Assembly: GCF_003576405.1 (NCBI RefSeq)
Contig: NZ_QWGT01000002.1
Location: forward strand, 1 to 41,408
Reading direction: 5' to 3'
From: Clavibacter lycopersici
GTDB taxonomy: Bacteria > Actinomycetota > Actinomycetes > Actinomycetales > Microbacteriaceae
DNA: 41,408 nt
Every line of letters starts with the position of its first letter. Positions within the stretch are counted from its first letter, which is position 1. Made by a program: the position numbers and the translations under genes. The notes under the pieces are model-generated. The model saw only the letters and a program-made list of their open reading frames with translations, was not told the origin of the DNA and did not search any database. Of this stretch, positions 1 to 41,408 are shown piece after piece.

Positions 1-1
1 C

Positions 2-130
2 GGCACCGGCGGCGGCACCGGCGGCGGGACGGGCGGCGGCGAGGGCGGCACGACCGGCATGGCGCCGACCCCCGCACCGGGTCGCACGGACGACCGCTCG
101 CTCGTCTCCAGCTCCCACCGGATCCCCTGA
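2..130 (+). CDS. C-terminal tail of an upstream protein (partial)
   Basis: An open frame enters from the window edge and stops at TGA 128-130. It encodes about 42 residues: a run of Gly-Gly-Gly-Thr repeats, then a Pro/Arg/Ser-rich end finishing in HRIP. This looks like the low-complexity tail of a larger protein. In actinobacteria the gene before pknB is often another serine/threonine kinase (pknA), which can have such a disordered tail, but nothing here identifies the family. The frame has no internal stop, and 133 bases separate it from the next start. Confidence 0.55.
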   Translation, partial: GTGGGTGGGTGGGEGGTTGMAPTPAPGRTDDRSLVSSSHRIP

Positions 131-263
131 CCGGCGCTCATCTGAGGCGGGCTGCGGCGGGTCGGCCGGTCCCCGTCCACGCCTGCCTGAGCCGCCCGGA
201 TCCCCAGCGGACCCCCGGTAAGCTCATCCCCGTCCGAATCCCGATCCCGACGAGAGGCAGTCC

Positions 264-2012
264 GTGACCGACACGCGTGTGCTGGGCGGCCGCTACGAGG
301 TCGGGGCGCTGCTGGGTCGCGGGGGCATGGCCGACGTCTTCGAGGGCGTCGACTCCCGCCTCGGGCGCCGCGTCGCCGTCAAGGTGCTGCGCCGGGGCCT
401 CGCCGAGGATCCCGCCTTCCGCAGCCGCTTCCGCCAGGAGGCCCAGGCGGCCGCGCGCATGTCGCACCCCACCATCGTGCGGGTCTTCGACGCCGGCGAG
501 GACGTCGTCACGGACCAGGACGGCGCGTCCCACACGGTCCCCTTCATCGTCATGGAGCGGGTCGAGGGGCGCCTCCTCAAGGACGTCATCACCGACGGGC
601 CGCTCGACCCCGACGAGGCCGTCCGCATCATGGGCCAGGTGCTCACCGCCCTCGAGTACTCGCACCGCGCGGGCGTCGTCCACCGCGACATCAAGCCCGG
701 CAACATCATGGTCACGCCCACCGGCCAGGTGAAGGTCATGGACTTCGGCATCGCCCGCGCCGTGTCCGACACCTCCGCCACCATCGCGCAGACCACCGCG
801 ATCCTCGGCACCGCCCGCTACTTCTCCCCCGAGCAGGCGAAGGGCGAGTCGGTGGACGCCCGCACCGACCTCTACTCCGCCGGCGTCGTCCTCTTCGAGA
901 TGCTCACCGGCCAGGCGCCCTTCCGCGCCGACACGGCCGTGGCCGTCGCCTACCAGCACGTCAGCGAGACGCCCGTCGCCCCGAGCACGGTCCAGGAGGC
1001 CGTCTCCCCGCAGCTCGACCAGGTCGTGCTGCACGCCATGGCGAAGGACCGCTACGCGCGCTTCCAGACGGCGGGCGACTTCCGCACCGACCTCGACCGC
1101 GCCGCCGCGGGCACGCTCGCGCCCCGCGAGGCGCCGACGAACGACGTGGGCGCCACGCTCTTCGGCGCCTCCGCTGGCCCCTCCTCGTCCCAGCAGGCGC
1201 TCCGCCAGCTCGGCGTCGACGACGACCGCACCGTCCGCACCCAGAGCCGCCCGCCGGTCCCCTGGATCTGGGCCGGCGTCACCGTCGTCGTCGTGATCCT
1301 CATCGCCGTGGTCATCTGGGTCACCAACCTGAGCTCCATCGGCCCCCCCGACATCAGCCCCACCGTGCCGGACGTCACGGGCTCCACGTACTCCAGCGCC
1401 GCCGCAGCCCTCGAGGAGGCCGACCTCGTCCCCCTCGAGCGCGAGGAGCCCAGCACATCGGTCGCCGAGGGCATCGTCCTGCGCACCAACCCCGACGCGG
1501 GCGAGAACGTCGCCTCCAAGACCGAGATCGACGTCTTCGTCTCCTCCGGTCCGCCGGAGGTCCAGGTGCCCAACGTCATGAACATGGACGAGGGCACGGC
1601 CACCGCCAACCTGGAGGCGGCCGGGCTGAAGGTGGGCGAGGTGGTGCGACAGTCCTCCCCGACGGTCCCGGACGGCGTGGTCATGCAGACGGAGCCCGCG
1701 TCCTCCCAGCAGGTGGACGAGGGATCGGCCGTCAAGCTCATCCTGTCCAACGGCAAGGTGGCACTGCCGGACGTGCTCGGGCAGCCGCTGGTCGACGCGC
1801 AGAGGCTCCTCGAGGAGTCGGATCTCGTCGTGACCACGCGACGCGATCCGTCGTGCGGCCGGGCGGACGGATCCCCCGTCATCCAGCAGTCCGTGCCGCC
1901 CGGCGATGTCGCCCAGCGCTCCACGGTCGCCCTCACCTACTGCACGGGCGCGGTCCGCAGCACGCCCGCACCCACGTCGGGCACGCCAGCCCCGGCTCCC
2001 AGCGCCGGCTGA
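264..2012 (+). CDS. pknB: Serine/threonine protein kinase with PASTA repeats (PknB)
   Basis: A 582-residue membrane kinase that phosphorylates division and cell-wall proteins and senses peptidoglycan or lipid II through its external part. The N-terminal kinase domain (about 10-275) shows the Gly-rich loop GRGGMADVF at 18-26, ATP-binding Lys40 in VAVK, catalytic HRDIK at 140-144 and DFG at 160-162. One transmembrane helix lies near 333-355. Three PASTA repeats follow (about 365-430, 433-498, 499-565), then a Pro/Ala/Ser tail. Mycobacterial PknB has four PASTA repeats, so this one is shorter. The GTG start has GAGAGGCAG just upstream. A possible -10 (TAAGCT, 219-224) lies in the leader. It converges with the trpG-like gene, as in mycobacteria. 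Confidence 0.95.
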   Translation: MTDTRVLGGRYEVGALLGRGGMADVFEGVDSRLGRRVAVKVLRRGLAEDPAFRSRFRQEAQAAARMSHPTIVRVFDAGEDVVTDQDGASHTVPFIVMERVEGRLLKDVITDGPLDPDEAVRIMGQVLTALEYSHRAGVVHRDIKPGNIMVTPTGQVKVMDFGIARAVSDTSATIAQTTAILGTARYFSPEQAKGESVDARTDLYSAGVVLFEMLTGQAPFRADTAVAVAYQHVSETPVAPSTVQEAVSPQLDQVVLHAMAKDRYARFQTAGDFRTDLDRAAAGTLAPREAPTNDVGATLFGASAGPSSSQQALRQLGVDDDRTVRTQSRPPVPWIWAGVTVVVVILIAVVIWVTNLSSIGPPDISPTVPDVTGSTYSSAAAALEEADLVPLEREEPSTSVAEGIVLRTNPDAGENVASKTEIDVFVSSGPPEVQVPNVMNMDEGTATANLEAAGLKVGEVVRQSSPTVPDGVVMQTEPASSQQVDEGSAVKLILSNGKVALPDVLGQPLVDAQRLLEESDLVVTTRRDPSCGRADGSPVIQQSVPPGDVAQRSTVALTYCTGAVRSTPAPTSGTPAPAPSAG

Positions 2013-2059
2013 GCCTCGTCCTCCGCCCCGACCCGGTGCGGTCGGCGCGACGCTGCGCC

Positions 2060-2085
2060 TCGTGGCCACCGATGAGCGGCCACGG
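2060..2085. terminator. Possible bidirectional hairpin between pknB and trpG-like gene
   Basis: CGTGGCC (2061-2067) pairs with GGCCACG (2078-2084) around a 10-base loop, between the convergent stops of pknB (2012) and the amidotransferase (2118). There is no T tract on either side, so this is a weak terminator candidate. Confidence 0.35.
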
Positions 2086-2117
2086 TGACCCGGCGGGTCA
2101 GACGGCTACTGCGGGGC

Positions 2118-2756
2118 TCAGGCCACGCGGACGAGAGGTGACAGCGTCGTGGAGGTGTCGCGGGCCCCGACGAGCCCAGCCCCCTCGAGCCAGTTGCCGA
2201 GCATGCGGTAGCCGCCCTCCGTCAGGACGGACTCGGGGTGGAACTGCACCCCGACGATGGGCGCCGCCTCGTGGCGCAGGCCCATGATGACCCCGCCTTC
2301 GGTGCGGGACGTGACCACCAGGTCGGACGGGACGGTGCCGTCGACGACGGCGAGCGAGTGGTACCGCGTGGCCGTGAACGGCTGCGGCACACCGAGGTAG
2401 AACTCGCCCTCGTCGTGCGTCACGAGCGAGGTCTTGCCGTGCATGAGCTCCTCGGCGTTGGTGACCGTGGCGCCGAACGCCTCCGCGATCGCCTGGTGCC
2501 CGAGGCACACGCCGAGGAGCGGCGTGCCCGACGCGAGGGCCGCCGTGACCGTGGGGATGGAGACGCCCGCGTCGGCCGGCTTGCCCGGACCGGGAGACAC
2601 GAGGACCGCGTCGTACTCCGAGATCACGCCGGCCATGTCGGTGTCGGCGTGGTCGTCGTTGCGCATGACCACGGTCTCGGCGCCCAGCTGCTGCAGGTAG
2701 CCGTTGAGCGTGTAGACGAAGCTGTCGTAGTTGTCGATGACGAGGACGCGTGTCAC
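2118..2756 (-). CDS. trpG: Glutamine amidotransferase, anthranilate/aminodeoxychorismate synthase component II
   Basis: A 212-residue class I glutamine amidotransferase. It hydrolyses glutamine and channels ammonia to a chorismate-binding partner, for tryptophan (TrpG) or folate (PabA) synthesis. Family marks are VLVIDNYDSF at the start, SPGPG at 54-58, nucleophile Cys84 in GVCLGHQ, and the His/Glu pair in VQFHPES. The partner subunit is not in the window, so TrpG and PabA cannot be separated; a dual-use protein is common. The GTG start at 2756 overlaps the stop of the 52-residue gene upstream (GTGA), which suggests translational coupling and fixes the start. A longer upstream extension is open but would run through that gene. 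Confidence 0.93.
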   Translation of the reverse strand: MTRVLVIDNYDSFVYTLNGYLQQLGAETVVMRNDDHADTDMAGVISEYDAVLVSPGPGKPADAGVSIPTVTAALASGTPLLGVCLGHQAIAEAFGATVTNAEELMHGKTSLVTHDEGEFYLGVPQPFTATRYHSLAVVDGTVPSDLVVTSRTEGGVIMGLRHEAAPIVGVQFHPESVLTEGGYRMLGNWLEGAGLVGARDTSTTLSPLVRVA

Positions 2757-2911
2757 TGATGCACCGTGACTTCCTGGGTGTTGACGATGGAGTCGACCCA
2801 GGGGAAGACCCAGGTGACGAGGGAGAAGAGCACGACCGCGAGCAGCACGAGCACGATGAGCAGACGGATCCACACCGGGCCGGGCAGGACGCGCCAGAAC
2901 GCCGCGTACAT
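2753..2911 (-). CDS. Small single-pass membrane protein between sortase and trpG-like gene
   Basis: A 52-residue protein not assigned to a named family. It begins MYAAFWRVLPGPVWIR, has one strongly hydrophobic helix (about 15-37, Leu/Val-rich) and a short C-terminal part ending EVTVHQ. Its ATG overlaps the last base of the sortase stop (TGATG), and its own TGA overlaps the next gene's GTG (GTGA). It therefore sits in the middle of a tightly coupled cassette. The arrangement suggests it is translated in step with the sortase, perhaps as a membrane partner, but no function can be read from the sequence. Confidence 0.8.
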   Translation of the reverse strand: MYAAFWRVLPGPVWIRLLIVLVLLAVVLFSLVTWVFPWVDSIVNTQEVTVHQ

Positions 2912-3705
2912 CAGCCCGCCTTCGCGAACGACGTGCCGGCCAGCGCGGCGGGCGTGGATGCGTGGGGCTGGTACGACTCGAAGACGCTGTAGGCGACCAC
3001 GCGCTCGGCGGCCGAGAAGAGCGGGTTGCAGCTCGTCATCGTGAGGATGCGGTCCCCCGGCTGTGCGTCGGGTGCCTGGGGCACCTCGTCGAGCACCTCG
3101 ACTCCGGTGGGCTTCACGTACTCGAGTGTACGGAAGCGGTACGTGTACCAGCCGTCCTGCGTCTCGACGACGATGGCATCCCCCACCCGCAGGTCCGTGA
3201 TCTGGTTGAACGGCTTGCCGTAGGTGGTGCGGTGGGCCGCGACGGCGAAGTTGCCCACCTCGCCCGGCATCTGCGTCTCGCGGTAGTGCCCGATCTTGCC
3301 GAGGTTCAGCACGTTGCCGAGGCCGACGCCGGTCGCGACCGGCACCACGTAGTCCGGCCCGAAGCGCGGGATGTAGATGTTCCCGAAGTCGGTGGCGTCC
3401 GACGCGGGCGCCGCGGTGATGACGGGATCCCCCGGAGCCGCGGGCGAGGCCGTCGGGTCGGGGGAGGCCGCCGCGTCCGGCGTCGCCGAGGCCCAGCTCC
3501 GGCTGTTCTCCAGGGCCTGGTCCCGCTGTCCGCTGCTGACGACGATGTCGTTGAACCACAGCTGCCACCCCAGGAACAGCATGATGAGCACCCCGGCCGT
3601 GAGGAGCAGCTCGCCCAGGACGCCGACGGTGCCGAGGAGCGCATCGCCCCGCCTGCCGCGGCGCCGCGCCGCGCGGCGGGTGGGGGCAGGATCCTGAGCG
3701 CTCAT
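2911..3705 (-). CDS. Class E sortase
   Basis: A 264-residue transpeptidase expected to anchor secreted proteins to the cell wall. A basic N-terminus (AARRRGRRG) is followed by one transmembrane helix (about 22-50), a Ser/Pro/Ala linker (about 65-105), then the sortase barrel. Catalytic residues are visible: His158 in AAHRTTYGKPF, Cys226 in TMTSCNP and Arg235 in AAERVVA, the arrangement of actinobacterial class E enzymes. The start at 3705 is chosen because TACAAT ends six bases before it and there is no ribosome-binding site. An in-frame ATG at 3729 would lie upstream of that hexamer. No sortase substrate with a sorting signal is visible in the window. It is divergent from crgA. Confidence 0.93.
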   Translation of the reverse strand: MSAQDPAPTRRAARRRGRRGDALLGTVGVLGELLLTAGVLIMLFLGWQLWFNDIVVSSGQRDQALENSRSWASATPDAAASPDPTASPAAPGDPVITAAPASDATDFGNIYIPRFGPDYVVPVATGVGLGNVLNLGKIGHYRETQMPGEVGNFAVAAHRTTYGKPFNQITDLRVGDAIVVETQDGWYTYRFRTLEYVKPTGVEVLDEVPQAPDAQPGDRILTMTSCNPLFSAAERVVAYSVFESYQPHASTPAALAGTSFAKAG

Positions 3706-3711
3706 GTGCCG

Positions 3712-3717
3712 ATTGTA
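3712..3717 (-). promoter_or_regulatory. Candidate -10 element for a leaderless sortase transcript
   Basis: TACAAT (read on the minus strand) matches TANNNT. Exactly six bases separate it from the sortase ATG, so transcription would start at or next to the start codon. No clear -35 hexamer is seen. Confidence 0.55.
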
Positions 3718-3798
3718 GGTGGCCCGCATGCACGCGAGGCCGCCACCGAGGCCCCGTGGAGCCGGGCGTCCTCCCGGCCCGGTGGAGGAGGGTACGGC

Positions 3799-3804
3799 TA
3801 GAAT
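3799..3804 (+). promoter_or_regulatory. Candidate -10 element for leaderless crgA transcript
   Basis: TAGAAT is followed by six bases (CGCCGC) and then the crgA ATG. No ribosome-binding site is present. It shares a 105-bp divergent control region with the sortase promoter. Confidence 0.6.
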
Positions 3805-3810
3805 CGCCGC

Positions 3811-4050
3811 ATGGCCCGCGACAAGACGACGAGACCCTCCCGCCAGGAACGCGTGCGCGACGAGGACGCCCCGAACCCCGTGTGGTTCAAGCCCATCATG
3901 TTCGGCTTCATGCTCGTGGGACTCGCGTGGCTCATCGTCTACTACGTCAGCCTCAACGCGTTCCCCATCCCCGACCTCGGCGTCGGCAACATCCTCATCG
4001 GCTTCGGCCTCATCCTCGTCGGCTTCCTCATGACCACCAGGTGGCGTTGA
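3811..4050 (+). CDS. crgA: Cell division protein CrgA
   Basis: A 79-residue inner-membrane protein of the CrgA family (formerly UPF0233), which helps assemble the actinobacterial septum by binding FtsZ, FtsI and related proteins. The N-terminus is charged (about 1-27), and two transmembrane helices (about 30-48 and 58-76) flank a short external loop with FPIPDLG. The protein ends TTRWR. Length and layout are normal for the family. It is monocistronic: its own likely leaderless promoter lies upstream, and a strong terminator starts 14 bases after the stop. The pknB-sortase-crgA grouping matches other actinobacterial origin regions. Confidence 0.95.
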   Translation: MARDKTTRPSRQERVRDEDAPNPVWFKPIMFGFMLVGLAWLIVYYVSLNAFPIPDLGVGNILIGFGLILVGFLMTTRWR

Positions 4051-4064
4051 CACCAGCGCGAACC

Positions 4065-4101
4065 GAAGAGCCCGTCACCACCCGCTGGTGACGGGCTCTT
4101 C
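4065..4101 (+). terminator. Rho-independent terminator of crgA
   Basis: A perfect 16-bp stem, GAAGAGCCCGTCACCA (4065-4080) with TGGTGACGGGCTCTTC (4086-4101), surrounds the loop CCCGC. A partly T-rich stretch follows (TACGTCT). Confidence 0.9.
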
Positions 4102-4135
4102 TACGTCTAGGGCCGCTGAGGACCGGCGCTCAGTG

Positions 4136-4352
4136 TTGTCCACAGCTCCCCTGTGCACAACGCTCCACACATGTGGAGAACATCGAGCACCCCGCGGGCG
4201 AATCCCACCGGCAGCGAGGGTTACCCGCGGAAGCCCATGGCTGTCGCGATGCGTCCACCGGTGCCCGGTCTCGCGCACCGCACGGCACGTCTCCTGGGTG
4301 CCCCTAATCACACGCGTGTAACTATCCCCACTGTGGACTGGCCTGTGGATAA
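4136..4352. other. Cluster of DnaA-box-like sites in a convergent intergenic gap
   Basis: This non-coding gap lies between the crgA and rhomboid terminators. Sites seen: TTGTCCACA at 4136-4144 (exact actinobacterial DnaA box); its near match TTGTGCACA on the minus strand at 4152-4160; TCCACA core at 4164-4169; TTCTCCACA on minus at 4172-4180; TCCACA core on minus at 4333-4338; and TTATCCACA on minus at 4344-4352 (exact E. coli-type box). A 10-bp palindrome ACACGCGTGT lies at 4310-4319. No gene or promoter is needed here because both flanking genes point inward. The binding role is inferred from motif matches only. Confidence 0.55.
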
Positions 4353-4403
4353 CCTCGCTCGCGCCGGACGGCCGGCCGGATCCGACGCCCCGGGTACGAC
4401 GAA

Positions 4404-4427
4404 CGCGCCGCCCCCGAGGGCGGCGCG
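4404..4427 (-). terminator. Terminator of the ppiA-rhomboid operon
   Basis: CGCGCCGCCC (4404-4413) pairs perfectly with GGGCGGCGCG (4418-4427) around a 4-base loop, 16 bases past the rhomboid stop on the minus strand. TTCGTCGT follows in that direction. Confidence 0.75.
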
Positions 4428-4443
4428 CTCACGTGCGGTCAGA

Positions 4444-5307
4444 TCAGAGGGCGACGGGGAAGACGGCGGCCGCCACCAGGATCGCGACGGCGACGCCCAC
4501 GAGGGAGCCGATCTGGGCACCTCGCTGACGGGCGTCCCGCGTCCGCAGCAGGACGAACGCGACGAGCGCGCCCGTGACGAGGCCGCCGACGTGGGCCTGC
4601 CAGGAGACCCCCTGGATGACGAAGCCGAGCAGCAGGTTGACCGCGATGATGCCGAGGAGCGGGCCGACGTTGCCGCCGAGCTTCCGGGCGAGGACGAAGT
4701 AGCCGCCCATGAGCCCGAAGATCGCGCCGGAGGCGCCGACCACGGCCTGCAGCGGCTCGCCCATGGCGGCGCCGATGAGCTCGACGCCGAGGGATCCGCC
4801 GAGCGCCGAGATCAGGAACAGGGCGAGGAAGCGGGCGCGTCCGAGCATGGGCTCGAGGACGCGGCCGAAGACGAAGACGGAGAGCATGTTGAAGACGATG
4901 TGCAGGATGCTCGACGGCGAGTGCGTGAACGCGCTCGTGAGCATGCGCCACGGCTCGTAGTCGCCGGAGGCGACGCTGCCGTACACGGGCGCGAACCACA
5001 GCGACGTGGTCACGTAGTCGCCCACGACGGGCAGCACCTGCAGAATCCAGACCACGGCGCAGACCGCCATGATCGCGTACGTCACGACGGGAGCGGAGCT
5101 CCGCGTCATCCGCGTGACGAACGAGGCCCGGGTGCGGGGAGCGGTGCGACGCTGCTCCTTCATGTCCTCCGGGCAGATCACCCCGACGGCGGCCGGCGTC
5201 TGGCACTCGGGGCAGATGGTCCGCCCGCATCGCTGGCACAGCACGAAGCTCTGCCGGTCGGGGTGCCGGTAGCAGCGGTCGGCCGCCGTACGGGGTGAGT
5301 CGGTCAT
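4444..5307 (-). CDS. Rhomboid family intramembrane serine protease with N-terminal zinc-binding segment
   Basis: A 287-residue polytopic membrane protease that cuts within or next to transmembrane segments. The N-terminus carries a B-box-like set of metal ligands (Cys12, His15, Cys24, Cys27, Cys32, Cys35, Cys45). Six or more hydrophobic helices follow (about 75-285). Catalytic Ser193 lies in GASGAIFG and its partner His239 in WQAHVGG; HIVFNM is the usual oxyanion-side motif. The ATG overlaps the last base of the ppiA stop (TGATG), so the two genes are coupled. Substrates cannot be read from the sequence. Confidence 0.93.
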
Positions 5308-5846
5308 CAGACCTTCTCGACGGTGACGCTCTCGATGACGACGTCCTCGCGGGGACGGTCGCGGCCGTCGGTCGGGACGGCGTTGAGCGCGTCGACGACC
5401 TTCTTGGACGCGTCGTCCGCCACCTCGCCGAAGATCGTGTGCTTGCCCTGGAGCCAGGTGGTGGGGGCCGTGGTGATGAAGAACTGCGAGCCGTTCGTGC
5501 CGCGGCCGCCCTGGGTGCCGGCGTTGGCCATGGCCAGGATGTAGGGCTTCGAGAAGTCGAGGTCGCGGCTGATCTCGTCGTCGAACTGGTAGCCGGGGCC
5601 GCCCGTGCCCTGACCGAGCGGGTCGCCGCCCTGGAGCATGAAGTCCTTGATGATGCGGTGGAAGACCACGCCGTCGTAGAGCGGGTCGGTCGACTTCTTG
5701 CCCGTCTGGGGGTGGGTCCACTCCTTCTCGCCGGTGGCGAGGCCGACGAAGTTCTCGACGGTCTGGGGTGCGTGGGACCCGAAGAGGTTGAGGACGATGG
5801 TGCCGTGGTTGGTCGTCATGGTGGCGACGTGAGTGTGCGCAGACAT
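5307..5846 (-). CDS. ppiA: Peptidyl-prolyl cis-trans isomerase (cyclophilin type)
   Basis: A 179-residue cytoplasmic cyclophilin that speeds proline isomerisation during folding. No signal peptide is present. Active-site marks are the Arg and Phe in [17 protein letters not shown], the glutamine and Phe in NGSQFFIT, and the Trp and His in [13 protein letters not shown]. The gene lies next to gyrase and tRNA-Ala/Ile, as in mycobacteria, where it is called ppiA. It heads a two-gene unit with the rhomboid gene. The start at 5846 has no ribosome-binding site. GACCAT lies exactly six bases upstream and may be a weak -10 for a leaderless message. Confidence 0.95.
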
Positions 5847-5903
5847 GGAGCAATGGTCTCACGGCGGAGCTGGGACTCGGCGGACGCACAGCGTCCGTCG
5901 TGT

Positions 5904-5931
5904 TTGCCCGCAGAGGCACCCGTGCCAGACT
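5904..5931 (+). promoter_or_regulatory. Weak promoter candidate for the tail-anchored protein gene
   Basis: TTGCCC (5904-5909), 16 bases, then CAGACT (5926-5931). A short dyad, CGGACGC-ACA-GCGTCCG (5881-5897), lies just upstream between the divergent genes and could be an operator. Motif match only. Confidence 0.3.
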
Positions 5932-5967
5932 GGGATTCCTGGCGAAATCACACCGATGGAGGTCCCC

Positions 5968-6594
5968 TTGGGTCTGTCACGCAAGAACAAGAAGGAGTTG
6001 GCGAAGCTCCGCACCCACGCGGCCGCCGTCCTCAAGGAGCAGCGCGAGGTCCTCGACCGGGCCAACGTCGTCGTGGCCGAGGCCGCGCACACCGCGCGCA
6101 AGCTCTCCGACCAGCACGTCGTCCCCGCCGTCAAGCGCGGTGTCGACGACCACATCCGTCCCGGCTACGAGGCGGGCGCCGAGCGCGTGCGCACCGTGGC
6201 CGACTCGGCCTACAAGGGCTTCACGCACACTGTCCTGCCGGCCGTCGCCGGTGCCGCCGGATCCGCGGTCGCCGCGACCGAGGGCATCCGCAACAGCAAG
6301 CAGGTGAAGGACGCCGTCAAGAAGGCGAACAAGGTGTCGTCCAAGGCCCAGGAGTTCGGCAAGCACTACGTCGACAACGGCCGCTCCTACGTCGGCCGCT
6401 ACGTACCGCAGGTGGCGCCCGCGAAGAAGGGCCTCGGCTTCGGCGGAGTGGCTCTCATCGCGCTCGGCGTCGTCGTGGTCGGCGGGGTCGGCTACGCGCT
6501 GTACCAGACGTTCCGCGCGGACGACGACCTGTGGATCGCCGACGACGAGCCCGAGGCCGTCGACGCGACCGCGAAGGACCAGCCCGCGAGCTGA
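5968..6594 (+). CDS. Unrecognised Ala/Lys-rich tail-anchored membrane protein
   Basis: A 208-residue protein I do not recognise as a named family. Residues 1-150 are predicted mostly helical and rich in Ala, Lys and Val, with possible coiled-coil stretches ([11 protein letters not shown] onward). One glycine-rich transmembrane helix lies near 155-178 ([20 protein letters not shown]). A short acidic tail follows ([15 protein letters not shown]). Streptomyces has proteins of similar layout near gyrA, but homology is not shown here. The TTG at 5968 is chosen because GGAGGT at 5958-5963 is correctly placed for it. The ATG at 5956 would be part of that same binding site and would add four residues. 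It is divergent from ppiA and ends in a strong terminator. Confidence 0.75.
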
Positions 6595-6613
6595 TCGCCG
6601 CACAGCAGCAGAC

Positions 6614-6649
6614 CGAGGGCCCGGACACCGAGAGGTGTCCGGGCCCTCG
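6614..6649 (+). terminator. Rho-independent terminator
   Basis: A perfect 16-bp stem, CGAGGGCCCGGACACC (6614-6629) with GGTGTCCGGGCCCTCG (6634-6649), closes on a GAGA tetraloop, 19 bases after the stop of the tail-anchored protein gene. Confidence 0.88.
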
Positions 6650-6726
6650 TCGTGCCGCGGGGACGACGGGCGAGCGGCTCGAGCCGGGACGGCGAGCACG
6701 TGGGAGACCCGACGACGGGCGAGATG

Positions 6727-6799
6727 TGGAGTCACGGGGAATCGAACCCCGGACCTCCTGCTTGCAAAGCAGGCGCTCTACCAATTGAGCTATGACCCC
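6727..6799 (-). tRNA. tRNA-Ala (anticodon TGC)
   Basis: A complete 73-base cloverleaf on the minus strand. The anticodon stem CCTGC/GCAGG holds the loop TTTGCAA with anticodon TGC. The T-arm contains GGTTCGATTCC. The acceptor stem GGGGTCA/TGACTCC places a G3-U70 wobble, the alanine identity element. The discriminator is A. No CCA is encoded after it (CAT follows), so the cca product must add it. It lies downstream of tRNA-Ile, as in other actinobacterial origin regions. Confidence 0.96.
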
Positions 6800-6879
6800 G
6801 ATCGGCGAGCCTCGGATCGCGCTGCGATCGACCGGCTCGATTCCCGCCATGCCCCTGGATCGTGCGAATCCGGAGGTGT

Positions 6880-6956
6880 TGGTGGGGATACCAGGATTTG
6901 AACCTGGGACCTCTTCATTATCAGTGAAGCGCTCTAACCAACTGAGCTATATCCCC
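6880..6956 (-). tRNA. tRNA-Ile (anticodon GAT)
   Basis: A 77-base tRNA on the minus strand, including an encoded CCA end. The anticodon stem CTTCA/TGAAG holds the loop CTGATAA with anticodon GAT. The acceptor stem GGGGATA/TATCCCC is fully paired. The T-arm contains GGTTCAAATCC. The 3' end reads A-CCA at 6883-6880, unlike the neighbouring tRNA-Ala. Confidence 0.96.
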
Positions 6957-6958
6957 AT

Positions 6959-6990
6959 CGGGCAGGACTACGTTACCGTACGCCTGCCCG
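6959..6990 (-). terminator. Hairpin between DUF3566 gene and tRNA-Ile
   Basis: CGGGCAGG (6959-6966) pairs with CCTGCCCG (6983-6990) around a 16-base loop. It could terminate the gyrase operon. The loop also contains TAACGT on the minus strand (6975-6970), 13 bases before the tRNA-Ile 5' end, which could be its -10. The two roles would compete, so the call is tentative. Confidence 0.4.
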
Positions 6991-7004
6991 TTTCTCCCAA
7001 TCGG

Positions 7005-7404
7005 CTACGCGTTGGTGAAGCCGACGAGGACGCCGCCCGTGATGCGCACGCTCAGGTTGTAGAGCAGCGCCGCCACGGCTCCGAGCACGGTGCCGACGAC
7101 GATGTTGAGGACGGCGACGACGATCGCGAACCCGAGCACCTGACCCAGGCCGAAGACGTCCTGGAGGGAGAAGTCCGCGGATCCGGACACCTCCTGGAAC
7201 AGCTGGTCGACCGTGCCGAACACGTTCGTGGTCTGGAGCACGACGTAGATGAGGAACGTCGCCACCACGGTGATGATGCCGAGCACCACGGAGAAGAGGA
7301 ACGCGAGCTTCAGCGCCGACCAGAAGTCGACGTACACGAGCTTGAGACGCACCTGCTTGGTGGTGGTGGCCCGCGACGACTTCTTCGCGAGCTTCTCGGC
7401 GACA

Positions 7405-7412
<8 letters not shown>
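7005..7412 (-). CDS. DUF3566 family membrane protein
   Basis: A 135-residue protein. The basic N-terminus ([16 protein letters not shown]) is followed by two transmembrane helices, about 35-60 ([27 protein letters not shown]) and 85-115 ([28 protein letters not shown]). It ends GVLVGFTNA. Proteins of this family (mycobacterial Rv0007 region) are found just after gyrA in actinobacteria; their role is not established. The ATG lies inside the end of gyrA, giving an 8-base overlap. GGAAAGGG upstream serves as the ribosome-binding site, so it is co-translated with gyrase. Confidence 0.9.
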
Positions 7413-10092
<2,680 letters not shown>

Positions 10093-10132
10093 GGAGGTCC
10101 CGTTCAGAGGTCGGTGGATCGTGGGGTCGGCG

Positions 10133-10170
10133 CCGGGCGGCGGTCGGCATCGAGCCGTGCCGCCGCCCGG
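10133..10170 (-). promoter_or_regulatory. Hairpin in the gyrB-gyrA gap (possible attenuator)
   Basis: CCGGGCGGCGG (10133-10143) pairs with CCGCCGCCCGG (10160-10170), 11 bp. An inner CGGC/GCCG stem (10145-10148 with 10154-10157) surrounds the loop ATCGA. It lies 5 bases beyond the gyrB stop and 41 bases before the gyrA start, with no T tract. It may be partial termination or an RNA-stability element. Confidence 0.5.
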
Positions 10171-10174
10171 TCGA

Positions 10175-12274
<2,100 letters not shown>

Positions 12275-12326
12275 CTATCACGAGGTGATCCGGCGACCGT
12301 CGTCCCTGGACTGCGGGCGACCCCTC

Positions 12327-12332
12327 ATTCTA
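12327..12332 (-). promoter_or_regulatory. Candidate -10 element of gyrB
   Basis: TAGAAT on the minus strand, 107 bases before the gyrB ATG, in the 188-bp gap after the DUF721 gene. No convincing -35. It would give a leader of roughly 100 nt. Confidence 0.4.
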
Positions 12333-12408
12333 TCGCAGTAGTAGGCTCCGCACCTCCTATCCGGCCCGCTGCGGCGCTTTCCCGACGGGGGTGACCTGAT
12401 TCGCCTCC

Positions 12409-12921
12409 CTAGCCGTAGGTATCGCGCGGACCCCGCCCTGGGATCGACCTGGGACCCTTTTTCCAGGACGGGGCGTTCGGCCCCTGGAAGCGGATCGACC
12501 GGATGCCCGCGTCGGGGAACCGCTCGGCGATGCGCGTCGTGATCTCCACGCGCATGAGCCGGAGCTGCGTCGCCCACGCCGTCGACTCGCACTCGACCGT
12601 GAGGAGGCCGTCCTCGATGCCGACCGGGGACGAGTGGACGGCCGTCTCCTCGCCGGCGATCGTGGTCCACGCCGCCATGAGCTCGGCTTGAGAGAGGGAC
12701 GACGTCCAGCCCATGCGCGAGGTGAGGGAGTCCATGACGCTGCCGAGCGAGTCCGGATCCCGGCCCGGCTGGAAGGGCGAGCTGCCCGCCTTCTGCTCCC
12801 GGCGCTTCCGCGCCGAGGGCGACCGCACGGACGCGTCGCCGAACACGCGGCGGAACCGGCGGTAGACGGCCACCGCCTCCGACTCGGGCATCGGGCCGCC
12901 GTCGGGTGCGCGGGGGATCAC
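12409..12921 (-). CDS. DUF721 (DciA-like) protein
   Basis: A 170-residue protein of the DUF721 family. The conserved core lies at about 65-160 (MGWTSSLSQAELMAAWTTIAGEE...VECESTAWATQL...RSIRFQGP). A basic, disordered N-terminal part precedes it. Members next to recF and gyrB include DciA, shown in other bacteria to assist loading of the replicative helicase. Since this genome's helicase is DnaB and no dnaC is visible, that role is plausible but inferred. The GTG start overlaps the recF stop by 4 bases (GTGA), so the pair is coupled. Confidence 0.85.
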   Translation of the reverse strand: MIPRAPDGGPMPESEAVAVYRRFRRVFGDASVRSPSARKRREQKAGSSPFQPGRDPDSLGSVMDSLTSRMGWTSSLSQAELMAAWTTIAGEETAVHSSPVGIEDGLLTVECESTAWATQLRLMRVEITTRIAERFPDAGIRSIRFQGPNAPSWKKGPRSIPGRGPRDTYG

Positions 12922-14132
12922 GCCGCTCCCCCGTCCTCGTCGACCGGCTCCTGCTCGGACGACGGCGCCTCGACGATCTCCCCCGCCCGGATGTGCACGG
13001 CGTTCGCGGCGAGGTGCGCCGGCACGTCCTCGAACACCGCGGCCGTGATCAGGACCTGCTCGAAGCCGGTGACGGCCTCGGCGAGGCGCCCGCGTCTGGC
13101 CTGGTCGAGCTCCGCGAAGACGTCGTCGAGGATCAGCACCGGGTCACCCGTCTGCGAGTCGCGCCGCAGGAGCTCGGCCGACGCGAGCTTCACCGCGAGG
13201 GCGAACGACCACGACTCCCCATGGCTGGCGTAGCCCTTCGCCGGTAACCCGTTGAGCCGGAACAGCACGTCGTCCCGGTGCGGACCCACCAGGGTCAGCC
13301 CCCGCTCGAGCTCGCGGGGCCGCATCCGCGCGAGGGCCGCGGTGAAGACGGGCAGCACGTCCTCGGTCCGGGTGAACCGGGCTCCGTCGCGCGCGCCGGA
13401 CTCGTCCGCGACGTCGTCCTCCCCCGGGTCGTCGGCGAGGATGCTCAGCTCGGGACGCGCGGACGGGCCGTGGTCGGAGCCCGCGACCGCCAGGTACGCC
13501 CGGGCGAGCTCCGGCTGGAGCGCCTCGACCAGGGCACCGCGGGCCGCGATGATCTGGGACCCGATGGCCACGAGACGCTCGTCCCAGATGTCGAGCGTGC
13601 CGAGCTGGTCCGGCTTCATCCCGCGAGCGCGGGCCGACTTGAGCAGGGTGTTGCGCTGCTTCAGCGCCCGGTCGTAGTCGGAGAGGACGCCCGCGAGCCG
13701 GGGCGTGCGCAGCACGAGCAGCTGGTCGAGCAGCCGTCGCCGGCCCGACGGGTCCCCGCGCACGAGCGCGAGGTCCTCCGGCGCGAACAGCACGCTCGAG
13801 AAGTACCGCGGCAGCTCCCGCGGCTTGGTCGGCGTGCTGTTCACCTGCGCCCGGTTCGCCCCGGTGCGGTTGATCTGCACCTCGACCCGGAGCTCACGGC
13901 CCGCGTGCTGCAGCAGGGCCCGGATCACCGCGGACTCCGCACCCTGGCGGATCAGTGCCTGGTCGGTGGAGACGCGGTGCGACCCGAGCGTGCTCAGGAA
14001 GCCCAGCGCCTCCACCAGGTTCGTCTTGCCCTGCCCGTTGCTGCCCACGAAGAGGGTGGCACCGGGCAGGAGCTCGACGTCCGCGCGGGTGTAGTTGCGG
14101 AAGTCACCCAGGGAGAGGTGACGGACGATCAT
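12918..14132 (-). CDS. recF: DNA replication and repair protein RecF
   Basis: A 404-residue SMC-like ATPase that binds gapped DNA and helps load RecA at stalled forks. Walker A is GSNGQGKTNLVEAL (Lys36), the signature motif region is around SGRRRLLDQLL, and Walker B is PVLILDDVFAELDQARR near the C-terminus. A negatively charged insert (DDPGEDDVADESGARDG) and an acidic tail are present. It starts 7 bases after the gnd stop, and its own stop overlaps the DUF721 start. The order dnaA-dnaN-gnd-recF-DUF721-gyrB is typical of this bacterial group. Confidence 0.96.
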   Translation of the reverse strand: MIVRHLSLGDFRNYTRADVELLPGATLFVGSNGQGKTNLVEALGFLSTLGSHRVSTDQALIRQGAESAVIRALLQHAGRELRVEVQINRTGANRAQVNSTPTKPRELPRYFSSVLFAPEDLALVRGDPSGRRRLLDQLLVLRTPRLAGVLSDYDRALKQRNTLLKSARARGMKPDQLGTLDIWDERLVAIGSQIIAARGALVEALQPELARAYLAVAGSDHGPSARPELSILADDPGEDDVADESGARDGARFTRTEDVLPVFTAALARMRPRELERGLTLVGPHRDDVLFRLNGLPAKGYASHGESWSFALAVKLASAELLRRDSQTGDPVLILDDVFAELDQARRGRLAEAVTGFEQVLITAAVFEDVPAHLAANAVHIRAGEIVEAPSSEQEPVDEDGGAA

Positions 14133-14139
14133 CCGGTGG

Positions 14140-15027
14140 TCAGGACTTCTTCTGCACCGAGTGGCCGCCGAACTGGTTGCGCAGCGCCGCGACGGCCTTC
14201 ATGGCCGGGGAGTCCTCCTGGCGGGAGGAGAAGCGCGCGAAGATCGACGCGCTGATGGCGGGCATGGGCACCGCGTTGTCGAGGGCCTCCTCGATGGTCC
14301 AGCGGCCCTCGCCGGAGTCCTGCACGAAGCCCTCGATGTCCGCGAAGCCCGGGTCCTCCTTGAGCGCCTTGACCAGGAGCTCGAGCAGCCAGGACCGGAC
14401 GACCGTCCCGCGCTGCCAGGCCTCGAACGTGCCGGTGACGTCCTTGATGATGTCCGTGCGCGCCGCGAGGAGCTCGTAGCCCTCCGCGAACGACTGCATC
14501 ATCGCGTACTCGATGCCGTTGTGGACCATCTTCGCGTAGTGACCCGCGCCGGAGTCGCCGACGTGGACGAAGCCCTCCTCGCGCGGACCCTCAGGACGCA
14601 GCGCGTCGAAGACCGGCATCGCCCGCTCGACCTGCTCCTTGGGGCCGCCGACCATGAGGCCGTAGCCGTTCTCGAGGCCCCAGACGCCGCCCGAGACGCC
14701 GGCGTCGACGAAGTCGATGCCCTTCTCCTTGAGGAGACCGGCGTGCGCGAAGTCGTCCGTGAACTTGGAGTTGCCGCCGTCGATCACGAGGTCGCCCGGC
14801 TGGAGGATGCGGGCGAGGTCGCCCACGACGTTCTGCGTGACCTTGCCGGCCGGGACCATGACCCAGACGAGGCGCGGGGTGGGCAGGGCAGCGGCGAGGT
14901 CCTCGAGGGTGGCCACGTCGGAGACGTCGGGGTTCGTGTCGTAGCCGGTCACCTCGATGCCGTTCGCCTCGAGGCGCGCGCGCATGCGGGCGCCCATCTT
15001 GCCGAGTCCGACGAGTCCGATGTGCAT
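14140..15027 (-). CDS. gnd: 6-phosphogluconate dehydrogenase, short decarboxylating type
   Basis: A 295-residue oxidative pentose-phosphate enzyme that converts 6-phosphogluconate to ribulose 5-phosphate and CO2. The N-terminal Rossmann fold has GLVGLGKMG. The substrate motif GVSGGVWGLENGYGLMVGG and the catalytic Lys in GHYAKMVHNGIEY are present. The length matches the short class (about 300 residues) rather than the 470-residue form. The ATG has a good ribosome-binding site (GGAGAG). It lies 20 bases after dnaN and just before recF, a metabolic gene regularly found inside this replication cluster in actinobacteria. Confidence 0.94.
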   Translation of the reverse strand: MHIGLVGLGKMGARMRARLEANGIEVTGYDTNPDVSDVATLEDLAAALPTPRLVWVMVPAGKVTQNVVGDLARILQPGDLVIDGGNSKFTDDFAHAGLLKEKGIDFVDAGVSGGVWGLENGYGLMVGGPKEQVERAMPVFDALRPEGPREEGFVHVGDSGAGHYAKMVHNGIEYAMMQSFAEGYELLAARTDIIKDVTGTFEAWQRGTVVRSWLLELLVKALKEDPGFADIEGFVQDSGEGRWTIEEALDNAVPMPAISASIFARFSSRQEDSPAMKAVAALRNQFGGHSVQKKS

Positions 15028-15047
15028 GTTCTCTCCTTGATCGCGGT

Positions 15048-16199
15048 CTAGCGCAGCAGCAGGTTCGGCTGCAGCAGGTACCGGTAGTTGTCAGCGCCGG
15101 CCTGGTCCTTGGAGGACTGGCTCGTGATGAGCACGGGGCCGGGCTTGTTGGGGTTGTCCGTCTTCGTGAACGAGAGGCGGACGAACTCGGAGTGGACGGC
15201 GCCGAGGCCGTCCAGCAGGAACTGGGGCTTCAGCGACACCACGGTGTCGACGCCGGTGAGGAGGGCGTCGATGCTCTCCGATGCCTGCGCGTGCTCGGAC
15301 CCGATGGCCTCGAGCGTGAGCCCGTCGATCGTGAAGGTGAAGCGCAGGGCGGCCTCGCGCTCGAGCACCAGCTGCACGCGTCGCGTCGCCTCGATCAGGT
15401 CGGCGGTGTTGATGACCGCGTAGTTGTCGACCGTCTCGGGGAAGAGGCGCTTGACGGGCGGGAAGTTGCCCCGGATCAGCAGCGAGGTGACGGTCTTCCT
15501 GTCGGCGCTGAAGGCGATGAGCTGGCGGTCGTCCGTGTCAGTGATGGCGACCGAGATGGTCCCGCTGTGGCCGAAGGTCTTGCCGATCTCCTGGAGGGTG
15601 CGGGCCGGCACCAGCGCGGTGCGGCTGGTCCCGTCGGACGTGGAGTCGCCGCCGTCCCAGTCGATCTCGCGCACGGCCACGCGGTAGCGGTCGGTGGCGA
15701 TGAGGCCGAGGCTCGTCTCCCCCACCTCGAGCTGGACGCCCGTGATGACGGGCGTGACGTCGTCCCGCGACGCGGCGACCGCGACCTGCGAGACGGCAGC
15801 GGCGAACTGCTCGGCCGGCAGGAGCCCCGACTGCTCCGAGATCTGCGGCAGCGTCGGGTACTCCTCGACGGGCATGCTCAGCAGCGTGAAGTGCGCCGAT
15901 CCGCACGACACGCTGATCTTCGACTCCTCGGTGGTGAACCGCACCGGGGCGTTCGGGAGCCGGTTGGCGATGTCCGCGAGCAGACGCCCGGAGACCAGCA
16001 CGCGGCCGGGCTCCTCGATGTCCGCCTGGATCTGCGTGCGAGCCGAGACCTCGTAGTCGAACGACGACAGCGTCAGTCCGTCCTCGGTCGCCTCGATGAG
16101 CACACCGCTCAGGATCGGGAGGGTCGTGCGCTGCGGCAGGAGCTTGACGGCGAAGGACACCGCCTCGCTGAAGACGTCCCTGTTGACTTGGAACTTCAC
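15048..16199 (-). CDS. dnaN: DNA polymerase III beta subunit (sliding clamp)
   Basis: A 383-residue clamp that encircles DNA and tethers the polymerase. It has the three repeated domains of the family. The start KFQVNRDVFSEAVSFAVKLLP, LPILSGVLIEA, and the end YRYLLQPNLLLR are characteristic. The GTG at 16199 is chosen because GAGGGG lies eight bases upstream and the protein then starts at the normal family position. An open extension upstream would run into oriC and is unlikely to be used. The promoter probably lies in the oriC region; the dnaA terminator at 16641-16672 separates it from dnaA. Confidence 0.96.
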   Translation of the reverse strand: MKFQVNRDVFSEAVSFAVKLLPQRTTLPILSGVLIEATEDGLTLSSFDYEVSARTQIQADIEEPGRVLVSGRLLADIANRLPNAPVRFTTEESKISVSCGSAHFTLLSMPVEEYPTLPQISEQSGLLPAEQFAAAVSQVAVAASRDDVTPVITGVQLEVGETSLGLIATDRYRVAVREIDWDGGDSTSDGTSRTALVPARTLQEIGKTFGHSGTISVAITDTDDRQLIAFSADRKTVTSLLIRGNFPPVKRLFPETVDNYAVINTADLIEATRRVQLVLEREAALRFTFTIDGLTLEAIGSEHAQASESIDALLTGVDTVVSLKPQFLLDGLGAVHSEFVRLSFTKTDNPNKPGPVLITSQSSKDQAGADNYRYLLQPNLLLR

Positions 16200-16308
16200 G
16201 TTGTGGACCCCTCGATGAGCGGAAGATTTGTCGGTCAATGCTAGCCGTGCCGTGGGGGGCACCCGGGACCCGGGATCCGTCCACACCCTGAGGTTCTTGG
16301 GCGACATC

Positions 16309-16341
16309 CAATGAAGGGTTTAAGGATCAATAGTCTTAACC
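16309..16341. other. AT-rich candidate DNA unwinding element
   Basis: The stretch from CCAATGAAGGGTTTAAGG to AGTCTTAACC is the most AT-rich segment of oriC. It lies 12 bases from the exact DnaA box at 16353-16361, as expected for strand opening by DnaA. Confidence 0.55.
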
Positions 16342-16640
16342 GCTGTGGAATCTGTGGACAACTCCCCGCGTCCCGGTGGTTGAGCGGGAACTACACGTCT
16401 GGAACTTGTGGGACGGGTGTGGAGCGGCCTGGGGACTCGGCGGAACGGCGCCGCCGCCACGACGCCGGTTCCACAGGCGCGGTCCGCGAACCCACATCCG
16501 CTCCGGCGGTTCTCCACAGTTATCCACACTCTGTGCACACTGTGGGGAACGGCGCTCCAGGACGGATCCGAGCTCGTGCGCGGCCGCATGACCCCTGGTT
16601 CGACGTCGTCCGACGTCGTGCGCCGGCCTCCGTGCACGCA

Positions 16641-16672
16641 GAAGGGGCCGGACCCCGCGGTCCGACCCCTTC
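16641..16672 (-). terminator. Terminator of dnaA
   Basis: A 14-bp stem, 16641-16654 with 16659-16672, and a 4-base loop, 37 bases past the dnaA stop. One position is a G-U wobble when read as minus-strand RNA (GAAGGGGUCGGACC with GGUCCGGCCCCUUC) but a C-A mismatch on the plus strand, which supports the minus orientation. Confidence 0.8.
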
Positions 16673-16708
16673 CTCTCGCCTGGCACGCTCGAGCACGCCC
16701 AGCGGGCG

Positions 16709-18139
16709 TCACATCTTGCTGTAGCGGTGGTTCTGCTTGATGCGGCTCGTGAGCTCGGTCACCTGGTTGTAGATCGACCGCCGCTCCTTCATGAGCTCGG
16801 TGATCTTCTTGTTGGCGTACATGACCGTCGTGTGGTCGCGGTTGCCGAACAGCTGGCCGATCTTGGGCAGCGAGAGGTTCGTCAGCTCGCGGCACAGGTA
16901 CATGGCGATCTGCCTCGCGGTGGCGACCGCCTGCGAGCGGGACGAGCCGTAGAGGTCGTCGACCGTGAGCTTGAAGTAGGCCGCGGTGTGGTTGATGATG
17001 TCGACCGGCGCGATGACGTTGTCCTCGTCGAGCGTGATCAGGTCCTTGAGCACCGTCTGCACGAGCGCGAGGTCCACGGGCGTCTTGTTCAGGCTCGCGA
17101 ACGCCGTGACGCGGATGAGCGTGCCCTCGAGCTCGCGGATGTTCGAGGTGACCTTGGTGGCCATGTACTCGAGGATGTCGTCCGGCACCTGGAGCTTCTC
17201 GCTCTGCGCCTTCTTCCGCAGGATCGCGATGCGCGTCTCGAGGTCGGGCGCCTGCACGTCGGTGATGAGGCCCCACTCGAAGCGCGAGCGCATCCGGTCC
17301 TCGAAGCCCGTGAGGTGCTTCGGCGGCAGGTCGCTCGTGATGACCACCTGCTTGTTGTGGTCGTGCAGCGTGTTGAAGGTGTGGAAGAAGGCCTCCTGGG
17401 TGGAGTCCTTGCCCTGGAGGAACTGGATGTCGTCGATGAGCAGGATGTCGTTGTCGCGGTAGCGCGACTGGAACAGCGACGACCGGTTGTTGGCGATCGA
17501 GTTGATGAAGTCGTTGGTGAACTCCTCGGAGCTCACGTACCGCACCCGGATCCCGGGGTACAGGCTGATGGCGTAGTGGCCGATGGCGTGCAGCAGGTGG
17601 GTCTTCCCGAGGCCGGAGTCGCCGTAGATGAAGAGGGGGTTGTACGCCTTGGCCGGCGCCTCGGCTACCGCGACCGCCGCCGCGTGGGCGAAGCGGTTGG
17701 AGCCGCCGATGACGAACGTGTCGAAGCCGTACTTCGGGTTGAGACGCGAGTCGCCGCGGGAGGGGGACGCCGGGAGGCCCGGGTTGTCCGTGGGCGCGGT
17801 GATGGTCGGGGTCTCGATGTACGGCTGCTCCGCGGGCTCGGGGTGCTGGGCGAACGCGTCCTGCGCGATCTCGGGGTTGACCACGATGGCGAAGTTGCTG
17901 ACGCCGGCCGCCTCGTCGAGCGAGCCGATGGCGTTCAGCAGGGGCACGCGGATGCGCTGCTCGAGCATCCCGCGGGTGAGGTCGTTCGGGACCTCGAGGT
18001 AGAGGGTGCCGGTCATCACGCCCTTGGGCTCCACCAGGCTGATGAAGCCGTGCAGCTGCGGGGTGATCCGGTCGTCCGCCGTGAGGGCGGAGAGCACCTT
18101 CTGCCAGATCGCGTGCGTCGGGTCGGAGCGGTCGGACAT
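16709..18139 (-). CDS. dnaA: Chromosomal replication initiator DnaA
   Basis: A 476-residue AAA+ initiator that binds DnaA boxes and opens oriC. Domain I is about 1-90. A variable linker (about 95-140, Pro/Glu/Thr-rich) follows. The AAA+ core has Walker A GDSGLGKTHLL (Lys179) and Walker B ILLIDDIQFL (Asp236, Asp237). The C-terminal DNA-binding domain carries the signature around FGNRDHTTVMYANKKI. The ATG at 18139 has GATGGGGAAAC upstream as ribosome-binding site. DnaA boxes upstream (18324-18332 and 18473-18481) suggest autoregulation. The gene ends in its own terminator before oriC. Confidence 0.97.
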   Translation of the reverse strand: MSDRSDPTHAIWQKVLSALTADDRITPQLHGFISLVEPKGVMTGTLYLEVPNDLTRGMLEQRIRVPLLNAIGSLDEAAGVSNFAIVVNPEIAQDAFAQHPEPAEQPYIETPTITAPTDNPGLPASPSRGDSRLNPKYGFDTFVIGGSNRFAHAAAVAVAEAPAKAYNPLFIYGDSGLGKTHLLHAIGHYAISLYPGIRVRYVSSEEFTNDFINSIANNRSSLFQSRYRDNDILLIDDIQFLQGKDSTQEAFFHTFNTLHDHNKQVVITSDLPPKHLTGFEDRMRSRFEWGLITDVQAPDLETRIAILRKKAQSEKLQVPDDILEYMATKVTSNIRELEGTLIRVTAFASLNKTPVDLALVQTVLKDLITLDEDNVIAPVDIINHTAAYFKLTVDDLYGSSRSQAVATARQIAMYLCRELTNLSLPKIGQLFGNRDHTTVMYANKKITELMKERRSIYNQVTELTSRIKQNHRYSKM

Positions 18140-18304
18140 GTTTCCCCATCTGCCGTCACCAGGCTCGGTCCCGCGGCTGGTGCCGGGGCCGCCACGCGGT
18201 GCGCGGACTGCTGTCGACGCTGGAAGGGCGTCGCGGTCATGCATGCGGCGTCCGTCCCCGGAGGCTCCGAGGGTGCGGACCATCCGGGTACCGCGACCGC
18301 GGAC

Positions 18305-18310
18305 AGCATA
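18305..18310 (-). promoter_or_regulatory. Candidate -10 of dnaA, next to a DnaA box
   Basis: TATGCT on the minus strand, about 165 bases before the dnaA ATG. The DnaA-box match TTATCCACC (18324-18332, plus strand, 8 of 9) covers where the -35 would be, which would fit self-repression. Confidence 0.35.
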
Positions 18311-18472
18311 GTTACTCACAGGGTTATCCACCCTGTGTGCGAACGGGCCGTCAGCACCGCGCGGGCGATCCCCGACGCGTCGCGGCCACGCCACACGGTA
18401 GCCACAGTCGGAGATCAGGACAAATCGACCCTATCGATGACGGCATGTCGATACCGGCCGATGGCCGGTCCG

Positions 18473-18481
18473 TGTGGATAA
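18473..18481 (-). promoter_or_regulatory. DnaA box in the dnaA-rpmH gap
   Basis: An exact TTATCCACA on the minus strand, 20 bases upstream of the rpmH -35 hexamer and within the shared dnaA/rpmH control region. Confidence 0.6.
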
Positions 18482-18501
18482 TCACGATCCCGCTCTCGGG
18501 T

Positions 18502-18530
18502 TTGACCGCAGGCCGCCCGGCCCGTAGATT
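18502..18530 (+). promoter_or_regulatory. Promoter of the rpmH-rnpA operon
   Basis: -35 TTGACC (18502-18507), 17-base spacer, -10 TAGATT (18525-18530). This is the best-formed housekeeping-type promoter in the window. It gives a leader of about 80 nt before rpmH. Confidence 0.75.
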
Positions 18531-18617
18531 TAGGCAGTTGACCCAGCCCCTCGAGGCTGCCCCATCTTCCCAGCCGCACTCGTCGGCCCCGTGGACCAAC
18601 CTGAGTGGAGACTCACC

Positions 18618-18755
18618 GTGAGCAAGCGCACCTTCCAGCCGAACAACCGCAAGAAGGCCAAGAAGCACGGCTTCCGCCTCCGCATGCGCACCCGCGCCGG
18701 CCGTGCGATCCTCGCCGCCCGCCGTGGCAAGGGGCGCACCGAGCTCTCTGCGTAG
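18618..18755 (+). CDS. rpmH: Ribosomal protein L34
   Basis: A 45-residue, highly basic ribosomal protein of the large subunit. It begins [20 protein letters not shown] and ends [10 protein letters not shown], a full-length L34. The GTG start lies behind GAGTGGAGACTCACC, a modest ribosome-binding site. Only 3 bases separate it from rnpA. It is divergent from dnaA across a 478-bp control region, the classic bacterial arrangement. Confidence 0.97.
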
Positions 18756-18758
18756 CAC

Positions 18759-19100
18759 GTGCTCGCCCGGCGGAACCGCGTGACGAGCGGTGCGGACTAC
18801 CGCACCGTCGTCAGGCGGGGACGCCGGTCGTCTACCGGCACAGCCGTCGTCTGCGCGCTCCGCGGTGCCGATGGCACCCCCACCCGCTTCGGGTTCATCG
18901 TGTCGAAGAAGGTGGGCAACGCCGTCACGCGGAATCTGATCCGTCGGCGTCTGAAGGCGGTCTCGGCGGGCCTCCTCCCGACGCTCCCATCCGGTGTGTC
19001 GGTCGTGATCCGCGTACTGCCAGGCATGGAGGAGACTCCGTGGGATACCCTGCAGGAGGAGATCGCATCAGCCGTGACGCGGGCCGTGAGGACGACATGA
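18759..19100 (+). CDS. rnpA: Ribonuclease P protein component
   Basis: A 113-residue basic protein that assists the RNase P RNA in cutting the 5' leaders from tRNA precursors. It shows the start LARRNRVTSGADYRTVVRRG and the family signature FIVSKKVGNAVTRNLIRRRLK. It begins with GTG immediately after rpmH, and its stop overlaps the yidD start (ATGA). Length and motif are standard. Confidence 0.96.
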   Translation: MLARRNRVTSGADYRTVVRRGRRSSTGTAVVCALRGADGTPTRFGFIVSKKVGNAVTRNLIRRRLKAVSAGLLPTLPSGVSVVIRVLPGMEETPWDTLQEEIASAVTRAVRTT

Positions 19101-19408
19101 AGAGGGCACTGACCTCCATCGTCCTGGCGCCCCGGAACGCGGCCATCGCCCTCATCAGCCTCTACCGGCGTGTGGTCTCTCCTCTCTACGGGGAGGTCTG
19201 CAGGTACTACCCGTCCTGCTCCGCGTACGGCCTCGAGGCGGTCCAGGAGCACGGGCTCGTGCGCGGGGGCTTCCTCGCCGCATGGCGCGTATGCCGCTGC
19301 CACCCTTGGGCGGAGGGCGGCATCGACGACGTCCCGGCTCGTCGGGTCCAGCACTACCGGCGCACGAGGCTCGGATTCGTCGTCGCACCCAGCCACGGAA
19401 AGGGCTAA
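19097..19408 (+). CDS. yidD: Membrane protein insertion efficiency factor YidD
   Basis: A 103-residue small membrane-associated protein that assists YidC-dependent insertion. The N-terminal amphipathic segment (ALTSIVLAPRNAAIALISLYRRVVSPLYG) is followed by the Cys-rich signature CRYYPSCSAYGLEAVQEHG and WRVCRCHPWAEGG. The ATG overlaps the rnpA stop. It is placed directly before yidC, 10 bases away, as in most bacteria. Confidence 0.95.
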   Translation: MKRALTSIVLAPRNAAIALISLYRRVVSPLYGEVCRYYPSCSAYGLEAVQEHGLVRGGFLAAWRVCRCHPWAEGGIDDVPARRVQHYRRTRLGFVVAPSHGKG

Positions 19409-19418
19409 CGACCACCTC

Positions 19419-20381
19419 ATGGACTTCCTCGGAACGATCCTGTGGCCGATCAAGTGGGTCATCGAACTCATCCTGGTCGGCTTCCACACGCTCTGGACCA
19501 CCCTCGGGCTGGATCCCGACAACGGCGCCACCTGGGTGCTCTCCATCGTGGGCCTGGTGCTCGTGGTGCGCGCGGCGCTCATCCCCATCTTCGTCCGGCA
19601 GATCAAGAACCAGCGCCGCATGATGGAGGTCGCGCCGCAGCTGAAGAAGATCCAGGACAAGTACAAGGGCAAGCGGGACCAGTTCTCGCGTGAGGCCATG
19701 TCCCGCGAGACCATGGCGCTCTACAAGGACACCGGGACGAACCCGCTCAGCAGCTGCCTCCCGCTCCTGCTCCAGATGCCGATCTTCTTCTCCCTGTACT
19801 CGGTGCTCCACCGGGCGGCCGTCGAGGAGCTCCCGGGCATCGGGCTGCTCAACGCGCAGCTCTCCCGCTCGTTCGGCGAGTCGTCGTTCCTCGGCGCTCC
19901 CCTGCAGTCGGCCATCTCCACGGCCAACGGCAACATCACGGTCATCGTGATCGCGACGACCATGGTCATCCTCATGAGCGCGTCGCAGTTCATCACGCAG
20001 CTGCAGATCATGGCCAAGAACATGTCCGAGGAGACCAAGGCCAGCCCGATGTTCAAGCAGCAGCGCATCCTGCTGTACATCCTCCCCCTGGTCTTCGCGG
20101 TGTCCGGCATCGCATTCCCCCTCGGCGTCATGTTCTACTGGCTCGTCTCGAACTTCTGGACCATGGGCCAGCAGTTCCTCGTCATCCGCAACATGCCCAC
20201 GCCCGGCAGCGAGGCGGCACGAGCGCGTGAGGCGCGTCTGGCTCGCAAGGGCAAGCTCGTCGCACCTGAGGCGTCCACTGAGTCGTCCACCATCGTCGTG
20301 GAGGAGCGCAAGCCGGCTCAGCGTCAGCAGCCGGTCGGCAAGAACCGGGCCAAGAAGCAGGCGGGATCCAAGAGCCGATGA
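19419..20381 (+). CDS. yidC: Membrane protein insertase YidC
   Basis: A 320-residue YidC/Oxa1-type insertase of the Gram-positive length class, without the large periplasmic domain. It starts MDFLGTILWPIKWVIELILV. Transmembrane segments lie near 8-28, 35-55, 115-135, 170-195 and 225-255. A cytosolic charged hairpin (QIKNQRRMMEVAPQLKKIQ) and a basic ribosome-contacting tail (KPAQRQQPVGKNRAKKQ) are visible. An upstream in-frame extension would overlap yidD and is not used. Its stop overlaps the start of jag (ATGA). Confidence 0.95.
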   Translation: MDFLGTILWPIKWVIELILVGFHTLWTTLGLDPDNGATWVLSIVGLVLVVRAALIPIFVRQIKNQRRMMEVAPQLKKIQDKYKGKRDQFSREAMSRETMALYKDTGTNPLSSCLPLLLQMPIFFSLYSVLHRAAVEELPGIGLLNAQLSRSFGESSFLGAPLQSAISTANGNITVIVIATTMVILMSASQFITQLQIMAKNMSEETKASPMFKQQRILLYILPLVFAVSGIAFPLGVMFYWLVSNFWTMGQQFLVIRNMPTPGSEAARAREARLARKGKLVAPEASTESSTIVVEERKPAQRQQPVGKNRAKKQAGSKSR

Positions 20382-20932
20382 CCGACGTGGCGAATGGCAT
20401 CGACCCTGTCGGCGCGTCGACGGAGGCCGAGGAGACCGCGGTGTCCCCCGCGGAAGGGAACCCGGCCGAGGTCGTGGTCTCTGGGGCAGACGAAGGTGAC
20501 ATCGCGGCGGATTACATCGAGGAGCTCCTCGACATCTGCGACCTGGACGGCGACATCGACATCGATCAGCGCGGCGGCCGCGCGTACGTGTCCGTCGACG
20601 CGGCGGACTCCGAGGACCTGCGCCTGCTGTCCGATCCCGAGACCGTCACGGCGCTCCAGGAGCTGACCCGCCTGGCCGTGCAAAACAAGACCGGCGTGTT
20701 CAGCCGTCTGATCCTCGATGTCGGAGGATCTCGAGACGCCCGTCAGGTGGAGCTGGCGCAACTGGTCGATCGCGCCATCGAGCGCATCTCGGCCGGGTCC
20801 GCGAGTGCGTCGCTTCCGCCGATGTCGTCGTACGAGCGGAAGCTCGTGCACGACATCGTCTCCGAACGTGGCTACACGTCGGAGTCCGAGGGTGAAGGTC
20901 GAGATCGTCACACGGTGATCACCAAGGCGTGA
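20378..20932 (+). CDS. jag: Jag/KhpB-like R3H and KH domain RNA-binding protein
   Basis: A 184-residue protein. An acidic N-terminal region (about 1-40) precedes a KH-like domain (about 45-115, IEELLDICDLDGDIDIDQRGGRAYV) and an R3H domain (about 120-184, ending SSYERKLVHDIVSERGYTSES). In Gram-positive bacteria such proteins bind RNA and influence division and cell-wall growth. It is the last gene of rpmH-rnpA-yidD-yidC-jag, coupled to yidC by a 4-base overlap and followed by a clear terminator. Confidence 0.93.
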   Translation: MTDVANGIDPVGASTEAEETAVSPAEGNPAEVVVSGADEGDIAADYIEELLDICDLDGDIDIDQRGGRAYVSVDAADSEDLRLLSDPETVTALQELTRLAVQNKTGVFSRLILDVGGSRDARQVELAQLVDRAIERISAGSASASLPPMSSYERKLVHDIVSERGYTSESEGEGRDRHTVITKA

Positions 20933-20957
20933 GCCGCAGGCAGCACAGACATCGCGG

Positions 20958-20987
20958 GGAGGCCCGGTCCCATCGGACCGGGCCTCC
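20958..20987 (+). terminator. Terminator of the rpmH-jag operon
   Basis: GGAGGCCCGGTCC (20958-20970) pairs perfectly with GGACCGGGCCTCC (20975-20987) around CATC, then TTCGT. Confidence 0.9.
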
Positions 20988-21011
20988 TTCGTCAGTGGGC
21001 AATAGACGACC

Positions 21012-21052
21012 AGCGGCTGTGATGGCACGAGCGTGTTATCAAGATAGCCGCT
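21012..21052. repeat. Nested dyad in the jag-rsmG gap
   Basis: Outer arms AGCGGCT (21012-21018) and AGCCGCT (21046-21052) enclose an operator-like imperfect dyad, TGATGGCACG and CGTGTTATCA (21020-21029 and 21032-21041), which matches at 8 of 10 positions. The gap from 20988 to 21566 has no gene I can support. Besides this dyad it holds a short hairpin (CGACCA/TGGTCG, 21173-21191), two parS sites and a possible rsmG -10 (TAAACT, 21468-21473). Confidence 0.45.
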
Positions 21053-21258
21053 CAGGGTGTCTTCGTCTCCGGGACATTGTTGCATCTGGCTCCTGGTGAC
21101 GTGGCTCTCGGCATCTCCGGTCAGCTGCCGTCTGGTGTCCTATCGGGCAGATCTTGCATCGTGCTCCTGCTCCGACCACGTTTGCTGGTCGTGCAGGTTA
21201 TGACCGGAAGGAACGAGGACTACGTCGATCATCTCGGTGACGGCGCGCGGGGTTCACA

Positions 21259-21274
21259 TGTTTCACGTGAAACA
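21259..21274. other. parS site 1
   Basis: TGTTTCACGTGAAACA, a perfect 16-bp palindrome identical to the consensus ParB-binding site, 308 bases before rsmG and about 1 kb before parA. Confidence 0.93.
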
Positions 21275-21371
21275 CGGAGCACTCTGGAGCCGCTGCTGGC
21301 CGGAGGACCTGGACTGTCGCAGATGGGCGACGGGACTTCCGCGAAGGCGTAGCGACGCCGACTAACAGATT

Positions 21372-21387
21372 GGTTTCACGTGAAACC
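21372..21387. other. parS site 2
   Basis: GGTTTCACGTGAAACC, a perfect palindrome sharing the 14-base core GTTTCACGTGAAAC with the consensus; only the outermost base pair differs. It lies 113 bases from site 1. Confidence 0.88.
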
Positions 21388-21566
21388 GTTCGCGCTGTGG
21401 ATCGGTGCTCCGCCCTATGGCCGCGCGTCGGCGCCGGCCTCGACGCAGGAGTGTCGGCGATCAACGCTAAACTCGCACGGGCAGCTGACATCGACGAAGA
21501 CCGCGATGTGGCGATCCGACCTAGCTGCCGGTAGTGCAGAGCGACCGATCACAGGATGGACACCCG

Positions 21567-22202
21567 ATGCCTGACCACGCCGTCATCGAACGCGAGCCAG
21601 CCGTCGCTGAGGCGCTCTTCGGAGACCGCATCCTCGTGGCGCGCGAATTCGCGTCCCAGTTGGGGGAGAGGGGCGAGGAACTGGGGCTGATAGGTCCACT
21701 GGAACCCCCACGCCTCTGGACGCGACACATCCTCAACTCGGTCCTGGTCGCGCCGCTGCTGCGGCCCGGCCTCGTCGGCGACGTCGGTACCGGTGCGGGA
21801 TTGCCTGGGCTCGTCCTCGCCATCGCCCGGCCGGATGTGCAGTTCGTCTTGATCGAACCCATGGAGCGCCGTGTCGCATGGCTGGAGGAGCAGGTCAGTC
21901 ACCTCGATCTGAGCAACGTGCTGGTGCAGCGCGCGCGTGCCGAGGATGTGGCTCAGGATCTCTCGCTGGATCAGGTGACGGCGCGAGCCGTCAGTGCGTT
22001 CTCCAAGTTGATCCCCTTGACCGTTCCGCTCGTGAAGACGGGGGGAGAGCTGGTCTTGATGAAGGGTGCGAACGCTGAGAAGGAAGTCGAAGCGGCGAGC
22101 AAGGCCATCCGAAAGCACCACCTCGAGGACGTGGAGGTCCTCACTCTCGGCTCGGGAGAGGTCAAGGAAGTGACTCGCGTGATCCGGGCGCGTGTCGCAT
22201 GA
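21567..22202 (+). CDS. rsmG: 16S rRNA (guanine527-N7) methyltransferase RsmG (GidB)
   Basis: A 211-residue SAM-dependent methyltransferase that modifies G527 of 16S rRNA; loss gives low-level streptomycin resistance in several bacteria. The SAM-binding fold shows LVGDVGTGAGLPGLVLAI and VLIEPMERRVAWLEE. RLWTRHILNSV precedes the fold, as usual. The ATG at 21567 has AGGATGGA six bases upstream. An in-frame GTG at 21534 has no binding site. It is flanked by parS sites and followed by parAB after 147 bases. Confidence 0.95.
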   Translation: MPDHAVIEREPAVAEALFGDRILVAREFASQLGERGEELGLIGPLEPPRLWTRHILNSVLVAPLLRPGLVGDVGTGAGLPGLVLAIARPDVQFVLIEPMERRVAWLEEQVSHLDLSNVLVQRARAEDVAQDLSLDQVTARAVSAFSKLIPLTVPLVKTGGELVLMKGANAEKEVEAASKAIRKHHLEDVEVLTLGSGEVKEVTRVIRARVA

Positions 22203-22280
22203 CCTGCCGTAGCAGGGGGTTGGTATCGAACTTCCCGGTCAGAACGGGATTCGGGTCGCACGACAGTAGGCGGGCGGTTA

Positions 22281-22296
22281 TGTTCCACGTGAAACA
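22281..22296. other. parS site 3, upstream of parA
   Basis: TGTTCCACGTGAAACA matches the consensus TGTTNCACGTGAAACA with one asymmetric base. It lies 53 bases before the chosen parA start and overlaps the rejected upstream ATG, so ParB bound here could also affect parAB transcription. Confidence 0.9.
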
Positions 22297-22349
22297 TGTG
22301 GTCAAGTGCCGCGCGACGACAGCCGACGCCGACGGATCGAGGGCAACCC

Positions 22350-23231
22350 ATGGATGACGACCTCAGCCCGATCGCTCGCGAGTTGTCTGAGACGAGCCGG
22401 CGGCGCAAGGCGCTGGCTGGTCTGGTCCTACCGCGACCGACGAGCACCCGCGTCTTCACCATCGCGAACCAGAAGGGTGGCGTCGGAAAGACCACGTCGA
22501 CGGTGAACCTGGCCGCGGCCCTCGCGAAGTCGGGCTCACGCACGCTCGTCATCGATCTGGATCCGCAGGGCAATGCCTCGACCGCGTTGGGCGCCGACCG
22601 CTCCAGCGATCTGACGAGCGTCTACGACGTGCTCGTCGCCGATGCGCCGATCCAGGACGCCGTGCAGGGCAGCCCGGAGTTCGACACGCTCTTCTGCGTC
22701 CCCGCGACGATCCATCTCGCCGGAGCGGAGATCGAACTCGTCAACCTCGAGCACCGCGAACGCCGACTCCGGCGGTCGCTGGACGCCTTCCTCGCCTCGG
22801 ACCACGGCCGTGACTTCGACTACGTCCTCATCGATTGCCCGCCATCGCTGGGCCTGCTGACGATCAACGCGTTCAGTGCCGCGAAGGAGGTGCTGATCCC
22901 GATCCAATGCGAGTACTACGCGCTGGAGGGGCTGAGCCAGCTGCTCTCCAACATCGAACTCATCGCGCAGCACCTCAACCCCGATCTGGCGATGTCCACC
23001 ATCCTGCTGACGATGTACGACGGGCGCACCAACCTCGCCCAGCAGGTCGCCGCGGAGGTGCGCGAGCACTTCCCGCGCGAGACGCTCACCACGCTCATCC
23101 CGCGGTCTGTGCGCATCAGCGAGGCACCCAGCTACGGCCAGAGCGTCATCAGTTACGACCCCAGTTCCCCCGGCGCGCTCTCCTACCTGGAGGCTGCGGC
23201 CGAGATCGCACACCGAGGAGCCCAGAAGTAA
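22350..23231 (+). CDS. parA: Chromosome-partitioning ATPase ParA
   Basis: A 293-residue Walker-type ATPase that forms nucleoid-bound dimers and pulls ParB-parS complexes apart. The deviant Walker A QKGGVGKTTSTVN has the signature Lys42 and Lys47. VIDLDPQGNAS and VLIDCPPSLGLLT are the A' and B motifs. A charged N-terminal stretch of about 33 residues precedes the fold. The ATG at 22350 is chosen because GAGGG lies six bases upstream. The ATG at 22296 would start within parS 3. It overlaps parB by one base (TAATG). Confidence 0.96.
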   Translation: MDDDLSPIARELSETSRRRKALAGLVLPRPTSTRVFTIANQKGGVGKTTSTVNLAAALAKSGSRTLVIDLDPQGNASTALGADRSSDLTSVYDVLVADAPIQDAVQGSPEFDTLFCVPATIHLAGAEIELVNLEHRERRLRRSLDAFLASDHGRDFDYVLIDCPPSLGLLTINAFSAAKEVLIPIQCEYYALEGLSQLLSNIELIAQHLNPDLAMSTILLTMYDGRTNLAQQVAAEVREHFPRETLTTLIPRSVRISEAPSYGQSVISYDPSSPGALSYLEAAAEIAHRGAQK

Positions 23232-24223
23232 TGGCAACCAAGAGAACCGGCCTGGGACGCGGCATCGGCGCCCTCATCCCGACCTCCGACGAGCGCAGCC
23301 GACCCGTGGATGTGTTCTTCCCGGACAGCATCGGTGCCGGCGCGCCCAGCGGAATCCAGGCGAACTCGGCCGCCACTCCGGGTGACACGGACCTCGTCGC
23401 GGTCCCTGGCGCGCGGCTCGCCAACCTGGATCCGTCGGACATCACTCCGAACGCGCAGCAGCCGCGCACGGACTTCCGTCATGACGAGCTGCAGGAGCTC
23501 ATGGTCTCCATCCGCGAGTACGGAGTGCTGCAGCCGATCGTCGTGCGCCCGCTGGGAGCCGACGGGGACGGGCGTGCGCGCTACGAGCTGGTGATGGGGG
23601 AGCGGCGGCTACGCGCCACCAAGGAACTGGGGCTCGACACCATCCCCGCCGTGATCAAGGACACCGCCGACGAGTCCATGCTCCGGGACGCCCTGCTCGA
23701 GAACCTGCACCGGTCGGAGCTGAATCCGCTGGAGGAGGCGAGCGCGTACCAGCAGCTGCTGGCGGACTTCGCGATCACGCAGGATGAGCTCGCGCAGCGC
23801 CTGGGGCGGTCGCGGCCGCAGATCACGAATACGATCCGCCTGCTGCGGCTACCCGAGGACGTGCAGCACCGCGTCGCGTCGGGGGTCCTGTCCGCCGGCC
23901 ACGCGCGCGCGATCCTCTCGTCCGGCGACGAGGAGGCGATGCGATACCTCGCCGACAAGATCGTGAACGAGGATCTCTCCGTCCGTGCGGCGGAGGCGGC
24001 TGCGCAGCGCGGGCAGCGGACGGTGAAGCCGCGGAAGAGCGCCAGTTCAGCGCGCAATGCCCATCTGGACGAGACGGCCCAGCGCATCGGGGATCACCTC
24101 AACACGAGCGTGCGGGTGACGATGTCGGCGCAGAAGGGCCAGATCGTCATCGACTTCGCGACCGTGGGCGACCTCACGCGGATAGCGCAGGAGATGGGTG
24201 TCCCGGACGCCGACGCCAGCTGA
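23231..24223 (+). CDS. parB: Chromosome-partitioning protein ParB
   Basis: A 330-residue CTP-dependent DNA clamp that loads at parS and spreads along the origin. The N-terminal ParA-contact peptide (TKRTGLGRGIGALIPT) is followed by a linker, the CTP-binding fold with ITPNAQQPR and GERRLRATKELG, ENLHRSELNPLEEA, then the helix-turn-helix QDELAQRLGRSRPQITNTIRLLRLP. A C-terminal dimerisation region follows. Three matching parS sites lie within 2 kb upstream. It converges with the ddl-like gene 52 bases away; no clear terminator is visible between them. Confidence 0.96.
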   Translation: MATKRTGLGRGIGALIPTSDERSRPVDVFFPDSIGAGAPSGIQANSAATPGDTDLVAVPGARLANLDPSDITPNAQQPRTDFRHDELQELMVSIREYGVLQPIVVRPLGADGDGRARYELVMGERRLRATKELGLDTIPAVIKDTADESMLRDALLENLHRSELNPLEEASAYQQLLADFAITQDELAQRLGRSRPQITNTIRLLRLPEDVQHRVASGVLSAGHARAILSSGDEEAMRYLADKIVNEDLSVRAAEAAAQRGQRTVKPRKSASSARNAHLDETAQRIGDHLNTSVRVTMSAQKGQIVIDFATVGDLTRIAQEMGVPDADAS

Positions 24224-24275
24224 CGCCGCAGGTGCCGTGTGGGCATCCCGGGGCTGCGCGAAGTGACGCGGGGTG

Positions 24276-25241
24276 TCAGCGGGCGGTCGTCGCTCCGAGG
24301 GCTGCCTCGGCGAGGCGGCGGTAGAGGTCGCCCACCTCGACGCCCGCAGCGGCGAGGCCCTGCGGGAGCAGCGAGGTCTCGGTCAGACCGGGGATGACGT
24401 TGACCTCGAGGAACCACGGCTCACCGGCCGCGTCGATGATGAGGTCGACGCGCGACATCTGTCCGATGCCGAGGGCGCGGTGGATCCCCACGGCTGCCTC
24501 TGCGGCCGCAGACGCCGCCTCCGCGGAGATGCGGGCGGGCGTGAAGAAGCGGGTGAGGCCCGCGTTGTACCGCGCCTCGTAGCCGTACACGCCGGACGTC
24601 GGGACGATCTCCGTCGCCGGCAGGGCCGCCGGTCCGTCGCCGGTGTCGAGGACGCCGATCGCTACCTCCGTCCCCTCGACGAGCTGCTCGATGAGCGCGA
24701 CGTCGCCGTAGGTGTACGCGTCGACCATGGCCCGGGGGAGCGCGTCCGCGTCATGGACGATGGTCACGCCCTGCGCCGAGCCGCCGCGGGCGGGCTTGAC
24801 GGCGTACGGAGCGGGCATCGCCTCGGTCACGAGACGCAGCACGGCCGCGGCCCCCAGCTCCCGGAACGTGTCCTTCGGCAGGGTCACGGACCGCGGAGTG
24901 CGGATGCCGGCTGACTCGGCCAGCGCCTTGGCGGTGGGCTTGTCCCAGGCGAGGCGCGCCGATCGCGCGGAGGAGCCCACGTAGGGGACGCCGGCGAGCT
25001 CGAGCAGGCCGAGGAGGGCACCGTCCTCACCGCTCGCACCGTGGAGCACCGGCCAGAGGACCGCGGGAGGCGTGTCCCGGAGGAAGTCGAGCAGCGTGGC
25101 GTCGGGATCGCGCAGGGAGGCCACGACACCGGCGCCGCGCAGGGCATCTGCCACGCGACGACCGCTGCGCAGCGACACGTCGCGCTCGTGGGAGATCCCG
25201 CCGGCCAGGACGACGACGGAGAGGGGCTCGTGTGCGGTCAT
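24276..25241 (-). CDS. ddl: D-alanine--D-alanine ligase family protein
   Basis: A 321-residue ATP-grasp enzyme expected to join two D-alanines for peptidoglycan precursors. Family features are VLAGGISHERDVSLRSG, HGASGEDGALLGLLELAGVPYVG, the ATP-binding YAVKPARGGSAQGV, and the C-terminal metal/substrate motif WFLEVNVIPGLTETSLLP. It is somewhat shorter than the 350-370-residue type. A second ddl may exist elsewhere in the genome, so this copy could be accessory or act on a related substrate. The ATG at 25241 is chosen as the start of the conserved fold; its ribosome-binding site is weak. Confidence 0.88.
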   Translation of the reverse strand: MTAHEPLSVVVLAGGISHERDVSLRSGRRVADALRGAGVVASLRDPDATLLDFLRDTPPAVLWPVLHGASGEDGALLGLLELAGVPYVGSSARSARLAWDKPTAKALAESAGIRTPRSVTLPKDTFRELGAAAVLRLVTEAMPAPYAVKPARGGSAQGVTIVHDADALPRAMVDAYTYGDVALIEQLVEGTEVAIGVLDTGDGPAALPATEIVPTSGVYGYEARYNAGLTRFFTPARISAEAASAAAEAAVGIHRALGIGQMSRVDLIIDAAGEPWFLEVNVIPGLTETSLLPQGLAAAGVEVGDLYRRLAEAALGATTAR

Positions 25242-25299
25242 GATGCTCGATCCGGTTTCGGTCGGTGTCCGTGGACGCGGGGCGGGGCGGGGCGGAGGG

Positions 25300-26622
25300 T
25301 CAGTCGAGGTCGGGCGGCGGGGTGACGACGGAGGTCGTCGGGCGCGACGAGAGCGCGCCCGTGCCGGAGAACGTGGAGAGGAGATCCAGTTCGTCGTCGA
25401 TGACGCCGGCCATGCGGCGGACGCCCTCGCGGATGCGCTCGGGCGTGGGATAGCAGAACGACAGCCGGATGGCATCGCGGCCGCGGCCGTCGGCGTAGAA
25501 GGCCGTACCCGGTGTGTAGGCGACGAGCGCGGTGACCGCGCGGGGGAGCATCTGCTTCGAGTCGAGCTGCTCGGGGAGCTTGAGCCAGACGTAGAAGCCG
25601 CCGTTCGGCACCGTCCACGACAGGCTCGGGAGATGCTCCTGGAGGGCGGAGAGCGTGGCGTCGCGCCGCTCCCGGTACACGCCGCGGAAGGTGTCGATCT
25701 GCCCCTTCCAGTCCGAGGCGTGCAGGTACTCGGAGATGATCAGCTGGCTGAACGAGCTGGGGGAGAGGACAGCCGACTCCTGGGCCAGGATGAGCTTCTC
25801 GCGGATCGCGTGCGGGGCGAGCGCCCAGCCGACGCGGAAGCCCGGTGCGAGCGTCTTGGAGAACGAACCGAGGTAGATGACGCCCTCGTCGTCGAGGCTG
25901 CGCATGGCGTCGGGCGCGGGGCGGTCGAACCAGAGCAGGCCGTAGGGGTTGTCCTCGAGCACGAGGATGTCGTTCGACCGGCAGATCTCGAGGATCTCCG
26001 GTCGGCGGGCGGCGGACATCGTGACGCCGGCCGGGTTGTGGAAGTTGGGGACCGTGTAGAGGAACTTGATGGTGCGGCCCTCGGCGCGGATCCTGGCGAT
26101 CGCCTCGCGGAGCGCCTCGGGCACCAGACCGTCGTCGTCCATGACGACGTGCTCCACCACAGCCTGGTAGCTGCGGAAGACGCCGATGGCGCCGACGTAG
26201 CTGGGGGCCTCGGCGAGGATCACGTCGCCCGGGTCGATGAAGAGCTTGGTGACGAGGTCCAGGGCCTGCTGCGAGCCCGTGGTCGTGACGATGTCGTCGA
26301 CGCTGCCGCGGATCCCCTCGAGCGCCATGATCTCGAGGATGTCCTCGCGGAGCTCCGGCGTGCCCTGGCCACCCCCGTACTGGAGGGCGACCGGCCCGCG
26401 CTCGCGCATGACCTTCTCCATCGCGGTGACGATGAGCTCCTGCGGGAGGGCGGAGACGAACGGCATGCCGCCGGCGAGCGAGACGACCTCGGGGCGGGAG
26501 GCCACGGCGAAGAGGGCGCGGACCTCGGAGGCGCTCAGGCCGGAGGTCCTCTCCGCGTAGTGGGGGAACCAGGGGTCGAGGTTGGTGCCCGCGGATTCGC
26601 GGGGGCTGCCTGCAGGTGTCAC
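25300..26622 (-). CDS. PLP-dependent aminotransferase (class I/II, 2-aminoadipate transaminase-like)
   Basis: A 440-residue fold-type I aminotransferase. Key motifs are LQYGGGQGTPELRE, TTGSQQALDLV, the PLP-contact region YTVPNFHNPAGVTMS, and the Schiff-base Lys256 in YLGSFSKTLAPGFRVGW. RLSFCYPTPERIREG near the end holds the substrate-carboxylate Arg. The closest named relatives are LysN/MocR-type aminotransferases that act on 2-aminoadipate or branched and aromatic amino acids. There is no DNA-binding domain, so it is an enzyme and not a MocR regulator. GTG at 26622 is the first start of the open frame. It lies downstream of the trxA terminator. Confidence 0.87.
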   Translation of the reverse strand: MTPAGSPRESAGTNLDPWFPHYAERTSGLSASEVRALFAVASRPEVVSLAGGMPFVSALPQELIVTAMEKVMRERGPVALQYGGGQGTPELREDILEIMALEGIRGSVDDIVTTTGSQQALDLVTKLFIDPGDVILAEAPSYVGAIGVFRSYQAVVEHVVMDDDGLVPEALREAIARIRAEGRTIKFLYTVPNFHNPAGVTMSAARRPEILEICRSNDILVLEDNPYGLLWFDRPAPDAMRSLDDEGVIYLGSFSKTLAPGFRVGWALAPHAIREKLILAQESAVLSPSSFSQLIISEYLHASDWKGQIDTFRGVYRERRDATLSALQEHLPSLSWTVPNGGFYVWLKLPEQLDSKQMLPRAVTALVAYTPGTAFYADGRGRDAIRLSFCYPTPERIREGVRRMAGVIDDELDLLSTFSGTGALSSRPTTSVVTPPPDLD

Positions 26623-26732
26623 GTCACGTCTCTCACTGTCCGATTGCCGACCAGCCTAACGGGCGGCGGCCCGTGATCCCGGTGGCCTGCCAGCGACGCA
26701 CGCGGCGGACTCCCACGGACTCCGTCGGACGA

Positions 26733-26768
26733 CGGAGGGCCCGGCACCTCGCGGTGCCGGGCCCTCCG
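26733..26768 (-). terminator. Terminator of trxB-trxA
   Basis: A 16-bp perfect stem (26733-26748 with 26753-26768), GGAGGGCCCGGCACC and its complement, around TCGC. It lies 25 bases past the trxA stop on the minus strand. Confidence 0.88.
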
Positions 26769-26793
26769 GTGGTGCTCGTCGCGCGAACGGGTG

Positions 26794-27117
26794 CTACTTG
26801 AGGAAGTCGGCGAACTCCTGCTCGAGGGCCGGCTTCGGCTTGGCGCCGATGACGGTCTTGACGACCTCGCCCTTCTGGAAGACCTTCATGGCCGGGATCG
26901 AGGTGATCTTGTACTTCATGGCGATCTCGGGGTTGTCGTCGACGTCGATCTTGACGAGCTCGATGCCGGGGTTCTCGGCGGCGATCTGGTCGAGGACGGG
27001 GGAGACGGCCTTGCAGGGGCCGCACCAGGGCGCCCAGAAGTCGACGATGACGGTCTTCTCGGCGTCGAGGACGTCGGCCTGGAAGCTGGCGTCGGTGACG
27101 TCGCGGGAGTGGGACAT
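26794..27117 (-). CDS. trxA: Thioredoxin
   Basis: A 107-residue cytoplasmic disulfide reductase. The active site WCGPC has Cys32 and Cys35, numbered as in E. coli thioredoxin. The conserved cis-proline is in SIPAMKVF and the end EFADFLK is typical. The strong ribosome-binding site GAAGGAG fixes the ATG. It is recharged by the trxB product encoded just upstream and is followed by a strong terminator. Confidence 0.97.
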   Translation of the reverse strand: MSHSRDVTDASFQADVLDAEKTVIVDFWAPWCGPCKAVSPVLDQIAAENPGIELVKIDVDDNPEIAMKYKITSIPAMKVFQKGEVVKTVIGAKPKPALEQEFADFLK

Positions 27118-27197
27118 GAATGCTCCTTCGTGTGGTTCTGCGGCCCGGGTGGTTCCCGGATCCTTCGGTGATGAGGGGCGCGGCGTCGCGCCGGGGA

Positions 27198-28235
27198 CTA
27201 CCGCTGCTCGGCGCCGACGAGCTCGCCGTCGGGATCCACCGCGCTGCCGGCCGCCGGGGCGCCGTGGCCCGCGGCGCCGTCCGGTCCGTCTGAGGCGGCG
27301 TCGAGCAGGGTGTCGGGCAGGGACGCGAGGAAGTGCTCCGCGTCGAGCGCCGCGACGGTGCCCGAGGCGGCTGCGGTGACGGCCTGGCGGTAGGTCGGGT
27401 CGATCACGTCGCCGGCGGCGAAGACGCCCGGCAGGTTCGTGCGGGAGGAGCGGCCCTCGACGGCGATGGTGCCCTCCGTGGTGAGCTCCAGCTGCTGGTG
27501 GAAGAGGTGGGTGCGCGGGTCGTTGCCGATGGCGATGAACAGGCCCTCGAGCGCGAGCGGGCGCTGCTCGCCCGTGACGGTGTCCTCGAGGACGACGCCC
27601 TCGACCTTCTCGCCACCCGTGATGTCCACGACCTGCGCGTTCCACATGAACTCGATCTTCGGGTTCTCGAACGCGCGGTCCTGCATGATCTTGGAGGCGC
27701 GCAACGAGTCCTTGCGGTGGATCACGTAGACCTTCTCGGCGAAGCGCGTGAGGAACGTGGCCTCCTCCATGGCGCTGTCGCCGCCGCCGACGACCGCGAT
27801 GGTCTTCTGGCGGAAGAAGAAGCCGTCGCACGTGGCGCACCAGGAGACGCCGTGGCCGCTGAAGCGGTCCTCCGCGGGGAGGCCGAGCTTGCGGTACGCG
27901 GACCCGGTGGCGGCGATGACGGCGAGCGACTCGTGCACGTCGCCGTTGCCGAGGGTGACGCGCTTGACGTCGCCCGTGAGCTCGACCGAGGTGACGTCGT
28001 CGAGGACGACCTCGGTGCCGAAGCGCTCGGCCTGCGCCTGCATCGCCATCATGAGGTCGGGGCCCTGGATGCCGTCGGTGAAGCCGGGGTAGTTCTCGAC
28101 CTCGGTGGTGTTCATGAGCTCGCCGCCGGCCTCGACCGAGCTCGCGATGAGGAGGGGCGTGAGGTTGGCGCGCGCGGCGTAGATGGCGGCCGTGTATCCC
28201 GCGGGACCCGAACCGATGATGATGATCTGACGCAC
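27198..28235 (-). CDS. trxB: Thioredoxin reductase
   Basis: A 345-residue NADPH-dependent flavoprotein that reduces thioredoxin. The FAD-binding GSGPAGYTAAIYAAR, redox-active CATC (Cys133, Cys136), NADPH-binding GGGDSAMEE and the C-terminal FAD motif GVFAAGDVIDP are present. The protein continues about 35 residues past the usual family end with an Asp/Gly/Ala-rich tail, probably disordered. GTG at 28235 has GGAGGAG eight bases upstream. The 80-base gap to trxA contains a small GC hairpin (27177-27192). Confidence 0.96.
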   Translation of the reverse strand: MRQIIIIGSGPAGYTAAIYAARANLTPLLIASSVEAGGELMNTTEVENYPGFTDGIQGPDLMMAMQAQAERFGTEVVLDDVTSVELTGDVKRVTLGNGDVHESLAVIAATGSAYRKLGLPAEDRFSGHGVSWCATCDGFFFRQKTIAVVGGGDSAMEEATFLTRFAEKVYVIHRKDSLRASKIMQDRAFENPKIEFMWNAQVVDITGGEKVEGVVLEDTVTGEQRPLALEGLFIAIGNDPRTHLFHQQLELTTEGTIAVEGRSSRTNLPGVFAAGDVIDPTYRQAVTAAASGTVAALDAEHFLASLPDTLLDAASDGPDGAAGHGAPAAGSAVDPDGELVGAEQR

Positions 28236-28359
28236 GACGGCTTCTCCTCCACTGCTCGGCGGGGCGCCTTCCCGGTGCCCGCTCACCTCTGCAACAGACC
28301 CACGGTAGCGGCTATTCCTCCGGCTCCACCGGGTGGCGACGGAGGGTGGCGCGGGCGGG

Positions 28360-29988
28360 TCAGCGGCGGCGGATGCGGCGCATCACGGGGCCTGCGAGCT
28401 GCTGCAGCTCGGAGGAGCGCATGGCGGCGAGGGCGGCGAGGTAGACGGCCGTCATGACGGCGGCCAGCGGGATCCCGACGAGGAGCGCCTGCCCCTTCGA
28501 CGCGACGCTCACCCCCTCGAACGCGCCGCCCGAGACGAGGGAGAGGAGGCCGATGCCGACGAGCGCGGTCGGCACGGCGGCGGCGACGAAGCGGACGGCG
28601 CTGCGGAGGATCCGGCGCCCGTCGATGCGGCCGATGCGCCGGCGGAGGAGCACGGCCGCGAGCACGGCCTGCCCGGTGACGGTGACGGTCTGCAGCACGG
28701 CCAGCCCCACGCCGATCAGCTCGACCGGCTGCTGCGAGATGACGAGCGCGCCGGCGATGAACAGCACGACCTGCGCGCACTGGATGAGGAACGGCGTGCG
28801 CGTGTCCGAGAGCGCGTAGAAGGCGCGCTGCAGCACGAACAGGGTGCTGAAGGCGGGGAGCCCGAGGATGAACGCGATGAGGACGACCCCGTAGCCGCGG
28901 ACCTCGCCGATGTCGCCGGAGACCATCACGCGTGCCACGGGACCGGCCAGCACCGCGATGAGGACGGTCGAGAGCACGGTCATGAGCGCGACGAGGCGGA
29001 CGGCCGAGGAGAGGTCGGCCCGCATGCTGTCGTGGTCGCCCTCGCCGGCGTGCGTGCTCATGCGCGTGAAGTAGGCGGTGGCGATGGAGACCGCGAAGAT
29101 CGAGTGCGGGAGCATGAAGAAGAGCCAGGCGTTGAGCAGGATCGTGCTCGACGGGCTGTCCGAGGTGGCGGCGATGTTCGCGACGTTCGACTGCGCGATG
29201 CCGGCGAGCTGCGTGACGACGAGCATGCCGAAGGTCCAGCCGGCGAGTCGGCCGGCGGTGCCGAGGCCGACGCCGCGCCAGGCGAAGTCGAAGCGGAACC
29301 GCAGGCCCACGCGGCGCCAGAAGACGAAGAGGATGAGCGCCTGGGCGACGACGCCGAGGGTCGCGGATCCGGCCAGCACGACGATCTTGTCGAGGCTCCA
29401 GTCGTCGACCGGGCGGCTGCCGGATCCGAACATGGCCTGGAAGAGGAGGAGGCCGGCGATGGCGACGACGTTGTTGAGGACCGGCGCCCACGTGAAGGGG
29501 CCGAAGGAGCCGCGCGCGTTCAGGACCTCGCCGAGCACGGCGTAGAGCCCGTAGAAGAGGATCTGCGGCAGGCACCAGTAGGCGAACGCGACGACGAGCG
29601 CGAAGACGTCGGGCGGGAGGGTGGCGGCGTAGAGGCGCGAGACCACGGGGGCGCCGACCGTCGCGAGGATCGTGACCCCGCCGAGGACGACGATCGCGAT
29701 GGTGACGAGCTTGTTGATGTAGCCGGCGCCGCCGTCCGCGTGCTTGGCCGCGCGGACGACCTGGGGCACGAGCACGGCGTTGAGGACGCCGCCGGCGATG
29801 ATCACGTAGATGTTGTTCGGCAGCTGGTTCGCGTTGGAGAACGCGTTGGAGCTGCCGAGCGTCGCGCCGATGGTCTGCAGCAGCACGATGGCCTTGACGA
29901 AGCCGAGGATGCGCGAGACGAACGTGCCCGAGGCGAGCAGGGCGGAGGCCCGGCCGATGCCGCCGCGGGGAGCGGGGGCGGCGGTCAC
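28360..29988 (-). CDS. murJ: Lipid II flippase MurJ (MviN)
   Basis: A 542-residue polytopic protein with about 14 transmembrane helices that moves lipid II across the membrane for peptidoglycan synthesis. Family marks include ASGTFVSRILGFVKAIVL at the N-terminus, NAFSNANQLPNNIYVIIAGGVLNAVLVPQ, and the second-half repeat LQRAFYALSDTRTPF. The GTG at 29988 has an AGGA-type site. It lies 36 bases after the DUF6049 gene, the same order as in Streptomyces (pcnA, DUF6049, mviN, ..., trxB, trxA). It lacks the cytoplasmic pseudokinase domain found in mycobacterial MviN. Confidence 0.94.
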   Translation of the reverse strand: MTAAPAPRGGIGRASALLASGTFVSRILGFVKAIVLLQTIGATLGSSNAFSNANQLPNNIYVIIAGGVLNAVLVPQVVRAAKHADGGAGYINKLVTIAIVVLGGVTILATVGAPVVSRLYAATLPPDVFALVVAFAYWCLPQILFYGLYAVLGEVLNARGSFGPFTWAPVLNNVVAIAGLLLFQAMFGSGSRPVDDWSLDKIVVLAGSATLGVVAQALILFVFWRRVGLRFRFDFAWRGVGLGTAGRLAGWTFGMLVVTQLAGIAQSNVANIAATSDSPSSTILLNAWLFFMLPHSIFAVSIATAYFTRMSTHAGEGDHDSMRADLSSAVRLVALMTVLSTVLIAVLAGPVARVMVSGDIGEVRGYGVVLIAFILGLPAFSTLFVLQRAFYALSDTRTPFLIQCAQVVLFIAGALVISQQPVELIGVGLAVLQTVTVTGQAVLAAVLLRRRIGRIDGRRILRSAVRFVAAAVPTALVGIGLLSLVSGGAFEGVSVASKGQALLVGIPLAAVMTAVYLAALAAMRSSELQQLAGPVMRRIRRR

Positions 29989-30024
29989 GACGCGTCCTGC
30001 GCGGGGGAGGGCGGCGCGATCCGG

Positions 30025-32322
30025 TCAGTCATCGATCTCCTCGGGCAGGCCGGCGAGCTGCCGGGCGCGGGCGCGGCGGCGCTTGCGGATGCTGCGGTAC
30101 AGGCCGAAGCCGAACAGGAGGGCGACGGCCGCGACGAACAGCGTGGTGACGACGGCCTCGAACCCGGCCCGGATGAAGAGCTCGACGGGCGCGCTCTCGC
30201 CGATCTGGACGGAGCCGTCCTCGGTGGTGAGCCGCGCGGTCACCACGACGTCGCCGTTCGAGATGGAGGTGATGGGCGGGCGGGCCGACGCGCTGCCGTG
30301 CGCGGGGACGGTGACGAGCGCGGAGTCGTCGACGCGGATCCGGCCGCTGCCCGCGATGATCGACAGCCGCACCGTGACGGGCTGGTCGAGCTCGTTGCTG
30401 ACGTTGATGAGGAGGCTCGTCGTGTCGCTGATGACGGTGTTCTGGCGCGTCGTGATGGCCACCGATCCCAGCAGCGCGTCGGCCTGGGCCGTGTAACCGT
30501 CCTGGACGGTCACCTGCCCATCCCGATCATCGCGCCAGCGGTTCGACAGCGTCGCGAGGAGCAGCATCCGCTGCTGGCCGGTGATGAGCTCGGGGCGCTC
30601 CACCGCCTTCGCGAACGCGGCGACCTGCGCCTCGAGCGACATCGCGTCGGCGACCCGCTGCACGCGCGCGGGATCCTCCGGGTGGTCCACGACCTGGAGG
30701 GGGGTCGATGCGCTGCCGAGCGCGGCGCTGACCTGCGCGACGTCGCTGAAGGGGAGCGCCTGGATCGCGTCGAGCAGCTGTCCCAGCCGCCCGCCCGAGG
30801 CCGCCCAGCCGCGCTCCAGGGCCGCGACCACCACGTGGCCGTCGGCCGCTCGCGCGTCGGCCGCGAGGGTGGCCGAGAGCTGGGCGAGCGTCATCCCGAA
30901 CGCCTCGTCCGTCTGCGCGGACAGGGCGCTGTCGACGAGGGCGGAGACGCGGGCGTCCGTCACGAGCACGGCGGTGTCGCCGATCGTGCCGGTCGCGCCG
31001 ACGGCCGCGGTGCCGGTGGACTGCACGTCGCCGCTCGAGAGGATGGCTGTGGTGGTGCCGCTGGCGGCCAGGACCCCGAGGTCGTCCGACGTGACGGTGC
31101 CTGCCGCGGGCCAGGAGACGCCGGAGATCGTGTAGTCCCAGGCGGTCAGGTCGGCGAGGCTCGGCACGGGTGCGAGCGCCGGCTCCGTGGGCGACGGGCT
31201 CGGCTCGGGCTCCGCGGGGGTCGGCGTCTCGGCGGGGGATGCGGTGTCGGCCGCCGCGGCCCCGGAGACGGCGGATCCGCCCCGCGTGCCGCTCGCGGCG
31301 GGGGACTCCGTCGCGGAGGGGGTCTCGGAGGGCGTCGGGCTCGGGGCGGGCGTCGATCCGGGCGCCGCGAACCGGCTCGCCCGCACGGCGTAGGTGGTGT
31401 CCGTGGGTGCGAGGAGGGTCGTGGCACCCGCCTGCGCCTGCACCGTCACGTCGGCGTCCGCCCAGGCGAGCTCGAAGGTCTCGTTGGGCATCTCGCGGAG
31501 CCGCTGCAGCCACTCGACGGCGGACGCGGGGGCGTCGGCGCCGAGGATCCGGATGGACGCGATGATCCGCGGGTCGATGCCCACGGCCACGGGCCGCCCG
31601 GAGACCGCGTCGAGCTGACGGGTGAGCGTGCCCCCCTGCCCGGTGTAGTTCGCGAGGGCCTCGGCGTCGACGAAGTCCGAGCCGCTCGGCGGGACGGTGA
31701 GCGGCACGACGGCCGCGACGGGCGTGGGCGCCGGATCCGCGCCCGGGCTCCAGACGACCGCGCCGCGCCCGGTCGCGACGTCCGCGCCGCCGGCCTCGAG
31801 CTCCGCCGTGAGACCGCGTGGGCCGAAGCCGCCGCGGCTGCCCTGCAGCGCCACGGTCGCCGACGGCACCGTGATGGCCACGTCGACCGTGCCGCCCGCG
31901 GGCACCTCAGGGGTGTCCGCGCGGCCGATTCGCGGGCCGGTGCGCGTGTTCGCGTCGGAGGCCGCCGTGTCGAGCCAGCCGTCGATCCTCGCGCGGGTGT
32001 CGAGGACGGTGCGGTTGAGGTCGAGGTCGATCCGCCCCGCGGGCACGGCGGCCTCCGTCGCGTTGACGACGGACACGGTGACGGCCAGGTCCTGGCCCGG
32101 GGTGAGGATCCCCTCGTCCCCGGGGGTGACGGTGAGCGTCACCCCGTCGGTGGCCGCGCGCGCCGGGGTCGACGGACCCGCGACCGTCCCGGCGGCGAGC
32201 GTCCCGGCGGCGACCGTGACGCACACGAGGGTGGAGATCGTGCGTCTGGCGGATCGCCGGATCAGCCGGAGGGCTCTGTCCGTGCGGGTGGGGCCGGCGT
32301 CGTGTCGAGGCGCGGCGTGCAT
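30025..32322 (-). CDS. DUF6049 family secreted/membrane-anchored protein
   Basis: A 765-residue cell-surface protein. A long basic signal peptide (about 1-57, hydrophobic core LVCVTVAAGTLAAGTVAG, ending ARA) leads into an external part with beta-rich domains. A Pro/Ser/Thr/Glu low-complexity linker (about 330-380) follows, then a second folded part. One C-terminal transmembrane helix (VVTTLFVAAVALLFGFGLY) precedes a basic cytoplasmic tail. The family is always found next to murJ and cca in actinobacteria, which suggests a role in envelope growth, but no function is known to me. ATG at 32322 follows TAGAAT by six bases, a likely leaderless start. It is divergent from cca. Confidence 0.88.
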   Translation of the reverse strand: MHAAPRHDAGPTRTDRALRLIRRSARRTISTLVCVTVAAGTLAAGTVAGPSTPARAATDGVTLTVTPGDEGILTPGQDLAVTVSVVNATEAAVPAGRIDLDLNRTVLDTRARIDGWLDTAASDANTRTGPRIGRADTPEVPAGGTVDVAITVPSATVALQGSRGGFGPRGLTAELEAGGADVATGRGAVVWSPGADPAPTPVAAVVPLTVPPSGSDFVDAEALANYTGQGGTLTRQLDAVSGRPVAVGIDPRIIASIRILGADAPASAVEWLQRLREMPNETFELAWADADVTVQAQAGATTLLAPTDTTYAVRASRFAAPGSTPAPSPTPSETPSATESPAASGTRGGSAVSGAAAADTASPAETPTPAEPEPSPSPTEPALAPVPSLADLTAWDYTISGVSWPAAGTVTSDDLGVLAASGTTTAILSSGDVQSTGTAAVGATGTIGDTAVLVTDARVSALVDSALSAQTDEAFGMTLAQLSATLAADARAADGHVVVAALERGWAASGGRLGQLLDAIQALPFSDVAQVSAALGSASTPLQVVDHPEDPARVQRVADAMSLEAQVAAFAKAVERPELITGQQRMLLLATLSNRWRDDRDGQVTVQDGYTAQADALLGSVAITTRQNTVISDTTSLLINVSNELDQPVTVRLSIIAGSGRIRVDDSALVTVPAHGSASARPPITSISNGDVVVTARLTTEDGSVQIGESAPVELFIRAGFEAVVTTLFVAAVALLFGFGLYRSIRKRRRARARQLAGLPEEIDD

Positions 32323-32328
32323 CTGGCG

Positions 32329-32334
32329 ATTCTA
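32329..32334 (-). promoter_or_regulatory. Candidate -10 of leaderless DUF6049-murJ transcript
   Basis: TAGAAT on the minus strand, then six bases (CGCCAG), then the DUF6049 ATG. No ribosome-binding site lies between. Confidence 0.6.
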
Positions 32335-32401
32335 AAGCGCTGGCCCCGCGCGGCCCGTGTGCGCTCGCCGTGGACGCCGGATGCCGGTGGCCGCCCCGCC
32401 G

Positions 32402-32407
32402 TAGACT
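32402..32407 (+). promoter_or_regulatory. Candidate -10 of cca
   Basis: TAGACT followed by eight bases and the cca ATG; the message would be leaderless or nearly so. It shares a 93-bp divergent region with the DUF6049 promoter. Confidence 0.5.
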
Positions 32408-32415
32408 GTCCGACC

Positions 32416-33846
32416 ATGCACAGCGTCGCACAGGCCCTCGAGCGTCTCCGCGAGCTGGCCGCATCGCCCCCGGTCGCCGTGCTCGCGCGCGCCTTCCACG
32501 AGGCCGGCCACGAGCTCGCCCTCGTCGGCGGACCGGTGCGCGACGCCTTCCTCGGCCGCGCCGCCACCGACCTCGACCTCACCACGGACGCCCGCCCCGA
32601 CCGGATCCTCGAGATCGTGAAGCCCGTCGCGGACGCCCACTGGGACATCGGCCGCGCGTTCGGCACCATCGGCGCGCGCGTGAAGGGGGAGCAGGTCGAG
32701 ATCACGACCTACCGCACCGACCAGTACGACGGCGTCTCCCGCAAGCCGGAGGTCGAGTTCGGCTCCTCCCTCGACGAGGACCTGGTGCGCCGCGACTTCA
32801 CGGTCAACGCGCTCGCCGTGCGCCTGCCGCAGGTCGTGCTGGTGGATCCGTCGGGCGGCATCGACGACCTGCTCGCCCAGGTCCTCCGCACGCCCGTCGC
32901 CCCCGAGGTCTCGTTCGGCGACGACCCGCTCCGCATGATGCGCGCCGTCCGCTTCGCCTCCCAGCTCGGCTTCCGCCTCGACGACGCCGCGCTCGCCGCC
33001 ATCCGCGACATGGCCCCGCGGATCCTCGACATCTCGGTCGAGCGCGTGAGCGACGAGCTGTCCAAGCTGCTGCGCACGCCCGAGCCGCGGGCGGGCCTCG
33101 ACCTCCTGGTGGAGGGCGGCCTCGCGGATCACGTGCTGCCCGAGCTGCCGGCGATGAAGCTGGAGGCCGACGAGCACCACCGGCACAAGGACGTCTACCA
33201 GCACTCGCTCCAGGTGCTCGACCAGGCCATCGACCACGAGCGCAGCCGTCACCCGGGCGAGGCACCGGACCTGGTGCTCCGCCTGGCCGCGCTGCTGCAC
33301 GACATCGGCAAGCCGTCCACGCGCCGGCTCGAGCCCGGCGGCGTCGTCACCTTCCACCACCACGACGTGGTCGGATCCAAGATGGCCAAGCGCCGGCTCC
33401 GCACCCTCCGCTTCGACAACGACACCATCGCGTCGGTCGCGCGCCTCGTCGAGCTGCACCTCCGCTTCTTCGGCTACACGGAGGGCGGCTGGACCGACTC
33501 GGCCGTCCGCCGCTACGTGCGGGACGCCGGACCCGAGCTCGAGCGCCTGCACATGCTCACGCGCGCCGACGTCACCACGCAGAACCGCCGCAAGGCCGAC
33601 CGACTCGGCTTCGCGTACGACGACCTCGAGGCCCGCATCGCCGAGCTCGCCGAGCAGGAGGAGATGGCGGCCGTCCGACCCGACCTCGACGGCGAGGCCA
33701 TCATGCGGATCCTCGACGTGCCGCCTGGCCCGGTCGTGGGCCGCGCCTACCGCTTCCTCCTCGAGCTGCGGCTCGACGAGGGGCCGCTCCCCGCTGACGA
33801 GGCCGAGCGTCGGCTGGTCGCGTGGTGGGCCGCCGAGCAGGCCTGA
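32416..33846 (+). CDS. cca: CCA tRNA nucleotidyltransferase
   Basis: A 476-residue enzyme that adds or repairs the 3' CCA of tRNAs, called pcnA in older actinobacterial annotation. The nucleotidyltransferase head has [13 protein letters not shown] and the metal-binding DLDLT (Asp52, Asp54), then [10 protein letters not shown] and [20 protein letters not shown]-terminal HD domain ([36 protein letters not shown]) suggests additional phosphohydrolase activity. It is needed here at least for tRNA-Ala in this window, whose gene has no CCA. The ATG at 32416 agrees with the family start. Confidence 0.95.
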
Positions 33847-33893
33847 ACCGCGTCACCCCGGCCATCGGCCTGGTGCGACTCCTCCCCATCCGG

Positions 33894-33899
33894 TAGTCT
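33894..33899 (+). promoter_or_regulatory. Candidate -10 of the rpsF operon
   Basis: TAGTCT, with a poor -35 (TGGTGC at 33871-33876, 17-base spacer). Transcription from about 33906 would give a leader of roughly 105 nt. Confidence 0.45.
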
Positions 33900-33905
33900 T
33901 GCGAG

Positions 33906-34009
33906 GTTGTCCGCCCGGCAACGGGATTCCCCTGCCCCGCGCGGACAGATGCACATACCCTCCTGTCGCAGATCGTCTGCGACCGTTCAAGTCCGAAGGA
34001 GGTGGGTTA
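33906..34009 (+). promoter_or_regulatory. Structured 5' leader of rpsF (possible S6/S18 autoregulatory RNA)
   Basis: Outer arms TGTCCGC (33908-33914) and GCGGACA (33941-33947) enclose a small hairpin, CCCG-GCAA-CGGG (33914-33925; the first C is shared between the two stems), capped by a GNRA tetraloop. A C-rich segment follows. A near-perfect ribosome-binding site (GAAGGAGGT) ends the leader. In several bacteria the S6:S18 pair represses this operon through a leader hairpin; whether this one belongs to that class is inference. Confidence 0.4.
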
Positions 34010-34474
34010 GTGACGCATCAGTACGAACTCATGGTGATCCTGGATCCCGAGATCGATGAGCGCACCGTCGCTCCCAGTCTCGACAAGTTCCTCAACGTCA
34101 TCCGCACCAGCGGGGGCACCGTCGACAACGTCGACGTCTGGGGCCGTCGTCGACTGGCGTACGAGATCAACAAGAAGAACGAGGGCATCTACGCCGTCGT
34201 CCAGCTCACCGCCACGAGCGAGGCCACGCAGGAGCTCGACCGCCAGCTGGGCCTGTCCGAGGCCGTCATGCGCACCAAGGTGCTGCGTGCCGAGGAGGCC
34301 ATGGCCATGGTCGCCTCCGCCGCGAAGCTCGCCGACGAGAAGGCCGCCCGCAAGGCTGCCGCCACGTCCAAGGCCGCGGACGCCGCACCCCAGGCTCCCG
34401 CCACGGACGCCGCTCCGGCGACGCCCGGCAAGCCGGCAGCGCAGGCTGCTTCCAGCGAGAAGACCGGGGAGTAG
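34010..34474 (+). CDS. rpsF: Ribosomal protein S6
   Basis: A 154-residue small-subunit protein that pairs with S18 on the platform. The conserved core is about 1-97 ([17 protein letters not shown] ... [26 protein letters not shown]). A roughly 50-residue Ala/Lys/Pro tail follows ([20 protein letters not shown] onward), longer than in most S6 proteins and probably disordered. The GTG at 34010 follows AGGAGGTGGGTTA, which fixes the start; an upstream ATG is rejected. It is first in rpsF-ssb-rpsR-rplI. Confidence 0.96.
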
Positions 34475-34477
34475 TCG

Positions 34478-35032
34478 ATGGCCGGCGAAACCATCATCAC
34501 GGTCGTGGGCAACCTCACCAGTGATCCGGAGCTGCGGTACACGCAGAACGGGCTGGCGGTAGCCAACTTCACCATCGCATCCACGCCGAGGTCCTTCGAC
34601 CGCGCGAGCAACGACTGGAAGGACGGCGACGCCCTCTTCCTCCGTGCGAGCGTGTGGCGCGAGTTCGCCGAGCACGTGGCGTCCTCGCTCACCAAGGGAT
34701 CGCGCGTCGTCGCGACCGGCCGCCTCAAGCAGCGGTCGTACGAGACGAAGGAGGGCGAGAAGCGCACCTCCATCGAGCTCGAGGTCGACGAGATCGGCCC
34801 CTCGCTCCGCTACGCGACCGCTCAGGTCACGCGCGCGGCCGGCGGCGGCGGTAACGGCGGCGGGGGCAACTCCGGCGGCGGTGGCCGTGGCCAGTTCGGC
34901 GGCGGGCAGCCCCAGCAGCAGCAGGTGGCCGAGGAGCCGTGGGGCACCCCCGCGAGCTCCGGCGGCAACTCCGGCGGCGGCGACGGCGGCTGGTCCAACC
35001 CCGGCAACTTCAACGACGAGACGCCCTTCTAG
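34478..35032 (+). CDS. ssb: Single-stranded DNA-binding protein
   Basis: A 184-residue SSB. The OB fold (about 1-115) starts [21 protein letters not shown] and contains [17 protein letters not shown] Gly/Gln/Ser-rich disordered linker (about 120-170) follows, with the acidic protein-interaction tip NDETPF at the end. It lies 3 bases after the rpsF stop and before rpsR, the usual operon, and supplies the replication fork together with the nearby dnaB. Confidence 0.96.
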
Positions 35033-35068
35033 GGCTCGTCGCACTACGTACGAAAGACAGGAAGAATC

Positions 35069-35332
35069 ATGGCTGGAAAGAGCAGCGGCGACCGCCGCAA
35101 GCCTCTCCGCGGAGCCAAGGGCGGCAAGAACGCCGCCCCGGCGAAGTCCATCCGCGTCGGCGTCATCGACTACAAGGATGTCGCCACCCTCCGCAAGTTC
35201 ATCTCCGAGCGGGGAAAGATCCGCGCTCGTCGCATCACCGGTGTCTCGGTGCAGGAGCAGCGCCTCATCGCGCGCGCAGTCAAGAACGCGCGCGAGATGG
35301 CACTTCTCCCCTACGCCGGCTCCGGCCGTTAA
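35069..35332 (+). CDS. rpsR: Ribosomal protein S18
   Basis: An 87-residue basic small-subunit protein with the family core [33 protein letters not shown]. It contains no cysteine, so it is the zinc-independent type. ACAGGAAGAATC precedes the ATG. It lies 36 bases after ssb and 11 bases before rplI. Confidence 0.96.
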
Positions 35333-35343
35333 GGGGTAATGGA

Positions 35344-35796
35344 ATGTCGAAAGTGATCCTCACGACCGAGGTCTCCGGCCTCGGTTCCCCCGGAGACGTC
35401 GTCGAGGTCAAGAACGGGTTCTCCCGCAACTACCTCGTGCCCCAGGGCTTCGCGGTCATCTGGAGCCGCGGCGGCGAGAAGCAGATCGAGCAGATCAAGG
35501 CAGCGCGTGCCGCTCGCGAGCACGCGACCATCGAGGAGGCGCAGGACCTCAAGAGCCGCCTCGAGGCCAAGATCGTCAAGCTCACCGTCAAGGCCGGCCA
35601 GGGCGGGCGCCTCTTCGGCTCCGTCAAGACGTCCGACATCGCCAAGGCGGTCGAGGAGTCCGGCATCGGCCAGGTCGACAAGCGCAAGATCGAGATCCCC
35701 AACGCCATCAAGGCCACCGGGAACCACGAGGCCACGATCCGGCTCCGTGACGACATCGTCGCCACGATCAGCCTGCAGGTCGTCGCCGCGAAGTAA
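35344..35796 (+). CDS. rplI: Ribosomal protein L9
   Basis: A 150-residue large-subunit protein. The N-terminal domain has [35 protein letters not shown], then the long connecting helix (about 42-75, [17 protein letters not shown]), and the C-terminal domain ends SLQVVAAK. It is the last gene of the rpsF operon and is followed by a terminator. Full family length. Confidence 0.97.
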
Positions 35797-35809
35797 CGCT
35801 GCACGAGGT

Positions 35810-35842
35810 CGATGGCGGTGGGCATGATGCCCACCGCCATCG
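35810..35842 (+). terminator. Terminator of the rpsF-rplI operon
   Basis: CGATGGCGGTGGGC (35810-35823) pairs with GCCCACCGCCATCG (35829-35842) around ATGAT, 13 bases after rplI. Confidence 0.88.
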
Positions 35843-35882
35843 GCGGTTAAGCAGCCGGTCAGAGGGCCCTCGTTCCCCAGGC

Positions 35883-36080
35883 CCATCCACAGGCCCGGCC
35901 CTAGCAGACGAACTCTCAAGCCCTGGTGCAGACAAGTTTTCCCACATCGGGTGTGGAACTCGCGGTGCCTGGTCACAGGCTGATTCGGCGCCGAAATCCA
36001 TTCGTAGTGCACAGGCTTGTCCCCAGGTACTCCACACGATGCCCGGCGTTTCGCCCACTTTGTCCACACCCCCGTCCACA
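35883..36080. other. Cluster of DnaA-box-like sites upstream of dnaB
   Basis: Within the 454-bp rplI-dnaB gap: CCATCCACA (35883-35891), TTTCCCACA (35938-35946), TTGTCCCCA (36017-36025, one mismatch), TACTCCACA (36029-36037), TTGTCCACA (36060-36068, exact actinobacterial box) and CCGTCCACA (36072-36080). A TGTGGA core lies on minus at 35952. The last two sites end just before the candidate dnaB promoter. DnaA binding is inferred from motif only. Confidence 0.5.
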
Positions 36081-36087
36081 GGTGCAT

Positions 36088-36117
36088 TTGGTGCCGCACG
36101 GGGTCGATCCATATCGT
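36088..36117 (+). promoter_or_regulatory. Candidate dnaB promoter
   Basis: TTGGTG (36088-36093), 18 bases, TATCGT (36112-36117), giving a leader of about 127 nt. Two DnaA-box-like sites lie immediately upstream. Confidence 0.4.
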
Positions 36118-36250
36118 GGGGCAGCGCCCGTCGAACGGGTCGCCGAGGACCCGCGAGCGGTCCGGCCGACGCCGTCCCGAGCGGTGTCGGAGGTCCGAGC
36201 TAGAACGGTCGTGCGGGCGCATCCGCCCAGCCGACCGAGGGGAGCCGCAC

Positions 36251-37630
36251 GTGTCCATCGCCCATCTGGGTCTCGCCGGCGAACGGGACGAGCGCGACAA
36301 GCGCGCCGGTCACGAGCGCACGCCGCCGCACGACCTCCTCGCCGAGCAGAGCGCCATCGGCGGCATGCTCCTCAGCAAGGACGCCGTGGCCGACGCGGTC
36401 GAGCAGGTGCGGGCGATCGACTTCTACATCCCCAAGCACGAGATCATCTTCGACGCGATCCTGTCGCTGTACTCGCACGGCGAGCCGACGGACGTCATCG
36501 CGGTCACCGACGAGCTCACGAAGCTCGGCGAGCTGAGCCGGGCCGGCGGCGCGGACTACCTCCACACGCTCACGAGCGTCGTGCCCACGGCGGCCAACGC
36601 GGGCTTCTACGCGTCCATCGTCGCCGAGAAGGCGGTGCTGCGGCGCCTGGTGGAGGCCGGCACCCGCATCGTGCAGATGGGCTACGCGAGCGAGGGCGAG
36701 GTCGTCGACCTCGTGAACAACGCGCAGGCGGAGATCTACGGCGTCACCGGCGGCGTCGAGGCCGAGGACTACGTGCCGCTCACGGACGCGGTCACGGTCG
36801 CCATCGACGAGATCGAGGCGGCCAAGGGCAAGGACGGCCAGATGACCGGCGTGCCCACGGGCTTCGCCGACCTCGACGCGCTCACCAACGGCCTGCACCC
36901 GGGGCAGCTCATCATCGTCGCCGCGCGTCCCGCGCTCGGCAAGTCCACGCTCGCGCTCGACTTCGCGCGGGCGGCGAGCATCAAGTACGACATGCCCTCC
37001 ATCTTCTTCAGCCTGGAGATGGGGCGCAGCGAGATCGCGATGCGCCTGCTCTCCGCCGAGGCCTCCGTGCCCCTGCAGAGCATGCGCAAGGGCACCGTGG
37101 ACGCGCGGGACTGGACGACCATCGCGCAGACCCGCGGTCGCATCAACGACGCGCCCCTCTACATCGACGACAGCCCGAACATGACCCTCGTCGAGATCCG
37201 GGCGAAGTGCCGGCGGCTGAAGCAGAAGGTCGGGCTGAAGCTCGTCGTCATCGACTACCTGCAGCTCATGACGAGCGGCAAGAAGGTCGAGTCGCGCCAG
37301 CAGGAGGTCTCGGAGTTCTCGCGTGCCCTCAAGCTCATGGCGAAGGAGCTGCAGGTGCCGGTCATCGCGCTGTCGCAGCTGAACCGCGGTCCCGAGCAGC
37401 GCGCCGACAAGATGCCGGCCATCTCCGACCTCCGCGAGTCCGGGTCGCTCGAGCAGGACGCCGACATGGTCATCCTGCTGCACCGCGAGAGCGCCTACGA
37501 GAAGGACAACCCGCGCGCGGGCGAGGCGGACTTCATCGTCGCCAAGCACCGCAACGGCCCGACGGGCACCATCACGGTCGGGTTCCACGGGCACTTCTCG
37601 CGCTTCGCGGACATGCCTGCGGGCGGCTAG
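36251..37630 (+). CDS. dnaB: Replicative DNA helicase DnaB
   Basis: A 459-residue hexameric 5'-3' helicase of the fork. The N-terminal primase-contact domain (about 20-130, AEQSAIGGMLLSKDAVADAVE) is linked to a RecA-type motor with Walker A AARPALGKSTLALDFA (Lys231), IFFSLEMGRSEIAMRLL, Walker B LVVIDYLQLM, and SRALKLMAKELQVPVIALSQLNR with the arginine-rich finger region. No intein is present, although DnaB is a common intein host in actinobacteria. The GTG at 36251 is placed after GAGGGGA. Its position after rplI is conserved. Confidence 0.96.
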   Translation: MSIAHLGLAGERDERDKRAGHERTPPHDLLAEQSAIGGMLLSKDAVADAVEQVRAIDFYIPKHEIIFDAILSLYSHGEPTDVIAVTDELTKLGELSRAGGADYLHTLTSVVPTAANAGFYASIVAEKAVLRRLVEAGTRIVQMGYASEGEVVDLVNNAQAEIYGVTGGVEAEDYVPLTDAVTVAIDEIEAAKGKDGQMTGVPTGFADLDALTNGLHPGQLIIVAARPALGKSTLALDFARAASIKYDMPSIFFSLEMGRSEIAMRLLSAEASVPLQSMRKGTVDARDWTTIAQTRGRINDAPLYIDDSPNMTLVEIRAKCRRLKQKVGLKLVVIDYLQLMTSGKKVESRQQEVSEFSRALKLMAKELQVPVIALSQLNRGPEQRADKMPAISDLRESGSLEQDADMVILLHRESAYEKDNPRAGEADFIVAKHRNGPTGTITVGFHGHFSRFADMPAGG

Positions 37631-37675
37631 CGGAAGGGCACCCGCGCTCGTCGTCAGGTGGCGACGCGGACCCCG

Positions 37676-38029
37676 TCAGGGGGCGAAGTAGAGGTGCGCG
37701 TGCAGGGCGCAGCCGGGGTTGAAGGCGGCCCCGCAGGACGGGCAGTCGTCGGCAACGAGGTACTCCGGCACCGTCATCGTGTTCCGGCAGACACCGCAGA
37801 GGGCGGCCGGCAGGTGGTGCTCCGCGCGGGGGATCACCCGGAGCGGGTGGTCTGCGACGGCCTCGTGGCAGAGGTGGCATGGGTACCAGGCGCCGCAGCA
37901 GGGGGCGCGGAGGGCGACGACGTCGAGGGCCGACCCGTAGTGGACGCACCGCGTCTCGTCGTCGACCGCCGGACCGAGGAGCGTGACCGGCCGGCCGCCC
38001 CTGAGGCCGTGACCGGCTGAGGGGGTCAT
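37676..38029 (-). CDS. CHY-type zinc-finger protein
   Basis: A 117-residue protein dense in metal ligands arranged as in the CHY zinc-finger family (as in yeast Hot13 and eukaryotic RCHY1 proteins): CVHY at 28-31, CC at 44-45, CHLCH at 51-55, His61, His71 and His72, CGVC at 78-81, CPSC at 96-99, and C-x2-H-x-H at 107-112 before YF. It probably binds three zinc ions. Bacterial members are short stand-alone domains without known function; redox or metal handling is a guess. The ATG at 38029 lies 16 bases after the prfC stop, so it may be co-transcribed with prfC. It converges with dnaB. Confidence 0.85.
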   Translation of the reverse strand: MTPSAGHGLRGGRPVTLLGPAVDDETRCVHYGSALDVVALRAPCCGAWYPCHLCHEAVADHPLRVIPRAEHHLPAALCGVCRNTMTVPEYLVADDCPSCGAAFNPGCALHAHLYFAP

Positions 38030-38045
38030 GCGCGCATCGCGGTCA

Positions 38046-39671
38046 TCACGCGTCCGGCAGGGCCGTCGCGGCGTCGATGAGCGTGAGCTCGGGGCTGTCG
38101 CGCTGGATCGCCTTGAGGCGCCAGGGCGTCGTGATGAGGGCGATGTGCGTGCCGTCGGAGCGGACGAGGACCTCGACGCCGATGGTCTTCGCGAGGGCCG
38201 GCGCGGAGGCCGCGTCGGTGATCCGGGCGACCTGGTACTCGAGCGGCTCCATGCGCAGCGGCGCGCGGAACTCGTTGGTCATGCGCTCCACGACGACCTC
38301 GAACTGCATGGGGCCGACCGCGCCGAGGACGGGCGCCTGGTCGCCGCGGAGGTCGGAGCGCATCACCTGGATCACGCCCTCGTGGTCCAGCTGCTCGATG
38401 CCCTTGCGGAACTGCTTGTGCGTGCTGGTGTCCTTCGAGCGGACCACGCGGAAGAGCTCGGGCGCGAACTGGGGGAGGCGCGGGAAGGTGACGGGGGCGC
38501 CGTCGAAGAGCGTGTCGCCCACGCGGATGTTGGACGCGTTGACCAGGCCGACGACGTCGCCCGGGTAGGCGTCCTCGACGGTGGAGCGCTCGCGGCCGAA
38601 CAGCTGCTGCGCGTACTTGGTGACGAAGGGGCGCCCGGTCTGGGCGTGCGTGACGGTCATGCCGCGGTGGAAGACGCCCGAGCAGATCCGCATGAAGGCC
38701 AGGCGGTCGCGGTGGGCGGTGTTCATGCCCGACTGGACCTTGAATACGAAGCCCGAGAAGTCGTCCTCGACGGGACGCGTGCGGTCCTGCTCGTCGGGGC
38801 GCGGCTGGGCGGCGGGCGCGATGGCGTCGAGCGCGTCGAGGATGTGGGTCACGCCGAAGTTGAGCACCGCGGCGGCGAAGAGGACGGGCGTGGTGCGGCG
38901 GGAGAGGAACGACTCCTCGTCGTGGTCCTGGCCCTCCTCGTGCAGGAGCTCGCTCTCCTCGACGGCGTTCGTCCACGCGGATCCGGCCGCGGCCAGGGCC
39001 TCGTCGGGGGACATGCGCGTCTCGGGGGCGATGCTCGCGCCGCCGGCCGTGCGCGTGAAGTGCACGCACTCGCCCGTGGAGCGGTCGACCACGCCGAAGA
39101 ACGCGCCGGACTCGCCGACGGGCCAGGTGAGCGGGGTGGGGAGGAGGCCGGTGCGCTCCTTGATCTCGTCCATGAGGTCGAGCGGCTCGCGGCCCGGGCG
39201 GTCCCACTTGTTGATGACGGTGATGATCGGGATGCGGCGCTGGCGGCACACCTCGAACAGCTTCATGGTCTGGGTCTCGAGGCCGCGGGAGGCGTCGACG
39301 AGCATGATCGCGGCGTCCACCGCGGAGAGCACGCGGTAGGTGTCCTCGGAGAAGTCGGCGTGGCCGGGGGTGTCGACGACGTTCATGACGGTGTCGCGGT
39401 GGGTGAACTGGATCGCGGCGGAGCTCACCGAGATCCCGCGCTCCTTCTCCATGTCCATCCAGTCGGAGACCGTGGACTTGCGTCCCTGCTTGCCGTGCAC
39501 GGCACCCGCGGATCCGATGGCGTGCGCGTGCAGCAGCAGCGCCTCGGTGAGCGTGGACTTGCCCGCGTCGGGGTGGGAGATGACGGCGAAGGTGCGACGG
39601 CGGGACGCCTCGCGCAGCACGGGGGAGGCGGAGGCCGAGGCGGGCGCGCGGGGAGGGGTGATGGTCGACAC
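38046..39671 (-). CDS. prfC: Peptide chain release factor 3
   Basis: A 541-residue translational GTPase that releases RF1 and RF2 from the ribosome after termination. G motifs are SHPDAGKSTLTE (P-loop), DTPGHADFSEDTYR and NKWDRPGRE. RF3-specific features include DWMDMEKERGISVSSAAIQF and the C-terminal VLGAVGPMQFEVV. The GTG at 39671 has GGGGAG directly against it, too close for a normal ribosome-binding site. TACCAT ends exactly six bases upstream, so a leaderless start is the better reading. Confidence 0.95.
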   Translation of the reverse strand: MSTITPPRAPASASASPVLREASRRRTFAVISHPDAGKSTLTEALLLHAHAIGSAGAVHGKQGRKSTVSDWMDMEKERGISVSSAAIQFTHRDTVMNVVDTPGHADFSEDTYRVLSAVDAAIMLVDASRGLETQTMKLFEVCRQRRIPIITVINKWDRPGREPLDLMDEIKERTGLLPTPLTWPVGESGAFFGVVDRSTGECVHFTRTAGGASIAPETRMSPDEALAAAGSAWTNAVEESELLHEEGQDHDEESFLSRRTTPVLFAAAVLNFGVTHILDALDAIAPAAQPRPDEQDRTRPVEDDFSGFVFKVQSGMNTAHRDRLAFMRICSGVFHRGMTVTHAQTGRPFVTKYAQQLFGRERSTVEDAYPGDVVGLVNASNIRVGDTLFDGAPVTFPRLPQFAPELFRVVRSKDTSTHKQFRKGIEQLDHEGVIQVMRSDLRGDQAPVLGAVGPMQFEVVVERMTNEFRAPLRMEPLEYQVARITDAASAPALAKTIGVEVLVRSDGTHIALITTPWRLKAIQRDSPELTLIDAATALPDA

Positions 39672-39677
39672 CTCCCC

Positions 39678-39683
39678 ATGGTA
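39678..39683 (-). promoter_or_regulatory. Candidate -10 of leaderless prfC transcript
   Basis: TACCAT on the minus strand, six bases (GGGGAG), then the prfC GTG. Confidence 0.5.
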
Positions 39684-39737
39684 CGAGGCGGGGTCGGGCG
39701 GGGGATCCGCGAGGTCGGGGCGAGAGGGCGGGACGGG

Positions 39738-40127
39738 TCAGCGCGCGCGGAGCCGGTCCAGGAACTCGTCGGCCATGGCGAGGTGCTCGGCCAGGCGGAG
39801 TCGGCGCTCCTCGGCGTCGGCGATGAAGGCGGCGAGATCCGCGCGGAGCGATGCGGTGTCGTCGTCGGGACCTGCGGCGTCGAGGGCGTCCGAGACCTCG
39901 AGCAGGCGCATCATCTCCTCCAGCGAGAAGCCGAGCGGCTTCATCCGGCGGATGAGGAGCAGGCGCTCCAGGTCCTCGTCGGTGTAGAGGCGGAAGCCGC
40001 CGTCGGAGCGGCCGGACGGACGCAGGAGGCCGGTCTCGTCGTAGTGGCGGAGCGTGCGGTGCGACAGGCCGGTGCGCTCGGCGAGCTCGCCGATCTGCAT
40101 GGTGGCGGTGCCGGCAGGGCGCGTCAT
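39738..40127 (-). CDS. MerR family transcriptional regulator
   Basis: A 129-residue regulator. The N-terminal winged helix has MQIGELAERTGLSHRTLRHYDETGLLRPSGR, FRLYTDEDLERLLLIRRMKPLGFSLEEM. An extended helix (about 85-125) should form the dimer coiled coil. There is no cysteine-containing metal site and no large ligand domain, so the inducer is unknown. The ATG at 40127 has TGGAGG five bases upstream. A further in-frame ATG at 40100 (MQIGEL) is possible. It lies 66 bases before prfC on the same strand and is divergent from the glycosyltransferase, a possible target. Confidence 0.92.
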   Translation of the reverse strand: MTRPAGTATMQIGELAERTGLSHRTLRHYDETGLLRPSGRSDGGFRLYTDEDLERLLLIRRMKPLGFSLEEMMRLLEVSDALDAAGPDDDTASLRADLAAFIADAEERRLRLAEHLAMADEFLDRLRAR

Positions 40128-40312
40128 GCGGGCCTCCAGAGGGGATCCCGGGGTAGGGAGAGGGATGGGGGGTGCGGCCGGGCGACCGCATCCGGCCATT
40201 CTCCCGGATCGGGGGCGCGGCGGCACCGCCCCCGTCCGGGCGGCGTCGGCGTGACGGACGGGTCCGCGCGGCGGGGTCGACGCCCGCATCCGGGCGCGTG
40301 GACGGCCGCTCG

Positions 40313-40318
40313 TAGGAT
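40313..40318 (+). promoter_or_regulatory. Candidate -10 of leaderless glycosyltransferase transcript
   Basis: TAGGAT, six bases (CGGCCC), then ATG at 40325. No ribosome-binding site. The 197-bp gap shared with the MerR gene also has an inverted repeat GGGGGCG/CGCCCCC (40211-40217, 40227-40233). Confidence 0.55.
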
Positions 40319-40324
40319 CGGCCC

Positions 40325-41408
40325 ATGAGGATCGCGTTCGTCTCGCTGCACACGTCGCCGATCCAGAGGCCCAGCACCGGCGACGCCGGCGGGCTCAACG
40401 TCTACCTCCTGGAGCTCGCGCGGAGCCTCGGGCGGCAGGGGCACGAGGTGCGGCTGATCACGCGGGCCACGGATCCGGCCGACCCCGGGGTGCAGGCGGT
40501 CGCGCCGGGCGTGGAGCTGCTGTCGCTGCGCGCGGGGCCAGCCGGGCCGCTCGCGAAGGAGGAGCTGCCCGGGATCACGGACGCGTTCGCCGACGCGCTC
40601 GCCGCGCTGCCGCCGGCCGACGTCGTGCACGCCCACTACTGGCTGTCGGCCGTGGCGGCGCTGCCGGTCGCGCGCGCGTGGGGCGTGCCGCACGTGCTGA
40701 CGCTGCACTCGGTGTCCGCGGGCAAGAACCGCCGGCTCGTGGCGGGGGACACCCCGGAGCCGGCGTCGCGGCTCGCGGACGAGGGGCGGCTCGTGCGCGC
40801 GTCCGACCTCGTGGTCGCGTCCGCGGAGTCGGAGAAGCGGCTGCTCGTGGAGGCGTACGGCGCGGATCCCGCGGCGGTGCACGTCGTCGCGCCGGGAGTG
40901 GAGGAGGCGTTCCTGCGGGAGCCGTCGGGCCGCGGCGGCGGGCGGGTGCGGATCGTGCTGCTCGCGCGGATCCAGCCGCTCAAGGGGCAGGACGTGGCGC
41001 TCCGGGCCCTCGCCCTGCTGGATCCCGCGACCCGGCCCCTGCTCGTGATCGCCGGCGGCGTCTCGCCCGGCCGGGACGCGTACGCGGCGAGCCTGCACGC
41101 GCTCGTCCGCTCGCTCGGGCTCGAGGACGACGTCGTCTTCACGGGCGCGCTCGACCGGGCGGCGACCGCGCGGACGCTCGCCGGCGCGCACCTCGCGCTC
41201 ATGCCGTCGGCGGCGGAGACCTACGGGCTCGTGGCGCTCGAGGCCGCGGCGTGCGGCACGCCCGTCGTCGCGTCGCGCACGGAGGGGCTCGTGGACTCGG
41301 TGCGCGCAGGCGTGAGCGGCGTGTTCGTGCCGTCGCGGGATCCCGCCGACTGGGCGCGCGCGATCCGCGACCTGCTCGCCGACCGGGCGGCCCTCGAGCG
41401 GCTGTCGG
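40325..41408 (+). CDS. GT4 family glycosyltransferase, MshA-like (3' end cut by window)
   Basis: The first 361 codons of a GT-B glycosyltransferase. The N-terminus, RIAFVSLHTSPIQRPSTGDAGGLNVYLLELA, closely follows the MshA pattern (HTSP...GTGDAGGMNVY), and VHAHYWLSA follows. The C-terminal Rossmann domain has IVLLARIQPLKGQDVALRALALL and the sugar-nucleotide E-x7-E motif within AAETYGLVALEAAACGTPVVA. MshA starts mycothiol synthesis by adding GlcNAc to inositol 3-phosphate. Whether this member has that substrate cannot be settled without the end of the gene and a tree. ATG at 40325 follows a TAGGAT by six bases. Confidence 0.88.
   Translation, partial: MRIAFVSLHTSPIQRPSTGDAGGLNVYLLELARSLGRQGHEVRLITRATDPADPGVQAVAPGVELLSLRAGPAGPLAKEELPGITDAFADALAALPPADVVHAHYWLSAVAALPVARAWGVPHVLTLHSVSAGKNRRLVAGDTPEPASRLADEGRLVRASDLVVASAESEKRLLVEAYGADPAAVHVVAPGVEEAFLREPSGRGGGRVRIVLLARIQPLKGQDVALRALALLDPATRPLLVIAGGVSPGRDAYAASLHALVRSLGLEDDVVFTGALDRAATARTLAGAHLALMPSAAETYGLVALEAAACGTPVVASRTEGLVDSVRAGVSGVFVPSRDPADWARAIRDLLADRAALERLS

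What the first reader, a model, noticed from the sequence alone, without database searches (positions are those of the whole stretch)
4102..4403. DnaA-box cluster between two convergent terminators, 12 kb from oriC
The roughly 300-base gap is bounded by the crgA and rhomboid terminators, so neither gene needs a promoter there. Yet it holds an exact TTGTCCACA, an exact TTATCCACA, two near matches and further TCCACA cores on both strands. By a rough hand estimate at this base composition such cores should be well below one in a gap this size. Candidates are a DnaA titration site (a datA-like role), a distal part of the origin, or a DnaA-directed domain boundary.
Basis: partly seen in the sequence, partly recalled or inferred. 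Interest (0 to 1): 0.7.

Follow-up and report, generated by a model that had tools for sequence, protein, structure and literature searches.

The report
Conserved DnaA-binding element beside crgA
A short non-coding stretch 12 kb from the replication origin carries probable binding sites for the replication-starter protein DnaA, arranged in a fixed pattern next to a palindrome of unknown owner, and the same pattern sits beside the same gene across much of a very large class of bacteria, so it probably helps decide when chromosomes are copied.

Summary
The crgA-rhomboid gap holds 2 of only 10 exact TTRTCCACA boxes in the 3.13 Mb assembly and 5 TCCACA cores against 0.15 expected. Within the genus most of the gap drifts, but a 49-bp element at 4306-4354 stays 98% identical. 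It is composite: an 18-bp palindrome (consensus AATTACACNNGTGTAATT) abutting three DnaA boxes: box I, box II facing it about 10 bp on, box III 12 bp further. It lies in this gap in 74 of 81 family loci (plus inspection). A sequence model of it hits 276 of 297 genomes of the order and 191 of 246 of the class; 51 of the 54 best-scoring loci carry crgA or the rhomboid gene. No RNA structure, promoter-like site or AT-rich unwinding region was found. Exact copies of the palindrome elsewhere lie mostly before whiB2 and ribonucleotide reductase genes. Best reading: a cis-acting DnaA control locus working like datA or the oriC-proximal DnaA-box clusters of Bacillus and Streptomyces, with an added unknown factor. 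Box II-III spacing equals that of E. coli DARS, box I-II spacing does not. Binding and function are untested.

The parts
3811..4050 (+). crgA (79 aa), left neighbour, reads towards the gap
   Evidence: Pfam CrgA, 5.9e-27;
4065..4101 (+). crgA terminator-like hairpin without T-run
   Evidence: -32.5 kcal/mol, z -8.5
4136..4144 (+). exact DnaA box TTGTCCACA (cluster A)
4152..4160 (-). DnaA box, one mismatch, TTGTGCACA (cluster A)
4164..4169 (+). TCCACA core, left half of an inverted pair with 4172-4180 (cluster A)
4172..4180 (-). DnaA box, one mismatch, TTCTCCACA (cluster A); cluster A 4131-4183 is 81% identical within the genus
4306..4323 (.). palindrome AATCACACGCGTGTAACT (family consensus AATTACACNNGTGTAATT; here 4 of 18 positions break the symmetry, the inner ACACGCGTGT is perfect), putative site of an unidentified factor X
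   Evidence: similar sites at whiB2 and nrd promoters
4322..4330 (+). box I, CTATCCCCA (family consensus TTATCCCCA)
4332..4340 (-). box II, CAGTCCACA, variable in the family, faces box I with 1 bp between
4344..4352 (-). box III, exact TTATCCACA (exact in 52 of 67 aligned copies, at most one mismatch in 63), 12 bp from box II
4306..4357 (+). whole composite element; the only match of model R1 at E <= 0.01 in the whole own genome (54.7 bits)
4401..4430 (-). rhomboid-gene terminator-like hairpin without T-run
   Evidence: -29.7 kcal/mol
4444..5307 (-). rhomboid protease gene, right neighbour (convergent)
   Evidence: Pfam Rhomboid, 1.2e-29
16200..16710 (.). dnaA-dnaN intergenic region (oriC), two exact boxes and a partial copy of the three-box module at 16516-16548 without the palindrome

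Best explanation
The gap carries a cis-acting DNA element that assembles a specific DnaA complex together with one other sequence-specific protein (X, bound to the palindrome). It does not serve transcription of crgA or the rhomboid gene. Because it lies 12 kb from oriC it is doubled soon after initiation, and it most likely takes DnaA out of use or resets it, limiting re-initiation, in the way of datA and of the oriC-proximal DnaA-box clusters. X also marks whiB2 and ribonucleotide reductase promoters, so the locus may tie initiation to dNTP supply and division. Shown here: sequence, conservation, position, spacing, shared palindrome. Inferred: that DnaA binds, that X exists as one protein, that the effect is negative, and the coupling.
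For: Enrichment over shuffles in the gap. One gap per genus, 80 genera: 75 exact boxes against a mean of 0.1 and a maximum of 1 for 200 permuted motifs; 62 of 80 genera have an exact box and 73 of 80 one with at most one mismatch. Genus alignment, 18 distinct gaps: element 98% identical and 84% of columns invariant, the three unmarked stretches of the gap 44-58% identical. Model R1: 276 of 297 order genomes and 191 of 246 class genomes at E <= 0.01; of 54 best-scoring loci, 51 have crgA or the rhomboid gene within the locus of at most about 3 kb. A strict composite pattern matches 19 of 246 class genomes, its reversed control 0 (the own genome is not among the 19 because its box I begins with C). 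No consensus RNA structure, no promoter-like site, no Rfam match. Element orientation relative to crgA differs within one genus (g85: L221 and L223 against L230 and L237), as a DNA site can and a transcribed element hardly could. The other exact boxes of the genome lie at oriC, upstream of dnaA, at dnaB and in a cluster upstream of a ribonucleotide reductase gene, with one unassigned. Precedent: oriC-close clusters in B. subtilis and S. coelicolor are reported to repress untimely initiation (PMC4585315 and PMC5742627, passages).
Against: No binding or phenotype data. Seven of 81 family loci lack the element in the gap (genomes of 0.9-2.4 Mb), 21 of 297 order genomes and 55 of 246 class genomes have no match at E <= 0.01, and the putative Streptomyces genus keeps boxes but not the palindrome in the three loci looked at, so it is dispensable in some lineages. 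The three-box module also occurs, weaker, in 47 of 53 oriC regions at E < 1, so its geometry is not unique to this locus. Box II is poor: 16 of 67 copies have three or more mismatches to the consensus. The direction of the effect (negative or activating) is not fixed by sequence. Near-oriC position may simply reflect old gene order, and 24 of 81 family loci had no dnaN in the fetched stretch, some of them cut short by contig ends.
Confidence: 0.6

Rival explanations
1. DARS-like reactivating element: boxes I and II hold two ADP-DnaA molecules head to head, ADP is released, and the locus raises ATP-DnaA, with X in the place of IHF and Fis.
For: Same order and orientation of three boxes as E. 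coli DARS1 and DARS2; II-III start spacing 12 bp in both DARS cores and in 58 of 67 family elements. DARS2 needs IHF and Fis sites beside the core, and DARS1 a stimulatory region (PMC5742627, PMC8682772, passages).
Against: I-II spacing is 14 bp in both DARS cores but 10 bp in 41 of the 66 elements where it could be measured, 9-12 bp in all 66. The same module appears in oriC. Box II is poor in many genera, the window included (2 mismatches).
Confidence: 0.2
2. Distal part of the origin: the element helps oriC open by looping or by delivering DnaA.
For: Shared three-box module with oriC; 12 kb distance; dnaN within the fetched stretch in 56 of 81 loci, median distance 11.7 kb.
Against: No AT-rich unwinding region (lowest 40-base G+C 0.55 against 0.40 in oriC); full dnaA-dnaN origin present; several genes lie between.
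Confidence: 0.12
3. Plain titration sink: any strong boxes near oriC would do, and the palindrome is an unrelated neighbour.
For: Few exact boxes in the genome (10), so two here are a real share; extra boxes vary freely between genera.
Against: Fixed spacing and the abutting palindrome: box I starts 12 bp after the first base of the ACAC core in 56 of 66 copies and 13 bp in the other 10. A sink needs no such order.
Confidence: 0.15
4. Transcriptional or RNA feature (bidirectional terminator, promoter, small RNA), with box-like words by coincidence.
For: The gap lies between convergent genes; the palindrome overlaps a -10-like hexamer at the own whiB2 promoter (read by eye).
Against: No RNA structure in the alignment or in the window element (z +0.97); separate hairpins flank it; no promoter-like site; orientation differs within a genus.
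Confidence: 0.03

Closest known systems
oriC-proximal DnaA-box clusters of Bacillus subtilis (Okumura 2012) and Streptomyces coelicolor (Smulczyk-Krawczyszyn 2006)
   Same: Non-coding DnaA-box cluster outside but close to oriC; reported to repress untimely initiation (PMC4585315 and PMC5742627, passages; the two primary papers were not held).
   Different: Here a fixed three-box module abuts a palindrome at one conserved locus across a class. Whether one of the S. coelicolor clusters is the crgA gap could not be checked; I recall cluster names D78 and H69 and that crgA lay on cosmid H69, unverified.
E. coli DARS1 and DARS2 cores
   Same: Three boxes, I facing II, III in line with II; II-III spacing 12 bp. 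The DARS2 stretch I used borders a primer printed for deleting DARS2 boxes I-III (PMC4585315, passage); the DARS1 stretch is placed by recall (bioD-uvrB gap).
   Different: I-II spacing 9-12 bp, mostly 10, instead of 14; palindrome instead of IHF or Fis sites; close to oriC.
E. coli datA
   Same: Non-coding DnaA-binding locus whose early doubling limits initiation (PMC5742627, passage).
   Different: Not compared by sequence; an IHF-type site was not tested for.

Membership tests
oriC-proximal DnaA-box cluster (DBC) | Several DnaA boxes in an intergenic region outside oriC, beyond chance | tested here: met
oriC-proximal DnaA-box cluster (DBC) | Close to oriC | tested here: met
   12 kb in the window; median 11.7 kb in the 56 of 81 family loci with dnaN in range
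oriC-proximal DnaA-box cluster (DBC) | DnaA binds in vivo and deletion raises initiation | not testable with these tools
   needs ChIP and ori/ter measurement
DARS | Boxes I and II head to head, III in line with II | tested here: met
DARS | Box spacing of the DARS core (14 and 12 bp between starts) | tested here: not met
   12 bp met in 58 of 67; 14 bp in 0 of the 66 where box I could be placed (the single 14 shown was a script artefact)
DARS | Releases ADP from DnaA | not testable with these tools
   biochemical assay needed
datA | IHF site with DnaA boxes, stimulates DnaA-ATP hydrolysis | not tested
   no IHF-type site was searched for; activity needs biochemistry
second half of a bipartite oriC | AT-rich unwinding element or adjacency to dnaA | tested here: not met
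   dnaA lies about 12-14 kb away

The most novel reading that the evidence does not exclude
A class-wide initiator-control locus of Actinomycetes in which DnaA and a second conserved regulator X, which also marks the promoters of whiB2 and of the ribonucleotide reductase operons (nrdR, apparently with nrdJ, and nrdHIE), form one complex that sets initiation timing together with dNTP supply and cell division. WhiA with WhiB2 is one candidate for X: whiB2 is the division-regulator gene that recurs at the sites, nrdR is a WhiA and WhiB target in Streptomyces venezuelae, and the WhiA motif GACAC shares ACAC with the half-site. The WhiA motif is described as asymmetric, so this candidate may well be wrong.
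Probability: 0.3. Interest if true: 0.9.

Novelty: new variant of a known kind. Interest (0 to 1): 0.74.

Why it matters
How Actinomycetes keep DnaA from firing twice is, to my knowledge (recalled, not from a call), poorly understood, since the E. coli devices are not known there. A single conserved 50-bp element at a fixed address gives a concrete target for deletion, footprinting and pull-down. The palindrome offers a route to a regulator that appears to link initiation, dNTP supply and division.

Tried and rejected
Rejected: RNA element, terminator or promoter. MtrA as X: its motif is a direct repeat (PMC6265350, passages), not a palindrome. NrdR as X: its boxes (motif recalled) lie beside the palindrome at nrd promoters. 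Literature search for the palindrome words (listing): 19 papers hold one of five words, all through ACACCGGTGT; by title most are unrelated, but one is a Thermotoga oriC paper that I did not open. Searches for crgA with DnaA boxes (0 papers), rhomboid with DnaA boxes and actinobacteria (0) and a wider set (10 papers; one holds crgA, and only in its reference list) found no description of this locus; the library holds only open-licence papers and not the two key primary papers.

Dead ends: one search used a CrgA query one base out of frame and still gave five named loci, spending the only named-genome scan. Several Pfam queries were long reading frames rather than the genes and gave nothing; crgA and rhomboid were sent again. 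No control outside the phylum could be run. One search looked for the element elsewhere in nine small genomes: the best were G030 (2.7e-7, at 1600-1654 of its contig) and G081 (3.4e-6 and 7.0e-5); the others had partial or weak matches and G032 none. One search counted palindrome-to-box distance from the second base of the core and gave one false 14-bp spacing, meant to recount, failed, and one search gave the corrected values used here.

Full report
OBSERVATION. The gap between crgA (3811-4050, +) and the convergent rhomboid gene (4444-5307, -; both confirmed by Pfam) holds two exact DnaA boxes (4136-4144 +, 4344-4352 -), two sites with one mismatch and five TCCACA cores. Shuffling the 302 bases 2000 times never gave as many (means 0.001, 0.057 and 0.152). 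Only 10 exact TTRTCCACA exist in the 3,129,032-base assembly (620 contigs). Six are in this window: two here, two in the dnaA-dnaN gap, one upstream of dnaA (18473), one at dnaB (36060). Three lie within 1 kb upstream of a ribonucleotide reductase gene on another contig, and one at C41:9996 is unassigned. The hairpins that bound the gap are real as predicted structures but lack T-runs. The distance to oriC is 12 kb.

WHAT IS CONSERVED. All 18 genomes searched in the genus have crgA. The genus is inferred to be Clavibacter from named records with 90-98% identical query matches. Aligning 18 distinct genus gaps (21 loci), the stretch 4306-4354 is 98% identical to the window on average with 84% invariant columns; box cluster A (4131-4183) is 81% identical and the crgA hairpin 84%; the other stretches of the gap are 44-58% identical and the rhomboid hairpin 65%. 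So the boxes are kept while most of the rest drifts.

THE ELEMENT. Across the family the conserved core is an 18-bp palindrome, consensus AATTACACNNGTGTAATT, then box I (TTATCCCCA, +), then box II (-, variable: TGTGGATAA, TGTTAATAA, TGTGGAATC and others as read on the + strand), then box III (TGTGGATAA on the + strand). One search, on 67 aligned copies: box III is exact in 52 and has at most one mismatch in 63; box II is exact in 5 and has three or more mismatches in 16; II-III start spacing is 12 bp in 58. In the 66 copies where box I could be placed (not L119), I-II spacing is 10 bp in 41, 11 in 13, 9 in 8 and 12 in 4, and box I starts 12 bp (56) or 13 bp (10) after the first base of the ACAC core. 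In making alignment A1 I dropped 4 of the 71 rows: L077, L090 and L114, where the finder had caught another copy or a different order, and L141, from another family; itself skipped 10 loci. One gap per genus (80 genera, 23,493 bases) holds 75 exact boxes, against a mean of 0.1 and maximum of 1 for 200 permuted motifs. The best profile hit lies in the gap in 72 of 81 loci by script. Two more (L062, L095) count on inspection, where the rhomboid boundary had been called wrongly: 74 of 81. The seven without it are L065, L070, L073, L075, L078, L126 and L137, from genomes of 0.9-2.4 Mb. Most of these loci also trained the profile, so this count is partly circular.

INDEPENDENT TEST. Model R1 (sequence only, 54 positions) was run on whole genomes without regard to place. 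In the own genome it has one match at E <= 0.01, this gap, E 2.3e-14. In the order 276 of 297 genomes match at E <= 0.01; in the class 191 of 246, with values down to about 2e-13 in other families, among them family f81 (mostly 5-8 Mb genomes) and f87 (1.2-2.2 Mb). Both samples include genomes of the own family, and E-values of the model are rough. Of the 54 best-scoring loci returned, 51 have crgA or the rhomboid gene within the locus (at most about 3 kb), 47 have both, and the script places 44 of those 47 between the two genes. L287 and L289, cut by contig ends, are between them on inspection; L293 is not in a convergent gap. Three have neither gene: L243 and L245 are cut by contig ends, L246 is not. 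By the family labels, 18 of the 54 are own family (the window's genome included), so 33 of 36 outside it keep the address. These are the best hits, not a random sample. A second set of 20, chosen to spread over families, has crgA or rhomboid somewhere in 18 of 20 stretches of 6-14 kb around the hit. A strict composite pattern matches 19 of 246 class genomes and its reversed control none; the own genome is not matched because its box I begins with C. No genome outside the phylum could be searched.

NOT RNA, NOT A PROMOTER, NOT AN ORIGIN. RNAalifold finds no structure in A1; the window element folds no better than shuffles (z +0.97); Rfam gives nothing for 3000-5500; no promoter-like site in 3700-4800. 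Both orientations relative to crgA occur in genus g85, although in the 72 family loci counted by script 71 share one orientation. The lowest 40-base G+C in the gap is 0.55 against 0.40 in oriC.

THE PALINDROME. Exact TTACACNNGTGTAA occurs in 37 of 90 family genomes; the motif read backwards is in 1. The copy in the window's own gap (TCACACGCGTGTAA) has one mismatch to it, so the own genome's exact copy is the one at whiB2. The 48 exact sites fall at the crgA gap (21), a whiB2-type gene (18), nrdHIE (6) and elsewhere (3: L207, L216, L340). This tally combines gene hits with crgA coordinates, and counts L214, which lies in a 2.5-kb crgA gap (L092). In the class 26 of 118 genomes have the exact word and 5 have the control word, a weaker contrast. 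Of 31 sites there I examined 25 new loci: crgA 5, whiB2 11, nrdR 7, no gene hit 2 (L308, beside a rhomboid-like frame and DnaA boxes; L317, truncated, flanks matching the whiB2 sites). NrdR identity is supported by Pfam for five of the seven; for L297 and L305 the frames I sent were not the gene and gave nothing. At the nrd sites the palindrome adjoins NrdR-type boxes (recalled motif) and often DnaA boxes. At the own genome's whiB2 gene (Pfam Whib) the palindrome overlaps the -10 side of a TTGACG-17-TGTAAT promoter as read by eye. In the gap no gene reads away from the palindrome, so its owner X probably acts on the DnaA complex there (inference). Candidates for X: WhiA binds the asymmetric GACAC and binds upstream of nrdR in S. 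venezuelae (PMC3781837, passages); WhiB ChIP signal at nrdR is named in a figure legend (PMC4850268, passage; neither paper's main text mentions crgA); a review states that mycobacterial apo-WhiB2 binds the whiB2 promoter (PMC6282962, passages). MtrA is unlikely (PMC6265350, passages).

MECHANISM. I take it as a DnaA control locus, most likely restraining: DnaA loads on boxes I-III beside X; replication doubles the locus soon after initiation; DnaA is sequestered or converted. Sequence, conservation, place and spacing are shown; DnaA binding, the identity of X and the sign of the effect are inferred. The DARS reading has real support in the shared layout and the 12-bp II-III spacing (both E. 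coli cores 14 and 12; the DARS2 stretch borders a printed DARS2 deletion primer; the DARS1 place is recalled), but the I-II spacing fails. In addition, 47 of 53 oriC regions have a partial copy of the box module at E < 1, only 2 of them reaching the palindrome; this suggests a general DnaA assembly module to which the palindrome adds specificity.

KNOWN OR NEW. Clusters of DnaA boxes near oriC that repress untimely initiation are reported for B. subtilis and S. coelicolor (PMC4585315 and PMC5742627, passages); DARS facts are from PMC8682772 and PMC5742627 (passages). The primary Streptomyces and Bacillus papers were not held, so one Streptomyces cluster could be this locus. New here, as far as I could see: the composite, its class-wide fixed address, and the palindrome shared with whiB2 and nrd genes. 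The searches that could have shown it in print are (listings); searched neighbouring subjects.

Noticed in passing
L014 (own contig C93) 3824-3862 and 4745-4784: Two repeated DnaA-box triplets with NrdR-like boxes upstream of a class I ribonucleotide reductase gene (4859-7486), suggesting DnaA control of dNTP supply as in E. coli nrdAB.
   Followed up: partly
window 36017-36068: Exact and near DnaA boxes at the start of the dnaB helicase reading frame (36017-37630), probably upstream of the true start.
   Followed up: no
L173 1449-1462 (own contig C72): Perfect TTACACCGGTGTAA over the putative -10 region of a whiB2-type gene; similar in other family and class genomes.
   Followed up: yes
L297-L300, L304, L305, L314: The same palindrome next to NrdR-type boxes, often with DnaA boxes, before nrdR (apparently nrdR-nrdJ) in several families of the class.
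   Followed up: partly
L271, L272, L274, L278, L279, L281, L283-L286 (family f81): DnaA boxes on both sides of the shared palindrome, giving two mirrored elements in the crgA-rhomboid gap.
   Followed up: no
L216 and L340 (genome G067): Two further palindrome plus DnaA-box copies about 3.6 kb apart, 13-17 kb from crgA.
   Followed up: partly
L065, L070, L073, L075, L137: Small genomes (0.9-1.5 Mb) of the family lack the element in the crgA gap, with gaps of only 0-37 bp in four of the five.
   Followed up: partly
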